From positions 2,598,830 through 2,662,829 of the forward strand of contig NZ_JOMH01000001.1 of the NCBI RefSeq assembly GCF_000711245.1: 64,000 nt of DNA, read 5' to 3'. Below are positions 1 through 64,000 of this stretch, in pieces (position 1 is the stretch's first letter; the number at the start of each line of letters is the position of its first letter). Made by a program: the position numbers and the translations under genes. The stretch comes from Polycyclovorans algicola TG408 (GTDB lineage: Bacteria > Pseudomonadota > Gammaproteobacteria > Nevskiales > Nevskiaceae). The notes under the pieces were generated by a model that did no database searches, was not told the DNA's origin, and saw nothing but the letters and a program-made list of their open reading frames with translations.

Positions 1-16
1 GGCTTGTGCCGGAAAA

Positions 17-634
17 ATGAGCCGCCGTGCCGTCTCGCAACTATGGGTTCTGGGCGCGTTGCTGACACTCGCGGCCTGTGCCACGCGCCCGCCGCAGCCA
101 TCTGTCGACGTGGTCGATCAGGACACCCGGCTGACGCGCTGGGCTTCCCACCGCGAAGCCCTGGTCGAGTGGGAGCAGTTTCTGCTTGAAGGCCGAGTGG
201 CGGCCACTGGCCAAGCTCTGAGCGCGCGACTGCGCTGGCTGCAGGCGGAAAATCAACAGTTCGACCTGCGCTTGAGCGGGCCGGTGGGTCTCGGCGCCAT
301 GCGCTTGCGCGGCACGCCGGGTCGCGTTGAAATTCAGGCGCGACGCGACACTTGGACCAGTACCGATCCGGAAGCCGACCTCAAGGCCTTGCTCGGCTGG
401 TCACCCCCCTTGACCGCCCTTCCCTATTGGGCGCGTGGCCTTCCCCAACCCGGCGTGCCGGCGCGCTTTCATCTTGATGCACAAGGTCGTCTGGTGCGCC
501 TCGAGCAGGCCGGCTGGACCATGACCGTGACCGGTTACGGCGACTCCGAGCCGGCATTGCCAACCCGAATTGAATGGCAGCGCGATGCGCAGACCGTGAC
601 GCTGATCAACGATCGCTGGCAGCGCAGGCCATAA
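17..634 (+). CDS. lolB: Outer-membrane lipoprotein LolB
   Basis: The 205-residue product fits LolB, the outer-membrane acceptor that takes lipoproteins from the periplasmic carrier LolA and inserts them in the outer membrane. The N-terminus is a short lipoprotein signal ending in a lipobox (LTLAAC, Cys21 as the lipidated residue). The rest has the LolB pattern of alternating strands, for example FLLEGRVA near residue 56 and a C-terminal RIEWQRD. The ATG at 17 follows a GGAAAA stretch. It sits directly upstream of ispE, tRNA-Gln and prs, the usual gammaproteobacterial order, which supports the call more strongly than the weakly conserved sequence alone. Confidence 0.88.
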   Translation: MSRRAVSQLWVLGALLTLAACATRPPQPSVDVVDQDTRLTRWASHREALVEWEQFLLEGRVAATGQALSARLRWLQAENQQFDLRLSGPVGLGAMRLRGTPGRVEIQARRDTWTSTDPEADLKALLGWSPPLTALPYWARGLPQPGVPARFHLDAQGRLVRLEQAGWTMTVTGYGDSEPALPTRIEWQRDAQTVTLINDRWQRRP

Positions 635-678
635 TCCGCCTCCCTTGGAACCGCGGCATGCGGTCCGCCTGACGCCCG

Positions 679-1545
679 ATGCCCGTGACTGACGACCCCT
701 TCTCTGCCCGGTTCATTTGGCCCTCGCCGGCCAAGCTCAACCATTTTCTGCACGTGACCGGTCGTCGCGACGACGGTTACCACACGCTGCAAACCGTGTT
801 CCAGTTCATCGACCTGCAGGATGAGCTGGTGTTCACGGCGCGCGGTGACGGCGACATTCACCTGCACAATGCCCCCGAGGGCTTGCAAGGTGACGACAAT
901 TTGATCCTGCGCGCCGCGCGACTGATCCAGCGCATGAGCGGCGTCCCGGTTGGCGCCGACATTCACCTGACCAAGCGCATCCCCGTTGGCGGTGGTCTCG
1001 GCGGCGGCTCCAGCAACGCAGCCACCACGCTGGTGGCGTTGAACCGACTTTGGAACCTTGGGTTTCCCCTGGACGAGCTGGCGGGCTATGGCGCCATCCT
1101 TGGCGCCGACGTGCCGGTGTTCGTGCGAGGCCGAGCGGCTTGGGGCGAAGGCATCGGCGAACGGTTGATGCCCGTCACCTTGCCCGAGACCCCCGTTGTG
1201 CTGGTGGTGCCACCCGTGTCGGTATCGACCGCCAGTATTTTCAAGGACCCGGCGCTGCCACGCGATCACGCGCGGGTGGATTGGGCGACCTTCGAGGCCG
1301 GCGCGTGCGTCAACGACTGCGAGGCGGTCGTCTGTCGACGCCACCCTGAGGTTGCCGAAGCCCTGGCTGCACTGCGCAAGCTGGGTCCGGCCCGGCTTTC
1401 GGGCACCGGTGCGGCGGTGTTCCTCCCCTGCGATTCGCAACACGCGGCTCAGATGGTGATCGACCAATTGCCAAAAAACTGGACCAAACGCGTGGTGCAG
1501 GGGCTGAATCATTCGCCACTCGCGGCTATACTGCGCGGGCTGTAA
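679..1545 (+). CDS. ispE: 4-diphosphocytidyl-2-C-methyl-D-erythritol kinase IspE
   Basis: IspE phosphorylates CDP-methylerythritol with ATP in the MEP isoprenoid pathway in the cytosol. The 288-residue protein is of normal length. It shows the GHMP-kinase signatures: PAKLN at residues 17-21, the glycine-rich ATP loop GGGLGGGSSNA at 104-114, GADVPVF near 142-148 and a C-terminal SGTGAAVF. It follows lolB by 44 bases and is probably cotranscribed with it. The start at 679 gives an N-terminus matching the family. Confidence 0.96.
   Translation: MPVTDDPFSARFIWPSPAKLNHFLHVTGRRDDGYHTLQTVFQFIDLQDELVFTARGDGDIHLHNAPEGLQGDDNLILRAARLIQRMSGVPVGADIHLTKRIPVGGGLGGGSSNAATTLVALNRLWNLGFPLDELAGYGAILGADVPVFVRGRAAWGEGIGERLMPVTLPETPVVLVVPPVSVSTASIFKDPALPRDHARVDWATFEAGACVNDCEAVVCRRHPEVAEALAALRKLGPARLSGTGAAVFLPCDSQHAAQMVIDQLPKNWTKRVVQGLNHSPLAAILRGL
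1527..1532 (+). promoter_or_regulatory. Candidate -10 element for tRNA-Gln
   Basis: TATACT lies inside the 3' end of ispE, about 40 bases before the mature tRNA. It is followed by a GC-rich stretch (GCGCGGGC) typical of stringently controlled stable-RNA promoters. The -35 region is poor (CTGAAT at about 17 bases), so this is a suggestion only. Confidence 0.35.
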
Positions 1546-1569
1546 CGCAGCGCATCAGGTAAACCGTGT

Positions 1570-1644
1570 TGGGGCGTCGCCAAGTGGTAAGGCAGCGGGT
1601 TTTGATCCCGCCATTCGGTGGTTCGAATCCATCCGCCCCAGCCA
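1570..1644 (+). tRNA. tRNA-Gln (anticodon TTG)
   Basis: A 75-base cloverleaf begins TGGGGCG and ends CGCCCCA-GCCA with CCA encoded. The anticodon arm is a CGGG/CCCG stem around the loop with TTG at positions 34-36, reading CAA. The T arm carries GTTCGAATCC. The acceptor stem pairs fully after the unpaired first base seen in bacterial tRNA-Gln. It lies between ispE and prs, the usual location. Confidence 0.96.
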
Positions 1645-1764
1645 ATCCTGATCAATTTCATTCATTCGGTCGGCCGTGCTGATCCGACTTTCGCGTCCCT
1701 GAGCACCTGCCGTGCCGGCAATGGGCTTCTGGGCTGATCCAAATCCGATTACCCGCGAGTCCCC

Positions 1765-2718
1765 ATGGTCGATACAAAGTTGACGCTGTTTTCTGGCAAC
1801 GCCCACCCCAAGCTTGCCAAGGACATCGCCAACTATCTGAAAATGCCGCTCGGCCAGGCCATGGTCGGTCGTTTTTCGGATGGGGAAGTGCAGATCGAGA
1901 TCCTCGAAAACGTCCGCGGTCGCGACGTCTTCGTCATCCAGCCCACTTGCGCGCCCACCAACGACAACATCGTTGAACTGCTGATGATGCTCGACGCACT
2001 GAAACGCGCCTCGGCGGGCCGCATCTGCGCGGTGATCCCCTACTTCGGCTACGCCCGGCAGGACCGTCGTCCTCGCAGTTCACGGGTGCCGATTTCGGCC
2101 AAGGTGGTCGCTGACTTGATTGGCGAGTGTGGCGCCGACCGCGTGCTGACCGTCGATCTGCATGCCGACCAGATTCAGGGCTTCTTCGACATCCCGGTCG
2201 ACAATGTTTACGCCAGTCCGGTCTTGCTCGGCGACATCTGGCGCCAGAAGTACGACAACCTGATGGTGGTGTCGCCTGATGTGGGCGGCGTGGTGCGTGC
2301 CCGTGCCGTTGCCAAGCGGCTTGACGATGCCGACCTCGCCATCATCGACAAGCGCCGCCCGCGCGCCAACGAGTCACGGGTGATGAACATCATCGGTGAT
2401 GTGTCGGGCCGCACCTGCGTACTGGTCGACGACATGGCCGACACCGCCGGCACGCTCTGCAAAGCGGCCACGGCTCTGAAGGAACATGGCGCGGTGCGCG
2501 TCGTGGCCTATGTGACGCACGCCATTCTCTCCGGCCCGGCGGTCAGCAACATCAACGATTCCGAGCTGGACGAGCTGGTGGTCACCGATTCGATTCCCCT
2601 GGCGCCCGCCGCTGCCGCGTGCCCGAAAATTCGGCAGTTGTCGATCGGTTCACTGCTGGCCGAAACCATTCGCCGTGTGTCGGCTGAAGAGTCGGTGTCG
2701 TCGCTCTACACCGACTGA
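1765..2718 (+). CDS. prs: Ribose-phosphate pyrophosphokinase Prs
   Basis: Prs makes PRPP from ribose-5-phosphate and ATP for nucleotide, His, Trp and NAD synthesis. The 317-residue protein is of standard class I length. Visible signatures are FSDGE (37-41), GYARQDRR (95-102), the PRPP-synthase signature [11 protein letters not shown] (131-141), VSPDVGG (169-175) and the PRPP-binding loop [10 protein letters not shown] (221-230). Its last 13 bases overlap the 3' end of the convergent gene. No strong ribosome site precedes the ATG at 1765, but the N-terminus matches the family. Confidence 0.97.
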
Positions 2719-3824
2719 GCGGCATCGCCTGCCCGGCCCGGCAGGTGCACGTCGGCCACCTGAACCCCTTCATCCTCGACCTTGTCACGCGCCAGCGCGC
2801 GGTCGTCCGCGTCGGCTGAAAGGCCGTCCTGGCGGGCGCTGACATGGCTGGTGTGCAGCAGCGTCACCAGCATCGGAAAGTGATCCGAGCCAAAAGACGG
2901 CAAGCGGCGGATGTCGAGCAGCTGAAAGTGTGCGCTGTGAAATAAATGATCCAGCGGCCAACGCAGAACCGCATAGCGGGCGTCAAAAGTGTTGAACATA
3001 CCGCGCCCGACGCGGGGATCCAACAGCCCGCTGACCTTGCGGAACAGTCGCGTCGTCGCTGACCACGCGACATCGTTGAGATCGCCCGTGACGATCACCG
3101 CGAGTTCGCTGGCACGCACCCGCTTGCCGACCATCACCAGTTCGGCATCCCGCTCGGAAGACGTGTCGTTTTCGGTGGGGCTGGGCGGCGCCGGATGCAG
3201 GCAATGCAGGCTGACCCGGCGACCTGACGGCAAGGTCACCTGGGTGTGGATCGACGGCACATCGTCTTCGACCAGAAACTGTACTTCGGTGTCGCTGAGT
3301 GCATAGCGGGAATACAGGTGCATGCCATAAAGATTGTCCTGCGGCTGCTGCACCCGGTAGGGGTAGTCGTCGTGCAGCGCCGACAGCTGGTCTTGCCACC
3401 AACGGTCGGTTTCGAGCGTGACCAGAAGGTCGGGCTGGTGACGCGCCACCAATGCCCGCAGTGCCGGCGCATCGCGATTCGGTGTCAGGACGTTGGCGGT
3501 CATGATGCGCACGGTGTTGGCGTCATCCTGCTTTTTGGCAGACAGCACCTCCGGGCGAAACAGCCGCGTGTAAGGCACGATCCACCACGCCTGCAGCGCG
3601 AGACATCCTGCCGTGGCCAGCAACAGCGACCCGCGCAAAAGCGTCACGTCATCTCGCAGCATCAGCGTCTGTGCCAGCAGCAACGCCGCCAGCGCGCAGG
3701 CAATCTGCAGCCGTGGAAAATCCAGACCGCGAACGCGCCAGTGCTCAATTCGCGAGAGCGGCAGCAAGGTGGCGGCCGCCAACAGCGCCGTGATGCCTGC
3801 GGCCGCCAAGTCAGCCAGGCTCAT
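2706..3824 (-). CDS. Endonuclease/exonuclease/phosphatase (EEP) family membrane-anchored protein
   Basis: The 372-residue protein has three hydrophobic N-terminal segments (about residues 5-25, 38-56 and 64-86) followed by an EEP-fold domain. The domain shows TANVL (109-113), a catalytic-type Glu at LVTLETD (about 138), GDLND (247-251), LDHLF (291-295) and SDHFPM (313-318), the metal and catalytic motifs of this superfamily. This arrangement is common in YafD-like proteins of unknown substrate. The active domain probably faces the periplasm (inference). The gene runs convergently into prs with a 13-base overlap, and the last 40 or so residues are low-conservation tail. Confidence 0.85.
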
Positions 3825-3979
3825 GCGCGCAGGGCCCGACGCGTCATTTTTCGGGTGCCGTTTGATTGGTGATCATGCGGCCTAGTTTGGCCCAACCCGG
3901 CCGACAAGTCCTGCAGACGCGCCGAATGACCGGCCGCAACATCGCCATGTCCGCAGGCCGGTTGTGACAACCGAGGCAC

Positions 3980-4043
3980 TCAGCCCGCCCAAACCCTGCC
4001 GTTGACGCTGATGGGTTATCCAGTCGACCGACCCGCCGCGGGA
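3980..4043 (-). pseudogene. Relic of the 3' end of an SDR gene
   Basis: The minus strand reads PAAGRSTG-stop-PISVNGR followed by a frame-consistent stop. This matches the last 21 codons of the intact SDR that ends at 8236 (PAAGRLTGQTISVNGG). By eye 54 of 64 bases match without a gap, including the stop codon position. The conserved Gln codon has become TAG. Upstream of 4043 the similarity ends abruptly, so only the tail of the gene survives in this 320-base intergenic stretch. Confidence 0.7.
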
Positions 4044-4116
4044 CAGCGGCGACGCCGGCAGCCCCTAAATTCAGGTAGGCCCGGACAGGGGCTGGCCTGT
4101 GCTCCAATTCAAAGCT

Positions 4117-4132
4117 TGTTTAACCATAAACA
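4117..4132. promoter_or_regulatory. Inverted repeat upstream of acyl-CoA ligase
   Basis: TGTTTA-ACCA-TAAACA has perfect 6-base arms and a 4-base spacer. It ends just before the GAGGAG ribosome site of the gene at 4145. The position suits a repressor operator, possibly for a TetR- or FadR/PsrA-like regulator. No regulator is adjacent. Confidence 0.4.
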
Positions 4133-4144
4133 GAGGAGTGGCTG

Positions 4145-5746
4145 ATGACCGTGTCCAACCCGCCGATCGAGCACCTGATTGCGTCTGCCAGGCGTCAACA
4201 TCTGGGCGATCTGCTACGGCGCAGCGCTGCGCGTCTGCCGAACAAGACGGCGCTGGTCTACGGCGCGCTACGGCAGACGTTTGCCGAGCTGGATGACGTC
4301 GTCAATCGCACCGCCAATGCGCTTGCCGAACGCGGCGTGGTGAAGGGCGACCATGTGGCGCTGCTGTCGCACAACAACCACGCCTTCGTGGTGATCCGAT
4401 TTGCGCTGGCGCGGCTCGGGGCGGTGGTGGTGCCGATCAACTTCATGCTCAACGCCTCCGAGGTGGCCTTCATTCTCGACAATGGCGACGTCAGCGGCAT
4501 GGTCGTGGAGGACGCACTGGCCGAGGTCGCTGACGCGGCCATCGTCGAATCCAGGCGCCGCATGAAGGTACGCGGTGCGATACGCGAAAAACGCGGTGAC
4601 ACGCCCAAAGGCTGGGAATGCGTACAGGACTGGATGCAGCATGCCAACGCCACCGAGCCCGACGTGGCGATTGGCGACGACGACCCGGTACAGATGCTCT
4701 ACACCAGCGGCACCGAGTCGCGCCCCAAGGGTGCGGTGTTGTCGGCACGCAGTCTCTACGCCCATTACGCCAGCGTGACGGTCGACGGCGAGATGAGCAG
4801 CGACGATGTCGAGGTGCACTCGCTACCGCTGTACCACTGCGCGCAGCTGGATGTGTTTCTCACTCCGGATCTCTACCTCGGCGCCACCAGCATCATCCTG
4901 CCCGGCCCGGACGCCGGGCTGCTGCTGAAAACCATTGCGCAGGAGAAGGCCAACAAGCTGTTCTGCCCGCCGACGGTGTGGATCGCCCTGCTGCGCCATC
5001 CCGACTTCGACACCACCGATCTGTCCAGCCTTAATAAGGGCTACTACGGCGCCTCGATCATGCCGGTGGAAATCGTCAAGGAGCTCAGCCAGCGGCTGCC
5101 CAAGATGCGGCTGTTCAACCTGTACGGCCAAACCGAACTCTCGCCGGTGGCCACGGTGCTCAAACCCGAAGACCAGCTGCGCAAGCTGGGCTCGGCCGGG
5201 CGGCCGTCGATCAACGTCGAGACCCGCGTGGTGGATGACGACGACAACCCGGTCCCGGTGGGTACCGTGGGTGAGATCGTGCACCGCAGCCCGCACACCA
5301 CGCTGGGCTACTGGAAAAACCCCGAGAAGACCGCCGAGGCCTTCCGCAATGGCTGGTTCCACAGCGGCGATCTGGGCGTGATGGACGACGAGGGCTACCT
5401 CAGCGTCGTCGACCGCAAGAAGGACATGATCAAGACCGGCGGCGAAAATGTCGCCAGCCGCGAGGTCGAGGAACTGATCTTCACCCACCCGGCCGTCTCG
5501 GAAGTTGCGGTGTTCGGCGTGCCGCATCCCAAATGGATTGAAGCGGTGATGGCGGTGGTGGTGCCGCGTGCCGGGCAGACCCTCACCGCTGATGAGCTGC
5601 TGGCGTTCTGCCGTGAACGCATGGCGGGCTACAAGGCACCCAAGCTGGCTGAGATTGTCGACACCCTGCCCAAGAATGCCAGCGGCAAAATCCTCAAACG
5701 TGACCTGCGCGAGCGGTTTGCCGCGCGCGGCAGGGCGCTGGGGTAG
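4145..5746 (+). CDS. AMP-dependent acyl-CoA ligase (fatty-acid or aryl-CoA synthetase type)
   Basis: This 533-residue ANL-superfamily enzyme activates a carboxylic acid to its acyl-CoA through an acyl-adenylate. The P-loop YTSGTESRPKG lies at about 185-195, the aromatic-binding motif GYYGAS at about 299, LYGQTE near 326, HSGDLG near 405, the hinge DRKKDMIKTGGENV at about 422-435, and the catalytic Lys in ASGKILKRD near 515. A good ribosome site (GAGGAG) precedes ATG 4145. The chain-length substrate cannot be read from sequence. The neighbouring SDR, aldehyde dehydrogenase and acyl-CoA dehydrogenases suggest a role in lipid or cyclic-acid catabolism. Confidence 0.9.
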   Translation: MTVSNPPIEHLIASARRQHLGDLLRRSAARLPNKTALVYGALRQTFAELDDVVNRTANALAERGVVKGDHVALLSHNNHAFVVIRFALARLGAVVVPINFMLNASEVAFILDNGDVSGMVVEDALAEVADAAIVESRRRMKVRGAIREKRGDTPKGWECVQDWMQHANATEPDVAIGDDDPVQMLYTSGTESRPKGAVLSARSLYAHYASVTVDGEMSSDDVEVHSLPLYHCAQLDVFLTPDLYLGATSIILPGPDAGLLLKTIAQEKANKLFCPPTVWIALLRHPDFDTTDLSSLNKGYYGASIMPVEIVKELSQRLPKMRLFNLYGQTELSPVATVLKPEDQLRKLGSAGRPSINVETRVVDDDDNPVPVGTVGEIVHRSPHTTLGYWKNPEKTAEAFRNGWFHSGDLGVMDDEGYLSVVDRKKDMIKTGGENVASREVEELIFTHPAVSEVAVFGVPHPKWIEAVMAVVVPRAGQTLTADELLAFCRERMAGYKAPKLAEIVDTLPKNASGKILKRDLRERFAARGRALG

Positions 5747-5816
5747 ACGCTGCCGCACCAACGTCCTTCCGCGACATGGGTTAGCGTGGTCCGCTCACTC
5801 TTTTGGTCCGTGCGCC

Positions 5817-7091
5817 ATGCTTGCACTCGTCGGCTTCCGCGGTTCCGTTTGCCCCCTGGTGTGCATGCTGCTGGCCGGGAGTCTGGTGGCCTGCGGCGGG
5901 TCAAGCGGCTCGGGCTCAGGCTCCGGCGCCGGTAATCCGCAGCCGCCGCCGACCATGGTTGGCGCCCTGAGCGCGCAGTACACACCACTAAGTCGCTGGA
6001 TCTGCCACCCGGACCTGCCGGACAGCGAGGATGCCTGTGCCACCGGGCTCGACACCCTCTCGGTGGCGGCATCAGGCGAAGCGACCGTGTTGCCGTCCCA
6101 GCGCGCCGCCGACCCCGGCTTCGACTGCTTCTATGCCTACCCCACGGCGAGTCTTGATGCGGGCGAGAACGCCGACCTGTTCCCCGGCCCGCAGGAAATC
6201 CAGGTCACGCAGGTACAGTTCGCGCGTTACGGCGAGCACTGCCGCACCTTTGCGCCGGTCTACCGGCAGCGCACCCTGACCAGCCTTGCTGCGGCGGTGG
6301 CGGCCGGCTTGCTGGTCGACCTTCAGGGCTCGGCCGAGGCGCTGGAACTGGCCTACTCCGACGTTCGCGAAGCGTTCCTGCACTACCTCGCCGATCAGAA
6401 CGACGGCCGCGGGGTGTTGCTGGTCGGTCACTCACAGGGCGCGTCACTGCTGCGCCGACTGATTGCCGAGGAGATCGAGAACGATCCTCTGCTGCACGAC
6501 CGTCTGGTGGGCGCCCACTTGATGGGTACCTCGGTGGCGGTCCCGATCAGCGACGACGTGGGCGGCTCTTTCGCCCGCGTGCCCGCCTGCGGTAGCGCGC
6601 GCCAGACCGGCTGCGTAATCAGCTACGCCAGTTACCGTGAAGGTGATCCGCAGCTCGACGAACCGCTGTTTGGCACCACCCTCAGCCCCCTGACCGAGGC
6701 GTTGTGCGTGAATCCCGCGGCACTCTCCGGGGGCCGGGCGGCACTGGACGTGCGCTTTCCGCGGCGTCAGCCACCCGCATTTGAAACGCTGTTGATTCCA
6801 CGTGGCAGTGGCGGGCCCTACCAGGACATCACCACCAACCTGCTGCTGAGCGATCCGTATTTCACCGTGCCCGGACAGATCAGCGGCCAGTGCGTCACCG
6901 ACGACAACGGCACCCGCTATCTCGAAGTGCGCGTGACCCCCGAGCCCGACGGGCCGCGTGCCAACGACTACCCCGGCGAATTCCTCGGCGGCATCGGCTG
7001 GGGCTTGCACCTGATCGATGTATCGCTCACCCAGGGCGATCTGGTGCGTGTGGCCGGCGAGCAGGGCGATGCCTGGCTGAGCGCACGGTAA
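5817..7091 (+). CDS. DUF3089-type alpha/beta-hydrolase lipoprotein
   Basis: The ATG at 5817 gives a 424-residue protein whose signal ends in LVAC, with Cys26 as the probable lipidation site, followed by a Gly/Ser linker. The body carries the DUF3089 signatures DCFYAYPT, a CRTFAPVYRQ-like segment, and the nucleophile elbow GHSQGAS near residue 204 of an alpha/beta-hydrolase fold. The reading frame is open upstream of 5817, but only this start yields a signal peptide. It is probably an envelope-anchored esterase or lipase-like enzyme. Substrate unknown. Confidence 0.8.
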   Translation: MLALVGFRGSVCPLVCMLLAGSLVACGGSSGSGSGSGAGNPQPPPTMVGALSAQYTPLSRWICHPDLPDSEDACATGLDTLSVAASGEATVLPSQRAADPGFDCFYAYPTASLDAGENADLFPGPQEIQVTQVQFARYGEHCRTFAPVYRQRTLTSLAAAVAAGLLVDLQGSAEALELAYSDVREAFLHYLADQNDGRGVLLVGHSQGASLLRRLIAEEIENDPLLHDRLVGAHLMGTSVAVPISDDVGGSFARVPACGSARQTGCVISYASYREGDPQLDEPLFGTTLSPLTEALCVNPAALSGGRAALDVRFPRRQPPAFETLLIPRGSGGPYQDITTNLLLSDPYFTVPGQISGQCVTDDNGTRYLEVRVTPEPDGPRANDYPGEFLGGIGWGLHLIDVSLTQGDLVRVAGEQGDAWLSAR

Positions 7092-7109
7092 CCCTGCTCC
7101 CGTATCGCC

Positions 7110-7835
7110 TCAGGACAGTTTCGGAAGAAATCGGCCGGTTCGTGTCTGGTAGCGCACGTAGGTGTCGCCCAGTTCGGCGCGCAGACCGCGCTCTTCAAAG
7201 TGCACCCCGATCAGGATGTAGACGGTCATCCCGGCACTGAACAGCAGCAGGCTGACGCTCATCTGCGGCGTGACCCACAACGCGATCAGCAACCCCAGCA
7301 TCATCGGGTGACGAATCCAGCGGTAGAGCAAGTACTCCTTGAAAGCGACGGGCGTATACGCCTGGCGCGCCATGTTCAACCACACCTGTCGCAAGCCGAA
7401 CAGATCGAAATGATTGGTCAGGAAGGTCGCCACCAGCACCAGCAGCCAGCCGAAGACATTGATGCCCCACAGCACCGACGACAGGGCTGCCGATTCGACC
7501 TGCCATACCGTACCCGGCAGCGGCTGCCATGCCGCGTACAGCACGATCAATACGACGTTCGTGGCCATGACGTAGGTGCTGCGCTCAGCGGCCTGCGGCA
7601 ACCACGCGGTCAGGCGGCGCTTGAATGCTGGGCGGGCCATCACGCTGTGCTGAACGCCGAACAACACCATCAGACCGAGGTTGACGAGCAACGCCATCCA
7701 GACCGGACCCGGCGTGCCGCTATTGACCGTTTTGGGGACCGGCAGGCCCCAGACAAAGGCCATCAGGTAGAGGAACACCGCCAGAAAAAGAGCGTAGCTG
7801 ACCACGCCGTACAGCAAGGTGATGACGCGTCCCAT
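7110..7835 (-). CDS. mddA: Methanethiol S-methyltransferase (MddA-like, NnrU/isoprenylcysteine methyltransferase fold)
   Basis: This 241-residue polytopic membrane protein matches MddA, which methylates methanethiol to dimethyl sulfide using S-adenosylmethionine. Landmarks are GVQHSVMARPAFKR near 60-75, FLTNHFDLFGLRQVW near 143-157, the cofactor-binding RWIRHPMMLG near 175-184 and a C-terminal HFEERGLRAELGDTYVRYQ. The start at 7835 is fixed by AGGAGGACATC just before ATG; the frame is open further upstream but without a second good start. The family also contains less specific S- and N-methyltransferases, so the substrate is inferred. Confidence 0.8.
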   Translation of the reverse strand: MGRVITLLYGVVSYALFLAVFLYLMAFVWGLPVPKTVNSGTPGPVWMALLVNLGLMVLFGVQHSVMARPAFKRRLTAWLPQAAERSTYVMATNVVLIVLYAAWQPLPGTVWQVESAALSSVLWGINVFGWLLVLVATFLTNHFDLFGLRQVWLNMARQAYTPVAFKEYLLYRWIRHPMMLGLLIALWVTPQMSVSLLLFSAGMTVYILIGVHFEERGLRAELGDTYVRYQTRTGRFLPKLS

Positions 7836-7906
7836 GATGTCCTCCTGTTCGCTGTCACGGCACGGGCGTCCGATACAGACACCAGTGCCATCGTTCAGCG
7901 CACCGC

Positions 7907-8149
7907 TCAGCCGCGCATCTTCACTTGCGCCCACGCAGGGTGCAGGCTGGCGGTCGCGCTGGGCCGCTCGGACATTCGCTTCATCCATCTGTGAAGCGGA
8001 TCCAAGGAAGAATCCGCAGGCTGGCTTACGCCGGGTGCGAAGTCAAGACAGCTGTACAGCACTCGGTCGGCGATGCGGATCCGACCGCCACGGGTGAAGG
8101 GCTTGTTGCCCATCAACCTGTTCAGCAACGTGCGGTGATGACGGGGCAA
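7907..8149 (-). pseudogene. C-terminal relic of a glutathione S-transferase gene
   Basis: The minus strand encodes about 80 residues resembling the helical C-terminal domain of a GST: IADRVLYSCLDFA followed by LHRWMKRMSERPSATAS and HPAWAQ. In intact GSTs the motif is of the type TIADxxLY...LxRWxxRMxxRPS. No thioredoxin-like N-terminal half is present in any frame upstream, and no start or ribosome site is convincing. It fills most of the 400-base gap between mddA and the SDR gene. Confidence 0.65.
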
Positions 8150-8235
8150 GGTCCGTCAGGCCGTCAGGCCGCTTCGGCACCCAGCAAAACGAGTCCTCGC
8201 CCTTCTTGGAACCGGCCCGAACGGCCCGCCGGCAC

Positions 8236-9033
8236 TCAGCCCGCCGAAACCCCACCATTGACACTGATGGTTTGTCCAGTTAACCGACCCGCCGCCGGAC
8301 TTGCGAGATAGACAATCAGTGATGCGAGGTCTTCCGGCGTGGCGACGCCGAGCTGCGCCATCGGTTTGATCTTGGCAAACAGTTTGGCGCTGAAGCCGCT
8401 GGCCTGGTTGCGCGCAGCGGTGGGCGTGCCTTCGATCAATGATGGCGTCAGCACATTCACGCGAATGCCGTTGCGCTTGGCCTCCATCGCCAAGGTGCGC
8501 GAAAACACCACAATGGCCGACATGGCCGCGCCCAGCACGGTCTCGCCCGGCGTCGGCACCTTGGCGGCGTCGGAGGCGATGTTGATGATCGCCCCGCCCT
8601 TACGTTCGGCCATCAGTGGCAGCACCAGCTTGCACATCAGCATCGGCGCCATGACCACCGAGAGGATGATCGGCTCGATATCTTCAATGGGAATTTTCAT
8701 CAAGGGGTCGGGCGTGTACACCCCGATGGTGGCGTTCACCAGCGTGTCGATACTGCCCATGCCCGCGTGTGCCTCGGCGACGATGCGCTGCGCTTGATCG
8801 ACACGGTTGGCATCCCCCTGCACGAACATCACTTTGGCATCCGGCGCCGCCGCCAACACGCGCTGCCGGGCTTGTTCGCCACGTTCAGCGTTGCGGCCCA
8901 CCAACGCGATACGTCGGACGCCCGAGTCGACCAACTGAATGGCGGTGGCCATACCCACACCCGACGTTCCACCGACAATCAATACGCTGCAATCGGCGAA
9001 GTCGCGGACCATCACCTTCATCGGTTCACTCAT
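8236..9033 (-). CDS. SDR-family protein lacking catalytic Tyr and Lys
   Basis: The 265-residue protein has the Rossmann glycine motif GGTSGVG (21-27) and the C-terminal LTGQTISVNGG of classical short-chain dehydrogenases. The Ser of the triad is present (IASDAA, about 154). The YxxxK pair is replaced by Leu167 and Met171 (VLGAAMSA), and NNAG is NATIG. It can probably bind NAD(P) but should not reduce a ketone by the standard mechanism. The start at 9033 (MSEPMK) fits the fold; a TTG at 9072 would add 13 residues. It is divergent from the aldehyde dehydrogenase gene. Confidence 0.82.
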   Translation of the reverse strand: MSEPMKVMVRDFADCSVLIVGGTSGVGMATAIQLVDSGVRRIALVGRNAERGEQARQRVLAAAPDAKVMFVQGDANRVDQAQRIVAEAHAGMGSIDTLVNATIGVYTPDPLMKIPIEDIEPIILSVVMAPMLMCKLVLPLMAERKGGAIINIASDAAKVPTPGETVLGAAMSAIVVFSRTLAMEAKRNGIRVNVLTPSLIEGTPTAARNQASGFSAKLFAKIKPMAQLGVATPEDLASLIVYLASPAAGRLTGQTISVNGGVSAG

Positions 9034-9146
9034 GACCCAGCACATTCCTGATATTTTCTGGCCGTTCGCCAAGACACAATACTAACGTCATCAAGTTGCC
9101 CGTCTTTGCAGATACGTACCCTATTAACGCGTGAGGAGAGATCCAA

Positions 9147-10598
9147 ATGGCAGTAACCGAGCAGTCCACCCGAGATGCCTTTTTTATCGGCGGTGAGTGG
9201 GTCAAGCCCGCCACAGACAAGCGCTTCAAGGTCATTGGCGCCAACACCGGCGAAGTGATTGGCAGCGTGCCGGAAGGCAGCATTGCCGACATCGACCGTG
9301 CCGTGGTCGCCGCGCGCGCCGCCTTCAATGGCGCCTGGGGCCGCACCAGTGGCGCCGAGCGCGGCGCCATCATCAACAAGTTTGCCGACGCCATCGAGAA
9401 GCGCATTCCCGAAATCAGCGCGGCGGTCAGTTCGCAGAACGGCATGCCCATCAGCCTGTCGTCGCAGCTCGAAGGCGCCTATGTGGTCGGCCTACTGCGC
9501 TACTACGCCAACATGGCCAGCACCATGCAGTTTGAAGAGCGGCGTCCGTCACCGATGGGCTTTGACACCCTGGTGCGCCGCGAAGCGCTCGGCGTGGTCG
9601 GCGGCATCGTGCCGTGGAACTACCCGGTGGTGCTGTCGATCCTCAAGATCGGCCCGGCGCTGGTGTCGGGCTGCACCCTGGTGCTCAAGCCCTCACCCGG
9701 CACCGTGCTCGACAGCTACATCATTGCCGAAGCCGCGCAGGAAGCCGGCATTCCGGCGGGTGTCATCAACTGGGTGCCCGGTGAACGCGAAGTCGGCGCA
9801 CACCTGGTCGCGCATCCCGGCATCAACAAGGTGGCCTTCACCGGCTCCACCGCTGCCGGTCGCAAGATCGCTGAAGTGTGCGGCCGCCTGCTGCGCCCGG
9901 TCACTTTGGAACTCGGCGGCAAGTCGGCCGCCATTATTCTGGAAGACGCCGAAATTGCGCCGCTGCTCGAAGGCATGGGCTTCGCCTCGTTCGGCAACAA
10001 CGGCCAGACCTGCGCCGCCAGCACCCGCATCCTGGTGCCGGCCAGCCGTTACGACGAAATTGTTGATGCCGTGGCCAGCATGGCCAAGTCACTGAAGGTG
10101 GGCAACTCGCTCGATCCTGAAACCCAGATCGGCCCGATGGCCTCCGAAGCGCATCGCAACGTGGTCGAGCGCTACATCGCCACCGGCAAGGGCGAGGCCC
10201 GGCTGGTCGCCGGTGGCGGTCGTCCGAAAAATGTCGGCAACGGCTGGTTCGTCGAGCCCACCGTGTTTGCTGACGTCGACAACAAAGCCACCATCGCCCA
10301 GGAAGAAATCTTCGGGCCGGTGCTGTCCATCATCAAGTACAAGGACGAAGACGACGCCGTGCGCATCGCCAACGACTCCGACTTCGGACTGGGCGGCACG
10401 GTGTGGTCCAAGGACTCGCTGCACGCCCAGGACGTGGCACGCCGCGTGCAGACCGGCAGCATCGGCGTCAACGGCTACATGCTTGACATCAACGCGCCGT
10501 TTGGCGGCGTCAAGGCCAGCGGTATGGGTCGTGAGCTGGGGCCGGAATCGCTGAACAGCTATCTGGCCTACAAGTCGGTCTACCTGCCCGCGGGTTGA
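9147..10598 (+). CDS. NAD(P)-dependent aldehyde dehydrogenase
   Basis: The 483-residue protein is a full-length ALDH-superfamily enzyme that oxidises an aldehyde to the acid. It has PWNYP near 153, the general base in VTLELGGKS (Glu255), the nucleophile in GQTCAAS (Cys289) and EEIFGPVLS near 388. The ribosome site GAGGAG precedes ATG 9147. A terminator follows directly, so it is probably monocistronic. Divergence from the SDR gene and the acyl-CoA ligase nearby suggest an alcohol-aldehyde-acid-CoA route. The specific aldehyde is unknown. Confidence 0.93.
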   Translation: MAVTEQSTRDAFFIGGEWVKPATDKRFKVIGANTGEVIGSVPEGSIADIDRAVVAARAAFNGAWGRTSGAERGAIINKFADAIEKRIPEISAAVSSQNGMPISLSSQLEGAYVVGLLRYYANMASTMQFEERRPSPMGFDTLVRREALGVVGGIVPWNYPVVLSILKIGPALVSGCTLVLKPSPGTVLDSYIIAEAAQEAGIPAGVINWVPGEREVGAHLVAHPGINKVAFTGSTAAGRKIAEVCGRLLRPVTLELGGKSAAIILEDAEIAPLLEGMGFASFGNNGQTCAASTRILVPASRYDEIVDAVASMAKSLKVGNSLDPETQIGPMASEAHRNVVERYIATGKGEARLVAGGGRPKNVGNGWFVEPTVFADVDNKATIAQEEIFGPVLSIIKYKDEDDAVRIANDSDFGLGGTVWSKDSLHAQDVARRVQTGSIGVNGYMLDINAPFGGVKASGMGRELGPESLNSYLAYKSVYLPAG

Positions 10599-10617
10599 TC
10601 AACCGTCTGAACCTCGA

Positions 10618-10653
10618 AACCCGCCCGTGCCGTTTGGCAAGGGCGGGTTTTTC
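10618..10653 (+). terminator. Rho-independent terminator of the aldehyde dehydrogenase gene
   Basis: AAACCCGCCC and GGGCGGGTTT pair as a 10-base stem around a 13-base loop, followed by TTTCG. It starts 19 bases after the stop codon. Confidence 0.85.
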
Positions 10654-10740
10654 GTTACGGCGGCAGGAACCCCGCGCGCATCCCCAAGTTCGCCCTTTTC
10701 CGTCGAGACGGCGTTTGGGGCAGCGAGTATTTGGCCGCCT

Positions 10741-12135
10741 GAATGTCCACGCGGTCTGAAACTCGAAGGTGGTGAAGGCGTCCTTGAGCTTGCCCTCGAC
10801 GGCAGCCGGATCGCGCACCTTGTTGGTGATCACCGCGCAGGGGCGACGACCGCTTTCATCGACCCGCAACGAGACTGTGCCACCGCCGTCGATGACGCCG
10901 CCGGCCACTTCTTCGGCGACGCGACGCAGAATATCGACGCGCAGCGCGGGCTTGTTGATCTTGCCCAAGGCAGTCATCGGCAGCGCTGGATGGCCGACCA
11001 GCTCCTCTTAAATCATGCCCGGATCGATGTTGTGTTCGCCGCGGACGATCACGTCCTTGGCGCGATCGAACAGCCAGAGCCGTCCGTTTTCATCAACCAC
11101 ACCAACGTCCCCGGTGTTGGCCCAGCGCGGATCGCCCAGCATGGCCTGGACAAAGAACTCCTTGTCGAGGCTGGAGTCGACATACCCCGGCGTGACGCCA
11201 GGCCCGCCGATCGCCAGATTCTTCGTGAAACGCACGAATCAGTCGCAGGGGCACGGTGCTACCGCCGGCATTGAAGCTCTGGATGCAGTGGCCGTCCGAG
11301 GTGGCACCGCGCACTGCCATGATGGCCGAGGCGGTCGCCGGGGTGGCGATCACCGAGGTCATCTTGTAGTGCCGGGCAATGTCCCAGAAGTCTTTGATGA
11401 TGCCGGGGTTGCGAAAGCCATCGGTGGTCAGGGTGAGCACTGTCGGCTCATCCAGAATGGCGCGCAGCGACAGCATCACGCAGCCACCGACATGGAAGTT
11501 GGGCATGGCGTGGCCGACCACGCCGTCGGTCGACGGCCCCGACATGGCGCCAGTGGTCCAGGCGTTGATCAACTGACCGTAATGGGTTTGGCGCACCAGT
11601 TTGGGTGCCGCGGTGGTGCCGTCGGTGGGCAGTTACACCGCTTCGGCGTTGCCATCAGTCTGCGGCGTGAAGCCGAGGCCGGGCTGGCGGGCGGCGAGCA
11701 CGGTGGTGGTGTCTTTGCTGGCGTCGTCCACACCGACCAGCAACACCTTGCGCAGGTTTGGCACCAACGTGATCAGCTCATCGAGTTTATTCCACATACC
11801 GGGGCCAAACTGGTCGGTGGTGGTCAGCAGCACCGTGGTGTTGGCGGTGTTCATGATCGCCGCGACCTGCTTCAACTCCAGGTAGGGGTTCACCGGGTTG
11901 GCAATGCCGGCGGTCGACGCGCCCCACGCGGCAATCAGCGCCTCGGGCAGCATCGGCAGGATGATGGTGACCACCGAGCGCTGGTCATCGGCAATCTCCT
12001 TGAACAAGCTGGCGCTACGCTCAACCTGGTCGAGCAGATCGCGGTAGGCAATCACCCGCAGCGCTGCGGATGCGTGCGCGGGCAATGCTGCCGGTGACCA
12101 GGGCGTGACCATCGAGCCAAAGTTCCGGGTTCATT
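10741..12135 (-). pseudogene. Decayed AMP-dependent acyl-CoA synthetase gene
   Basis: Fragments of one synthetase lie in order on the minus strand. They are: a start with good ribosome site (MNPELW at 12135, preceded by AAGGAGAGG); the N-domain (YRDLLDQVERSASLF to VLLVGVDD, 12112-11640); a stop codon near 11633; the P-loop TDGTTAAPKL and following core to about 11245; then NLAIGGPGVTPGYVD, WANTGDVGVVD and DRAKDVIVRGEHNIDPGMI (11230-11015); a TAA stop; and the C-terminal TALGKINKPALR. Compared with intact family members, about 60 residues are missing before NLAIGG and about 90 before TALGK. The parts lie in different frames. The gene cannot make a working ligase. Confidence 0.9.
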
Positions 12136-12247
12136 GGTTGCCTCTCCTTGTCGGTTGATTTCGCGAGTTCCCGGCACCTGGACATACGGCACCAGCACCC
12201 GCTGACGAATCGCGCGCTGCACGCGCGGTTCGCCACGATTTCAAGGA

Positions 12248-13189
12248 TTAAACCGTATCGCCGGGCTCGGCTTTTGCAGAAACGCCTCTCGCAATCTCGG
12301 CTTGGCGCCGGAACTGACTGGGCGTCATGCCGGTGATGCTGTGAAAAACCTGGGTGAAATGTGACTGGTTGCCGAAGCCCACTTCCAGCGCGATGTCCAC
12401 CAGGTGCTGTTGCGTGGTTCTCAACAGCTTCCGGGCACGTTCGATGCGGCGCTGCGTGAGGTAGCGATGTGGCGTCAGCCCGGTCAGACGGCGAAAACGG
12501 CGCACGAAGTGGGAGCGACTCACGCCCGCCTTGGCGGCCAGCGTTTCAAGCTTCAGCGGCTCGTCCAAGTGCGCATCAATGAAATCCAGCATGGCATCAA
12601 GCTTGGCAAACGTGTGCGGATGCTCAGCCACGTCACTAGCGGTCACCACGGGCGCTTCAGCTCGACGGAAACCTCGCATCAGATGTAGCAGCAGCGCTCG
12701 GGTCACGGCGTGGACGTAGGGGAAATTACCAGCATCGGCCTGTCGCGCTTCTGCGCGCAAGATCTCCATGCATTGCACGGCAAAGGCGTCATCAAACGCG
12801 AACCGGAAGTCCAGTCCATGGCTGACCGAGGCCAGAGCCAGACTTTCCACCACCTGTCGCGGCACATGAATGGTGGCGAAGCTGACCTCGCCATCGATTC
12901 TGTATCGCACGTGTCGACCCGGCGGTACCACGCTCAGGAGCCCTGGCATCGAGAGTGCTGTGCTCCAGGGGCCATTGCAGGCGGCTCGAACTTTACGCGA
13001 ACCCTCGCTGTGCAGGGCGATCACCAAATCATCGTTTTCGGACAGCTCGAAGCCATCGACCCATGGCAACTTCCATTCACAAACGGCCATCCCGCCCCAG
13101 GAGGCGGTCTGCTGTGACCGCACCGGGGACAGCACATTTACGCCTTGACGCATCGAGTCCAACGCACGCCGTTCCGGAGTGCAACCCAT
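12248..13189 (-). CDS. AraC-family transcriptional regulator
   Basis: This 313-residue protein has an N-terminal cupin/AraC_binding_2-like ligand domain and, from about residue 205, two helix-turn-helix motifs: LETLAAKAGVSRSHFVRRFRRLTG, and VDIALEVGFGNQSHFTQVF followed by the family signature GMTPSQFRR. The start at 13189 is chosen because AGGAGGAG lies 6 bases upstream. It is divergent from nothing intact and lies head-to-head with a 680-base gene-free stretch. Its old target may have been the decayed acyl-CoA synthetase operon downstream (inference). Confidence 0.9.
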   Translation of the reverse strand: MGCTPERRALDSMRQGVNVLSPVRSQQTASWGGMAVCEWKLPWVDGFELSENDDLVIALHSEGSRKVRAACNGPWSTALSMPGLLSVVPPGRHVRYRIDGEVSFATIHVPRQVVESLALASVSHGLDFRFAFDDAFAVQCMEILRAEARQADAGNFPYVHAVTRALLLHLMRGFRRAEAPVVTASDVAEHPHTFAKLDAMLDFIDAHLDEPLKLETLAAKAGVSRSHFVRRFRRLTGLTPHRYLTQRRIERARKLLRTTQQHLVDIALEVGFGNQSHFTQVFHSITGMTPSQFRRQAEIARGVSAKAEPGDTV

Positions 13190-13874
13190 GATTTTCTCCT
13201 CCTGCGCACTGCTTGGCGTCCTGCTCATGCTTCATTTTATTTCCATCGGCAGCCGGCCAAATACCCCACACGCCACTGATTCCTGCGAGCACGTTTTGAA
13301 CAATGTCTGTAGCCGGAATCGAAAGACGGGCCCATCAGCGCGGTCGAGACTACCCCAATGCCAAAAAACGGTTGACTTCCGCAGTCAACGCCGCGCCAAA
13401 CTCGAACGACTATAAAGATGCCCGCTTTCATTACCAACCGAGACGCCAACGTCCACAACCCGGCAGGTGCCGACTACCGGCACGCTGAAGCCAATGTTGG
13501 GTCTGCGTCTGCATTCTCAAAAAAAAGCTGATGAGCATTCTCGATACCGCGGCCCGTCGCGGCGTCGGCCCCTGTATCGACGCCGCTGTCATCCCGATGG
13601 ATTACGACCACCTGGCCAGATCTCAATCTTCTGAGGCGTCCCGACGTTCCCCCTTTCGTCATGTCCGGGTTGGCAAAGACATCACCCCATGTTTGCCCCG
13701 CCCTCCCTCCTCAGGGGCAGCCCACCCGGACCTGACGATTTTCTGATCACGCCTATCCCTTTCAGACCCGCGAGCAGGAAAACGTCTCCGCCATGAATCA
13801 CACCCTGATAACTGTGCCGTGCTGAGGTAGAAAAATTGGCACTCGGGGCCCCGTAATGGAAACGGGGTTACACG
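13190..13874. other. Gene-free stretch
   Basis: Open frames here are short, without ribosome sites and unlike known proteins on either strand. The base composition is less GC-rich in the middle (around 13380-13540) than in the flanking genes. I see no convincing promoter or RNA structure. It may be scar sequence left by the insertion and deletion that destroyed the OmpA-like gene to the right. Confidence 0.5.
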
Positions 13875-13925
13875 GTGAAGAAGTGACGGTTTACAGAAGA
13901 GCAGATTGCGTTCGACCTGCTGGCG
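13875..13925 (+). mobile_element. Scrap of an IS3-family transposase orfA
   Basis: The plus strand reads V-K-K-stop-RFTEEQIAF before diverging, which matches the first dozen residues of IS3-family OrfA (MKKSRFTEEQIAFAL) with one stop. Nothing else of the element is recognisable. It abuts the truncated OmpA-like gene. Confidence 0.55.
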
Positions 13926-13929
13926 GAGC

Positions 13930-14794
13930 TGAGAACTCCACTCCGTCGTGTTCCAGCGCCAGCAGTTCTCCGAATCTGTCAGCGACTACGAAGCCTGCAC
14001 CTTGTTCTGGTCACTGAACTACTTCCCGTCAACAGGAGCCGGCGCCGCCGGCACCGGCCGAGGTGGTCGAGCCCACCGACTCCGACAACGACGGCGTTCC
14101 GGACGACATCGACCAGTGTCCGAACACGCCGTCTGGCGAAGCGGTCGACAGCGTCGGTTGCCCCCTGCCGCCGCCCGCACCCCTTTGCGGTGAAGCCATG
14201 AGCGGCAGCGTGGCCTCTGTCGAAGGTTGCGACGTCGGCGAGTCCATCGTGCTTCGCGGGGTCAACTTTGCCACTGACAAGTCCAACCTTGATGCCAACG
14301 CGCGGACCCTGCTGGATGATGTGGTGGCCGACCTCAAAAACTTCTCTGACGTGGAAGTCGAGATCAGTGGCCATACCGACAGCCGTGGCGACGCCAGCTA
14401 CAACCAGAAGCTCTCGGAGCGTCGCGCCAACAGCGTCCGCGACTATCTGGTCGACAACGGCATCGCGGACAACCGGCTGAGCACCGTCGGGTACGGACTC
14501 ACCCGGCCTATCGGCGACAACGAAACCACCGAGGGTCAGGCCGAGAATCGTCGCGTCGAACTGCGCATCACCGGCGGCTCAGCGGTTCGTGGTGCAGCGC
14601 CGAGTGGCTCGTCTTCGCCCACCACGCCAGAGGCGGCCGAAGATTCGGCGCCAGCGGCCATTCCGGAAGACGAATCCGACGACACTTCGGACGATGTCGA
14701 GGCCACGCCCGAACCAGCGCCCGAGGCAACCACGGTTCCGGTTTCTGAGGACGACGACACGGACGAAGCCTTGGATGAGCTGTTCGACTTCTAA
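13930..14794 (+). pseudogene. OmpA-like gene copy C, barrel deleted
   Basis: From 14063 a 243-residue frame encodes a TSP3-type calcium motif (DSDNDGVPDDIDQCPNTP), a Cys-containing linker (PLCGE...VEGC), an OmpA peptidoglycan-binding domain (HTDSRG...LSERRANSV...NRRVEL) and an acidic tail ending DEALDELFDF. It is the third paralogue of the genes at 27351 and 45619. The beta-barrel half is gone. Only its last strand (TLFWSLNYFP, 13990-14026) survives, one frame off, directly after the IS3-type scrap. There is no signal peptide or ribosome site, so the product is unlikely to reach the envelope. Confidence 0.82.
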
Positions 14795-14821
14795 GTCCCT
14801 CCTTAGACGGTCGAGACCATT

Positions 14822-14851
14822 GCCCGGCGCTCAATGAGCGCCGGGTTTTTT
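14822..14851 (+). terminator. Terminator of OmpA-like copy C
   Basis: GCCCGGCGCT-CAAT-GAGCGCCGGG-TTTTTT is a strong intrinsic terminator. The same hairpin, with the same 40 bases before it, follows OmpA-like B on the other strand at 45561-45591. Confidence 0.92.
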
Positions 14852-14967
14852 CTGTCTGTCGCTGGGAATGTAGTATGGAACCAGACGGGTTTGCCCTACC
14901 CAAGCAGTCAGCTTATGCTCCATGTGTAAGTCAGTTATACAAAAGAAAAACACGAGAGCAAACCGCG

Positions 14968-15564
14968 ATGGATGGGGAAACAAACTTGCCGAACAAACGG
15001 GCACGGAAGCCGTTGAATCGAGAACGGCTGCAGGCCGCTCGCCCATTCGGCGCAACGATCAAGCCGGGTTCGGCTGCCCGCGCGAATGTTGATCAAGCCT
15101 CGCTTGACGATGACAAGAACGCGATCCGGCTCAGCTTTCTGATTCACGACGTTTCGCGCATGCGGCGCAGCGCCTATGACCAGTTCATGAAGCCGCTGGC
15201 CATCACCCGTGCCCAGTGGTGGGTGCTGGCCAACCTGTCTCGCCAGGACGGCATGATGCAGACCCAGTTGGCAGCCGTGCTGGATGTTGGCAAGGCCAGC
15301 CTCGGCATCCTCATCGAGAAGCTCGAGCGAAGCGGGTGGCTGACACGCCAGGAAGACCCCAACGACAAGCGGGCGAAGCGGGTCTTCCTGACCCGTCCGG
15401 CCCACGCGCTGATCGCTCGGATGACCAAGATGGAGCACAGCTTCAACAAGCAGGTGCTGGCCGATCTGACCCCCGAGGAGCGGGCCACGCTGGTCACGGC
15501 GCTGCAGAAGATCAAGGACTCAATCGGCAGAATGGACTTCCACGCGGCGATGCAAGCCTTTTAG
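14968..15564 (+). CDS. MarR-family transcriptional regulator
   Basis: The 198-residue protein has a basic N-terminal extension of about 50 residues and then a MarR winged helix. It shows AQWWVLANLSRQDGMMQTQLAAVLDVGKASLG as the recognition region, and the wing with DPNDKRAKRVFLT. The start at 14968 follows a GAGAG-containing leader; an upstream in-frame start at 14875 would add 31 unlikely residues. It precedes the two acyl-CoA dehydrogenase genes on the same strand and probably controls them, perhaps through the palindrome at 15668. Confidence 0.85.
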   Translation: MDGETNLPNKRARKPLNRERLQAARPFGATIKPGSAARANVDQASLDDDKNAIRLSFLIHDVSRMRRSAYDQFMKPLAITRAQWWVLANLSRQDGMMQTQLAAVLDVGKASLGILIEKLERSGWLTRQEDPNDKRAKRVFLTRPAHALIARMTKMEHSFNKQVLADLTPEERATLVTALQKIKDSIGRMDFHAAMQAF

Positions 15565-15667
15565 CGGCAGGCCGGATCATCTCACTGCAGAGCGCGCCTG
15601 AGCACGGTCGGCGAACTTGTCAGCTGAGCACGGTGTTATTAGTATTGTTACATACGGTACACAAGCG

Positions 15668-15682
15668 AACCGATTATCGGTT
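15668..15682. promoter_or_regulatory. Palindrome upstream of acyl-CoA dehydrogenase operon
   Basis: AACCGAT-T-ATCGGTT is a perfect 15-base palindrome about 90 bases before ATG 15774, in an AT-richer promoter-like stretch (TATTAGTATTGTTACATACGG). It is a plausible site for the MarR regulator encoded just upstream. Confidence 0.45.
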
Positions 15683-15773
15683 ACCATGTGGTCGTGGGCA
15701 ATCAAGCCCCCCATTTGATGAGCCGCTGTTCATCAGCGAATCAAACCAAACCCAACTGAAGTCGGAGTGCACC

Positions 15774-16940
15774 ATGGATTTCTCCCCCAATTCGGATCAT
15801 CAGGCCATCCGTGACGGTGTCGGCGCCGTCGTTAAATCGTTTGGCGACGAGTACTGGCTGGCACGCGACGAGGACGGCGTATTCCCAACGGAGTTCCACC
15901 GCGCCATGGCAGACGGCGGCTGGCTGGGCCTGACCATGCCCGAAGAATACGGCGGCTCCGGCCTGGGCGTCACCGAGGCCATGGTGATGATGCATGAGGT
16001 GGGCAGCCACGGCGGTGGCATGGCCGCGACCTCATCAGTGCACATCAACCTGTTCGGGCCCCACCCGATCATCGTGATGGGCACCCATGAACAGAAAGAG
16101 CGGTGGATTCCGAACCTGGTGGCGGGCAAGGACCAGTGCTGCTTCGGCTTTACCGAGCCCAACGCCGGCCTCAACACCACCGCGATCAAGACCTTCGCCC
16201 GCAAAGTCGACGGCGGCTACATCGTCGACGGACAGAAGGTGTGGACCTCGACCGCGCAGGTCGCCAACAAGGTCATGTTGCTGACCCGCACCACCAAGCT
16301 CGAAGACTGCAAGAAGCCCACCGACGGCATCACCATCTTTTATACCGACCTCGACCGCAGCAAGATCGAAGTCAAGAAAATCCCCAAGATGGGCCGCAAG
16401 GCAGTCGACTCCAACTCAATCTTCATCGACGGTTTGTTCATCCCCGATGAAGATCGTATTGGTGAGGAAGGCAAGGGCTTCAAATACATCCTGCACAGCC
16501 TCAACCCGGAACGCGTGCTAATCGGGGTCGAAGCCATCGCGATTGGCCAGGACGCGCTGCGTCGTGCCTCGCAGTACGCCAAGGAGCGCGTGGTCTTCAA
16601 CCGTCAGATCGGTATGAACCAGGGCATTCAGCACCCGCTCGCCGAAAACTGGATGGCGTTGGAAGCCGCCTATCTGATGGTGCAGAAGGCCGCGTGGCTC
16701 TACGACAACGACCAGCCCTGCGGTGCCGAAGCCAACGCCGGCAAGTTTCTCGGCGCGCGTGCGGGCTATGACGCCTGCCTGCAGGCGGTGCTGACCCACG
16801 GCGGCTTTGGTTATGCCAAGGAGTACCACGTCGAACGATTGCTGCGCGAGGTCACGGTGACCCGCATCGCGCCGATTACCGAGCAGATGATCATGTCGTT
16901 TATCGCCGAAAAAGTGCTCGGTCAGCCCAAATCTTACTGA
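15774..16940 (+). CDS. Acyl-CoA dehydrogenase (first of pair)
   Basis: This 388-residue FAD flavoprotein introduces an alpha-beta double bond into an acyl-CoA and passes electrons to ETF. The family motifs are EEYGGSGLG (about 55), FGFTEPNAGLNTT (about 124), DGQKVWTS (about 155), RKAVDSNSIFID and the C-terminal HGGFGYAKEYHVERLLREV. The usual GSD of the TEP segment is GLN here, so it belongs to a divergent subfamily. The start at 15774 gives standard length; the frame is open far upstream, where it runs through the MarR gene in another frame. It is paired with the next ACAD, 52 bases on. Confidence 0.92.
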   Translation: MDFSPNSDHQAIRDGVGAVVKSFGDEYWLARDEDGVFPTEFHRAMADGGWLGLTMPEEYGGSGLGVTEAMVMMHEVGSHGGGMAATSSVHINLFGPHPIIVMGTHEQKERWIPNLVAGKDQCCFGFTEPNAGLNTTAIKTFARKVDGGYIVDGQKVWTSTAQVANKVMLLTRTTKLEDCKKPTDGITIFYTDLDRSKIEVKKIPKMGRKAVDSNSIFIDGLFIPDEDRIGEEGKGFKYILHSLNPERVLIGVEAIAIGQDALRRASQYAKERVVFNRQIGMNQGIQHPLAENWMALEAAYLMVQKAAWLYDNDQPCGAEANAGKFLGARAGYDACLQAVLTHGGFGYAKEYHVERLLREVTVTRIAPITEQMIMSFIAEKVLGQPKSY

Positions 16941-16992
16941 CACGCGCCCTTCGCGCGTTCGGCCTCATCACCTTTCATTACCGGTCTGCCCC

Positions 16993-18159
16993 ATGTTCCA
17001 GAGAAAATTGTTCAACGAAGAACACGAGATGTTTCGCGACTCCGTTCGCAAGTTCATTGAAAAAGAGATCGCGCCCTACCATGAGCAGTGGGAACACGAC
17101 GGCGTGGTCCCCCGCGAGGTCTGGCTGAAAGCGGGTGAAGCCGGCATGTTGTGCTGCACCGTGCCCGAGGAGTACGGCGGGCTCGGGCTTGATTACCTGT
17201 TTGACGTCATCGTCTTCGAAGAAATCGCCCGCTGCGGCTACACCGGCCCGGGCTTTCTCATTCACTGCGATCTGGTCGCGACCTATGTGAAATCCTTCGG
17301 CACCGAAGAGCAGAAAAAGCACTGGCTGCCGAAGATGGTTTCGGGTGAGGCCATCGGCTCGCTCGGCATGACCGAACCGCATGCCGGCTCCGACCTGCGC
17401 AACATCCGCACCAAAGCGGTTCGCGACGGCGACGACTACGTCATCAACGGTCAGAAGGTGTTCATCTCCAACGGTCAGATGTGCGACGTGCTGGTGCTGG
17501 CCACGAAGGTCGGCGACGACGCCGAGAAAGGCGCCGTGACGCTGTTCCTGGTCGATGCCTCGCTGCCCGGTTTCAAGCGTGGCCGCAATCTCGACAAGCT
17601 GGGTCTGAAGGCGCAGGACACCTCCGAACTGTTCTTCGAAGACCTGCGCGTGCCAGCCAGCGCCATGCTCGGCAAGCCCGGCCAGGGCTTCCCGCTGATG
17701 ATGACCAAGTTGTCGCAGGAACGGCTGGCCCAGGCGATCCGCTCAGCCACCGTGTCGGAGCACCTGGTGCAGATCACCGCCGAGTACACCGCTGATCGCA
17801 AGGCTTTCGGCAAAACCATTGCCGACTTCCAGAACACCCAGTTCAAGCTCGCCGAGCTGAAAACCGAGGCGGTCATTGGCCGGGTGTTTACCGACAGCTG
17901 CATCGAAAAGTTCATGGCCGGCGAGCTCGATCCCGTCGATGCCGCGATGGCAAAAATGTGGCTCTCGAACCTGCACTGCAAGATTGCCGATGAATGTCTG
18001 CAACTGTTCGGCGGTTGGGGTTACATGTGGGAATACCCGATCTGCCGCGCCTATGCCGACGCGCGCATCGTCAAGATCGCTGGCGGCTCCATCGAGATCA
18101 TGAAACACATCATCGCCAAGGACATGTTCAGTCGCATCAAACGCGGTGAAACGGCGTAA
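16993..18159 (+). CDS. Acyl-CoA dehydrogenase (second of pair)
   Basis: Also 388 residues, this is closer to the long-chain/branched ACAD type. It has EEYGGLGLDY (about 57), SLGMTEPHAGSDL (about 123), NGQKVFISNG (about 152), LSQERLAQAIRS (about 239), RKAFGKTIADFQNTQFKLAE and QLFGGWGYMWEYPICRAYAD with the downstream IAGGSIEIMK. All FAD-binding positions look intact. It probably acts in the same pathway as the preceding gene. Two ACADs followed by a reductase and a BadH-like SDR resemble alicyclic-acid degradation clusters. Confidence 0.94.
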   Translation: MFQRKLFNEEHEMFRDSVRKFIEKEIAPYHEQWEHDGVVPREVWLKAGEAGMLCCTVPEEYGGLGLDYLFDVIVFEEIARCGYTGPGFLIHCDLVATYVKSFGTEEQKKHWLPKMVSGEAIGSLGMTEPHAGSDLRNIRTKAVRDGDDYVINGQKVFISNGQMCDVLVLATKVGDDAEKGAVTLFLVDASLPGFKRGRNLDKLGLKAQDTSELFFEDLRVPASAMLGKPGQGFPLMMTKLSQERLAQAIRSATVSEHLVQITAEYTADRKAFGKTIADFQNTQFKLAELKTEAVIGRVFTDSCIEKFMAGELDPVDAAMAKMWLSNLHCKIADECLQLFGGWGYMWEYPICRAYADARIVKIAGGSIEIMKHIIAKDMFSRIKRGETA

Positions 18160-18290
18160 GCCAAGCCGAACGCCGTCACTAGGTTGTCGCCGGGTCAGGG
18201 GCATACTTCTGGCCCGGCCCACCGACCTGGGTGGCGAGCGTTCAATCAAGTACTGACGGGTCTGCGCGCGCAAATCCGCAAGGAGTGAAG

Positions 18291-19361
18291 ATGGGATTTC
18301 TGAAATCGTTGTTTGGCCCCAAAGAAGCCAAAATGGTGTCCGTGGCGTCCTTGGGCGCCCACTTTGAAGTCCCCAGCGGTCAGACGGTCCTCGAAGCCGC
18401 GTTGAACAACAACGTCAAGTTTCCGCACAACTGCACCGTCGGCACCTGCGGCTCGTGCAAGTGCAAGCTCAAGTCGGGTCGCGTGAGCGCCCTCACCGAC
18501 TTCGGCTACACCTTGTCCCAGCAGGAAGTGCAGGCCGGCTTCATCCTCGCCTGCCAGGCGGTGCCCAAGGACGCGCTCACCGAAATCGATGTCGAGAGCG
18601 ACGGCGTGGTGATGCCGGAGGCGGAAAAGTTCACCGCCAAGATGGTGTCCAGCGAATCAATGACCCACGACATTCTCAAGGTCACCCTGCAGCTCGATCG
18701 GCCCCTCCTCTATGTGGCCGGCCAGTACGCCAACCTCAGCTACGAAGGCTTGCCCAAGGCGCGCAACTATTCGTTTGCCGATGCTGCGCACCTCAAGGGC
18801 CGCGGCGAGGTCAGCTTTTTCATCCGCAAGGTGCCGGGTGGCGCGTTTACCGAAGCGCTGTTCGACGGCAAGCTGAAAGACGTGTCCTTTGAAGTCGACG
18901 GCCCGCACGGCAACTTCCACCTGCATCCCGGCAGCGCCCCGATGGTCTGCATCGCCGGCGGCAGCGGACTTGCTCCGCTGCTCAGCGTGCTGGAAACCGC
19001 CCGCCGTGATCGGGTCGACCGTCCCTGCATCATGCTGTTCGGCGCCCGCACCCAGGCCGACCTGTACGCCATGGAGCAGATCAAGGAACTCGCGGCCGGC
19101 TGGGCGGGCAAGTTCGTCTTCATGCCGGTGCTGTCGCACGAAGCGGCCGACACCTCGTGGACCGGCGCGCGTGGCTTGGTGACCCAGTTCATCACCGACG
19201 CCATGCCCGACATCAACTGGGCCGAGGCCGAGGGCTACATGTGCGGCCCGCCGGGGATGATCGATGCCGGCATCGCATCAATGACCGAGCAAGGCATGCG
19301 TCTTGAGGCCATCCATTACGACAAGTTCACCGACGAGAGTCACACCGCCAAGATGCCCTGA
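18291..19361 (+). CDS. 2Fe-2S ferredoxin / FAD / NAD(P) oxidoreductase
   Basis: The 356-residue protein fuses an N-terminal plant-type ferredoxin to a ferredoxin-NADP-reductase module. The cluster ligands are Cys48, Cys53, Cys56 and Cys88. The flavin site is RNYSFAD (about 160), then GPHGNF and the nucleotide-binding IAGGSGLAPLLS (about 222); the C-terminus has MCGPPGM. This layout is that of electron-transfer subunits of ring-hydroxylating or other multicomponent oxygenases. AAGGAGTGAAG before ATG 18291 fixes the start. No oxygenase subunit is in the window, so its electron acceptor is unknown. Confidence 0.9.
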   Translation: MGFLKSLFGPKEAKMVSVASLGAHFEVPSGQTVLEAALNNNVKFPHNCTVGTCGSCKCKLKSGRVSALTDFGYTLSQQEVQAGFILACQAVPKDALTEIDVESDGVVMPEAEKFTAKMVSSESMTHDILKVTLQLDRPLLYVAGQYANLSYEGLPKARNYSFADAAHLKGRGEVSFFIRKVPGGAFTEALFDGKLKDVSFEVDGPHGNFHLHPGSAPMVCIAGGSGLAPLLSVLETARRDRVDRPCIMLFGARTQADLYAMEQIKELAAGWAGKFVFMPVLSHEAADTSWTGARGLVTQFITDAMPDINWAEAEGYMCGPPGMIDAGIASMTEQGMRLEAIHYDKFTDESHTAKMP

Positions 19362-19438
19362 GGCGCTCGTTCGCGTCGCACGCCAGATCCGGAGCGCACG
19401 CACCTGTTTTTTATGGTTTCACCAAGGAGTTGATCCAA

Positions 19439-20206
19439 ATGCGTGGTTTGAAAGACAAAGTTGCCCTGGTCACCGGTGCGGCAAGCGGTATCGGTTTGGC
19501 CATCGCCAAGCGCCTGGCCGAAGAAGGCATGGTGGTCGGCGTGCTCGACATGAACGCTGAAGCGGCGGCCAAAGCCGTTGAAGAAATCAAGGCCGCTGGC
19601 GGCAAGGCCGAGGCCGGCATCTGCGACATCACTGACTACGACGCGGTCACCAAGGCGGTCGCCGAAGTCGAAGCCAAGATTGGCCCGACCTGGGCGCTGG
19701 TCAACAACGCCGGCTGGGACAAGCCCATCCCCTTCCTCAAGACCACACCGGACTTTTGGAAGAAAGTCGTCGACATCAACTACATGGGCCCGCTACACAT
19801 GACCCACGCCGTGGTGCAAGGCATGGTCAAGCGTGGCGGCGGCCGGGTGATCTTCATCGCCTCGGATGCCGGTCGCGTGGGTTCCAGCGGCGAAGTCGTT
19901 TACTCCGGCACCAAGGGCGCCACCATTGCCTTTGCCAAGGCGCTGGCGCGTGAAGTGTCGCGCAAGAACGTGACACTGAACTGCGTCGCCCCCGGCCCGA
20001 CCAACACGCCTGCGATGGATGCCTTTGTCGGCACCGGCGAAGAAGGCCAGAAGATTCGTGACGCCATGGTCCGCGGCGTGCCGCTGGGCCGCATCGGCGA
20101 GCCCGAAGACTACCCCGGCCTTGTCGCGTTTCTCGCCAGCGACGACGCCAGCTTCATGACCGGCCAGACCATCAGTGTCTCCGGCGGGCTGACGATGCAC
20201 GGCTAA
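19439..20206 (+). CDS. BadH-like short-chain dehydrogenase
   Basis: The 255-residue protein is a classical SDR with GAASGIG (13-19), NNAGWD near 90, the catalytic Ser in IASDAGRVGSSGE, Tyr155 and Lys159 (YSGTK), PGPTNTPAMD, and a VSGGLTMHG C-terminus. NNAGWD, SDAxRVGSSGE and SGGLTM are features of BadH, 2-hydroxycyclohexanecarboxyl-CoA dehydrogenase, so a hydroxyacyl-CoA substrate with a ring is plausible. AAGGAG precedes ATG 19439. It closes the run of catabolic genes and is followed by a terminator. Confidence 0.88.
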   Translation: MRGLKDKVALVTGAASGIGLAIAKRLAEEGMVVGVLDMNAEAAAKAVEEIKAAGGKAEAGICDITDYDAVTKAVAEVEAKIGPTWALVNNAGWDKPIPFLKTTPDFWKKVVDINYMGPLHMTHAVVQGMVKRGGGRVIFIASDAGRVGSSGEVVYSGTKGATIAFAKALAREVSRKNVTLNCVAPGPTNTPAMDAFVGTGEEGQKIRDAMVRGVPLGRIGEPEDYPGLVAFLASDDASFMTGQTISVSGGLTMHG

Positions 20207-20227
20207 GCCGTCGCCATTATTGAGTTC

Positions 20228-20266
20228 AAAAAGGCCGCGTCACGATCATCGTGACGCGGCCTTTTT
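20228..20266. terminator. Bidirectional terminator between SDR and phosphatase genes
   Basis: AAAAAGGCCGCGTCACGAT and its complement ATCGTGACGCGGCCTTTTT form a stem of about 19 bases with almost no loop, with A and T tracts on either side. It can stop transcription of both convergent genes. Confidence 0.9.
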
Positions 20267-20278
20267 ATGTGGCACACC

Positions 20279-21622
20279 TCAGTCGACTGTTGGGCACTCC
20301 GGCGCCAGGCGCGCGTTCACCTGCTCACGCACCACTGACAACGGGCAAGCGCCGCTCACCGCATCGTCTTCACAACCAGGGAACGTCAACACCACGCGTC
20401 CGGGTGGATTTTCGCGGTTAAGTTCCTCGGCGCCGCGCATCTGCGACAGGGTCTGGTAATGAATGACCGGCCGGACGTAAACCTGATCATTGACCGTATG
20501 CCGCCAGCGCTCCAGCGCGATGGTGACGCCGGAGCCGTGGCGGTCGGGCTGGTCCGGCAAGGTCCAGTTCAACCCCAGCAACGCGCCGATGACGGCCAGG
20601 TGGAGGTCACGGCCAACGATGGCCACAAAGTCTTCGCCAGGCGGCGGGACCGTCACCTGCGGGGTCTGGCCTGACTGGTCATCCAGTGCGCCCAGCAGCA
20701 CCCGCATCAGTGGCGTGCCGTGCTGCGCAGCCAGGTACGGCGTCCGCTTGGTGATGTCGAGGTAGCGGTTGCGTGGCGCCAGCAACTTGCCCAAGGCTTC
20801 GGGCGAGGCGGCCTGCCCCCAACCGACCTGATCGGCAGGAAAACCTTCCACGTATTCCAGCAGAATGTTCTCGCCCACTGTGGCGGCAGCCATCAGCCCG
20901 CCCTCGAGGCGAATGCCTTCAGGCTCGGCGCGGATGGCATTGGCAAACTGGTCAATACCGCACGCGGACAGGTTGCCGATGCACACGCCGCGTGGACGAA
21001 CCTTGAGGAGCGACTGCATGAACTCCAGGGGCGCTTGCAGCTCGCGCATCGGCTGGTTGATATCCCCGTCAACGGCGGCAAGCAGCGCGTCTTCGGCGCG
21101 GCCAACGGCCAATGGACAGGTGCCCAACTCCACCGGGTGAAACAGTTTGTCCGGCGCCGTCTGTGGCATGAAGCCCGTGCGCAGATCACATCCCGGGAAC
21201 ACATTTTCGACCAGTACCTGGGCACTGAAGGGAATGCGTCGCGTGGAGTTGTCGGCCCAGACCGACACCGCATCCTCTGTTGGGCACCCGGTGGGCGAGA
21301 GCAAGCCCAGGTCGGCGTAATGCATCCGGTAATAGCGCCCCAGATAACCGATGAGCTTGGCGCCGTGCACGGTCAGGTCGCCGGGTTCGATGCCCCAGTC
21401 AGGCCACGGCCGGAACGACGATTCCGACAATTGCTCCGCCGTCTGGTTGGGCGAACGCACGCCATGGCGCAGCAACATCACCACCTTCTCAAGGGCCATG
21501 CCTTGCACACCGCCGACGGCCTTGGTCGGCGCGGCCTCGGCATGGACCTGAAGTGAGAACAGCCACAGGACCGGGGTAAAAAGCCCCACGACCAGACTGG
21601 CGAAACGGAAACGACAGCGCAT
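20279..21622 (-). CDS. Histidine acid phosphatase family protein (phytase/glucose-1-phosphatase type), altered HD motif
   Basis: This 447-residue protein has a Sec signal (cut after about 28, VHA) and the catalytic RHGVRSP at 52-58 of branch-2 histidine acid phosphatases. The proton-donor motif, normally HDTN, reads R338-D339-L-H (GRDLHLA), so the His is lost and the Asp kept. Eight or more Cys suggest periplasmic disulfides. ATG 21622 follows GAGGAG. It probably hydrolyses a phosphomonoester in the periplasm, but the changed motif makes activity uncertain. Confidence 0.82.
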   Translation of the reverse strand: MRCRFRFASLVVGLFTPVLWLFSLQVHAEAAPTKAVGGVQGMALEKVVMLLRHGVRSPNQTAEQLSESSFRPWPDWGIEPGDLTVHGAKLIGYLGRYYRMHYADLGLLSPTGCPTEDAVSVWADNSTRRIPFSAQVLVENVFPGCDLRTGFMPQTAPDKLFHPVELGTCPLAVGRAEDALLAAVDGDINQPMRELQAPLEFMQSLLKVRPRGVCIGNLSACGIDQFANAIRAEPEGIRLEGGLMAAATVGENILLEYVEGFPADQVGWGQAASPEALGKLLAPRNRYLDITKRTPYLAAQHGTPLMRVLLGALDDQSGQTPQVTVPPPGEDFVAIVGRDLHLAVIGALLGLNWTLPDQPDRHGSGVTIALERWRHTVNDQVYVRPVIHYQTLSQMRGAEELNRENPPGRVVLTFPGCEDDAVSGACPLSVVREQVNARLAPECPTVD

Positions 21623-21880
21623 TGATTGATGCTCCTCAAGGATCGCGCGGGCCCTGCCGACACCTTCGGAAAGCCCTCGGGTGCTTGCAGCAGAACGCGC
21701 CGTTGACGTGCCGAATGGTATCAGTCCATACCTATTTTCATGCGTCGGCTGCGGCGTGAGGCGCGACCGTCCCTTGCCACGGCTCAGCCTGCTCAACAGG
21801 GGCTGCGTCGGGCACACGCAGCGGATCGCCGACTGATGACCCGACGCACTTGCGTCTGGTAACAGACTGTGAATTAATAC

Positions 21881-21895
21881 TGAACACGATGTTCA
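21881..21895. promoter_or_regulatory. Palindrome upstream of the Rph-like dikinase
   Basis: TGAACA-CGA-TGTTCA is a perfect 15-base inverted repeat 59 bases before ATG 21955, next to AT-rich promoter-like sequence (TTAATACTG). The surrounding gap of 332 bases holds no gene. The half site TGTTCA recurs in the palindrome upstream of TonB receptor B. Confidence 0.5.
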
Positions 21896-21954
21896 TTTTT
21901 CACATCGAAAATCGACGCCAGTTCAAGAGCGACGACTTAACCCTGGAGAGAGAC

Positions 21955-24717
21955 ATGTCCGAGACGCACAACATCACCCCCATCTGGTTCGCCGATCCCG
22001 ATGCCACTGACCATGCCCGTGTCGGTGGCAAGGGCGCCAACCTGGGCCGCCTCACCGGCGCCGGTTTCGTCGTGCCCCCCGGCTTCGTGGTGCCCACTGA
22101 TTCTTACAACGCGCACATCGAAAAGCTGAAGGGCCAGATTTCTGAATTGCTCGCCAGCGTCGACTACAACGATGCCGATCAGCTCGACAAAGTCGTCGAG
22201 AAGATTCGCAAGATCATCACCGATGGCGAAATGCCAACCACGGTCAGCAGCGAAATCATCGCGGCTTATCAGCGCCTTGGCGACATTTACGTCGCCGTCC
22301 GTTCATCCGGCACCGCCGAAGATCTCGAAGGCGCCTCCTTCGCCGGCCTGCACGACACCTACCTCGACATCAAGGGCAACGCCGACGTCATTGATGCCGT
22401 CAAGCGTTGCTGGGCCTCGTTGTGGACCGCCCGCGCCGTGTCGTATCGCAAGTCGCAGGGCTTCACCGCGTTCCCGGCCATCGCCATCGTCGTGCAGACC
22501 ATGGTCGAGTCGGAAGTATCGGGCGTGATGTTCACCGGCAACCCGATCAACACCGCTACCGACGAGCTGATGATCAACGCCAGCTGGGGCCTCGGCGAAG
22601 CCGTGGTGTCAGGCATTGTCACGCCGGACGAGTACATCGTCAGCCATCGCAACCTCAAGGTACTGCAGAAAACCCTCGGCACCAAAAAGGTCGAGATCGT
22701 CCGCGATCCGTCCAAGGGCTCGGGCACGCTGCATCGCGACGTCGAAGAAAAGCGCGCCAAGAAATTCACCCTGAACGACACCAAGGCCGGCGAACTGGCT
22801 GAGATCGGCCGGCGTATCCAGGCCTACTACGACGGCATGCCGCAGGACATCGAGTGGGGCTACGCCGGCGGCCAGTTCTACATGTTGCAGTCACGCCCGG
22901 TCACCAGCGTTGAGTTCTCTTGGGACGCCGACGTCACCGAATCGGTGCAGGGCAACTCAGATGCGGTGCCCTACGACAACATCTGGTCGCGTGTCTTCCC
23001 CGAAGAAATGTGGACCGGCGCCATCAGCCCGCTGATGTTCTCCTGGCGCTGCTGGGGTTTGAACCAGTGCCACAGCGTCGGTGTGCATGTGGCCGGTTAC
23101 CCCGAGCAGGACTACACCACCCGCCGCTTGTGGCGCTATTACAAGGGCGTGTCGTACTACAACGTCGAGGCCGACCGTCACCGCATCAAGCAGTCGATTC
23201 CGCCGCAGTTGCGCCCGGGCATGCTGCACAAGATTCCGAAGGCCTGGCACGAAGAAGTGATGAACGCCGACTTCGATTGGGGTCGTTATATCGAGTTTTT
23301 CCTGCGCACTGAAACTCTGCGTCCCGACATGGGCTTCAACTGGCCCAAGGCGATCAAGGAAGACTTCATCGAGAGCCCGACCTACCGTGAAGCCACCCGG
23401 CCGCGCACCGAAGAAGAGCGGCGCGCGATGAGCGATGACGAGCTCAAGGCGCATCTGGCCGAGGTCATCCGACTGGAGATCTCATCCTACGATCCGCCGT
23501 GGTACGGCCTGCTCTGGTACATGGGCGAGTCCCTAGGCTGGATCGGCTGGATCACACAAAACTGGTACACCGGCGGCCGTCCAGCCATCTTCATGGACCT
23601 GATGACCGGCACCCGCAAGGAGTGCATCACCGGCATCGAGTCTCACGCCCTGTGGGATCTGGCCAACGACATCTACAAGTCGCCCGAGTTGCTGGAGCTG
23701 TTCCGCAAGTACCCGGACGAGCGCTTCTTCGACTTCATCGGCCAGTGTGTCGACGGGCCCAAGTTCAAGAAGAAGTACGAAAAGCATGTGCGCGAGCGTG
23801 GGCATCGCGGCCATCCCGATCGTGACATCTACTTCGACCGCCGCGCCGACAGCGTGATGGTCGACCTGCGCATGTTCCCCGGCTTGTTCGGCACGCCCGA
23901 CCCTCGTATCCACGAACTCAAGACCCGGCAGCGTTTGGAAGAAACCATCCAGCACGTCTACGACAACCTGGCGGGGCAGCCCGAGTACGGCATCTTCAAG
24001 GCCAAGCTGTTCAAGTTTCTCATCGACTTCTCGCACAACGCCATCGAGTACCGCGACAACGAGCGTGAAGTGATGGACTGGTCGACCTACGACATCAAGA
24101 TCTGCTTCGAAGAGGTCGGTCGTCGCTGCGTCGAGCGTGGCGGTCTGAAGGAAATGAAAGAAGCCTACTTCCTGACCATGGAAGAGCTCTACGCCGTGCT
24201 CGCCGGCACCGAGAACAAGCGTCTCACCCGCGCCAAGATCGATGCGCGGCGCAAGAACTTCGATGCCATGAACACCAAGTCCAAGCACCCGGCCGCGTTC
24301 ATCGTTGCCGACCGTCCGGCGCCCATCGACCAGCCCGAGCTCTCGGGTGACGGCGTGCTCAAGGGCAAGACCACCAGCACCGGCAAGGTCACCGGCACCG
24401 CACGCGTGGTGTTCGAGCTGAGCCAGATCGGCAAGGTCAAGCCGGGGGACATTCTGATCGTGCACGCCACCGATCCGGGTTGGACGCCGGTGTTCATGTT
24501 GATCAAGGGCATCGTGCTCGAAACCGGCGGTCTGATCAGTCATGGCGCGCTGCTGGCACGTGAGTTTGGCCTGCCGGGCGTGCAGATCGAAGGCGCGTTG
24601 CAATTGATTCCCGACGGCGCGACCATCACGCTGGACGGCGACAGCGGCGCAGTGATCATCCACCCGGATGACGACACGCCGACTGAAGCGGATTCGGATC
24701 TCGAAGCCGCCGCCTGA
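21955..24717 (+). CDS. PEP-synthase-like dikinase, rifampicin-phosphotransferase (Rph) architecture
   Basis: The 920-residue protein has an N-terminal ATP-grasp PPDK_N domain (GGKGANLGRL near 22, AVRSSGTAEDLEGASFAG near 117, ending QSRPVTS near 318). A central domain of about 400 residues contains GHRGHPDRDIYFDRR. The C-terminal swivelling domain carries the phospho-carrier His863 in SHGALLAREFG. This is the order of Rph, which transfers the ATP beta-phosphate through His to a bound small molecule; PEP synthase itself has a different C-terminal half. GGAGAGAG precedes ATG 21955. The acceptor is unknown. Position before TonB receptor A suggests it acts on an imported compound. Confidence 0.85.
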   Translation: MSETHNITPIWFADPDATDHARVGGKGANLGRLTGAGFVVPPGFVVPTDSYNAHIEKLKGQISELLASVDYNDADQLDKVVEKIRKIITDGEMPTTVSSEIIAAYQRLGDIYVAVRSSGTAEDLEGASFAGLHDTYLDIKGNADVIDAVKRCWASLWTARAVSYRKSQGFTAFPAIAIVVQTMVESEVSGVMFTGNPINTATDELMINASWGLGEAVVSGIVTPDEYIVSHRNLKVLQKTLGTKKVEIVRDPSKGSGTLHRDVEEKRAKKFTLNDTKAGELAEIGRRIQAYYDGMPQDIEWGYAGGQFYMLQSRPVTSVEFSWDADVTESVQGNSDAVPYDNIWSRVFPEEMWTGAISPLMFSWRCWGLNQCHSVGVHVAGYPEQDYTTRRLWRYYKGVSYYNVEADRHRIKQSIPPQLRPGMLHKIPKAWHEEVMNADFDWGRYIEFFLRTETLRPDMGFNWPKAIKEDFIESPTYREATRPRTEEERRAMSDDELKAHLAEVIRLEISSYDPPWYGLLWYMGESLGWIGWITQNWYTGGRPAIFMDLMTGTRKECITGIESHALWDLANDIYKSPELLELFRKYPDERFFDFIGQCVDGPKFKKKYEKHVRERGHRGHPDRDIYFDRRADSVMVDLRMFPGLFGTPDPRIHELKTRQRLEETIQHVYDNLAGQPEYGIFKAKLFKFLIDFSHNAIEYRDNEREVMDWSTYDIKICFEEVGRRCVERGGLKEMKEAYFLTMEELYAVLAGTENKRLTRAKIDARRKNFDAMNTKSKHPAAFIVADRPAPIDQPELSGDGVLKGKTTSTGKVTGTARVVFELSQIGKVKPGDILIVHATDPGWTPVFMLIKGIVLETGGLISHGALLAREFGLPGVQIEGALQLIPDGATITLDGDSGAVIIHPDDDTPTEADSDLEAAA

Positions 24718-24725
24718 GGGTAAAA

Positions 24726-24755
24726 GCCGTGTCCGGCCGTCTGGCCGGGCACGGC
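24726..24755 (+). other. Stem-loop after the dikinase gene
   Basis: GCCGTGTCCGGCC and GGCCGGGCACGGC pair over 13 positions (one G-T) around GTCT. No T tract follows, so it may attenuate or stabilise the transcript between the dikinase and TonB receptor A rather than end it. Confidence 0.5.
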
Positions 24756-24888
24756 GATAACAAACAGACGTCATCAAGCAGGCAGAAAGTGTTCGGCATC
24801 GTTTCACGAGCACCCTCTGCTTTCCGATGTAATCGAGGGTTGCCAGCCCCAGCCCAGACGGGGCGGCAAATAAATGAGGAGTTACACC

Positions 24889-27270
24889 ATGTTCGATCCT
24901 TCCCGTCGCCTCGTGATCGGGGTTGCCGCCGCCATGTTCGCCTGCGGCGCACAGACGGTGTCCGCCCAGGCCACTGATCCGGTCGTCACTGACGAAGATG
25001 CCACGCCACCGGAGCCCGCGCCGCGACGCCGCACTGGGCTGCTAGAGGAAATCGTTGTCACCGCTCAGAAGCGCGAAGAGAATATCTCTGACGTGCCCAT
25101 CGCCATCCAGGCGTTCACGCCTGACGCGCTGGCCGCGCGCGGCATCGAAAACCAGATTGGTTTGATGCGGGCGGTACCCAGCCTCGACGTGGGCAGCCAG
25201 GCCGGCTACGCCACCATCTTTCTGCGCGGCATCGGCACCGAGGCGTTTCTGACCGCCGACCCCAGCATCGCCAGTTATGTAGACGGCGTTTACTTCCCGT
25301 TCTCACCGACTTTCATCCAGGATTTTGCAGGGGTTGAGCGGGTCGAGGTGCTGAAAGGCCCACAGGGCACGCTGTTCGGCCGAAACGCCGTCGGCGGCGC
25401 CATCAGTGTGACCAGTAAAGCGCCGGACTTTGAAGAACAGACCACGACCGTGGATGTCACGGCCGGCAACTTCAATCTGATCAAGCCGCGCATTTACACC
25501 AACATCCCGCTGTCCGACAACTTCGCCGTCAATGTGAGCGCCTACTACTCCCGTTCGGACTACCACCTTGACGGCACCTCCGGCGGCGAACCCCTGCGCG
25601 AGCAGATTGACGAGGGCGTGCGCATCAAGGCGCGCTGGATTCCGATGGACAACCTCGACCTGACAGCGGGCTTCACCCGCACCCGCAACCAAAACAACGG
25701 CGCCATAGGCCAGAACCTCAACCCCAGCCCGTTGGGTCAGGTCACGTTGATTCGTCCTCCCGAAGATCCCACGACGGTCAACGTCGACGAACGTCTCTAC
25801 GGCGTCTCCAACACGCAGTTGATCAGCGGTGAAGCCACCTACAGCGCGCCGTGGCTGGACATCAAACTGTTGGGCAGTGACCAGCAGAGCAGCCTGCTCT
25901 ACAACTACGACTTCGACGGCTCCAACCTGCCCTTGGTGTCTTTCGACGTGCCGGGTCACCCCGCGGACATTCAGCAGGGCGAACTCCAGTTGATTTCCAC
26001 CAACGGTATGCCTGGCAGCGACTGGCTTAAGCTCACCGGCGGGGTCTTCTACTTCCGCAACACGCAAGGTTTCGATCCGGTGGAGCTCACCGTCGGCAAC
26101 ATCAACCCCGTCGGCCCCATACTCAGCCCGATTCTTGGCGGGCTTAACCTTGATGACACCATCTTGGGTGATTTGACCGACCTCGATGGCCGCCTCTACC
26201 GCGTCCGCGCATCGGCACAGGTCAAAACCGAGTCCATCGGCTACTACCTGCAGGCCACCTTTGATGTCACCGACTGGTTCTCACTGACCCTCGGCGGCCG
26301 GTATCAGGACGAAGAGCGCGGTCTCGCCAAGTCCACCATCTCGGCGGTGGTTGGTGATTTGGACGTGGGTGAAACCTTCCTCGGCGGCCCGCCCATCGTC
26401 TGGACCATGGCGCGCGATGAAAACAACCGCGTGGTGCCGGGAACCGATACCACCAAAGGTTTTTTCCCCAAGGTGACGCTCGACTTCAAGCCTTTTGAAG
26501 ACAACACGCTGGTCTACATGAGCTACCAGGTGGCCGAAAAGGCGCACGCTTACAACGCGTTCGCCATCTATCTGCGGCCGCAGTACATTCGTCCTGAAGA
26601 AACCACGGCCTACGAAGTTGGCGTTAAAACCAACTTCTTCGATGGCCTGATGCAGTTCAACGCTGCGGCGTTTTACTACGACATCAAAGATATGCAGACC
26701 CAATACATCTCGCTGCTCTCCGGCGGCGCCCTGGCGTTTGAAAACGCGCCCGAAGCCGAGTCGATGGGCGTCGAGTTCGACATGGTCACGGCGCTTTTCC
26801 CGAATGTCCTCAACGGCGTGTCGCTGGCGGCCAACGCGGGCTACATTGACGCCACTTTTGGCAGTTATCCTAGAGCAGCAGGCTATAGCCCGACCACCGG
26901 CCTCTTCAGCCCGAACAACGATTTTTCGGGCAATCGCCAGACGCGTACGCCCGAGTTTTCGGGCAGCATCGCGCTGACCAAGATGTGGGAATTCGGCAGC
27001 GGCGAGCTCGAAATCGGCGCCGACTACTACTACAACAGCGGCTTCTTCTACAGCGCGTCAAATGACCCTGCCTACGAACAGGAGGACTACAACCTGGTCG
27101 GCGCTTACGTCAGCTACAACCATTTGCCGTGGGACATGAACGTTCGCGTGTTCGGCAACAACATCACTGACGAGTTTTATACCCAAGGGGTGATCTCGAC
27201 CGACTTCGGCGGCGTCTTCACCGTTGCCCAGCCGGCGATCTACGGCGTGCGCGTGACCTGGGAGTTCTGA
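24889..27270 (+). CDS. TonB-dependent outer-membrane receptor A
   Basis: The 793-residue protein has a signal peptide (cut near VSAQA), a plug domain beginning EEIVVTAQKREENISDVP, FLRGIG and VEVLKGPQGTLFGRNAVGG, and a 22-strand barrel ending in the aromatic VTWEF. These are the marks of the catabolite-associated receptors common in sphingomonads and related degraders. AGGAG before ATG 24889 sets the start; an ATG 15 bases earlier overlaps the ribosome site. It is followed after 80 bases by OmpA-like A. Receptor B at 47173 is a clear paralogue with the same partner. Confidence 0.95.
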   Translation: MFDPSRRLVIGVAAAMFACGAQTVSAQATDPVVTDEDATPPEPAPRRRTGLLEEIVVTAQKREENISDVPIAIQAFTPDALAARGIENQIGLMRAVPSLDVGSQAGYATIFLRGIGTEAFLTADPSIASYVDGVYFPFSPTFIQDFAGVERVEVLKGPQGTLFGRNAVGGAISVTSKAPDFEEQTTTVDVTAGNFNLIKPRIYTNIPLSDNFAVNVSAYYSRSDYHLDGTSGGEPLREQIDEGVRIKARWIPMDNLDLTAGFTRTRNQNNGAIGQNLNPSPLGQVTLIRPPEDPTTVNVDERLYGVSNTQLISGEATYSAPWLDIKLLGSDQQSSLLYNYDFDGSNLPLVSFDVPGHPADIQQGELQLISTNGMPGSDWLKLTGGVFYFRNTQGFDPVELTVGNINPVGPILSPILGGLNLDDTILGDLTDLDGRLYRVRASAQVKTESIGYYLQATFDVTDWFSLTLGGRYQDEERGLAKSTISAVVGDLDVGETFLGGPPIVWTMARDENNRVVPGTDTTKGFFPKVTLDFKPFEDNTLVYMSYQVAEKAHAYNAFAIYLRPQYIRPEETTAYEVGVKTNFFDGLMQFNAAAFYYDIKDMQTQYISLLSGGALAFENAPEAESMGVEFDMVTALFPNVLNGVSLAANAGYIDATFGSYPRAAGYSPTTGLFSPNNDFSGNRQTRTPEFSGSIALTKMWEFGSGELEIGADYYYNSGFFYSASNDPAYEQEDYNLVGAYVSYNHLPWDMNVRVFGNNITDEFYTQGVISTDFGGVFTVAQPAIYGVRVTWEF

Positions 27271-27350
27271 TCATGACCCTCATCCGAATTCTCAAGACCT
27301 CACGCCTGCGTCAACACGACGCCACGCCGCGCTTTGACAAGGATCACACC

Positions 27351-28700
27351 ATGAAACTCGCGTCCCGTTTCGGCGCTCTCACCGTCGCGCTCCTGGCCGG
27401 CAGCCTGATCACCGCCGCCCACGCCGAAGAAAGCAACTCTCCACTGCGCCAGGGCGCCTACGTGTCACCCATGGTCAGCGGCTTCTTGACCGACGATGAC
27501 GACGGTCTGGATGACGGCATCGGCGGTACGCTGGCCCTTGGTTACCGGAGCAGCTTCTATGCCTTCGAGCTGGCCGGCATCGGTGCCGATGTCGGCACCG
27601 CCACGATTGAGGGCATCGCGCTGAACACCCTGCTGTTCCCTTTCAGCGGGCTGCCCAACCTGTACTTCACGGCAGGCATCTCAGGCTTCAACTACAAGGA
27701 CTATGAAACGCCTTCCGGCGACCTGAAAGACTTCAACAGCAACAATGTTGATGGCGGCGTGGGCTACATTTTCCCGCTGAGCTGGGGCCGTTACGACTAC
27801 GGCATTCGCAGCGAAGTGCGCTACCGCGCCGGCCGCCGTGAGCGCGATTTCAATGACCTTGACATCGACATTGACGCACCACGAAGCCCCAACCACATCG
27901 CCTTGAACCTCGGTCTGCAATTGCCGACGCGCCTGGCGCCGGCGCCAGTGCCCGAACCCACCGAAGACCCCACCAGCGTCGTGCCGCCGACCGAACCGGT
28001 CGACAGCGACGGCGACGGTGTGGACGATGGTCGTGACCAGTGCCCCAATACGCCGCGGGGCGAGTCGGTTGACAGCGTCGGTTGCCCGTTACCGCCCCCG
28101 CCGCCTGACTGTGGCGAGGTTGTCAACGGCGGCGTGCCGTCCATCGAAGGCTGCAGCGAGGGCGACTCGATTGTCCTGCGCGGTGTTTACTTCGAAACCA
28201 ACCTGGCGCGGCTCGATGCCAATGCCAAGACCCTGCTCGACGACGTGGTCGCGGACCTTGAGAAATTTCCCGACATCGACGTTGAAGTGGGCGGCCACAC
28301 CGACAGCCGCGGCGCTGCTGACTACAACCAGGGCCTCTCTGAACGACGCGCCAACAGTGTTCTCGACTATCTGGTCAGCAACGGCATCGACGGTGATCGC
28401 CTCACCGCCAAGGGCTACGGCCTGACCGCCCCGGTCGCCGATAACGACACGGCCGAAGGCCAGGACCGTAACCGCCGGGTGGAGCTAAAAATCACCCGTG
28501 GCGAGGCCGTTCGTCGGGCATCGGATGAGGGCAGTTCAAGTCCGTCACCCACGCCGTCGGCAGTGGACGAAGACGCTGGCGCCGATGTTGACGCCAACAC
28601 CGATGAACAGAATCCGGTCAGCACGCCGGAACCCACCGCCGCGCCGTCGGCCGACGATCAGGACACCGACGAAGCGCTCGACGACTTGTTCGATTTCTGA
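27351..28700 (+). CDS. OmpA-like protein A: barrel, TSP3 motif, peptidoglycan-binding domain, acidic tail
   Basis: This 449-residue protein has a signal peptide (AAHA), a barrel of about 175 residues, and a Pro-rich linker. A calcium-binding type motif follows (DSDGDGVDDGRDQCPNTP), then two further Cys, an OmpA_C domain (GGHTDSRGAADYNQGLSERRANSV, NRRVEL) and an acidic low-complexity tail ending DEALDDLFDF. It probably ties the outer membrane to peptidoglycan. ATG 27351 follows AAGGA; an ATG at 27273 lacks a signal peptide. Its stop lies 43 bases inside the convergent transporter gene. Same arrangement as OmpA-like B, downstream of a TonB receptor. Confidence 0.9.
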   Translation: MKLASRFGALTVALLAGSLITAAHAEESNSPLRQGAYVSPMVSGFLTDDDDGLDDGIGGTLALGYRSSFYAFELAGIGADVGTATIEGIALNTLLFPFSGLPNLYFTAGISGFNYKDYETPSGDLKDFNSNNVDGGVGYIFPLSWGRYDYGIRSEVRYRAGRRERDFNDLDIDIDAPRSPNHIALNLGLQLPTRLAPAPVPEPTEDPTSVVPPTEPVDSDGDGVDDGRDQCPNTPRGESVDSVGCPLPPPPPDCGEVVNGGVPSIEGCSEGDSIVLRGVYFETNLARLDANAKTLLDDVVADLEKFPDIDVEVGGHTDSRGAADYNQGLSERRANSVLDYLVSNGIDGDRLTAKGYGLTAPVADNDTAEGQDRNRRVELKITRGEAVRRASDEGSSSPSPTPSAVDEDAGADVDANTDEQNPVSTPEPTAAPSADDQDTDEALDDLFDF

Positions 28701-29629
28701 TCGGGTGGTGGTGACCACGCGCCTGCCATTCCGGCCGACGAGTCGGCCGCAATGGCAGGGCGTCGGGTCAAAAGACTCACCGCCATGACCGATGCGAGGA
28801 TCAGTCCCGCCCCGCCCCACTGCAAGAGGCTCAGGCGCTCATCAAGAAAGAGCCACCCCAGGGCGATGGCCACTGCGGGACTGACATACAGGTAGCTGCC
28901 CAACATCGCCGGCGATGTGACCCTGATCAGCCAATACAGGGCTGAGTAGCCCATCACCGAGCCCACGATCACGAGGTACGCCAATGCCCACCACGCATGC
29001 TGGCTTTCGTACCAGGCCCCAACCGACTCACCCAACACCAGCGCGACGGTCAGCAGCATCACTCCGGCGGCGGCGGTCTGTAGCCCCGCATTCATCATCA
29101 CGCCACAGGTCACCGTGTGGCGCTTCTGGTAAACGCTGCCGGCGGCCAGGGTGATGCTGGCCAGCATCAGGGCCAGATATGCCGCCGGACTGCTGCGCTC
29201 ATCGCCATGCAGCGCACCACTCATGATCAGGGCCACACCGGCCAGCCCGAGCATCAGGCTGGCGACCAATGGCAGGCTGACCGCATCCCCCTTGTGTCCC
29301 CAACTGCCGAACCACGCCATCCACAGCGCCGCACTGGCAATGATGATGGCGGCCTCGCCACTGGCAGCCGACTGCAATGCCCAAGCGACCAAGCCGCCAG
29401 ACGCAACCGGAATGAGCAGCGCGCCAACCAGCAAGGCACGCCAGGACGAGCGGTCTTTCGGTGGACGGTCGCCAAACAGCAACGCCAACAGCAACAACAG
29501 CGGGCTGGCCAGCAGCAGGCGACTCGCGGCAAACAGCAGCGCGGGCGCATCCCGCACGCCGACCAGAATCGCCAGGTAACTCGAGCCCCAAGACAGATAG
29601 ACCGCCAATAACGCGACGGCCAGTTTCAT
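28658..29629 (-). CDS. DMT-superfamily (EamA) transporter
   Basis: The 323-residue protein has about ten hydrophobic segments in two EamA repeats, starting LAVYLSWGSSYLAI and with LGWLFLDERLSLLQWGGAGLIL near the end of the second repeat. This pattern fits drug/metabolite exporters of the RhaT/YdcZ-YedA type. It is divergent from the TetR gene with 81 bases between starts, a usual regulator-exporter arrangement. The C-terminal 15 residues overlap the OmpA-like A gene on the other strand. Confidence 0.88.
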   Translation of the reverse strand: MKLAVALLAVYLSWGSSYLAILVGVRDAPALLFAASRLLLASPLLLLLALLFGDRPPKDRSSWRALLVGALLIPVASGGLVAWALQSAASGEAAIIIASAALWMAWFGSWGHKGDAVSLPLVASLMLGLAGVALIMSGALHGDERSSPAAYLALMLASITLAAGSVYQKRHTVTCGVMMNAGLQTAAAGVMLLTVALVLGESVGAWYESQHAWWALAYLVIVGSVMGYSALYWLIRVTSPAMLGSYLYVSPAVAIALGWLFLDERLSLLQWGGAGLILASVMAVSLLTRRPAIAADSSAGMAGAWSPPPDQKSNKSSSASSVS

Positions 29630-29710
29630 CGATGATCCGCCGACACAACTCCTGACAAATTGGCCCGATCTGTGCACCGCATTGATCTTCTCAAGTTCAT
29701 AATCCACATC

Positions 29711-30376
29711 ATGAAACAAACTGCCGACTCAGCCCAGCGTCTACCCATCAAGCCACGCCCGACCCGAAAGACACGCGCCAAGAACGGTGAGCGCAAACCC
29801 AGTGTTGAAGAGCGCCTGATTGCCGCGACCGAGCGTTTGCTTGATCAAGGCCACAGTTTCGGTGCCTTGACCGTTGAACAACTGACCAGCGAAGCGGGCA
29901 TGTCTCGCGGCACCTTTTACTTGCACTTTCGCGACAAGGGCGAACTGGTTGCGCGGCTGATGAAAGTGGTGACCGACGAGATCGTGGTCAGCACCGGCAC
30001 CTGGCTTGCTCATGCCGAGAAGGCTGACCGCTCGGACATCATCGCCGCCGTTGATGGCGTCGCCAAGACCTTCCGTAAACACCATGCCATTGTCGCCGCC
30101 GTGAGTGACATGGCACCGCACGACAAAAACGTGGCGGGGCTCTATGAGCAGATGATGGACACCATCGCCCAGCATTGCCGCCGCTCGATGGCCATCGTCA
30201 AAAGCAAAGGCAAGAGTCGCGACGCCGCCAACAACGACGTGGCCGACGCGCTCGCGTGGATGATCCTGCTCTACTGCACCCGCTTTGCCGGTAAGCAGTC
30301 GGACCGTAACCTGAAGAAGATCACCCAGTCGCTGGGTTATATCTGCGTCAGCAGCATCTTCGCCGACGAGGCCTGA
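29711..30376 (+). CDS. TetR-family transcriptional regulator
   Basis: The 221-residue protein has a basic N-terminal tail, then the TetR helix-turn-helix (RLIAATERLLDQG...TVEQLTSEAGMSRGTFYLHFRDKGELVARL, about 33-80) and an all-helical ligand domain. ATG 29711 is preferred over an upstream TTG. It probably represses the divergent transporter and possibly the dikinase-receptor-OmpA genes, whose promoter carries a perfect palindrome. Confidence 0.9.
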   Translation: MKQTADSAQRLPIKPRPTRKTRAKNGERKPSVEERLIAATERLLDQGHSFGALTVEQLTSEAGMSRGTFYLHFRDKGELVARLMKVVTDEIVVSTGTWLAHAEKADRSDIIAAVDGVAKTFRKHHAIVAAVSDMAPHDKNVAGLYEQMMDTIAQHCRRSMAIVKSKGKSRDAANNDVADALAWMILLYCTRFAGKQSDRNLKKITQSLGYICVSSIFADEA

Positions 30377-30429
30377 CTCCGGCTCATAACAACGATTCAA
30401 CGGGCGTGCTGCGGGCGTTAAATGCCACT

Positions 30430-31330
30430 CAGATCGTGTCCCGAGTTGCTCCGTAAGGAGGCGCCGACGAGCCGCTCCAAGCGGATTCGTACGGTGCTCT
30501 GCCGGAAAACTCGCGTAGGCCAACACGTCAGGCTCAGCATCATCCGTTAGGGCAGCCCATTTGGGCACGCTGCTTCTGAACCAATCGGCAACACGCCTCC
30601 ACGACTGGCCAGCAGCTTGGGCGTCGATCTGTGCAAAGTTGGTGATGATGAAAGCTTAAGCGCTGTCCGTGCAGACCGGCGTGTTCCAGCACATCGCCCC
30701 GGTGGCGCTGTCAGGTGGCGGTCAGCACCTTTGAGACGGTGGCCTTGATTCCCTCCTCGCTGTCGGAGATCGCCAGGTTGGCGCCAAGCAATCCGGATCG
30801 CGCCAGCTTGCGCAGGAAGCCTTGCCAGAAGGGTCAGACTGATAAGGAAGCGATCCGGCGAATCGTTTTCCGGCCGAACGCTACGGATGGGCCGATGTCA
30901 CTGCCCAAGACCTCACGGCAGTCATAGGCACTGACGCCCACGGCAATGATCACTCCACCGACACGATGCGGCCTGCCAGCCAAGCCTTCACACAGATCGC
31001 GTCGATCCACAGAATGGGCCAGGCGCGCTCCATCAGCCGCTTCAGAAGCGCTTGGACCCACCAGTCGATTTCTGAAAACGACCGAGAAACCCAGCTCTTG
31101 TAGGTCCCGCTGCCGTCAATGGTCTGAATCAAGTCATCCATCCTGCGGGTGGAGACGCCCTGGATGTTGGCCTCCTGGATCACGGCCGTCGGGCTTTTTC
31201 AAGCATCCGGCGCGACTTCAAGAAGCTGGGAAAGTAACTGCCCTTACGCAACTTGTGAATACGCAGCTCGACCGCCCGGACCCGCCGAGGCATGCGTGCT
31301 GAAAAACCGTCCGCAGACAACGATCTGGAC
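30430..31330 (-). mobile_element. Decayed IS256-family (Mutator) transposase
   Basis: In minus-strand order the frames give VELRIHKLRKGSYFPSFL, then a frameshift near 31185, IQEANIQGVSTRRMDDL, VSRSFSEIDWWV, WPILWIDAICVKA, VIIAVGVSAYDCREVLGSDIG, FWQGFLRKLARSGLLGANLAISD, EGIKATVSKVL, a stop, AQIDAQAAGQSWRRVAD, PKWAALTDDAEPDVLAYASFP and HRTNPL. These are the successive blocks of an IS256-type DDE transposase, of which about two thirds remain. At least two stops and two frame changes are present. Terminal repeats are not recognisable. It occupies most of the gap between the TetR gene and truD. Confidence 0.88.
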
Positions 31331-31374
31331 GCGGCCATTGGCCGACTCGAGCAGATTGCAGCCCGTCTCAACCC

Positions 31375-32388
31375 TCAGGGCTGAGACGTATCGGCCAGCT
31401 CACGCAGCACCACGGTCGCGTAGCAGCCGGGCGGCAATTCGAAGCTGAGGTGCAGCGCGGTGGTGTCACGCCATTGCCATTGCAACTGTGACGGCAACAG
31501 CCGCAGGGCGCGACGGTCCTGCGCCATGTCGGCAGCTTCCAGGCCGGCCTTGAGCGTGTCAAAGGGCGCCAGCGCTGTTGCTTCAAGGGCCTGGGCGTGA
31601 TCTGCCGTCGGCAGCGCGCCGCGACCCCACAGCGGCCCGGACGGATGAATGTCCCCGCTGCGCAGACGTTCGCGCAAATCATCCGTCAAGGCCTCCGGGC
31701 CAAACCACGCACGCGAGCCGGCCAGCGACCAGACTTCGCCCGCCAAGGGCTGGTCCCACTGACCCGCCTCAACGCGCTGCGCCAACACCGTGTTGAACAG
31801 GTGAGAGCGCGTCGCCGACAGCAGGATGGAGCGCGTTGGTCGGTCCACCGCTTTGCCGGCAAACATGGCTTCGGCGCGCGCGACATTGGCACCGCCCAGC
31901 CCGAATCTTTGGTCCCCGAAGTAGTTCGGCACGCCACGCGCCTGGATGGCCTGCAGGCAGGCCTCGGCGGCGGGCAGGTCGCCCTGTACGTCGCGCAGCA
32001 CGATGCCGAATCGGTTGCCGTGCAGGGCGCCGCGTTTCAACTTGCGCCGATGCCGGTGTGCAGCCAGCACCGTGACCGACTCGGGCAAGCTGCCCGACCA
32101 GTCCGGCGCCTCGCGTCCCGGAAGGTGCACGGTGAAAACCTGGGTGGTGACGGCGTCACGGTCCTTGAGGCCGGCGTAGCCGACGTCCAGCGGCTTCACG
32201 CCCGCGATCTGCGCCAGTTGGCGGGCCACCCAATCGGTGTTGGCGCCGCGTTTGCGCACCCACAACCAGACGTGGTCGCCCTCGTCATCGGGCACTCGGT
32301 CGTGCAGTTCGTCAACGGTGAAATCCTCGGGCGTGCTGCGCAGCCGCGCCGTCAAGGGTGGGCCACCATGGGCGTAGGGCAGATTCAT
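31375..32388 (-). CDS. truD: tRNA pseudouridine(13) synthase TruD
   Basis: TruD makes pseudouridine at position 13 of tRNA-Glu. The 337-residue protein has the family motifs FTVDELHDRVPDDEGDHVWLWVRKRGANT near the N-terminus, the catalytic segment GYAGLKDRDAVTTQ (Asp near 80), LKRGALHGNRFGI and VPNYFGDQRFG. Length is normal. It lies 7 bases after the helicase gene's stop on the complementary side and is probably transcribed separately from the surEF-type cluster seen in enterics. Confidence 0.95.
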   Translation of the reverse strand: MNLPYAHGGPPLTARLRSTPEDFTVDELHDRVPDDEGDHVWLWVRKRGANTDWVARQLAQIAGVKPLDVGYAGLKDRDAVTTQVFTVHLPGREAPDWSGSLPESVTVLAAHRHRRKLKRGALHGNRFGIVLRDVQGDLPAAEACLQAIQARGVPNYFGDQRFGLGGANVARAEAMFAGKAVDRPTRSILLSATRSHLFNTVLAQRVEAGQWDQPLAGEVWSLAGSRAWFGPEALTDDLRERLRSGDIHPSGPLWGRGALPTADHAQALEATALAPFDTLKAGLEAADMAQDRRALRLLPSQLQWQWRDTTALHLSFELPPGCYATVVLRELADTSQP

Positions 32389-32395
32389 GTCGCCA

Positions 32396-34723
32396 TTATG
32401 GCGGGGCCGGCCACGGAGTCAGTTGCCACGCGGGGGGCAGCAATTGCTGCACACGCGCCTCGGCAAAGCGGCGGTCGATGAGATACACCGTGCCGCGATC
32501 TGACGCGGTGCGCACCACCCTGCCGACCGCTTGCACGACTTTCTGGATGGCCGGGTACAGGTAGATGTACTGCTCGCCGTGGCCGCGGCCAAACATGGCG
32601 TCAACCTGCTCGGCCATGCGCGCGTTCAGCGCGGTGAACGGCGTCAAGCCCAGGTTGCAGATGAATGCACCCACCAACCGTTTGCCCGGCAGGTCGATGC
32701 CCTCAGAAAAGCTGCCGCCCATCACGGCAAACCCGATCTGTCGGCTCCCCGCCGTGAAGCTGCGCAGAAACGCTTGGCGATCATCGGGCGACATTTGTCC
32801 GGTCTGTTTCACGGTGGTGATGCCCGGCGCAACCCTTACGAACGCGTCCGCCACCTGGTCAAGGTAGGCAAAGCTGCTGAAGTAGGCGATGTAGTTGCCG
32901 GGCCGCTCGGCGTAAGCCTCAGCCATCAGTGCGGCAATGGGCTGCGCGGCGAGGTGGCGAACGCGATAAACGGTGTTGATATGGCGGACCGCCCGCACGC
33001 GAAGCTGGTCGGCGGCAAAGCCGCTGCGCACATCGCAGAACGCCGTGTCATCGGGCAAGCCCAGCATCCGCCGGTGATAGTGTGCCGGGCTGAGCGTGGC
33101 CGAGAATGCAATCACGGCGTGCGCCGCAAACAGCCTGGGCAGCAGGTGCGGCGCGGGCACCACGTTGTGCAGCGAGAAGGTCACGGTCGACTCGTGCAGC
33201 AGGTCAAGCGCCGCGCCCTCGCCTTCGGTGACCTCACACAGCGAGTGCGGGCCGTAACGCTCGGTCAGGCGTTGCAGGCCCATCAGGTCAAAGTAGAGTT
33301 CCAGCAGCGGCGCGTCATGGCGGCTGGCGTCTTCGGCGAACCAGCGGCCGATCTGGCGCACGGCCTGGGTCATGGCATCGCGCAACACGCGCGGCGGCTC
33401 GCTGGGCATAACATCGTTGGCAGCGCAGAAGTCACGCATCGCGATCAGCGCCCGGTCGATGCCGCCCAGCACGCGCTTGAGACTGCCCGGCACGCCCCGC
33501 GCGACGGCACGCAGTGTGTCTTGCGACAGGCTGGCCGAGTACATGGCACGCGCCCGGTCCACCAGGTTGTGGGCTTCGTCCACCAGCACCGCCACCCGCC
33601 AACCCTGCTGTTCGGTCAGCGCGTAAAGGATGGCGCTGCCATCGAAGTAGTAATTGACGTCGCCAATCGTCAGATCGGCCCAGCGCGCCATCTCCTGCCC
33701 CAGAAAGTACGGGCACACCTGATGGGCTTGGGCGACCGCCTTCAGGGTCTCTAGCGTCAGGCCCGGAATGTGTTGCGCCGCTTCGCGGGCGGCCGGTAGC
33801 CGGTCGTAAAACCCCTTGGCACGCGGGCAGGATTCGCCGTGGCAGGCGCGGTCGGGATACACGCAGGCACGCGCCTTGGCCGACAGCAGCAAGACCCGCA
33901 GCGGCAGGGGCTTGCCGGGCGACGTCAGACTGCGCAGGGCCTTGTCGATCTCGTCTTGCACGGCGTTACGCGCGGTCAGGTAAAACAGCTTGTCGACCTG
34001 GCCAAGCCCCAGCGCCTTGAGCGCCGGAAACAGCACGCCGATGGTTTTCCCGACGCCGGTGGGCGCCTGTGCCATCAGCGCCCCGCCCTGTTCCAGCCTC
34101 GCGGTTACCGCACGCATCAGTTGCGCCTGCCCTTCGGCCACCGAGTCGTGCGGAAACACCAGGCTGTCGAGCATGGTGTCGCGGCGTTGCAGGTGGGCGC
34201 GCTGTTGCGCCATCCAGCGTTTGTACCGTTCCACCCTGACCCGCAACTCGGCTTCCAGATCAGCGACCGACACGGTCGCGGTGAACTGGGTTTCGCGCCG
34301 CTCGTCAATGTCGAAATAGCAGAGCCGCAAGGTCAGCGCATCGAGCCCTTCGGCGCGGCCGTAGAGCGCGCCATAGGTTCGCAATTGCGCCCAGTGCAAC
34401 GCGGTGTGATTGGCGGGAATGCGCTCTACCGCGCCGCGATGGGTTTTGATTTCATCGAGCGTTGCGGCCTCGGCATCCAGCCCGTCAATGCGACCTCGCA
34501 GGTGCAAGCCGTCGATCACGCCGTCCACCGCCACCTCGGCGGTGTAGGTCGAATGCCGTGAGTAAACGACCGCCTTGTGCCCGGCCATGCCCTGCTCGGC
34601 GGTCGGCACCGGCGTGAAGCGCAGGTCCAGATCACCGGTCTTGGCGACGAAGGCGCAGAACGATTTGACCGGCACCGAATTGCGCGGTTGTCGGGTCGGC
34701 TCGGCGACGGGCGAGTTGCTCAC
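32396..34723 (-). CDS. Rad3/DinG-type iron-sulfur DNA helicase with N-terminal nuclease-like region
   Basis: This 775-residue superfamily-2 helicase has Walker A APTGVGKT (about 222), a 4Fe-4S domain with Cys in ACVYPDRACHGESCP and VCPYFLG, the DEAH box (VDEAHNLVDRA, about 384) and the C-terminal motif QAVGRVVRTASDRGTV. Residues 1-150 carry GRIDGLD...DEIKTHRG, the D...E-x-K pattern of PD-(D/E)XK nucleases. The start is GTG 34723. It probably unwinds DNA 5'-3' in repair. The nuclease activity is inferred from pattern only. Confidence 0.88.
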   Translation of the reverse strand: MSNSPVAEPTRQPRNSVPVKSFCAFVAKTGDLDLRFTPVPTAEQGMAGHKAVVYSRHSTYTAEVAVDGVIDGLHLRGRIDGLDAEAATLDEIKTHRGAVERIPANHTALHWAQLRTYGALYGRAEGLDALTLRLCYFDIDERRETQFTATVSVADLEAELRVRVERYKRWMAQQRAHLQRRDTMLDSLVFPHDSVAEGQAQLMRAVTARLEQGGALMAQAPTGVGKTIGVLFPALKALGLGQVDKLFYLTARNAVQDEIDKALRSLTSPGKPLPLRVLLLSAKARACVYPDRACHGESCPRAKGFYDRLPAAREAAQHIPGLTLETLKAVAQAHQVCPYFLGQEMARWADLTIGDVNYYFDGSAILYALTEQQGWRVAVLVDEAHNLVDRARAMYSASLSQDTLRAVARGVPGSLKRVLGGIDRALIAMRDFCAANDVMPSEPPRVLRDAMTQAVRQIGRWFAEDASRHDAPLLELYFDLMGLQRLTERYGPHSLCEVTEGEGAALDLLHESTVTFSLHNVVPAPHLLPRLFAAHAVIAFSATLSPAHYHRRMLGLPDDTAFCDVRSGFAADQLRVRAVRHINTVYRVRHLAAQPIAALMAEAYAERPGNYIAYFSSFAYLDQVADAFVRVAPGITTVKQTGQMSPDDRQAFLRSFTAGSRQIGFAVMGGSFSEGIDLPGKRLVGAFICNLGLTPFTALNARMAEQVDAMFGRGHGEQYIYLYPAIQKVVQAVGRVVRTASDRGTVYLIDRRFAEARVQQLLPPAWQLTPWPAPP

Positions 34724-34845
34724 CGGCCGTTCTGCGGCTCAGCGGTGCCGCCGGTCGACGACGCCGCATTTTGGCTGGCGAGGCCATCCCTGATCGGCGA
34801 CGCTGTCGACCACCCGCCACCAACCCTCATTTCTGGAGACCGGGC

Positions 34846-35097
34846 ATGTTGAAAATCTATCACCAGGACAGCCTGCGACGCGTCCAGAACCGCCGCCTCG
34901 GCATTGCCTTCGCCCTCGGCTTGTTGGCCGGCTTGGTGCTGACCGTCAACGGCAGCCGCGCCCTCATCGAGGTCGCATATGCCGACGCCGGCGCCCGACC
35001 CGCGTCTTCACCTGCCGCATCCAAGCCGCTGCAACATCCTCTGAGTTTGAAGTCCAGCACGACGATGTCGGTCAGCACCCCAACCGTCGCGCGGTAA
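34846..35097 (+). CDS. Small single-pass membrane protein, unknown function
   Basis: The 83-residue product starts MLKIYHQDSLRRVQNRR, a basic N-terminus, followed by one hydrophobic helix (LGIAFALGLLAGLVLTV, about 18-34) and a Ser/Pro-rich tail. TGGAGA precedes ATG 34846. The topology is likely N-in with a periplasmic tail. No family recognised. It stands alone between the divergent helicase gene and the convergent malate synthase gene. Confidence 0.55.
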   Translation: MLKIYHQDSLRRVQNRRLGIAFALGLLAGLVLTVNGSRALIEVAYADAGARPASSPAASKPLQHPLSLKSSTTMSVSTPTVAR

Positions 35098-35124
35098 CAC
35101 GGCCCGCAGGGACGGCTGGCCGCA

Positions 35125-37305
35125 TCAGGCCGCCTTGCGCTTAAGACGGTAACCGTGCAGCAGCGGCTCGGTGTAACCACTGGGCTGCGCGCACCCTTCG
35201 AACACCAGCGCCAGCGCCGCCTGATAGGCGATACCGTCATAGCCCGGCGCCATCGGCTGGTAGCGCGGATCGCCGGCATTTTGCCGGTCGACAATCTTCG
35301 CCATGCGCTCGAACGTCTCAATTACCTGTTCTTTTTTACAGATTCCGTGCAGCAGCCAGTTGGCAATGTGCTGGCTGGAGATGCGCAAGGTGGCGCGGTC
35401 TTCCATCAGACCGACATCGTTGATGTCCGGCACCTTGGAGCAGCCCACACCCTGATCGATCCAGCGCACCACGTAGCCGAGAATGGTCTGCGCGCTGTTG
35501 TCCAGTTCTCGCTGCACCTGCTCGGCGCTGAGCCGGTCGCCGTCGGCCTGCACGGGAATCTGCAGGATGTCGTCAACCTTGGCGGGCGCCCGACTGCGAA
35601 GTTCTTCAATGCGGGCAAAGACGTCGACCTGATGATAGTGCGTGCTGTGCAGGGTGGCGCTGGTGGGTGACGGCACCCAGGCGGTGGTGGCACCGGCCTC
35701 GGGGTGGCCAATTTTCTGTTCGAGCATGTCGGCCATTTCATCGGGCATGGCCCACATCCCCTTGCCGATCTGTGCCTTGCCGGCGAGCCCGCAGGCGATG
35801 CCCACGTCGACATTCCAGTCTTCGTAGGTGCTGATCCATTTCTGCTGTTTCATCTTGGTCTTGGCGACCATGGGGCCGGCGTGCATCGAGGTGTGAATCT
35901 CGTCGCCCGTGCGGTCAAGGAAGCCGGTATTGATGAACACCACCCGGTGGCGGGCGGCATGGATGCAGGCCTTGAGGTTGACCGTGGTGCGGCGCTCCTC
36001 GTCCATGATGCCAATCTTCAGGGTATACGCCGGCAGGCCCAGCGCTTTTTCGATGGCGGCGAACAGGTCGTCGGCAAACGTGACTTCGTCCGGGCCGTGC
36101 ATTTTCGGCTTGACGATGTACACCGAGCCGCTGCGTGAGTTGCCTTTGTGGTCGCGCAGCGACTTGTCGGCTTTCAGATCGTGCATGGCGGCCAGCACGG
36201 TAAACATGCCGTCCATCAAGCCCTCGAAGACCTCATGGCCGTCCTTGTCGAGAATGGCCGGGTTGGTCATCAGGTGACCGACGTTGCGCACGAACAGGAG
36301 GCTGCGGGCGGGCAAGCGCAGCTCCCCGCCGTCCAGCGCCGTGTAAAAACGGTCTTCGTTGAGGCGCCGGGTGATGGTCTTGCCGCCCTTGACCATCTGT
36401 TCTTCTAGCGTGCCTTTCATCAGGCCCAACCAATTGCGGTAGACCTCGATCTTGTCTTCGGCGTCAACGGCCGCCACGGAGTCTTCGCAGTCCATGATGG
36501 TGGTGATGGCCGCCTCGACCAGCAGGTCCTTGACGCCGGCCGCATCGGTGGCGCCGATGGGGCTCTTCGGGTCGATCTGAATCTCGATGTGCAGGCCATT
36601 GTTCTTCAGCAGCACTGCGCTGGGGAAGGCGGCATCGCCCAGATACCCCACGCACTTTTCCGGCTGCGCCAGCCCCACGGTCGCGCCGTCCTTGAGCGTG
36701 ACCTGCAGCGCGCCATCAACGATGGCATAGGCCGTCGCATCGACGTGCGTCCCGGTTGCCAGCGGCGCAGCGGTATCGAGATGCTGGCGGGCAAAGGCGA
36801 TCACTTTGCCGCCGCGGACCGGGTTGTAGGCGCCGGCGCGCTCGGCACCGCCGTCTTCCGAGATCACATCCGAGCCGTAGAGCGCGTCATAGAGGCTGCC
36901 CCAGCGCGCGTTGGCGGCGTTCAGTGCATAGCGGGCGTTTTTTACCGGCACCACCAACTGCGGACCGGCCTGTTCGCGAATCTCGGTGTCGACGTTGGCG
37001 GTGTCGATTTCAAAGTCGGCCGGCTCGGGCTGCAGGTAGCCGATCTCGCCCAAGAATGCCTTGTACGCCGCCGCATCGTGGGGCTGCCCTTTGCGCGCCT
37101 TGTGCCAGTCATCAATCTTTGCCTGCAGCGCGTCGCGGTGCACAAGCAACGCGCGGTTGCGCGGGCCGAATTCATGAACGATGGCGTCGAACGCCGCCCA
37201 GACCGTTTCGGGTGAAACGCCGGTTCCGGGGGAGATTTCGGTGTCGACCAGCGCTTTGAGGGCCGCATTGACCTGAAGGCCGCCAACGGAAACAGATTGG
37301 GTCAT
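35125..37305 (-). CDS. glcB: Malate synthase G
   Basis: GlcB condenses glyoxylate and acetyl-CoA to malate, in glyoxylate and glycolate use. The 726-residue length is that of the G isoform. Visible are [18 protein letters not shown] (about 265), PKMHGPDEV (about 400), [13 protein letters not shown] (about 432, with the metal Glu) and the catalytic segment [10 protein letters not shown] towards the C-terminus. It follows the acetyltransferase-deacetylase pair by 112 bases on the same strand, linking it to acetyl-CoA metabolism. Confidence 0.97.
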
Positions 37306-37417
37306 GGTTTGAGATGTCCTGAAAGAATTCGAGTGGAGGGCGGCCGCTCGGCAGGGCCGGCGGGCGCAACCGTTCTATTTTAGTCGAAGCCGCCCAACGC
37401 CCGGGCCAAGGTGACAA

Positions 37418-38362
37418 TCAGGGTTCGGGCGCCATCAGTGAGGCCACGTGCGCCGACGCCGCGCGGCCCAGGGCGGCCAGGTCATAGCCGCCTTCCAGGG
37501 CCGAAACCGCGCGATGCTGGGCGCTGGTCGCCGTGACCTGCAATACCTTGCGGGTCACCCAGGCAAAGTCGTCGTCAGTCAGGTTCAGCTCGGCCAGCGG
37601 GTCTTCGGTGTGGGCGTCAAAGCCAGCCGAGAACAACACCAACTCGGGGGCATGCGCTTCAAGCGCCGCCACCCAGGTCTGCGACACGCCGTGGCGAAAC
37701 TCCGCGCTGCTGTCGCCACGGCGCAGCATCAGGTTGCTCTGTCCGGCAGCGCTGCCCGCCGGGTACAGCAGCGGATACAGCGGGTACTGATAAAGCGAGC
37801 ACAACAGAATGCGCGGGTCATCGGCGACGATATCGGCGGTACCGTTGCCGTAGTGCACATCGAAATCGATGATCGCCACCCGCTGCAGGCCGTGCGCCTC
37901 CAGCGCATGCAGGGCCCCGATGGCGATGTTGTTGTAAAAACAAAAGCCCATTGCACGCCCGCGCTCGGCGTGGTGCCCCGGCGGGCGAACATTGCAGAAC
38001 GCCGCGTCGGCCGCGCCGCTCAGCACCCGGTCAACCGCCGCCACCACCGCACCGGCTGCGTGGCGGGCGGCATCAAGGCTGAGGTGGGTCATCACGGTGT
38101 CGGGGCAAACGGCGCGTTGTTGGCCGGCGGCGCGGGGCGCCATGCGGGCCAACCCGTCGAGCATCTCCGGCGTGTGCGCACGGGCCAGTTGCGCGTCGCT
38201 GGCCGGGCCGGCGGTCTGCCGTTGCAGGCGGTCGAGCAGACCGTCTGCGGCCAGTTGGCGCTCAATCGCGACCAGCCGCGCCGGCTGCTCGGGGTGTCCG
38301 TCGCCCATGTCATGCAGTGCGCACGCTGGGTGGGTGACGTAATCGGTGCGCCGTGCGCTCAT
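37418..38362 (-). CDS. HDAC-family deacetylase (AcuC / acetylpolyamine amidohydrolase type)
   Basis: The 314-residue protein is a zinc-dependent class I/II HDAC homologue. Catalytic and metal motifs are RPPGHHAERG (about 125), DFDVHYGNGT (about 165), AGFDAHTEDPLAEL (about 247) and the final EGGYDL. Its ATG overlaps the stop of the upstream acetyltransferase gene as ATGA, so the two are translationally coupled. It probably removes acetyl groups from lysines of metabolic enzymes such as acetyl-CoA synthetase, as AcuC does in Bacillus (family knowledge). Confidence 0.92.
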   Translation of the reverse strand: MSARRTDYVTHPACALHDMGDGHPEQPARLVAIERQLAADGLLDRLQRQTAGPASDAQLARAHTPEMLDGLARMAPRAAGQQRAVCPDTVMTHLSLDAARHAAGAVVAAVDRVLSGAADAAFCNVRPPGHHAERGRAMGFCFYNNIAIGALHALEAHGLQRVAIIDFDVHYGNGTADIVADDPRILLCSLYQYPLYPLLYPAGSAAGQSNLMLRRGDSSAEFRHGVSQTWVAALEAHAPELVLFSAGFDAHTEDPLAELNLTDDDFAWVTRKVLQVTATSAQHRAVSALEGGYDLAALGRAASAHVASLMAPEP

Positions 38363-41055
38363 GCGTCGCCCGCCGCCTGCGGCAGTGTGTACGTCACGCG
38401 CCTGACCCCCGGGTCCGCCGGACTGCGGGTCACGGTGAACCCCATTGATCGGCTCAACGACAGCATCACCTCGTTGTATTCGAGCACGTCGCCTATCACC
38501 GCCCGCACCCCCTGCGCCGCCGCGTAGTCGATGATCCGCGCCAACATGCGCCGCCCCATGCCCTGCCCGCGCACGCTCTGGCCGGTGATGATGGCGAACT
38601 CGGCTTGCTCGCGATCCGGATCGATGACCAGCCGCACCACGCCATGAATCTGTGCTTTGCCGGGCACGCCCGGTCCCACCAGGGCCAGGGCCATCTCGCG
38701 GTCGTAGTCGATCTGCGTCAGCCGCGCGGCGAAGCTGTGGCCCATCCCGTGCATGAAGGCGTGAAACCGCAGGTGCACCTCTTCCGGCGTCAGCCGACTG
38801 AACGCGGCCTGCAACTCGGGCTCATCCTCGGGGCGGATGGGGCGCAGCAACAGGCGGCGTCCGTCCGGCAGGTCGACGGTCTGCTCCAGCTCGCGCGGGT
38901 ACGGGCGGATGGCGAGGCGATCGACCTGGGGTCGCAGATGAATTCGGCAACGGGCATCGACCGCCACCAGGCCATCGGTCGTCAGCAGCAGCGGATTGAT
39001 GTCGAGTTCGCGCACCTGCGGCTGGTCGATCAGCAACTGCGAGAGCTTGACCAAAATCAACGCCAGTGCGTCACGGTCCAGCGCCTGCCGGCCCGGATGC
39101 TCAGCCAAAAGCCGAGCGACGCGGGTGCGGTCGATCAGGCGCCTGGCGAGCTGCAGGTTCAGCGGCGGCAGCGCCACGGCCGTGTCGGCGATCACTTCGG
39201 TGGCGGTGCCGCCGTGACCAAACAGAATGACCGGTCCAAACAGGGGGTCTTCGGCGATGCCCACCAGCAATTCGATGCCCTGCTGCGCGTCAACCATCGG
39301 TTGCACGGCAAAACCCTTGATGTGCAGCTTTGGATGCGTGGCGCGCAGCCGCACCTGCAATGCTGCGGTGGCTGCGCGCACTGCGTCGGGCCCGTCAAGA
39401 TTGAGCAGCACGCCACCGACCTCGGATTTGTCACGTCGCTCGTGCGTCACCACTTTGACGGCCACCGGCCGCGCCCAATCGAGCGCGATGGCGGCGGCCT
39501 CGTCCGGCGACTTGGCAAAGCGCTCATCAACCATCGGCACCTGATAGGCGCGCAGTAAAGCCGCGCATTGCGGACTGCTCAGCCAAGGCGATCCCGTCTT
39601 GACTGCCGCGTCGAGCACTTGCCGGCCTGACGCCGCATCGGGCGCGAAGTGCTCGGGCAGCGATGGCGGCGTTTCGAGCACCTCGGCCTGCACCTCGCGG
39701 TAGTGCACCAGGTGCAAGAACGCGGTCACCGCCTGGGCGGGCCCCTCGTAACTCGGCAGGCCATGGGTGATCAGCCAGCGGCGCGCGGCCTCGGCCGTGT
39801 GGGCGCCGACCCAGGCGGTCAGCACCGCAGCATTCGGGTGCGCGGCGGCGGCTTCGGCCACGACCCGCGTGGTGGCAAGGCTGTCGGCAACACCGGTCGG
39901 CGAGTTCAACACCAGCACGGTGGCGGTGTCGGGCTCGGCCAACAACACGTCGAGCGCGGCGCGATAACGTTGGGCGTCGGCATCGCCGACTAGGTCGATC
40001 GGGTTGCGGCCTGACCAGCTTCGGGGCAGTACCGCGTCCAGCCGCTGGCGCATGGCAGGTGATAGCTCAGCCAGCTCGCCGCCCTGCCCGCGCAAGGCGT
40101 CGGCCGCCAGCAACCCCAGTCCGGCGCTGTTACTGACGATGGTCAGCCTGCGCCCGTAACGTCGCGGTGCCGAGGCCAGGGTGGCGGCGGCATCGAACAG
40201 GTCCTCAAGCCGGTCGACACGCACAATGCCCGAACGACGCAGCGCCGCGCCATAGACGGCATCAGCGTCCATCAACGCTGCGGTGTGCGTCTGGGGGTCT
40301 GCAGGCAGCACCGCATAGCGGCCTGCCTTGACGGCGATGATGGGCTTCTGACGGGATGCCGCCCGCGCCGCCGATAGAAATTTGCGCGGCGCGCTGAGGG
40401 TTTCCATGTACAGAAGAATGGCCCCGGTATCGCGGTCCATTGCCAGATAATCCAGCATGTCGCCGAAGTCGACATCGGCCATGTCACCCAACGACACGAG
40501 ATGCGAAAAGCCAATCTCGCGCGGCGCGGCCCAGTCGAGCACCGCTGAAATGACCGCGCCTGACTGGGTCACGAACGCCAGGCGCCCGGCGCGCAGCGGC
40601 AGATGGGCAAAGCTGGCGTTCAGGCCGCTGGCGGTGGCCGCCACGCCCAAACAATTCGGCCCGATGATGCGCATCAGACTGGGCCGCGCCGCATCAAGAA
40701 TCTGTTGTTGCAGACGCTGGCGAGCAGCATCTTCCAGCTCACCGAAACCGGCGGTGATGATGATGGCGCCGCGGGTGCCGCGCTCGGCAAGTTGTTTGAT
40801 CAGCCCCGGCACCACCTCGGGCGGGGTGGCAATGACCGCAAGCTCAGGCGTCTCGGGTAACGCGGCCACCGAGGCGTAGACCGGCCGGCCGCGCAAGGTC
40901 TGTAAGCGTGGGTGGACCAGATCAATCCGCTCGGGATCGCCGCCGTCCAACAGGTTGCCGGCCAGCACCGACCCCACCGATCGCTCGCGCGCACTGGCAC
41001 CGATCAGGGCGATGCGCCGAGGCTTGAACAACGCGTCCAGGTTGCGGGTGGTCAT
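38359..41055 (-). CDS. Pat/PatZ-type protein lysine acetyltransferase (NDP-forming acyl-CoA synthetase + GNAT)
   Basis: This 898-residue protein has the full layout of Salmonella Pat / E. coli PatZ. First comes a CoA-binding Rossmann domain (RRIALIGASARERSVGSVL, about 13). The NDP-forming ligase domains follow (RIIGPNCLGVAA, FVTQSGAVISAVLDWA, LVSLGDMADVDFGDML), then an ATP-grasp region and a C-terminal GNAT domain (about 740-890, with SVRGQGMGRRMLARIIDYA). Pat proteins acetylate and inactivate acetyl-CoA synthetase. In most genomes the deacetylase is a sirtuin elsewhere; here an HDAC-type gene overlaps it by 4 bases. Confidence 0.93.
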   Translation of the reverse strand: MTTRNLDALFKPRRIALIGASARERSVGSVLAGNLLDGGDPERIDLVHPRLQTLRGRPVYASVAALPETPELAVIATPPEVVPGLIKQLAERGTRGAIIITAGFGELEDAARQRLQQQILDAARPSLMRIIGPNCLGVAATASGLNASFAHLPLRAGRLAFVTQSGAVISAVLDWAAPREIGFSHLVSLGDMADVDFGDMLDYLAMDRDTGAILLYMETLSAPRKFLSAARAASRQKPIIAVKAGRYAVLPADPQTHTAALMDADAVYGAALRRSGIVRVDRLEDLFDAAATLASAPRRYGRRLTIVSNSAGLGLLAADALRGQGGELAELSPAMRQRLDAVLPRSWSGRNPIDLVGDADAQRYRAALDVLLAEPDTATVLVLNSPTGVADSLATTRVVAEAAAAHPNAAVLTAWVGAHTAEAARRWLITHGLPSYEGPAQAVTAFLHLVHYREVQAEVLETPPSLPEHFAPDAASGRQVLDAAVKTGSPWLSSPQCAALLRAYQVPMVDERFAKSPDEAAAIALDWARPVAVKVVTHERRDKSEVGGVLLNLDGPDAVRAATAALQVRLRATHPKLHIKGFAVQPMVDAQQGIELLVGIAEDPLFGPVILFGHGGTATEVIADTAVALPPLNLQLARRLIDRTRVARLLAEHPGRQALDRDALALILVKLSQLLIDQPQVRELDINPLLLTTDGLVAVDARCRIHLRPQVDRLAIRPYPRELEQTVDLPDGRRLLLRPIRPEDEPELQAAFSRLTPEEVHLRFHAFMHGMGHSFAARLTQIDYDREMALALVGPGVPGKAQIHGVVRLVIDPDREQAEFAIITGQSVRGQGMGRRMLARIIDYAAAQGVRAVIGDVLEYNEVMLSLSRSMGFTVTRSPADPGVRRVTYTLPQAAGDA

Positions 41056-41200
41056 GGGTCTCGAAGCGTACGGGCCACAACCCTGACGTTAACGCCGAAT
41101 CGCCTGACGCGTTGCATGACGACATTGGGTTGGCCGCACACGAGGGACAAGGCGGCTAGTGTTCATTGAGTTCAGTCAGCACTGATCAAATGATCGGGTC

Positions 41201-44270
<3,070 letters not shown>

Positions 44271-44274
<4 letters not shown>

Positions 44275-45296
44275 GCGGTGCGGCTCAGCAACATCGCATC
44301 GCCATAACTGAAAAATCGGTACCGCTGCGCGATGGCGTGCGCGTAAGCCGACCTGATGCGCGTGTGGCCGGCGAATGCGCTGACCAGCATGAGCAAGGTT
44401 GACTCGGGCAGGTGGAAATTGGTCAACATACGATCCACCACGCGAAACCGGTAGCCGGGGGTGATGAACAAATGCGTGTCACGTTGCTCAATGCGCGGCA
44501 GCCCGTCTTCATCGGCTGCGCTTTCGAGCGCCCGGCAGACGGTGGTCCCCACCGCAACAACCTTGCCCCCCGCGCGCCGCGTCTGGTCAATCGCGTCGCG
44601 GGTGGACTGTGGAATCTCGTAGGACTCGGCGTGCATGCGATGTTCGCGCAGGTCGGTAACCCGAACGGGCTGAAATGTGCCGGCGCCCACATGCAGGGTC
44701 ACGGTGGCCCGCCGAACGCCGCGCACGTCCAGGGCCTTCAACAGCGCCGCATCGAAATGCAAGCTGGCAGTGGGCGCCGCAACCGCGCCGGGCACGCTGG
44801 CAAATACCGTCTGGTAGCGCACGGCATCGTCGGCGTCAGGCGCATGGCGAATGTACGGCGGCAAGGGCAATTTGCCGCAGCGCTCCAGAAACGCCAGCAC
44901 CGTCTCGTCCGTGTGCTCAAGCGTCAATTCGAAGAAGGCGCCGTCATGCGCCAGCACGCGTACCGGCGCACCTTCGACCGTCAGGACCTCACCAACCTTG
45001 GGCGCCCGGCTGAAAGCCAGCTGCGCCAAGAACCGCTGCGCGTCCAACACCCGCTCGACCATCACCTGAATTTTGCCGCCGCTGGGCCGCTGTCCGAAAA
45101 GGCGCGCTGGCACGACGCGGGTGTCGTTCACCACGAGCAAATCGCCGGGCGACAGAAGGTCCGGCAGCGATGACACCTGCCGGTCTTCCAGCGACGCGTC
45201 GGCCAGCACCAGCAGACGCGCCTGCGAGCGCTCGGCGAGCGGCCGTTGCGCGATCAACTCGGGCGGCAGGTGGTAATTGAAGTCGGACAATTGCAT
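44271..45296 (-). CDS. queA: S-adenosylmethionine:tRNA ribosyltransferase-isomerase QueA
   Basis: QueA converts preQ1 in tRNA to epoxyqueuosine with the ribosyl part of SAM. The 341-residue protein shows [22 protein letters not shown] at the start, [20 protein letters not shown] near 57, [27 protein letters not shown] (about 175), [11 protein letters not shown] and the C-terminal [18 protein letters not shown]. It opens the coupled operon queA - membrane protein - tgt. Confidence 0.97.
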
Positions 45297-45342
45297 GAAG
45301 GCGTGGCGACAAATGTGCCGCTCAGATCGATCAAAGGCCGCG

Positions 45343-45348
45343 TATAAT
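45343..45348 (+). promoter_or_regulatory. Promoter -10 for tRNA-Leu
   Basis: A perfect TATAAT lies 16 bases before the mature tRNA, followed by the GC-rich GCCGCGC discriminator typical of stable-RNA promoters. The -35 is weak (GCTCAG at 17 bases). It lies in the short gap divergent from queA. Confidence 0.6.
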
Positions 45349-45363
45349 GCCGCGCTTGCCCGT

Positions 45364-45450
45364 GCCTGGGTGGCGGAATCGGTAGACGCAGGGGATTCAA
45401 AATCCCCCGCACGTGAGTGTGTGAGAGTTCGAGTCTCTCCCTAGGCACCA
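45364..45450 (+). tRNA. tRNA-Leu (anticodon CAA)
   Basis: This is an 87-base class II tRNA with acceptor GCCTGGG pairing CCTAGGC (one G-T), discriminator A and encoded CCA. The anticodon arm GGGGA-TTCAAAA-TCCCC puts CAA at 34-36, reading UUG. The long variable arm follows (GCACGTGAGTGTGT). The T arm has GTTCGAGTC. Confidence 0.96.
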
Positions 45451-45495
45451 TATTCGTTTCACGCTGGTGATTTGACAGACTCACCCTGTCGCCAG

Positions 45496-45521
45496 AAAGG
45501 CCCGCCCGAGCGGGCCTTTTT
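45496..45521 (+). terminator. Terminator after tRNA-Leu
   Basis: AAAGGCCCGC-CCGA-GCGGGCCTTTT forms a 10-base stem with T tract, 46 bases past the tRNA end. Confidence 0.88.
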
Positions 45522-45560
45522 CGTTTCATGGCGCAGCCCCCGTCGGAACGGCGCAGTCAT

Positions 45561-45591
45561 AAAAAAACCCGGCGCTCATTGAGCGCCGGGC
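45561..45591 (-). terminator. Terminator of OmpA-like B
   Basis: Read on the minus strand it is GCCCGGCGCT-CAAT-GAGCGCCGGG-TTTTTTT, identical in stem and loop to the terminator after OmpA-like copy C at 14822. Confidence 0.92.
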
Positions 45592-45618
45592 AGTGGTTTC
45601 GACGTTCTAAGGAGGGAC

Positions 45619-47085
45619 TTAGAAGTCGAACAAGTCGTCGAGTGCCTCGTCGGTGTCATCGCTGCTATCACTTTCAGAGGCCGGCGCGGCGGTGGGCTCC
45701 GGGGTCGTTTCCGGCTCGGGCAAGTCGGCTTCCTCGGGCACCTCACTGGCAGGCGCATCGTCGGTCAGCGCGTCAAGACCACCATCATCGACCGGCGCGG
45801 GTTCGTCAGCCGGGGCCGCTGAGCCGCCGCCGGACGACCGCACGGCCGTCCCACCCACAATCCGCAGCTCGACGCGGCGGTTGCGGTCCTGACCTTCAGC
45901 GGTCTCGTTGTCGCCAATCGGCCGTTCAAGGCCATAGCCCACGGTGGTCAGTCGGTTCTCGGCAATGCCGTTGCCCACCAGATAGTCACGAACGCTCTTG
46001 GCACGACGCTCGGACAACTGCTGGTTGTAGTCGGCCGCCCCACGGCTGTCAGTGTGACCCCCAACTTCGACTTCGACGTCTTCGAACTCCTTGAGGTCAC
46101 GCACCACGTCATCGAGCAACGTCTGGGCATTGACGGTCAGCGATGCCTCGTTGGTGTCGAAGTTGACCCCCCGCAGCACGATCGAATCACCGACGCCGCA
46201 GCCCTCAAGCGACGGCACACCGCCATTGCTGACCTCCCCGCAGGCGGGAGGTGGCGGTGGCAACGGGCATCCGACGGCATCAACCTCTTCTCCGCGCGGC
46301 GTGTTCGGACACTGGTCCCGATCATCATTCACACCGTCGCCGTCACTGTCGACGACCACGGCAACCGGCTCAGGCGTTGGTGGCGGTGGCGGTGGCGGAA
46401 GCCCGCGCATCGGCATGTGCAGACCGACGTTCAGCAGGATGTCCTTGAACGTGTCGGGTGCTGCAATGTCGGGAATGTTGTCGCTTTCACGCTCAGTGAA
46501 ACGATCACTCAGCCGATACAGCGTCTCAACACGCAGCCCGTACTCGTAGTTGCCCCAGCGAAGTGGGTAGACGTAGCCAATGCCGCCCTGAACATTGGCG
46601 GTGTTGAAGCCATCGTTGCCTTCAACCGGGCGCGGCGAACGTTCAAACGGGTAGTCCTGGTAGCGCGAGGCGCCGACGCCCACCAAGCCGTAGAGGAACT
46701 GCACTGAGTCGAATGGATAGACCAAGACGTTGAAGATGAAATGGCCGAGCTTGACGCTGTCCTCGCTGTTGTAGCCAAAACCGGCTTCCAGGCCATAAAC
46801 CTGGTTGCGATAACCGAGCAGGGCATTGATGCCAGGGCCGCCGTCGAGGACCGGATCACTTTGTGAAAAACGATATTGGCCGAGCACCGCCCCGTACGAG
46901 CCGTCGAAAAGCGGACGATTGAGCAGGTCCACAACGTTACGAGCAGCGGCGCCTTGTTCGGCTTCGTTGCCACCGCCACCACCGCCACCACCGCCGTCGC
47001 CGTATTGCGCCTGGGCAAAACCCGGCAACAGAACGCTGCATGCGAGCAGCGCACTGGCACATGTTGTCAAACGAAATTTAGTCAT
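45619..47085 (-). CDS. OmpA-like protein B: barrel, TSP3 motif, peptidoglycan-binding domain, acidic tail
   Basis: This 488-residue paralogue of the protein at 27351 has a signal peptide (FAQA), then a mature N-terminus with nine consecutive Gly (YGDGGGGGGGGGN). A barrel, a poly-Pro linker, DSDGDGVNDDRDQCPNTP, two linker Cys, an OmpA_C domain (HTDSRGAADYNQQLSERRAKSV, NRRVEL) and an acidic tail ending DEALDDLFDF follow. ATG 47085 follows AGGGAACC. It lies 87 bases downstream of TonB receptor B on the same strand and is probably cotranscribed with it. Confidence 0.9.
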   Translation of the reverse strand: MTKFRLTTCASALLACSVLLPGFAQAQYGDGGGGGGGGGNEAEQGAAARNVVDLLNRPLFDGSYGAVLGQYRFSQSDPVLDGGPGINALLGYRNQVYGLEAGFGYNSEDSVKLGHFIFNVLVYPFDSVQFLYGLVGVGASRYQDYPFERSPRPVEGNDGFNTANVQGGIGYVYPLRWGNYEYGLRVETLYRLSDRFTERESDNIPDIAAPDTFKDILLNVGLHMPMRGLPPPPPPPTPEPVAVVVDSDGDGVNDDRDQCPNTPRGEEVDAVGCPLPPPPPACGEVSNGGVPSLEGCGVGDSIVLRGVNFDTNEASLTVNAQTLLDDVVRDLKEFEDVEVEVGGHTDSRGAADYNQQLSERRAKSVRDYLVGNGIAENRLTTVGYGLERPIGDNETAEGQDRNRRVELRIVGGTAVRSSGGGSAAPADEPAPVDDGGLDALTDDAPASEVPEEADLPEPETTPEPTAAPASESDSSDDTDEALDDLFDF

Positions 47086-47172
47086 GACTGGTTCCCTGAT
47101 ATGTCGTTTGGGTCGCGGCGCCTGCAGACTCCGGACGCCGCGCCCTGGTCGAATTGTTGGTTGCAAGTGGAC

Positions 47173-49644
47173 TTAGAAAGTCCACTGAAACTTGAGGCCC
47201 AGGATGCGCGGCGGCCCGAGAGTCGCCAACATGCCGGGGTCCAGAATCAGAGTGCCGGTGGTGTAGAACTCGTCGGTCAGGTTCTCGGCCGACAGCGTGG
47301 TCCGCAGGCGATACCGCTCCCAGTAATGGCTCAGCTGTGCGTTGACGGTCGTGTAGGCCGGCTGTTCATAACGCGGATCTTCAGAGGCCACATAGAAGAA
47401 GCCAGAGTTGTGGTAGACATTGGTGCTGGCCTCAAACGTACCACCGGGAATCAACCACACATTGGCCAGCGACACCGAACCGGAAAAGTCCGGCGTGCGG
47501 GTGACGCGGTTGCCGGTGTAATCGTTGAGGTTGTCGAGGAAGATGCCGGTGGTCGGGTCTTGACCGTCGCCGTTGGTGTACTCGGTGTATTCGGCGTCTA
47601 GGAACGCACCATTCACCGTCAGTGACAGGCCGTCGAACATGCTCGGGAACAGGTCCACGATTACGTCGAAGTCAAAGCCGATCGAACGCGCGTCACCGGC
47701 GACGTCCAGCGACAGTGCGCCACCGTTGAGCAATGAGATGAACTGCGTCTGCAGGTTCTCGATTTCGTAGTGGAAGATTGCCGCCGTGTAGCGCATCGAC
47801 CCTTCAAACAACGAACCCTTGATGCCCAACTCCACCGCTTGGATGGTTTCCTCCGGCACATAAGCCGGCGGCAGATAGAACGCAAAGGCGTTGAACGAGT
47901 GCGCCTTCACCGCTTCCTGTGCCGACAGGAAAATCAGGGTGTCGTCGTCAAACGGACGGAAGTCCAGTGAGATCTTCGGGGTGAACGCCCGAGTTGAGTC
48001 ACTGTCGGGCCGGAAGTTGTCGGTTGGAATACCGAGCGCCGTGCCGCCGCGCGCATCACGCGCCTGCTGCCAATCCAGCACCTCGGTCCGGAAGCCGATC
48101 TCGCCGGGTACGCCGACACGAATGGCGGTTCGCGAATCCAAAACGCCACGGAATTCATCTTGATAGCGGCCACCCAGCGTCAGCGAGAACCAGTCCGTAA
48201 TCTTAAACGTGGTTTGGAGAAACACTGACACCGATTCGGTTTCGACTAAGCCGGTGTTAGACAGCGCATAGCTGGGGAAACCGGCGGTGAGATCATCAAC
48301 CAACGGAATCGCCGGAAGCACCAAATCGGTACCCGCAACAACGATATCTGGAATCTCGACGAGACCCAGGAAAGTCTGAGCGCCCAGATTTTGAGGGTCC
48401 AGACCTCCAACAGTCAGTTCCACTGGGTCAAAGCCCTGATCGTTCTGAAAGAAGAAGGCGCCAGCCGTCCAGGTCAACCAGTCCGAGCCCCACGAGGTTT
48501 CGTTGGACAAAAACTGGATTTCGGCCTCGTTGATCTTGGCGTAGTGCCGATGCACGATGAACTCTGCAAATGTTTGCTCGCTACCGTCGTAGTCGTAGTT
48601 GTAAGGGTTGCTGTGAAGCTGCTTGCTCAAAATCAACTTGGTATCGAACGGTTCGGCATTGTAAATGGCCGTGACCGAGCCCACCAGGGAGCTCAAGTGC
48701 CCATACATATCGAGGTCGGTTTGCGGTGAGCGCGCACGTTCCTTGACCCCGTCTATGCCCAGGACCTGACCGAGCGGTGTCGGGTTAATGTTGGCCGCCA
48801 AGGTCGAGGTGCCCTCGCGCTTCGAGCCAAAGATCGTGGCGCGCATTTCCAGATTGTCGGTGGGAATCCAGCGGAACTTGAAACGACCGCTGAAGGTGGT
48901 CTTGGCCGGCACCGGCCCACCGGCGATGCTCGCGTCTTCGGACCATTGCTGGGCGTCGTACTCGTAAAATGCCGAGACGTTCATCGCAAAGTTGTCGGTC
49001 ACCGGCATGTTGGCAAAGATTGTCGTCTTGTTGATCGACAGATCGTTGCGGCTGCTGTAACTGCCGCTAAAGTTGTCGACCGTGATGCTGCGGTCATCAA
49101 AGTCGGGCTCTTTGGTGATGACGTTGATCGCACCGGCAATCGCATTGCGGCCAAACAGGGTGCCCTGCGGACCCTTCAGCACTTCGACGCGCTCAACGCC
49201 GCCCAAGTCTTGAATCAGCGATGGCGTGAAGGAGTAGTACACCCCGTCGACGTAGCTGGCGACGCTGGGGTCGGAGGTCAACCACGCTTCGGAGCCAATG
49301 CCGCGAAGGAAGACGCTGGCAAAGTCGCCGGCCTGTACGCCGAAGTCCAGACCTGGCGTGACCTTCATCAGGTCGAGCGTTGATTTCACACCGCGGGCAT
49401 CCAGCGCATCAGCGCTGAAGGCCTGCACAGAAATCGGCACGTCTGAAAGGTTTTCTTCACGCTTCTGCGCGGTGACCACTATTTCTTCAACCGACCGCGA
49501 CAACCGGCGCCGGGGTGCGGGCTCAGCCGCCGCATCGGTCTCGGTGTCGACTTCGGCCGCACTTGGCGCGTCGTCTTGGCCGTAAAGCGGCGTTAGCGCA
49601 AACGTCAACGCAGCTGCAACGCTGGCATGAACCAGTTTTCTCAT
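47173..49644 (-). CDS. TonB-dependent outer-membrane receptor B
   Basis: The 823-residue protein has a signal peptide (LTPLYGQ), a short acidic segment, then the plug EEIVVTAQKREENLSDVP, FLRGIGSEAWLTSDPSVASYVDGVYY and VEVLKGPQGTLFGRNAIAGAINV. The barrel ends in KFQWTF. Many blocks are shared with receptor A (for example QTQFISLLNGGAL against QTQYISLLSGGAL, and YHNSGFFYVAS against YYNSGFFYSAS), so the two are paralogues. GAGGAGGG precedes ATG 49644. A 344-base divergent gap upstream holds a palindrome and no gene. The ligand is unknown. Confidence 0.95.
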   Translation of the reverse strand: MRKLVHASVAAALTFALTPLYGQDDAPSAAEVDTETDAAAEPAPRRRLSRSVEEIVVTAQKREENLSDVPISVQAFSADALDARGVKSTLDLMKVTPGLDFGVQAGDFASVFLRGIGSEAWLTSDPSVASYVDGVYYSFTPSLIQDLGGVERVEVLKGPQGTLFGRNAIAGAINVITKEPDFDDRSITVDNFSGSYSSRNDLSINKTTIFANMPVTDNFAMNVSAFYEYDAQQWSEDASIAGGPVPAKTTFSGRFKFRWIPTDNLEMRATIFGSKREGTSTLAANINPTPLGQVLGIDGVKERARSPQTDLDMYGHLSSLVGSVTAIYNAEPFDTKLILSKQLHSNPYNYDYDGSEQTFAEFIVHRHYAKINEAEIQFLSNETSWGSDWLTWTAGAFFFQNDQGFDPVELTVGGLDPQNLGAQTFLGLVEIPDIVVAGTDLVLPAIPLVDDLTAGFPSYALSNTGLVETESVSVFLQTTFKITDWFSLTLGGRYQDEFRGVLDSRTAIRVGVPGEIGFRTEVLDWQQARDARGGTALGIPTDNFRPDSDSTRAFTPKISLDFRPFDDDTLIFLSAQEAVKAHSFNAFAFYLPPAYVPEETIQAVELGIKGSLFEGSMRYTAAIFHYEIENLQTQFISLLNGGALSLDVAGDARSIGFDFDVIVDLFPSMFDGLSLTVNGAFLDAEYTEYTNGDGQDPTTGIFLDNLNDYTGNRVTRTPDFSGSVSLANVWLIPGGTFEASTNVYHNSGFFYVASEDPRYEQPAYTTVNAQLSHYWERYRLRTTLSAENLTDEFYTTGTLILDPGMLATLGPPRILGLKFQWTF

Positions 49645-49679
49645 CTTGCCCTCCTCAGGATGTCAATCCGCACGTACTG

Positions 49680-49695
49680 CACTGAATGTTCAGTG
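49680..49695. promoter_or_regulatory. Palindrome upstream of TonB receptor B
   Basis: CACTGAA-TG-TTCAGTG has perfect 7-base arms, 36 bases before the receptor start. It is of the size and symmetry of TetR-family operators. It contains TGTTCA, as does the palindrome before the dikinase at 21881. Confidence 0.5.
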
Positions 49696-49830
49696 CTTGT
49701 TTTTGCCGCCTGTCGGTCTTCCGGCTCGTTGAATTGGCATCAACTGACCGCTGACTTAACATCGACGCTTCGACACTTTCTTCTAAGATCAGAAACGTAT
49801 CACACCGTATTCCTACGACACAATACTTTC

Positions 49831-49859
49831 TTGACATGTTTCTGGCGAGTGTCTTTTAC
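49831..49859 (+). promoter_or_regulatory. Possible promoter for the tandem NTF2-like gene
   Basis: A perfect TTGACA is followed after 17 bases by TTTTAC, a weak -10. It points at the gene starting at 49989. Only the -35 is convincing. Confidence 0.25.
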
Positions 49860-49988
49860 GTGGTGCAGCGTGCAAGAGGCTTCGCGACCGATCGATGCTT
49901 GGTAACAGTGCGTATCAATTGATCTGTGCCGACAGCGACAAGCGCGCCCATCCGGCGCCCATAACAATTAATTTGGAGAACCTTCGTC

Positions 49989-50957
49989 ATGCACTACAGC
50001 TTCGGCATCCAGTGGCTCAAGGCCTTCCGCAGCAGCCCTGAGGCGATCTGCGAGCTCTACGGACCGGGCGACGGTTTCCTGTTCGAAGATCCAATGCTGG
50101 ACCAGCACCGGGTCACCACCCAGGCGGACCTGCACCGGCTGTTTGGTCCCTATGCCAACAACGACCCGGACAATGGCATCGGCATTCACAACTTCAGGAT
50201 TCGCGCCTACATCGGCGATGCGCGCTGCGGTCTGCTGCGCTGGGAGTGGGCCCCCGAGCACGCCAAAGTGTTTCTGGGATTGGACGTTGCCGGCAAGCCC
50301 TTCACCACACAGGGTCATACCTTTCACATCTATGACGACAAGGGCCTGATTCAGCGGGAATCATCATGGTGGGACGCCGCCGAGGTCCTGCGCGCTGCCG
50401 GTCCGCAACACCCAACCAAGTTGCCCACGGGCGCGCCGCAAACAGACGGGCCTGTGCGCTCGAGAAACGTGGTGCTGAGCGGTGCCAAGGCAGGCACCCT
50501 CGCCTTCGCCGCCGACTGGTGTAATGCCTTGGGCGGCGACGCTGAGGTGCTGAGCCAGCTCTACGCCGATGCGTTTACGTCTGAGTACGCAAAGGTCGAC
50601 GATCACCTGCGCGACACGCTGACCAACCGCGACATGTTGTTGCAGCACTACGGGGGCATGGCCGGCGGGCAGCACGGCCGCTACACCTTCACGCCCACCG
50701 AATACCTGGGTGATGCCCGCTGGGGGCTGATTCTGTGGAACCTGCGCATTGAGGGTGCGAACCATTATCGCGGCATCCCGACCGGCGGCAAGACCGTGGA
50801 GACCATCGGGTCGACCTTTCATGAATACGACGCCGAGGGTCGCATTCGACTGGAATCAACCTTCTTCGAGGACAACCGCGCATTCGTGTCGCTGGGCATT
50901 CCCATCATTCGGCCCCACTACTGGAAGGCCGACTTTGACCCGGCCAGCCTCGGCTGA
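49989..50957 (+). CDS. Tandem NTF2/SnoaL-like domain protein
   Basis: The 322-residue protein consists of two NTF2-like (SnoaL, ketosteroid-isomerase fold) domains, roughly 1-140 and 165-300. Matching landmarks appear in each half: IGDARCGLLRWEW against LGDARWGLILWNL, GHTFHIYDDKGLIQRESSWWD against GSTFHEYDAEGRIRLESTFFED. It is thus an internal duplication. Such folds bind hydrophobic cyclic ligands and include isomerases, dehydratases and cyclases. No signal peptide. GGAGAA precedes ATG 49989. It is divergent from TonB receptor B, so it may handle the imported ligand (inference). Confidence 0.75.
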   Translation: MHYSFGIQWLKAFRSSPEAICELYGPGDGFLFEDPMLDQHRVTTQADLHRLFGPYANNDPDNGIGIHNFRIRAYIGDARCGLLRWEWAPEHAKVFLGLDVAGKPFTTQGHTFHIYDDKGLIQRESSWWDAAEVLRAAGPQHPTKLPTGAPQTDGPVRSRNVVLSGAKAGTLAFAADWCNALGGDAEVLSQLYADAFTSEYAKVDDHLRDTLTNRDMLLQHYGGMAGGQHGRYTFTPTEYLGDARWGLILWNLRIEGANHYRGIPTGGKTVETIGSTFHEYDAEGRIRLESTFFEDNRAFVSLGIPIIRPHYWKADFDPASLG

Positions 50958-51081
50958 ATCCCCGAACGGGGTTTGCCAGGCGTTACCGGCGCGCGCAACA
51001 TGAATTGTGAGATGAGTCCACGCTGAATCCAAGCCCCCGGAATCGGCGTAGCGGTAGACACGCACTAAGAGGAGACACGCC

Positions 51082-51861
51082 ATGAACACCCGTCACACGG
51101 TTCGCGCGCTGATGATCGGCAGTCTGCTTGCACTCCCCGGAACGGCGCTTGCCATGGGCAGCTTGTGCGACATCCAGGATCGGTCCATGCACGGCGCCGC
51201 CATCGGCAGCAGCGCAGCCGGCCCCTCTCGCACCTCATTGCGCGCCGGAGATCGCAAGGCACCGGCCGACTCGAAACTGGCCGCCTACTTCATCGCCGCC
51301 AAGAGCTTCATCGACGAAGGCAAACCCAAGAAGGCGCTGCGCCGCCTGGATCGGGCGGTTGACCTGCGCAGCCTCAAACCCGACGAGGTCTACACCGAGG
51401 CGATGCTCCGCGCACGCGCACTCTCCGAACAGGGCAAGCCGCTGGAAATGGCCAAGGCATACGAGCGGGCCATCAGCACCGGCGAGGCACCCCCGGCTGC
51501 GGTCGAATACCTGCAACAGACACTGGCGGTCACGTACTACCTCGAAGGGGACCTGGTGCGCTCACTCGATTGGGTCGCCCGCTACCGCGCTGACGGCGGC
51601 CAGTCACTGGCGACGCTTGAACTGGCACCCAAGGCGCTGTTTCTGCAGGGCGACTACCCGGCCGCACAACAATCGGCCCGGCAGTTGATCACCGACGTAC
51701 GCAAGTCCGACGGCGTGCCCAGCAAGTCACTGCTGCAAGTGTGGTCTTACGCGCTGGCGCGGACCGGCGACACCCGCGGTTACGAGGTGGCCGTGCGCGC
51801 CTTGACTCATTACTACCCGGAGGCCGAAACGGCCAAGACGCTGGTCACTGCTGCGCGCTGA
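51082..51861 (+). CDS. Secreted helical-repeat (TPR-like) protein, unknown function
   Basis: The 259-residue protein has a signal peptide (GTALA) and then helix pairs typical of TPR-like solenoids: AAYFIAAKSFIDEGKPKKALRRLDRAV, EAMLRARALSEQGKPLEMAKAYERAI and APKALFLQGDYPAAQQSARQLI. Two Cys are near the N-terminus, only one of them mature. AGAGGAG precedes ATG 51082. It probably acts as a periplasmic scaffold. No closer family recognised, and no operon partner is evident. Confidence 0.7.
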   Translation: MNTRHTVRALMIGSLLALPGTALAMGSLCDIQDRSMHGAAIGSSAAGPSRTSLRAGDRKAPADSKLAAYFIAAKSFIDEGKPKKALRRLDRAVDLRSLKPDEVYTEAMLRARALSEQGKPLEMAKAYERAISTGEAPPAAVEYLQQTLAVTYYLEGDLVRSLDWVARYRADGGQSLATLELAPKALFLQGDYPAAQQSARQLITDVRKSDGVPSKSLLQVWSYALARTGDTRGYEVAVRALTHYYPEAETAKTLVTAAR

Positions 51862-51942
51862 CCCTGCAGGTTTGCCCTCACAGCCCGGCGCGACTGATCG
51901 TGCGATAGTTCGCGCCGATTCCTGTTAGAGGTCAGCTCGAAG

Positions 51943-52761
51943 ATGGTTCCGGCATCCAACATTGTCGACCCCGTCATGGGCCCGACGTCGATCAGTCATC
52001 ACTACCAAAACCGCGTCGTCGTTATCTCGGGTGGCTCGTCCGGCATCGGTTTGGGCATCAGCCATCACCTGGCCACGCTGGGTGCGACCGTCGTCATCTT
52101 CGGTCGCTCGCAGGACAAGCTCGACGCCGCCACGGCCGCCATTGCCGGGCAAGGTGGTAACGCGGTCGGGTACTCGGTGGATGTGCGCGACGCCCCCGGC
52201 ATCGTCGAGCGACTGGCCGACGTCGCGCAGCAGCACGGTCCGCTTGACCTGGTGATTGCCGCCGCTGCGGGCAACTTTTTCGCACCCGCCGACAAGCTCA
52301 GCGCCAACGGCTTCAAGACCGTCATCGACATCGACCTGATTGGCACCTTTAATGTCTTCTCGGCTGCCCTGCCGCACACCCGCAAACCCGGCGGTGTGTT
52401 GTTGGCGATCACCGCGCCGCAGGCCCAGCGCGCGATTCCCAATCAGGCGCACGCCTGCGCCGCCAAGGCCGGCATCGACATGCTGGTCAAGTGTCTGGCG
52501 CTGGAATGGGGCGCCAAGGGCGTACGGGTCAACGCCGTGTCGCCCGGCCCCATCGCCGGCACCGAGGGGCTGGCGCGCCTGTCGGCAACGCCCGAGATCG
52601 AGACTGCCGTGCGCAACAACACGGCCCTCAAGGCGTTTGGCGAGGTGTCGGACATTGCCCGCGCCGTGGCGTATCTGGGCAGCCCGGATGCCCGCTACGT
52701 CACCGGCACCATTCTCGACTGCGACGGCGGCATGCGCCTCGGCAATTTTCCGTCCCTGTGA
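51943..52761 (+). CDS. SDR of the 2,4-dienoyl-CoA reductase type
   Basis: The 272-residue protein has GGSSGIG (about 28), AAAGNFFAPADKLSANGFKTVIDIDLIGTFNV (about 105-136), QAHACAAKAGID (about 167) and SPGPIAGTEG. AAGNF and FKTVIDIDLxGTFN are marks of the dienoyl-CoA reductase branch (DECR), which lacks the YxxxK Tyr and keeps the Lys, as here. It probably reduces dienoyl-CoA from unsaturated acids with NADPH. Its stop overlaps a GTG of the enoyl-CoA hydratase frame, so the two form an operon. Confidence 0.82.
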   Translation: MVPASNIVDPVMGPTSISHHYQNRVVVISGGSSGIGLGISHHLATLGATVVIFGRSQDKLDAATAAIAGQGGNAVGYSVDVRDAPGIVERLADVAQQHGPLDLVIAAAAGNFFAPADKLSANGFKTVIDIDLIGTFNVFSAALPHTRKPGGVLLAITAPQAQRAIPNQAHACAAKAGIDMLVKCLALEWGAKGVRVNAVSPGPIAGTEGLARLSATPEIETAVRNNTALKAFGEVSDIARAVAYLGSPDARYVTGTILDCDGGMRLGNFPSL

Positions 52762-52769
52762 ACCTCGCC

Positions 52770-53561
52770 ATGACTGACGCGATCCTCATTGATGAGCGCC
52801 GCGACCAACGGCTGCTGATCGCCACCCTCAACCGTCCCAACGCCACCAACGGCATCGACCGGGCGATGGGTGATGCACTGACGGCCCTGGCCGAGCGCGT
52901 GGAGCAATCGCCGCACATTGACGCGCTGATTCTCACCGGCGCGGGTCGCGCCTTCTGCAGCGGCGGCGACCTGGCGATGTTCAAGGACGCCCTTGCCGAT
53001 GATGAAAGCCCCGAGACGCTGGCGTCGCTGCTGGACGGTTTGGCGACCACCGTCCACAGCGCCTTGCGTCGGTTGACTGAGGCGGGTCCGCTGCTGGTCG
53101 CGGCGGTCAACGGGCCGGCCACCGGCGCCGGGCTCGGTCTGGTCTGCGCCTGTGATGTGGCGTACGCCCGCCCCACCGCGACCCTACGCGCAGGGTTTTC
53201 AAAGCTGGGTTTGTCACCGGACAGCGGCACCACGTACTTCGTGCCGCGACGGATCGGGCTGCGCCAGGCGATCCCATTCATGCTGGGCGGCGACGCGGTC
53301 CGCGCCGAACAGGGGCTGACACTGGGCTTCTTCAATGCGCTGATCGACGGCGACGACGATGTTTTTTTATCCGAGGTCATCACGCGCACCCAGGCACTCA
53401 TTGCCTGTGGCGCCGCCGCCCGCGCCACTCGCGCCTTGCTGCGTGGCAGCGCCGAAGCGTCACTGGCCGATCAGTTGACGCTTGAACAGCGCTCGCTGGT
53501 TGCACTGGCCGGCAACGACGCGGTGCTGACGGGCTTGCGCCGAAAACTCAGCGGCACCTAA
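52770..53561 (+). CDS. Enoyl-CoA hydratase/isomerase family protein
   Basis: This 263-residue crotonase-fold protein has LNRPNATNGID near 20, the oxyanion-hole segments GRAFCSGGDL (about 60) and NGPATGAGLGLVCACD (about 110-125), and GFSKLGLSPDSGTTYFVPRRIG. PDSG in place of the hydratase Glu motif resembles PaaG-type isomerases. ATG 52770 is preferred; a GTG at 52758 overlaps the previous stop. Together with the dienoyl-CoA reductase it fits beta-oxidation of unsaturated acyl-CoAs. Confidence 0.87.
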   Translation: MTDAILIDERRDQRLLIATLNRPNATNGIDRAMGDALTALAERVEQSPHIDALILTGAGRAFCSGGDLAMFKDALADDESPETLASLLDGLATTVHSALRRLTEAGPLLVAAVNGPATGAGLGLVCACDVAYARPTATLRAGFSKLGLSPDSGTTYFVPRRIGLRQAIPFMLGGDAVRAEQGLTLGFFNALIDGDDDVFLSEVITRTQALIACGAAARATRALLRGSAEASLADQLTLEQRSLVALAGNDAVLTGLRRKLSGT

Positions 53562-53595
53562 AAAGCGATTAACAGAACGACGGCATGCGACCTTT

Positions 53596-53619
53596 GTCAA
53601 TGCGCCTGTCAATGCGCCT
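53596..53619. repeat. Tandem 12-base duplication
   Basis: GTCAATGCGCCT occurs twice in direct succession in the 76-base convergent gap between the enoyl-CoA hydratase and the flavoprotein gene. It looks like a simple slippage product. Confidence 0.7.
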
Positions 53620-53637
53620 AAAACGCGGGGGCCGCGC

Positions 53638-54873
53638 TCAGACCGCCAAATCTTTCAGTGAGGCCTCGGGGTCGGCAAGCACCGCAGGGTCAACCACCGC
53701 ACCGGCCGCCACCAGCTTCTTGGCAAACATGAAATCTTTCGGGCGGCTGACAGCGTCGGCGGCGACCAGTTTGCCGCCCTTCAAATAAAAGGCCGCAAAG
53801 CTGCGCTCGGTTTGCGGGTCGCCGCGCAGCACCAATTGTTCGTAGCCGGTGGAGATGCCGACCATCTGCAGCTTCAGGTCAAACTGGTCCGACCAGAACC
53901 ACGGCACGTTCTGGTAGGCCTCGGTGTTGCCCATGAGGTTGCGAGCGACCGCCCGGCCCTGCTCCATGGCGTTCTGCACCGATTCGAGACGCACTCGACG
54001 ACCCAAAAATGCGCTGGGGTGATTGGTGCAATCGCCCGCAGCGTAAATCAGGGGGTCGCTTGTCTGCGCGAACTCGTCAACGACGATGCCGTTGTCAACC
54101 ACCAGCCCGGCTTCTGCGGCCAGCTCGGTGTTGGCGATCAGGCCGATACCGGCAATCACGAAGTCGGCGACGATCTCGCGGCCATCAGCGAGCTTCACCG
54201 CCGTCACCTCCGGCGCCCCCACCAGTTCAGCGACCTGCGCGCCGGTGTGCACGGTGACGCCCGCCTCGCGATGCACCCGCTCAAAGAATGCCGATACCTC
54301 GGGCGCCGTCACCCGCGCCAGTACCCGGTCCAGGCCTTCCAGCACGGTGACGTGCAAGCCCTGTTTGAGCAGCACCGCCGCCACTTCGAGGCCGATGAAC
54401 CCACCGCCGACGATGACCACCCGCTTGCCCTCGGCGCAGCGCGCGCGAATGCGGGTCACGTCATCGATGCTGCGCAGCAGAAAGACATTTGCGGCGTCGG
54501 CACCCGGGATGGGCAGCGGCCGCGCCCGGCCGCCAGTGGCCAGCACCAGTCGGTCGTAGGTGAAGCGCTGACCGTCAGCCAGCACGACGGCCTGCCCCAC
54601 CCGATCAATGCTGGCGACGCGGGCACCGCCCATAAACTCGATGCGATGCTTCTCGAGGATGGACGGCTGCATGACGAACAACTGCGCCTGCTCCACGGCG
54701 CCGGCCAGATACGCCTTTGACAGGGGTGGGCGTTTGTAGGGCGGTTGTGATTCGTCGCTGACAATCACCACCCGACCCTCGAAGCCTTGCTTGCGAAGCT
54801 CTGACGCGGTTTCTCCAGCGGCCTGGCCGCCGCCAACAATGACCACGGTATGACTGGGCTGAAGACTGCTCAT
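53638..54873 (-). CDS. FAD-dependent ferredoxin/rubredoxin reductase family protein
   Basis: The 411-residue protein has two Rossmann motifs, VVIVGGGQAAGETA (10-23, FAD) and VVIVGGGFIGLEVAAVL (about 150, NAD), then YDRLVLATGG and DPLIYAAGDCTNHP. The C-terminal reductase domain begins WFWSDQFDLKLQMVG. This is the putidaredoxin/rubredoxin-reductase group that feeds electrons to P450s, alkane hydroxylases or ring dioxygenases. The start at 54873 places the FAD motif near the N-terminus, as in the family. It is divergent from a winged-helix regulator gene. Confidence 0.92.
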   Translation of the reverse strand: MSSLQPSHTVVIVGGGQAAGETASELRKQGFEGRVVIVSDESQPPYKRPPLSKAYLAGAVEQAQLFVMQPSILEKHRIEFMGGARVASIDRVGQAVVLADGQRFTYDRLVLATGGRARPLPIPGADAANVFLLRSIDDVTRIRARCAEGKRVVIVGGGFIGLEVAAVLLKQGLHVTVLEGLDRVLARVTAPEVSAFFERVHREAGVTVHTGAQVAELVGAPEVTAVKLADGREIVADFVIAGIGLIANTELAAEAGLVVDNGIVVDEFAQTSDPLIYAAGDCTNHPSAFLGRRVRLESVQNAMEQGRAVARNLMGNTEAYQNVPWFWSDQFDLKLQMVGISTGYEQLVLRGDPQTERSFAAFYLKGGKLVAADAVSRPKDFMFAKKLVAAGAVVDPAVLADPEASLKDLAV

Positions 54874-55078
54874 CGGGGCTCTCGTGCAGGTTGTCGTTTT
54901 TGGCCGGGACTGACGCGCCGGCCGGTTTTTCGGGAGACGAAGAGTGCCACACCGAGCCGAGACTGGGGATATCGGCGGCACTGATCGGCGCAACGCCCGT
55001 TGGCCGATTACCACGTCTGACCTTGGCAATTTTTCAGATCGCGCGCGCTTGAGGTGCCGGATTCACACTGTTTCCATA

Positions 55079-55097
55079 ATGTAGTATTCACCTACAT
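55079..55097. promoter_or_regulatory. Inverted repeat upstream of winged-helix regulator
   Basis: ATGTAG-TATTCAC-CTACAT has perfect 6-base arms and lies 47 bases before ATG 55144, in the 270-base divergent gap with the flavoprotein gene. It may be an autoregulatory operator. Confidence 0.4.
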
Positions 55098-55143
55098 ACC
55101 CGATTAGAAATGACCCGCGCGACCCTGCTCGCACCCCATCGCC

Positions 55144-55707
55144 ATGCCCAAAACCCCCACCCCTGCTCGCCCGAAACCCGCCACATCCCGCAGCCGCCGT
55201 TATGGCGAGTTCATGGATTTCTTTTATCAAGTGCACTACCGCTTGGGCATGACGCTGGAAGCGGCCATGTGCGACGGCGTGGTGTCGCGCACCCAGGGTG
55301 CGGTGCTGTGGCTGGTGGCCTCCGAGGTCGGTGCCGACCACGAAATGCTGCGCAAAGACATCGAACGCAGCCTGCGCGAATGGTACGAAACCAGCAATTC
55401 CAACGTGTCGAAAATTTTGCGTGACCTCGCCAGCCCGCCATTGAATTTTCTGAGCCAGCGTGAAAGCCCGCATTCGGGACGCGAGAAAATCGTCACCCTC
55501 ACACCCGCCGGAGCCGCCTTCGTACGCGACATGCGGCAACGGGGGGTCGAGTACTTCAACAACGCGCTCGATCACATGTCGCTGAACGACATGGGCAAGG
55601 GGTCTGACTTTTTCAGCGCCCTGTTCAGCAAGCCCGTGGCGCCGGTTGCCATCGAGGGCAAAAGCGTGCGTCGCGGCGGCGGCGGCTACCGACGCAAGAC
55701 CCGATAA
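55144..55707 (+). CDS. MarR-like winged-helix regulator
   Basis: The 187-residue protein has Arg/Lys-rich ends and a central winged-helix region. Helices around FMDFFYQVHYRLGMTLE, VSRTQGAVLWLVASE and SNVSKILRDLA, and a wing ending GREKIVTLTPAGAAFVRDM, are typical of MarR/PadR-like proteins. It is more divergent than the MarR gene at 14968. Its divergent position suggests control of the flavoprotein gene. The highly basic C-terminus (GGGGYRRKTR) is unusual. Confidence 0.7.
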   Translation: MPKTPTPARPKPATSRSRRYGEFMDFFYQVHYRLGMTLEAAMCDGVVSRTQGAVLWLVASEVGADHEMLRKDIERSLREWYETSNSNVSKILRDLASPPLNFLSQRESPHSGREKIVTLTPAGAAFVRDMRQRGVEYFNNALDHMSLNDMGKGSDFFSALFSKPVAPVAIEGKSVRRGGGGYRRKTR

Positions 55708-55807
55708 GGGTTCGGTCGCGCCCATCCGGCGCGTCCTGATCGTCGCGCGGACCTGCGAGCACCGCCCGGGCGCGCTAGCCTAGCGGTCCCTTCATCAGGA
55801 ACCGCCC

Positions 55808-56665
55808 ATGTCGCTGGATCTGGATACCGGCAAGCTCATCGTCTTTCTCGGCGGCTTCGGCCTGTTTCTGCTGATCGAGACCCTGTTCCCGGCACGTCGC
55901 TCCGGCATGGCCCGCTGGCAGCGACTGGGCTTTCATGCCGGCGTCGCGGCCCTCAACACGGTGATCATTCGGGTCGTAGCCTACGTGCCCTTTCTACTGT
56001 GGCTGGTGCACGTCGAGGAAGAGGGTTGGGGCATCAGCCGCTGGCTGGGACTGGTGGGCTGGACCGAGATCATCGTCTCGATCATCGTCATCGACTTCTT
56101 CGACTACGTCTGGCACCGCGCCAACCACCGGGTGCGGTTTTTGTGGCGCTTTCACAAGGCCCACCACGCCGATACCGAGATGGACATCACCACCGCGCTG
56201 CGCTTCCACCCCGGCGAGTTGCTGATCTCCGCGACCATCAAAACGCTGTGGATCGTCGTCTGGGGACCGACGGTGGTCGCGTGGTTCCTGTTCGAGGCAC
56301 TGGTCAGCCTGTGTGCCCAGTTTCACCACAGCAATATCGATTTTCCCGACCGGGTCGAGCGCTGGCTGTCGAAGCTGGTCGTGACCCCGCGCTTTCACGC
56401 CGCCCATCACGCCGTCGATCAAAATTTTGGCAACCGCAACTTTTCGACCATCTTCAGCGTATGGGACTTTATGTTCAGAACTTATGCACGACCCGCCGAT
56501 GGCGGTGCGACCACCGCCGCACCGGGGAGCCTCGGTTTGCCACACGCCCGACAACTGGCCTTTTCGCCGCTGGCATGGCTTTCTGAACCCTTCAAGGTCC
56601 GCAACCTGGACCTGGGGCAATCGCCCTCGCAGCAGCCTTCACGCCATGAAGGTGTCGGACGGTAA
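55808..56665 (+). CDS. Sterol desaturase / fatty-acid hydroxylase family membrane protein
   Basis: The 285-residue integral membrane protein carries the di-iron His clusters of this superfamily: HRANH (about 102), HKAHH (about 116), QFHHSN (about 177) and HAAHH (about 199). Three or four hydrophobic helices precede the first cluster. Members hydroxylate or desaturate lipid chains, sterols or ether lipids with O2. The substrate is unknown. It stands between the winged-helix regulator and the small repeat protein, all on the plus strand. Confidence 0.9.
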   Translation: MSLDLDTGKLIVFLGGFGLFLLIETLFPARRSGMARWQRLGFHAGVAALNTVIIRVVAYVPFLLWLVHVEEEGWGISRWLGLVGWTEIIVSIIVIDFFDYVWHRANHRVRFLWRFHKAHHADTEMDITTALRFHPGELLISATIKTLWIVVWGPTVVAWFLFEALVSLCAQFHHSNIDFPDRVERWLSKLVVTPRFHAAHHAVDQNFGNRNFSTIFSVWDFMFRTYARPADGGATTAAPGSLGLPHARQLAFSPLAWLSEPFKVRNLDLGQSPSQQPSRHEGVGR

Positions 56666-56712
56666 CGTTTTACCCGCGTTGTTTGATTCACTCACGTACT
56701 GGAGTTATGTCC

Positions 56713-56949
56713 ATGAAAAAGCTGATCGCAACACTGATGTTCGCCCTGCCCTTCGCCGCGTTTGCAGCGGACCACGGGGGCAAGCCCGCCGACGAGCACG
56801 GCGGCAAGGCCGCTGAAACCAAGGAGCACGCGGGCGAAGCCGCAGAGTCCAAGGAACACGGCGGCGAAGCAGCCGAATCCAAGGAGCATGCGGGCGAGCC
56901 TGCTGCCGCCAAGGAACACGCGGGCGAACCCGCCGAAGCCAAGGAATAG
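56713..56949 (+). CDS. Small secreted protein of 10-residue KEHAGE repeats
   Basis: The 78-residue product has a signal peptide (MKKLIATLMFALPFAAFA). The mature part is almost entirely a 10-residue repeat: DEHGGKAAET, KEHAGEAAES, KEHGGEAAES, KEHAGEPAAA, KEHAGEPAEA, then KE. The mature chain is rich in Glu, Lys, His, Gly and Ala, with no hydrophobic core, so it is probably disordered or a charged helix. The evenly spaced His residues could bind metal. GGAG lies 8 bases before ATG 56713. It is 40 bases ahead of the next secreted protein. Confidence 0.75.
   Translation: MKKLIATLMFALPFAAFAADHGGKPADEHGGKAAETKEHAGEAAESKEHGGEAAESKEHAGEPAAAKEHAGEPAEAKE
56791..56940 (+). repeat. Five 30-base tandem repeats
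   Basis: Five in-frame 30-base units encode the KEHAGE decapeptides. Synonymous changes between units (GAGCAC, GAACAC, GAGCAT) show that the array is not of very recent origin. Confidence 0.9.
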
Positions 56950-56989
56950 GCCCCGCCTGACGGACCCGGCCCACACCATGAGGATTGTC

Positions 56990-57466
56990 ATGAACCATTG
57001 GATCGCTTTATTGCTCAGCGCACCCCTCATGGTGCTGGCCGGTGAAGAACCCGCTGCCGCCGCCGCACCGGAAACGGCTGCGGCGGAGGCGGCGGTACCT
57101 GAGAAGTACTACGTTGAAGACATCAAGGCAGCGATGATGGCCTTCATCGCCGAACGCGCCGACGAGAACGGCGTGTTCCGCATTCACGACAGCAAGACCG
57201 ATGAAACGCTGGAACTGAAGTTCGTCGAGATTCACGACCCGGTTCGGCGGATCGGCAGCAACACCTATTTCGCGTGCACCGATTTTCACGTGGTCGGCGA
57301 CGAGAAGAAGCTCTACGACCTCGATTTCTGGATGGACCCGCAGAACGGCGTGCTCGAGATCTACGACGAGAAGATTCACAAGGAACCGCGCCGCTCGCTG
57401 CTCTACGGCTGGTACAAGCAGCCGCGCTACACCTTCGTCAATGATCGCGTGGTATCCCTTTACTGA
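56990..57466 (+). CDS. Secreted protein of unknown function ahead of the ABC importer
   Basis: The 158-residue product has a signal peptide (PLMVLAG), an Ala/Glu/Pro-rich linker (about 20-35), and a compact domain with YYVEDIKAAMMAFI, FRIHDSKTDETLELKFVEIHDPVRRIG, DFHVVGDEKKLYDLDFWMD and a basic aromatic end. AGGA lies 5 bases before ATG 56990; an ATG at 56978 is also possible. I recognise no named family. Its position 24 bases ahead of a PhnD-type binding protein gene suggests one operon. Confidence 0.7.
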   Translation: MNHWIALLLSAPLMVLAGEEPAAAAAPETAAAEAAVPEKYYVEDIKAAMMAFIAERADENGVFRIHDSKTDETLELKFVEIHDPVRRIGSNTYFACTDFHVVGDEKKLYDLDFWMDPQNGVLEIYDEKIHKEPRRSLLYGWYKQPRYTFVNDRVVSLY

Positions 57467-57490
57467 GACGGCGGTACCCGGACCGATCCC

Positions 57491-58399
57491 ATGACCCGAT
57501 TTTCCTGCTGGATTCTGGCCCTGGGCCTAGTCGCTTGTACGCCGTCGGCCGACACCGTTGATGCCGTCAGCCCGGCTGCCGAGACCGACGATGTCTTTGT
57601 CTACACCGCCATTCCGGATCGCGATGCGCGGCAGCTCGAAGCGCGCTTTTCGGCGGTCACCGCCGAACTCGAAGCAGCACTCGGCGTGCCGGTGCGCTAT
57701 GTCCCGGTCACCTCGTACGCGGCGGCGGTCACGGCATTTCTCAATGACGAGGTCCAGTTGGCATGGTTCGGCGGCTTGTCCGGCGTCCAGGCGCGGCTCC
57801 GCCAGGATGGTGCGCGGGCCATCGCCCAGGGCACCGAAGACCCCGAATACCACAGCCTGATCATTGCCCACCACAGCACCGGTTTGCCGCCCGGCGAAAC
57901 GCTCACCGACGCCCTGCGCGGGCGCACCTTTACCTTTGGCGACAAGGGATCGACCTCGGGACGCCTGATGCCGGAATACTTCCTGCGCGAGCACTTTGGC
58001 GAGGCGCCGGGGCAGATTTTCAGCCGGGTCGGCTACTCGGGCGATCACACCCGCACCCTGCAACTGGTGCAGTCCGGCGCCTATGAGCTGGGCGTGCTCG
58101 GCTACACCACCTGGGACAGCGAAGTTGCCCGCGGCACCGTGGACGCCGACAAGGTCAGCGTGATCTGGCGCTCGCCCGGATACCCCGACTATCAATGGAC
58201 CATCCGCGGCGATGCCGACGCCCGCTACGGCGACGGCTTCACCGCGCGGGTTCAGCAGGCGCTGCTGAACATGACCGATCCCGACCTGCTGGCACGGTTT
58301 CCACGCAGCGGCTTCATCCCCGCCCGCAACGAAGACTATGCCCCGATCGAGGCCACCGCCCGCGCCGTTGGCATCATTGAAGACGGCGCCCCGCGCTGA
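57491..58399 (+). CDS. PhnD-type substrate-binding lipoprotein of an ABC importer
   Basis: The 302-residue protein has a lipobox (GLVACTP, Cys16) and the PhnD/PtxB fold: YTAIPDRDARQLEARF, VPVTSYAAAVTAFLNDEVQLAWFGGLSGVQAR, FTFGDKGSTSGRLMPEYFL, IWRSPGYPDYQWTIR. The AWFGGLSGVQAR and SSTSGRLMP segments match the group annotated as putative selenate (or phosphonate/phosphite-like) binding proteins. The ligand is therefore an oxyanion of uncertain kind. It overlaps the ATPase gene by one base. Confidence 0.85.
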   Translation: MTRFSCWILALGLVACTPSADTVDAVSPAAETDDVFVYTAIPDRDARQLEARFSAVTAELEAALGVPVRYVPVTSYAAAVTAFLNDEVQLAWFGGLSGVQARLRQDGARAIAQGTEDPEYHSLIIAHHSTGLPPGETLTDALRGRTFTFGDKGSTSGRLMPEYFLREHFGEAPGQIFSRVGYSGDHTRTLQLVQSGAYELGVLGYTTWDSEVARGTVDADKVSVIWRSPGYPDYQWTIRGDADARYGDGFTARVQQALLNMTDPDLLARFPRSGFIPARNEDYAPIEATARAVGIIEDGAPR

Positions 58400-59112
58400 T
58401 GCTCACGCTGCAGGCCGCGACGCTGGGGTATCGCGGTACTGCGGTTCTGCACGATGTCGATGTGACGGTGCGGCGCGGCGAGCGGGTGGTCATGCTCGGG
58501 CCCAGTGGCGCCGGCAAGACCACGCTGCTGACTGCGCTGTACCGCGCGGCGGGCGCGGCCGCGGCCCTGATTCCGCAGCCACACGGACTGGTCGGACCGC
58601 TGAGCGCGGCGCACAACATCGCGCTGGGACTGATCGACCAGCGGCCGCTGTGGCGCAATCTGCAATCGCTGTGCTGGATGCCGCGCGCCGAGCGGGCGCG
58701 GATCAGCGACGTCGCCGCATCGCTGGACCTGATCGACGCGCTCGACCACGCCGTTGACCGGCTCTCCGGCGGCCAGCAGTCACGGGTGGCAATTGGCCGC
58801 GCGCTGTACCGCGGCGGCGACCTGCTGCTGGCCGACGAACCCTGCGCCGCGCTGGACCCCGAGCGGGCTCGCCAGGCCATCGCCCACCTCGGTGCGCGCT
58901 TCGGCACGCTGATCTGCGCCATGCACGATGTCGATGCCGGCCTGCAGCTGGCCACCCGGGTGCTGGGCGTCACCGACGGCCGGATCGCCTTCGACCTGCC
59001 GCCGCAGGCACTGACGCCGACGCTGCTCGAGTCGCTGTACGGGGGCGCGACACACGGCGCCGAATCGGCACCGCAGCAGACGCGACTCACGGTTCCGCGC
59101 GGCTGCATGTGA
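58399..59112 (+). CDS. ABC importer ATP-binding protein, PhnC type
   Basis: The 237-residue ATPase has Walker A GPSGAGKTTLL (about 34-44), the ABC signature LSGGQQSRVAIGRAL (about 122), Walker B GDLLLADEP (about 141) and the H-loop MHDVD. It shares TGATG with the binding-protein gene before it and ATGTGA with the permease after it. It energises import of the ligand bound by the preceding lipoprotein. Confidence 0.93.
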   Translation: MLTLQAATLGYRGTAVLHDVDVTVRRGERVVMLGPSGAGKTTLLTALYRAAGAAAALIPQPHGLVGPLSAAHNIALGLIDQRPLWRNLQSLCWMPRAERARISDVAASLDLIDALDHAVDRLSGGQQSRVAIGRALYRGGDLLLADEPCAALDPERARQAIAHLGARFGTLICAMHDVDAGLQLATRVLGVTDGRIAFDLPPQALTPTLLESLYGGATHGAESAPQQTRLTVPRGCM

Positions 59113-60584
59113 GCCGTACCCGGTTCAGCCTGCTGGCGCTGCTGGGGGCCCTGCTGCTGGTGCCGTTCGCCGACCTGGCCATCATCACCGCCGAGCCGGG
59201 CGCCGAGCTGCAGCGCATCGCCAGCGGGTTCATCCAGCCCGATTTCAGCAATCTGCCGGTCATCCTCCGGGCGCTGGCGCTGACCTTTGCCTTCGGTCTG
59301 CTCGGCACCCTGCTGGCGGCCCCGCTGGGCCTGGTGCTGGCCACGCTGTGGCGGTTTCGCGCGGTCAGAATCTTTGCCGCCAGCGTGCGCGCCATTCACG
59401 AGCTGTTCTGGGCGCTGCTGTTTCTGCACGTATTCGGCCTGACGCCGCTCACCGGCCTGCTGGCCATCGCCATTCCGTACACCGGCATCTTCGCCAAGGT
59501 GTTTGCCGAGATCCTGGCCGAACAGCCCGACGACGCGGTGCGGCAGTTGCCGCCGGGTACCGCGCCGCTCAGCGTCTGGCTGTGTGTGCGCCTGCCCCAG
59601 GCGTGGCCGCAGATGCGCCGCTACCTGCTCACCCGCGCCGAATGCGGGCTGCGTTCCAGCGCAGTCCTCGGCTTTGTCGGGTTGCCGACCCTGGGCTATC
59701 ACCTCGGTGCAGCGCTGTCCTACGGCGCCTACGCCGAGGCCGGCGCCTACCTGCTGGCGTTGGTGGCCCTGATCGGCAGTTTCCGCCTGCTGGTGCCGGC
59801 GTGGAGCTGGCCGCTGTGGCTGCTGGGCCTGCCGTGGCTGCTGCCGGGGGAGTGGCGCCTCAGCGGTCAGGCGTTCTGGGACCTGGTCAGCCGCGATCTG
59901 TGGCCGGCGGCGTTGTTGCGCGGCGACGGGCCGGCCTATGGCCAGTGGCTGCTGCAGGTACTCCAGAACGCCATCATTCCCGGCCTGATCCAGACGCTGC
60001 TGCTCAGCGTGCTGGCCCTGGCCGCCACGGCCCTGTTGACGCTGCTGCTCTGGCCGCTGGCGATCCGCGCCGTGAGCGGCCGCCTCGGCCAGGCCGGCGG
60101 CCACCTCGGGCTGCTGGTGCTCAGGGCCACGCCCGAATACCTGCTGGCCTACCTGCTGCTGCTGCTGTGGGGCCCGTCGATGCTGCCGGCCGTGGTGGCG
60201 CTGATGCTGCACAACGCCGCCATCATCGCCTTCCTGCTGGCACGCACCGCCGATCAGTTGCCGCAGCGCGCAGACCACATTGGCGGACTCAACCACTACC
60301 TCTGGGAGGTGGTGCCGCGGTTGTTCGCGCCGTTTCTGGCCTACCTGTTCTATCGCTGGGAGATCATCCTTCGCGAATCGGCCGTGGTCGGCATTCTCGG
60401 CATCTACACGCTGGGCTTCTACATCGATTCGGCACTCGCCGAGCTGCGGCTCGATCGTCTGCTGCCGCTCCTGCTGGCCACGGTGCTGCTCAATGTTGCG
60501 GTGGACAGTGCCTCACGGCGGCTGCGGCGCTACCTCGCGCTGGACCGACAAATCAACCTCACCGCTGCCGCTCAGCGCAACTGA
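59109..60584 (+). CDS. ABC importer permease, two PhnE units fused
   Basis: The 491-residue protein contains two permease domains in one chain: residues about 45-230 (with FAKVFAEILAEQP in place of the EAA loop) and about 285-480 (ILRESAVVGILGIYTLGFYID). Single PhnE proteins are about half this size, so this is a fused pseudo-dimer needing no second subunit. It starts at GTG 59109, overlapping the ATPase stop. Its stop overlaps the convergent SIMPL gene by 13 bases. Confidence 0.9.
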   Translation: MSRTRFSLLALLGALLLVPFADLAIITAEPGAELQRIASGFIQPDFSNLPVILRALALTFAFGLLGTLLAAPLGLVLATLWRFRAVRIFAASVRAIHELFWALLFLHVFGLTPLTGLLAIAIPYTGIFAKVFAEILAEQPDDAVRQLPPGTAPLSVWLCVRLPQAWPQMRRYLLTRAECGLRSSAVLGFVGLPTLGYHLGAALSYGAYAEAGAYLLALVALIGSFRLLVPAWSWPLWLLGLPWLLPGEWRLSGQAFWDLVSRDLWPAALLRGDGPAYGQWLLQVLQNAIIPGLIQTLLLSVLALAATALLTLLLWPLAIRAVSGRLGQAGGHLGLLVLRATPEYLLAYLLLLLWGPSMLPAVVALMLHNAAIIAFLLARTADQLPQRADHIGGLNHYLWEVVPRLFAPFLAYLFYRWEIILRESAVVGILGIYTLGFYIDSALAELRLDRLLPLLLATVLLNVAVDSASRRLRRYLALDRQINLTAAAQRN

Positions 60585-61273
60585 TAGACCACGGTGGATA
60601 CCAGCCGCACAACCTTGATGTCCGGGGTCGCGGCGTCGCGGTCGTTGATGCTGATCACGCCCTGATTGGCATCACGAATCGCCCCCACCTCGCTGCCCGA
60701 ATCGGCTGCGAACTGCTCGGCCGCCAGCCGCGCGTTGGCGGTGGCATCGGCGAGAAGTTCGGGCTTCAGGGCGTTCAGTTCAGTGAAAATGAACTGCGGC
60801 GGTTCGTTGTACGCGCCAAACACCACCCCGTCGCGCACCAGCTCACCAGCGTTCTGAATGGCAGTCTTCATCAGCGGCACCTCCGCGCTGCGCACCGTCA
60901 GCGTCAGTTCGCCGCGATAGCGAAACGGTCGCGCCATGTTGCCGCCGTAGGCATCGGCCTGCATGTCCTGCACGCGCGGCAGTCCGACGCTGACCTCGGC
61001 ATCACTCACCTGCTGGCGCTGCAGATAGGCGCGCACGGCTGCAGTGTGCGCCTCGAGCCGGTTGTAGAGGGCTTCGAGGCTGTTGTCGGCCTCGCCAAAA
61101 TTGACCGGCCAGATCACCAGGTTGGCGGCCACTTCGCGCTCGGCCAGCCCCTTGACCGTGACGTTGCGGTCCGACGAACGAAACTGCCGCAGGCCATCGG
61201 CAATCTGCGTCGAGGCAACAACCGCTGCGGCGGCCAGCACCACGGCGATGATGATGTGACTGATTGAACGCAT
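60572..61273 (-). CDS. SIMPL-domain (DUF541) envelope protein
   Basis: The 233-residue protein has one N-terminal hydrophobic segment ([18 protein letters not shown]) acting as anchor or signal, followed by a SIMPL domain: [22 protein letters not shown] near 36, [15 protein letters not shown] near 118 and a conserved [18 protein letters not shown] near 180. SIMPL proteins are periplasmic with no settled activity; the E. coli relative YggE is linked to oxidative stress. Transcribed divergently from mfd. Confidence 0.85.
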
Positions 61274-61357
61274 CGGCAGAACTCCAGACCTGCGCGGTCG
61301 GGGATGCCGCGTCGGATCGGTACACTACGCGCCCTTCATTGCACTGTCTCGTTATTT

Positions 61358-64000
61358 GTGAACCTTACTGCCGATGCCCTGGCGGCGGCGCGTGCTGCGC
61401 TGGCGCACCCCGGTCTCACCGTCCTGATCACCGATCACGAACAGCACGCCTACCGACTTGAAGGACTGCTGCAGTTCTTTCTGGCTGACCGGCTGCGGCT
61501 GATTCACCTTGCCGACACCGAGGTGCTGCCGTACGACCCGTTCTCGCCGCATCAAGAAGTGGTCTCGCAGCGCATGGCCGCGCTCGCCGCACTGGCAGAC
61601 GGGCAACCGGCCCTGCTGCTGGCCACCGCCGACAGCGCCATGCAGCGATTGCCCCCCCGGTCATGGCTGGACGGTCGCCGCTTTGATCTCAAGGTGGGTG
61701 ATCGTCTACCGCTGGAGCGTTTCCGCGAGCGGCTGGTTCACGCCGGCTATGCGGCGGTGACCGAGGTGCAGACCCAGGGCGAGTTTGCGGTGCGCGGCGC
61801 CCTGCTTGACCTGTTCCCGATGGGCTCGACCGCCGCCTATCGCATCGACCTGTTCGACGAAGACATCGAAACCATTCGCACCTTCGACCCGGAAACCCAG
61901 CGCAGCGAGGGCAAGGTGGAACGTATTCATCTGCTGCCGGCGCGCGAATTTCCCACCGACCGCGAGGGCATCGAAGGCTTCCGTCGTCGCTACCGCGAGG
62001 CACTTTCGGGCGACCCGGCACGCAGCCGCATCTACAGCGATGTCAGCAAACGCGTGATGCCCGGCGGCATCGAGGCCTACCTGCCCCTTTTTTTTGACGA
62101 CACCGCCTGCCTGGCCGACTACCTGCCCGACACCGCCAAGCTGTTCATCGCCTGTGACTTACGCGAACAACTGGACCGCGACTGGAAGCAGATCGGCGAG
62201 CGCTTCCAGCGCTATTCCGGCGACCTGAGCCGCCCGCTGCTGCCGCCCGACAAACTCTATCTGACGCCGCGTAAGGCGCTTGATCGGCTGCTGCCGTTCG
62301 AGCGCATCGAAGACCGCCCCGCCATACAGCCCTTGCCGCAAACCCCCGACGAGGTGCTGGCCTACTGCACCGCCAGCGAAGGCCGTGTGCTGTTTGTGGC
62401 CGAGTCCGCGGGTCGCCGCGAGGTGTTGATCGAGCGTCTGCGCCGCAATGGCCTGGCCCCGGCGCAACTCGATGATTGGCCGGCGTTCGAGCAGCAGACC
62501 AAGCGCTTCAGCGTGGTGCTGGGCCCGGTCGATGAAGGGCTGATCGACGCCCACAACGGCTACGGCATCGTCCCCGAGACCGCGCTCACCGGCCGCGCGC
62601 CCACTGCCACCATCCGCCGCGCCCGGGCGCAGCGGGTCCGTGACCCCGACACCCTGCTGCGCGACCTGTCGAGCTTGCAGATTGGCGCGCCCGTGGTGCA
62701 CGTGCAACAGGGTGTGGGTCGTTATCTGGGGCTGGAGCGGCTCGACGCCGGCGGCGTCGCCACCGAGTACCTGGTGCTGGAATACGGCGGCGGCGACAAG
62801 CTCTATGTGCCGGTCGCCTCGCTGTCATTGATTCACCGCTACACCGGCGGCGACGATGCCACCGCGCCGCTGCACAATCTGGGCGCCGACAAATGGAAAA
62901 AGGCGCGCGACAAGGCGCAGTCCAAGGCCCACGACGTGGCCGCCGAACTGCTGCAGATTCAGGCCCGGCGACAGGCACAGACCGGTCAGGCACTGGCACT
63001 GGACGAACCTGACTACCAGCGCTTCTGCGATGGCTTTCCGTTCGAGCCGACGCCTGACCAACAGAAGGCCATTGACGCGGTGCTGGCCGACCTGCTCGCC
63101 GAAAAGCCCATGGACCGAGTGGTCTGCGGCGATGTAGGGTTCGGCAAGACCGAGGTCGCGTTGCGCGCGGTATTTGCCGCCGCACGCTCGGGTCGTCAGG
63201 TGTGCGTGCTGGCGCCCACCACCCTGCTGGCCGAACAGCACGCCAAGAACTTCAATGACCGCTTCGCCGACTGGCCGATTCGCGTCGCCGCCATGTCGCG
63301 CATGCGCACCACCAAAGAGCAGAAGGCCATGCTCGATCAGCTTGAAAAAGGCTCGCTGGACGTGGTCATCGGCACCCACCGCCTGCTGCAGCCCGACGTC
63401 AAGTTCAAGGATCTGGGCCTGGTGGTGGTCGATGAAGAACACCGCTTCGGCGTTCGCCACAAGGAAAAACTCAAGAACCTGCGCGCCAACGTCGACCTGC
63501 TGACGCTCACCGCCACGCCGATCCCGCGCACCCTCAACATGAGCCTCGCCGGCCTGCGTGACCTGTCGATCATCGCCACGCCGCCGGCCAACCGCATCGC
63601 CATCAAAACCACCGTGGCCGAGTGGGATAACGGCCTGGTGGTCGAGGCCATCCAGCGTGAATTGCGACGCGGCGGGCAGGTGTACTTCCTGCACAACGAA
63701 GTCGCCGACATCGAACTGTTCGGCGCCAAGCTTGCCGAGTTGGTGCCCGAGGGCCGCATCCGCATCGCCCACGGCCAGATGCGCGAACGCGAGCTGGAAC
63801 AGGTGATGCTCGACTTCTACCACCAGCGCTTCAACATTCTGGTGTGTACCACCATCATCGAGTCGGGCATCGACGTCCCCAGCGCCAACACCATTCTCAT
63901 CGACCGCGCCGATCATCTGGGGCTGGCGCAGTTGCATCAGTTGCGCGGTCGCGTCGGGCGCAGTCATCACCGCGCCTACGCCTATCTGCTGGTGCCCAGC
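61358..64000 (+). CDS. mfd: Transcription-repair coupling factor Mfd (right end cut by window)
   Basis: Mfd removes stalled RNA polymerase and recruits UvrA. About 881 of some 1150 residues are present in one uninterrupted frame, lacking the last helicase motif and the C-terminal regulatory domain. The UvrB-like N-terminal region has [16 protein letters not shown] and [10 protein letters not shown]; the polymerase-interacting domain has [19 protein letters not shown]; the translocase has Walker [10 protein letters not shown], the DEEH box ([14 protein letters not shown]), [14 protein letters not shown] and GRVGRSHH near the edge. The start is taken as GTG 61358, giving a somewhat shorter N-terminus than E. 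coli. Confidence 0.95.

Follow-up and report, generated by a model that had tools for sequence, protein, structure and literature searches.

Three OmpA-like reading frames in the window, by which we mean the whole stretch of 64,000 nucleotides that was analysed, share the C-terminal end DTDEALD[D/E]LFDF directly before the stop codon. This tail is under purifying selection at the protein level and has been so for a long time. Among the genomes scanned it is lineage-specific and, judging from conflicting trees, it has spread between paralogues by recombination as part of a C-terminal module. We propose that it is probably a docking or recognition tag, and we give a probability of roughly 0.45 to the reading that it is a selected docking peptide with one common partner. 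The features concerned are the following.

24874-27270, plus strand: TonB-dependent receptor, directly 5' of copy 1.
27273-28700, plus strand: copy 1, OmpA-like protein (barrel, TSP3-like repeat, OmpA domain, linker, tail).
28662-28700, plus strand: tail of copy 1 with its stop, DTDEALDDLFDF and stop codon.
47173-49644, minus strand: TonB-dependent receptor, directly 5' of copy 2.
45619-47166, minus strand: copy 2, OmpA-like protein (more likely start at 47085).
45657-45619, minus strand: tail of copy 2 with its stop, DTDEALDDLFDF and stop codon.
14063-14794, plus strand: copy 3, 5'-truncated remnant (TSP3-like repeat, OmpA domain, linker, tail).
14756-14794, plus strand: tail of copy 3 (truncated gene) with its stop, DTDEALDELFDF and stop codon.

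Copy 1 more likely starts at 27351, before the signal-like segment MKLASRFGALTVALLAGSLITAAHA, and its model has a signal-like start and, at low confidence, eight barrel strands. Copy 2 likewise opens with a signal-like stretch, which is followed by a barrel region, the TSP3-like repeat, the OmpA domain, a variable linker and the tail. The OmpA domain (PF00691) scores 80.5, 81.9 and 89.8 bits in the three copies, against a cut-off of 27.2, and among solved structures the closest by sequence is the C-terminal domain of an 'Outer membrane porin F' (5u1h). The putative N-terminal barrel, the TSP3-like repeat linker and the peptidoglycan-binding OmpA domain are those of OmpA/OprF-type proteins, but here the gene lies directly behind a TonB-dependent receptor, and a long linker and a selected tail extend past the OmpA domain; we rate the intact copies as a lineage-specific form of this known kind of protein. 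The open frame of copy 3 (14018-14794) begins just 5' of the TSP3-like repeat. None of the frames further upstream encodes a readable signal peptide or barrel, so we treat this copy as a 5'-truncated remnant. The original prediction of an acidic tail in three OmpA-like copies thus holds for the tails, but only two of the proteins are intact and the third is a 3' fragment. Upstream of copy 3 (13840-14060) there is a stretch RFTEEQIAF that resembles the beginning of IS3-type transposases, and such an element may have caused the truncation; the upstream sequence found no match in plasmid DNA. Elsewhere in the genome, another OmpA-like protein (L009, genome positions 3340171-3340737 and downstream) carries a CxxCH segment after its OmpA domain, as in c-type cytochromes.

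Between the OmpA domain and the tail lies a linker of about 50-70 residues, which is variable, rich in acidic residues, Pro, Ser and Thr, and disordered according to structure prediction. When the three copies are aligned, the tail is invariant in 11 of 12 columns, the linker in 8 of its 41 ungapped columns (Fisher p about 1e-5 for tail versus linker) and the OmpA domain in 67 of 104, which agrees with the earlier description of a variable linker that gives way to a near-invariant end. When the residues were shuffled within each sequence, at most 4 of the 12 terminal columns became identical in 100,000 trials. The tail codons have accumulated at least 10 nucleotide changes, 9 of them silent, and the single residue that varies is a D/E exchange; in simulations of random changes, such a silent excess was reached no more than 5 times in 10,000 (p at most 5e-4). 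The OmpA domains of the copies are separated by synonymous distances of 1.3-2.1, which is near saturation, and by replacement distances of 0.16-0.22. Because the changes are mostly silent, the duplications old and the linker drifted, we conclude that the tail is held by selection, as had been claimed from the sequence at first. It is conserved within a region predicted to be disordered and is selected at the protein level, as would be expected of a docking short linear motif. The tail is a short acidic peptide whose hydrophobic points are Leu and Phe, with the free C-terminus DEALDDLFDF. In the AlphaFold models, which covered three sequences, its confidence is low; one model gives it a short helix and another does not, and since the models disagree we make no structural claim for it.

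The original prediction had also reasoned that, if homologues in other genomes lacked the tail, it would be only a feature of recent duplication. The homologues do lack it, but the copies are not recent duplicates: with synonymous distances of this size, recent duplication does not explain the shared tail, and the orthology of barrels and receptors likewise rules it out as the sole cause. A constraint could also come from a convergent minus-strand frame for an EamA-type transporter (28658-29719), which overlaps the 3' end of copy 1, tail included. It could act on copy 1 only and therefore cannot explain a tail found in three copies.

The history of the C-terminal part differs from that of the barrels. 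Between copies 1 and 2, identity amounts to 36% in the barrel, 84% in the repeat and 74% in the OmpA domain, and each barrel is nearer to barrels of other genera (43-45%) than to that of the other copy (36%). The two barrels belong to different orthologous groups and are not sisters in the tree (AU p 0.005), all three C-terminal modules fall into a single clade (100/100), and a grouping of these modules with the orthologues of their barrels is rejected (p 6e-6 and 7e-41), with the reservation that the p values are somewhat flattered, since the identities were already known when the tree groups were defined. This conflict between the barrel and C-terminal trees argues that the module, tail included, was exchanged between paralogues by recombination, and therefore that one module serves two different barrel-receptor pairs. 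A recent instance of the same exchange is found in the sister genome G023, where two OmpA genes with different barrels (L123, 1-1093, and L134) have 1100 bases in common at 95.8% identity, a tract that begins at the start of tonB, takes in the linker and the OmpA domain and stops near the barrel boundary. Three contigs of that genome end inside the repeated tonB stretch. Literature searches on receptor-linked OmpA operons or on module exchange returned nothing with the terms tried.

The tail has a very narrow distribution. It is absent from the 15 other OmpA-domain proteins read in the same genome, where a looser LFDF-end pattern matches the three copies and two other places only; the proposed check for the same terminus on other proteins of the genome thus gave no sign of a genome-wide motif. 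The tail is equally absent from every homologue read: the closest ones, in other genera, have Ala/Pro-rich linker ends or stop soon after the OmpA domain. Among 58 genomes of the family, the coding pattern [DE][DE][LF]FDF-stop occurs in this genome alone, at the three copies, and the 57 others are negative; among plasmid homologues, only distant OmpA proteins were met. The proposed test of conservation among homologues thus came out negative, and a family-wide OmpA tail is ruled out. Since the orthologues of other genera manage without it, the tail must be dispensable for the basic function of the protein, which counts against the docking reading.

In a wider scan of about 85,000 species, which took one genome per species, misses variants of the motif and may leave out the window's own genome and very near ones, the pattern [DE]x[LF][DE][DE][LF]FDF-stop gave 29 stretches, none of them OmpA-like when read in frame. 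The same scan brought up zinc-ribbon proteins from three unrelated phyla (L053, L065 and L070; PF13453, Zn_ribbon_TFIIB, confirmed for L053 and L070, L065 being judged by eye), in which a basic stretch is followed by [DE][DE]LFDF-stop, an ending that looks conserved within that family. Their last residues are nearly identical to those of the OmpA tail, but these proteins are small, come from other phyla, have the basic stretch before the end and show no apparent signal peptide, and the resemblance is likely due to chance or independent origin. Related proteins of Sulfurospirillum and Sulfurimonas (L051, L078, L079) have another acidic, Phe-ended terminus, EDD-A/S-F/L-DDFFDF-stop.

The link between OmpA-like genes and TonB-dependent receptors is not confined to this genome. 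Such gene pairs are also found in G023, G079, G063, G072, G020, G004 and G043; those nearest to the copy 1 locus are in G072, G063 and contig 17 of G023, and those nearest to the copy 2 locus are in G079 and contig 7 of G023. Like the barrels, the two receptors of this genome fall into different orthologous groups. In G079 the gene order is receptor, OmpA, TonB (PF03544) and then a frame that is ExbB-like by inspection only, with no Pfam match, and in G023 there are three instances of a TonB-like start 3' of the OmpA gene. No tonB lies behind copy 1 or copy 2. The two strongest TonB genes of the genome are elsewhere, and one of them adjoins a TPR-repeat protein with a signal-like start. In Vibrio vulnificus, a TPR-motif protein named TtpD2 is reported to be essential when the TonB2 system transports iron (PMC6957404). 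The window also encodes acyl-CoA dehydrogenases, short-chain dehydrogenases, an enoyl-CoA hydratase and electron-transfer reductases, and these enzyme genes would be consistent with a hydrophobic carbon source that is taken up and broken down.

In the docking that we propose, the barrel would be placed in the outer membrane and the OmpA domain would hold the peptidoglycan, while the disordered acidic and Pro-containing linker would present the free C-terminus in the periplasm. There the tail would dock, as we infer, to one common periplasmic partner and not to each cognate receptor, because the same tip on two different receptor-barrel pairs makes a common partner the more likely one. Our first candidate for this partner would be a shared component of the Ton system, either TonB or a periplasmic TPR protein encoded beside it. 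This is a guess from the gene neighbourhood, and a doubtful one, which we make because the OmpA genes are receptor-linked, because tonB comes next in two relatives and because the two operons here are without a tonB of their own. The arrangement recalls bacterial SSB, in which a disordered linker is followed by a short conserved acidic tip that ends in Phe and recruits partners. The likeness is one of working principle only, as the tail studied here is periplasmic, lineage-specific, made of other residues and carried by an unrelated protein.

The main rival to docking starts from the last three residues, F-D-F, which resemble the end of a porin: the C-terminal Y-D-F of Vibrio cholerae OmpU is described as recognised by the PDZ domain of DegS (PMC8359247). 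The tail could then be a ligand of periplasmic HtrA-family PDZ proteases, or of a tail-specific protease, that imitates the Y-x-F of unfolded porins and controls turnover or signals envelope stress. All three copies have F-D-F, with Phe for Tyr, and thus an aromatic-Asp-Phe at a free periplasmic C-terminus, and at least two members of the HtrA family have genes in this genome. The rival is weakened, however, by the lack of any match to DegS (TIGR02038) above the cut-off in this genome, the two best HtrA matches each having a second PDZ-like match, as is usual in proteins of the DegP/DegQ type. Moreover, the tail is exposed by a linker and is not the end of a barrel, so that the signal would be permanently on, and the selected part extends nine residues beyond the last three. 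We consider this explanation unlikely.

It is also improbable that the tail is a passenger, functionless in itself, of a C-terminal module whose copies in the paralogues are kept alike by recombination. Such a passenger would agree with the module exchange seen in the conflicting trees and in the recent case of G023, and with the homologues that do without the tail. Yet since the exchange the linker has fallen to about 40% identity and synonymous sites have come near saturation, while the tail is still 11/12 identical, and its changes among the three copies are mostly silent ones and not replacements. Gene conversion over a very short tract, confined to the tail, could mimic this pattern for copies 1 and 2, which are 92% identical in DNA over their last 37 bases, but not for copy 3, at 78%.

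That the tail binds the cognate TonB-dependent receptor, for instance a basic patch before the TonB box, seems to us quite improbable. Shortly before this box, both receptors carry EPAPRRR, in spite of their different clades, and their orthologues have other sequences there. This support amounts to seven residues in two proteins and is weak, and the receptors of G063 and G072 have basic clusters as well (KRRK, KRK), and the OmpA protein of G063 is tailless. Finally, a BAM-type insertion signal for the outer membrane, suggested by the terminal Phe and the Phe at -3, is hardly credible and had rightly been set aside at the outset, given the Asp at -5 (where the signal needs hydrophobic residues at -1, -3 and -5), the absence of a strand, the position about 60-70 residues past a soluble OmpA domain and behind a disordered linker, the ordinary barrel strands that end the neighbouring receptors (VRVTWEF, LKFQWTF) and the tailless homologues with related barrels.

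Returning to the docking peptide, a broader and tentative picture, which we hold to be less probable than not by a wide measure, would be that of an exchangeable periplasmic end on receptor-linked OmpA proteins, kept uniform within a genome by recombination, to which lineages add their own C-terminal tag; the tag found here would bring one shared partner, such as a Ton component, to several receptors. The finding carries a caution: when paralogues have a tail in common, the cause can be module exchange and not deep conservation in a family. Peptidoglycan-binding OmpA proteins encoded next to receptors suggest that some TonB-dependent receptors have dedicated anchors to the cell wall, and the recombining C-terminal module with its selected ten-residue tail offers a small handle for finding the partner.

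Follow-up and report, generated by a model that had tools for sequence, protein, structure and literature searches.

A Pat-type acetyltransferase gene and an HDAC-type deacetylase gene as recurrent neighbours: a putative writer-eraser pair in Polycyclovorans algicola

In Polycyclovorans algicola TG408, the gene for a Pat/PatZ-type lysine acetyltransferase (Pat) is followed directly by the gene for a zinc-dependent deacetylase of the HDAC family. Do the two genes encode the writer and the eraser of one reversible modification, or are they only neighbours? The question is considered here for a stretch of 64,000 nucleotides (the window) and for related genomes.

Two overlapping genes and their products

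Features of the locus are listed in Table 1. The four-base overlap noticed from the sequence alone is confirmed, with both open reading frames present, and ATGA is found at the same junction in two other genomes (G003, locus L152; G064, locus L203). Such an overlap alone is weak evidence, because an HDAC gene elsewhere (L047) overlaps the gene of an unrelated predicted membrane protein by four bases. The Pat-HDAC pair recurs in other genomes, however, and is therefore more than chance. A consensus promoter scan of positions 37000-41400 gives 0 promoter-like sites where 0.4 are expected by chance, so it says little. Six terminator-like sites are found at the locus versus 3.1 expected, none of them at the Pat-HDAC junction. 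Note that the interval 38359-41055 is the acetyltransferase frame alone; that of the deacetylase is 37418-38362.

Table 1. Features of the Pat-HDAC locus, in window positions
Feature	Position	Strand	Remark
Pat/PatZ-type lysine acetyltransferase	38359..41055	-	898 aa, ATG start
HDAC-type (class II-like) Zn-dependent deacetylase	37418..38362	-	314 aa, ATG start
ATGA, Pat stop overlapping HDAC start	38359..38362	-	
HDAC RPPGHH motif, residues 126-131	37970..37987	-	in 99/99 aligned HDACs
HDAC EGGY motif with catalytic Tyr, residues 290-293	37484..37495	-	in 99/99 aligned HDACs
HDAC gatekeeper L256 (DPLA) codon	37595..37597	-	human HDAC10 has Glu here
Pat GNAT glutamate E819 codon	38599..38601	-	aligns with E. 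coli PatZ E809
Pat H257 codon	40285..40287	-	His in 39/51 long Pats
Pat D542 codon	39430..39432	-	His in 46/51 long Pats, Asp in 1/51
Malate synthase G, next after HDAC	35125-37305		

Pfam and PDB matches agree with the enzyme identities first proposed, a PatZ-type acetyltransferase and an HDAC-family deacetylase. The deacetylase matches Hist_deacetyl (PF00850, 2.9e-80), and its best PDB match (E 1.2e-86) is 5ji5 from Burkholderia phymatum, a member of the histone deacetylase superfamily for which we know of no function. An AlphaFold model built from alignment A1 (pLDDT 95.4; a single-sequence model with pLDDT 41 was set aside) also finds 5ji5 as its best Foldseek match (TM 0.94), and VIA-align superposes the two with Z 50.1 and an rmsd of 1.1 over 305 residues at 47% identity. 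Weaker PDB matches are the HDAHs of Bordetella and P. aeruginosa (2e-45 to 1e-42), HDAC10 (8e-32) and the acetylpolyamine amidohydrolase (ApaH) 6phr. With 6phr at 2.9e-22 among the best 60 of 137 matches, against 1.2e-86 for 5ji5, a cluster 4 ApaH is rejected by closest similarity.

All motifs that the available part of PMC11532494 lists for cluster 1 (class II-like) Zn-dependent deacylases are present: the double His, the Asp-His-Asp metal site, GFC, RPPxHH and EGGY. RPP and EGGY are linked there to removal of acetyl groups. The class II-like fold and these two motifs are shared with the HdaH enzymes of cluster 1b (KpHdaH and the HDAHs of P. aeruginosa and Bordetella), and VIA-align gives Z 44-45 with the latter two. 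Unlike them, the window HDAC has a shorter N-terminal region and a shorter C-terminus, and it lies closer to 5ji5. In the alignment with 9glb (382 residues), its residues 19 and 294 pair with residues 46 and 325, so that it has about 27 fewer residues before the aligned part and 37 fewer after it. Sub-cluster 1b, marked by an L1-loop and an extra C-terminal helix, is rejected on this shortness at both ends. The gatekeeper position is L, M or I in 98 of 99 aligned HDACs and Q in one. Changing the gatekeeper Glu of HDAC10 to Leu raises its lysine deacetylase activity (PMC11532494, available part). Judged by its sequence, the window HDAC is unlikely to be of the HDAC10 type.

The acetyltransferase consists of an NDP-forming acyl-CoA synthetase-like region and a C-terminal GNAT domain (Pfam CoA_binding_2, Succ_CoA_lig, Ligase_CoA_2, ATP-grasp_5 and GNAT), the architecture of Pat/PatZ. 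Its best PDB matches are 9it0 and 9isq, both titled 'Protein acetyltransferase', with 9it0 matching across residues 1-892 (E 7e-178). All 71 aligned Pats have Glu at the position of E819, as expected of a Pat/PatZ member; we take the corresponding E809 of E. coli PatZ to be the catalytic glutamate. Position 257 is presumably that of the phospho-histidine of ADP-forming acyl-CoA synthetases and is retained, and position 542 presumably that of the second ligase histidine, which is lost in the window Pat.

Occurrence and arrangement of the pair

The sequence-only reading had held that a writer and an eraser in one operon would be unusual for proteobacteria. This does not fit a sample of 185 genomes drawn evenly from the window's class, in which HDAC is found in 40 genomes, full-length Pat (a match to the window protein at E <= 1e-120; short and distant Pats are not counted) in 42, and both in 32. 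The two lie within 5 kb of each other in 18 of these 32, the window's own genome included: head-to-head in 12, in the order Pat>HDAC in four and tail-to-tail in two, one of them 2.5 kb apart. The association is strong (odds ratio 54, Fisher p 8e-20; 52 and 3e-19 without the own genome), with the reservation that Fisher tests ignore relatedness and that genome size is a possible confounder, for which the sirtuin comparison below is a partial control. The neighbour search covered 39 of the 40 HDAC genomes, the own genome being left out. Both the co-occurrence and the adjacency support the earlier idea of a writer and an eraser. Against it, long Pat is absent from 8 of the 40 HDAC genomes, and the genes are apart in 14 of the 32 with both, where drafts with the genes split over contigs are counted as apart (e.g., G040, with Pat at a contig end).

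Adjacency is also frequent in other sets. Pat adjoins HDAC in 63 of 80 named loci, mostly of Halomonadaceae (the best 80 of 532, some cut close to HDAC), and in 23 of the 27 HDAC genomes of the window's family (adjacency in G008 and G019 is called from coordinates only). Against a fixed pair, the short-type Pat lies away from HDAC in 11 of 17 HDAC genomes in other families of the order.

The arrangements seen are Pat>HDAC, HDAC followed by a shortened Pat, head-to-head and tail-to-tail, and they are spread over several Pat clades. To account for the order Pat>HDAC, a minimum of four changes is needed over starred branches in the HDAC tree, and a minimum of two over those in the Pat tree. These are quick trees with SH-aLRT only, of 98 of 152 HDAC loci plus the window and of 71 chosen Pat rows; not included are most of the rows from Halomonas, partial Pats and, from family f6, the short Pats, and L215, L230 and L231 form long branches. 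Because the genes are neighbours in many related bacteria and in several orientations, it is suggested that they act as a pair. Short Pats that miss most of residues 511-620 still carry a GNAT domain and still lie beside an HDAC, and in G197 the partner of HDAC is a stand-alone Pat-type GNAT domain. Pat length is taken from aligned stretches, since frames may be over-extended or cut (L157, L160, L161 and L186 are short; L068 is not).

Sirtuins, AcsA and further neighbours

The sirtuin at another locus had been named as the usual partner of Pat. In part this stands: a sirtuin is present in 17 of the 42 Pat genomes of the class sample (within 5 kb of Pat in 0 of the 17), in 51 of 61 relatives, and in 20 of the 23 pair-carrying genomes of the window's family. 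The window genome itself carries one sirtuin and a second HDAC. The sirtuin and the second HDAC of this genome, and the frequency of sirtuins among the 61 relatives and the 23 family genomes, weigh against the pair as writer and eraser. As the better partner, however, the sirtuin is rejected in the class sample, where HDAC predicts Pat better: the sirtuin-Pat odds ratio is 4.4, and it loses significance once HDAC is accounted for (1.2, p = 1, among HDAC carriers; 3.2, p = 0.13, among the rest). In 12 of the 18 adjacent-pair genomes of this sample there is no match to Sir2 (E <= 1e-15), the eraser family searched, and the neighbouring HDAC is a direct candidate for the eraser.

Malate synthase G, read earlier as a link to acetate and acetyl-CoA control, is ruled out as a third member: at E <= 1e-20, tblastn detects it at none of the 105 other paired loci, each a stretch of about 5 kb on either side, sometimes cut by contig ends. 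No other third gene is widespread. Among 50 of these 105 loci compared, HDAC is present in 50 and Pat or a Pat-type GNAT in 48, and the next cluster in five. An AcsA-like gene lies near just 1 of the 105. The sole AcsA over the family cut-off in the window genome (C1:3369246-3371105) carries PKTRSGKIMRR; against a module, its gene is about 0.7 Mb from the pair.

A probable module, known systems and alternatives

We consider it probable that the two genes form a module in which Pat is the writer and HDAC the eraser of reversible N-epsilon-lysine acetylation. With acetyl-CoA as donor, the GNAT domain of Pat would acetylate metabolic enzymes on lysines. The likeliest targets would be AMP-forming acyl-CoA synthetases, switched off in this way, and among them AcsA, acetylatable at the PKTRSGK lysine, would be the leading one. 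The class II-like HDAC would hydrolyse the acetyl group off in a Zn-dependent reaction that needs no NAD, and so switch the targets on again. Pat would be read first and HDAC would be coupled to it through the ATGA overlap, so that the two would be made together. In R. palustris the HDAC-type LdaA reverses acetylation by RpPat of Acs and other acyl-CoA synthetases (PMC6640162, available part). Against the module, cluster-1b HDACs did not deacetylate K549ac of B. subtilis AcsA (PMC11532494, available part).

Several known systems invite comparison. AcuA of B. subtilis is a small GNAT, whereas the writer in the window is an 898-aa ligase-GNAT fusion. AcuC belongs to cluster 2c (class I-like), whereas the window HDAC is class II-like, and the window pair has neither AcuB nor a third conserved gene. 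Membership of acuABC (AcuA-type GNAT, AcuB and cluster-2c AcuC) is rejected on the fusion writer, the absence of a third gene and the class II-like HDAC. As in acuABC, a GNAT writer and a Zn-dependent eraser are encoded together and control of AcsA is predicted (PMC8556138 and PMC11532494, each in its available part). We read the pair as one that may work like AcuA/AcuC, built from other protein types, and the suggested likeness to acuABC with unrelated proteins holds in this sense.

As for the enteric system, cobB lies at another locus than patZ, and no CobB is annotated in the 7 kb around E. coli patZ. The Pat architecture is the same as in Pat(PatZ)-CobB of Salmonella and E. coli, and among the tree rows the HDAC-facing Pats of Halomonadaceae, Marinospirillum and Terasakiispira form the sister group of E. 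coli PatZ (L252). The eraser known there, CobB, is a sirtuin (PMC6640162, available part), whereas in the window a Zn hydrolase is encoded by the next gene. Rhodopseudomonas palustris (RpPat/KatA with LdaA and SrtN) resembles the window in having a proteobacterial Pat and an HDAC-type eraser (same source). A difference is seen in a sample from the other classes of the phylum, where Pat is within 5 kb in 0 of 38 HDAC genomes (55 of 60 genomes searched, leaving out the own genome and four already searched).

A wider form of the module is only tentatively put forward: across the window's class, Pat acetylation may usually, and perhaps ancestrally, be erased by the class II-like HDAC in place of a CobB-type sirtuin, with repeated pairing of the two genes, and a Pat that has lost part of its ligase domain may serve as a dedicated writer in a physical complex with HDAC.

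Somewhat less likely still is that HDAC is an amidohydrolase of acetylpolyamines or free acetyl-lysine, that Pat acts independently on proteins, and that the two are neighbours through the acetyl-CoA/acetate economy. In G043 and G049, of one genus, the gene coupled to HDAC through ATGA encodes an acetyltransferase of thialysine/diamine type, an enzyme acting on small molecules (matches to PDB 12jc at E 1e-53 and to diamine acetyltransferase 2 at E 2e-26). The smallest starred set of the HDAC tree holding the window HDAC is the window plus G003, and the second smallest (5 rows, 96*) holds the G043 and G049 HDACs. Bacterial ApaH also carry RPPGHH and EGGY (PMC11532494, available part). Against this reading, the Bordetella and P. 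aeruginosa HDAHs match better than HDAC10 or 6phr, the gatekeeper is Leu, not Glu, and HDAC is most often partnered by a protein acetyltransferase of Pat type.

It is improbable that the Pat-like protein is mainly an ADP-forming acyl-CoA synthetase for which HDAC recycles or supplies acetate. Pfam does recognise the ligase domains, and both ligase His are kept in 38 of 51 long Pats; but the window Pat is the one of the 51 with Asp at the second position, and the shortened Pats and the lone GNAT domain of G197 point away from a ligase role, as does the invariant GNAT Glu. Chance or inherited neighbourhood with no functional link, already disfavoured, is the least probable: the unrelated overlap at L047, the genomes with the genes apart and the non-independence of related genomes are set against four arrangements over several Pat clades, the lack of any other gene widely shared at paired loci, and co-occurrence of HDAC and Pat also where unlinked.

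Should the module be real, it would be a metabolic switch independent of NAD, and the bacterial HDAC group around 5ji5 would gain a function. The enzymes named by Graf et al. fall in sub-clusters 1b, 2c, 3, 4 and 5b, and the 5ji5 group resembles others more (PMC11532494, available part). Among the erasers of Pat acetylation, sirtuins are the best studied (PMC6640162, available part); no published report of Pat-HDAC pairing was found by title or abstract opening, a scope outside which most subscription papers fall. A plasmid search gives a relative (<60% identity) in 27 records, of which 15 are from Azospirillum.

The overlapping genes and their products

In the window, the genes for Pat (a PatZ-type lysine acetyltransferase) and HDAC (a class II-like Zn-dependent deacetylase) share an ATGA, confirming the four-base overlap claimed in the sequence-only reading. 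The enzyme identities proposed there also hold. Pat has the Pfam domains CoA_binding_2, Succ_CoA_lig, Ligase_CoA_2, ATP-grasp_5, and GNAT, and the solved protein acetyltransferase 9it0 matches it along its full length. HDAC belongs to the histone deacetylase family (PF00850, 2.9e-80), with 5ji5 from Burkholderia phymatum as the nearest relative of known structure. Malate synthase G behind the pair had been read as consistent with acetate and acetyl-CoA control, but it is found beside none of 105 other paired loci. The window's own genome has a second HDAC, 31% identical, with an AraC-type regulator and a fatty acid desaturase nearby.

Features discussed in the text
Feature	Location	Strand	Remark
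Pat gene	38359-41055	-	898 codons; ORF reading
HDAC gene	37418-38362	-	314 codons, downstream of Pat; ORF reading
ATGA, Pat stop and HDAC start	38359-38362	-	sequence
D542 codon of Pat	39430-39432
Malate synthase G	35125-37305		next gene, 112 bases behind HDAC
Second HDAC, own genome	L190 (C1:1068000-1077000)
Short Pats	L154:4129-6471; L155:2991-5357; G041:C37:80902-83199		also other loci of the window's family (f1)
GNAT coupled to HDAC by ATGA	L175:3545-4027	-	L176 likewise (G043, G049)
Loci with Pat-like acyl-CoA synthetase	G348:C1:3407118-3415729; G302:C2:549756-558827		about 7 kb from HDAC
Predicted membrane protein, uncultured Haliea	L047:2869-4992		707 aa

The GNAT glutamate E819 of the window Pat aligns with E809 of E. 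coli PatZ, and glutamate is found here in all 71 aligned Pats. We take H257 and the histidine at position 542 to be functional ligase sites. Both are histidine in 38 of the 51 long Pats. The window Pat retains H257, while position 542, histidine in 46 of the 51, is aspartate in the window Pat alone among the aligned long Pats. With D542 in place of histidine, the ligase half of the window Pat is probably inactive. Short Pats (about 760-800 aa) keep GNAT and lack half of the ATP-grasp domain: residues 511-620 are 28% filled in 20 aligned short Pats and 100% in the others, and Pfam found no ATP-grasp domain in the two short Pats scanned.

Distribution of Pat, HDAC, and sirtuin

Of 185 genomes (177 genera) drawn evenly from the window's class, 40 carry HDAC (E <= 1e-60), 42 a full-length Pat (E <= 1e-120), and 36 a sirtuin (E <= 1e-15). 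By tests that ignore relatedness and genome size, HDAC and Pat are strongly associated (together in 32 genomes, about 9 expected under independence; odds ratio 54, p = 8e-20, or 52 and 3e-19 with the own genome left out); sirtuin and Pat share 17 genomes (odds ratio 4.4, p = 3e-4) and, leaving out the own genome, show no association within HDAC carriers (1.2, p = 1) and an odds ratio of 3.2 (p = 0.13) in genomes without HDAC. The survey of Pat and HDAC neighbourhoods, set beforehand as a check, places the two genes within 5 kb in 18 of the 32 genomes (own counted): head-to-head in 12, Pat followed by HDAC in 4 (own, G064, G209, and G214), and tail-to-tail in 2 (G146, and G124 with the genes 2.5 kb apart). 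Pat lies within 5 kb of a sirtuin in none of the 17 genomes carrying both (coordinates compared by eye), and 12 of the 18 close-pair genomes have no Sir2 match at E <= 1e-15.

The nearest relatives comprise 60 other genomes. Neither gene has a close relative in the two others of the window's genus: G001 lacks any match to Pat or HDAC, and those in G002 are distant (HDAC 5.9e-19, Pat 3.5e-4). In the window's family, HDAC is found at E <= 1e-60 in 27 of 37 genomes and Pat adjoins it in 23, the exceptions being G004, G014, G028, and G031. Pat precedes HDAC in two of the 23 (own and G003, whose junction is also ATGA), and a short Pat directly follows HDAC in 21. A sirtuin is also encoded in 20 of the 23 pair-carrying genomes (and in 51 of all 61 compared), so it is not replaced in this family. 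Among 17 HDAC-carrying order-mates outside the family, none has Pat within 5 kb of HDAC; 11, from another family, have a short-type Pat elsewhere in the genome.

Named loci (best 80 of 532) have Pat adjoining HDAC in 63, head-to-head in 62 and tail-to-tail in one. A phylum sample of 200 genomes (HDAC E <= 1e-55) adds 17 newly searched HDAC carriers of the window's class, eight with Pat within 5 kb (G285, G305, G321, G371, G375, G391, G407, and, at 4.1 kb, G419). In other classes this holds for none of 38 HDAC genomes, though 21 have Pat at E <= 1e-120. The Pat-like acyl-CoA synthetases of G348 and G302, from another class, match in the ligase part alone.

Rearrangement of the pair

In the tree of 71 chosen Pats, adjacency to HDAC is scattered over window-like Pats, short Pats, and Pats of Halomonadaceae and near kin (to which, among the tree rows, E. 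coli PatZ is sister; support 99, starred), and it is also found in a large, mainly head-to-head clade and in the tail-to-tail locus L010. The order of the window requires four changes on this tree, at least two being forced by starred branches, and four, all forced, on the tree of 99 HDACs. The pair has therefore been rearranged or assembled several times. Among the 50 paired loci compared (of 105), all 50 have HDAC, 48 carry Pat or a GNAT of the Pat type, and the next gene cluster occurs in 5. In G197, HDAC stands head-to-head with a lone GNAT domain of the Pat type. What the pairs have in common is a GNAT of one kind or another. G107 (L215, L220) and G006 (L168, L169) each have two pairs, and the L215 Pat has a very long branch. 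In the Haliea locus, the gene for a predicted membrane protein with no Pfam match shares four bases with the start of HDAC.

Proposed reversible lysine acetylation and alternatives

Pat and HDAC fairly probably form a two-gene writer-eraser module for reversible lysine acetylation. We infer that HDAC would deacetylate the same lysines that Pat acetylates, that AcsA, an AMP-forming acyl-CoA synthetase, would be the best candidate target, and that its reactivation by HDAC would not depend on NAD. The own genome has one AcsA above the family cut-off, with PKTRSGKIMRR close to its C-terminus. In R. palustris, it is reported that RpPat acetylates Acs and that the HDAC-type LdaA is one of its deacetylases (PMC6640162). 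Against AcsA as the target, the cluster-1b HDACs described in PMC11532494 left BsAcsA K549ac intact, while PsApaH of cluster 4 did remove it. Since the window HDAC is shorter than the 1b enzymes at both its N- and C-terminal ends, this result may not apply to it.

More tentatively, HDAC rather than sirtuin could be the usual, perhaps ancestral, eraser for Pat across the class, with the genes joined repeatedly and shortened Pats possibly being dedicated writers complexed with HDAC; we regard this as rather doubtful. It is unlikely that HDAC instead acts on small molecules (acetylpolyamine or free acetyl-lysine), with Pat acting on proteins separately. The window HDAC retains RPPGHH and EGGY, present in all 99 aligned, and has leucine where HDAC10 carries its polyamine-selecting glutamate (98 of the 99 have L, M, or I there, and one has Q). 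According to PMC11532494, RPP and EGGY are linked to acetyl-group removal, and changing that glutamate of HDAC10 to leucine raises lysine deacetylase activity (cited therein). Bacterial polyamine enzymes described there also have RPP and EGGY, so these motifs are compatible with polyamine substrates. The small-molecule role is favoured by G043 and G049, order-mates outside the family, where the stand-alone GNAT after HDAC resembles thialysine and diamine acetyltransferases (L175 GNAT, PDB 12jc, 1e-53) and the HDACs sit in the second-smallest starred set containing the window HDAC. Here the same eraser has a different writer alongside. The family sirtuin count and the short Pats that lie apart from HDAC elsewhere in the order likewise give this role more weight, and the module and the HDAC-as-usual-eraser readings less.

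A literature search, judged on titles and the openings of abstracts, found no prior description of a Pat-HDAC pairing, which does not prove that none exists. The likeness to Bacillus acuABC drawn earlier stands for the predicted way of working and not for membership: the writer architecture and HDAC class differ and AcuB is absent, so the window pair is not a member of the acuA-acuC system.
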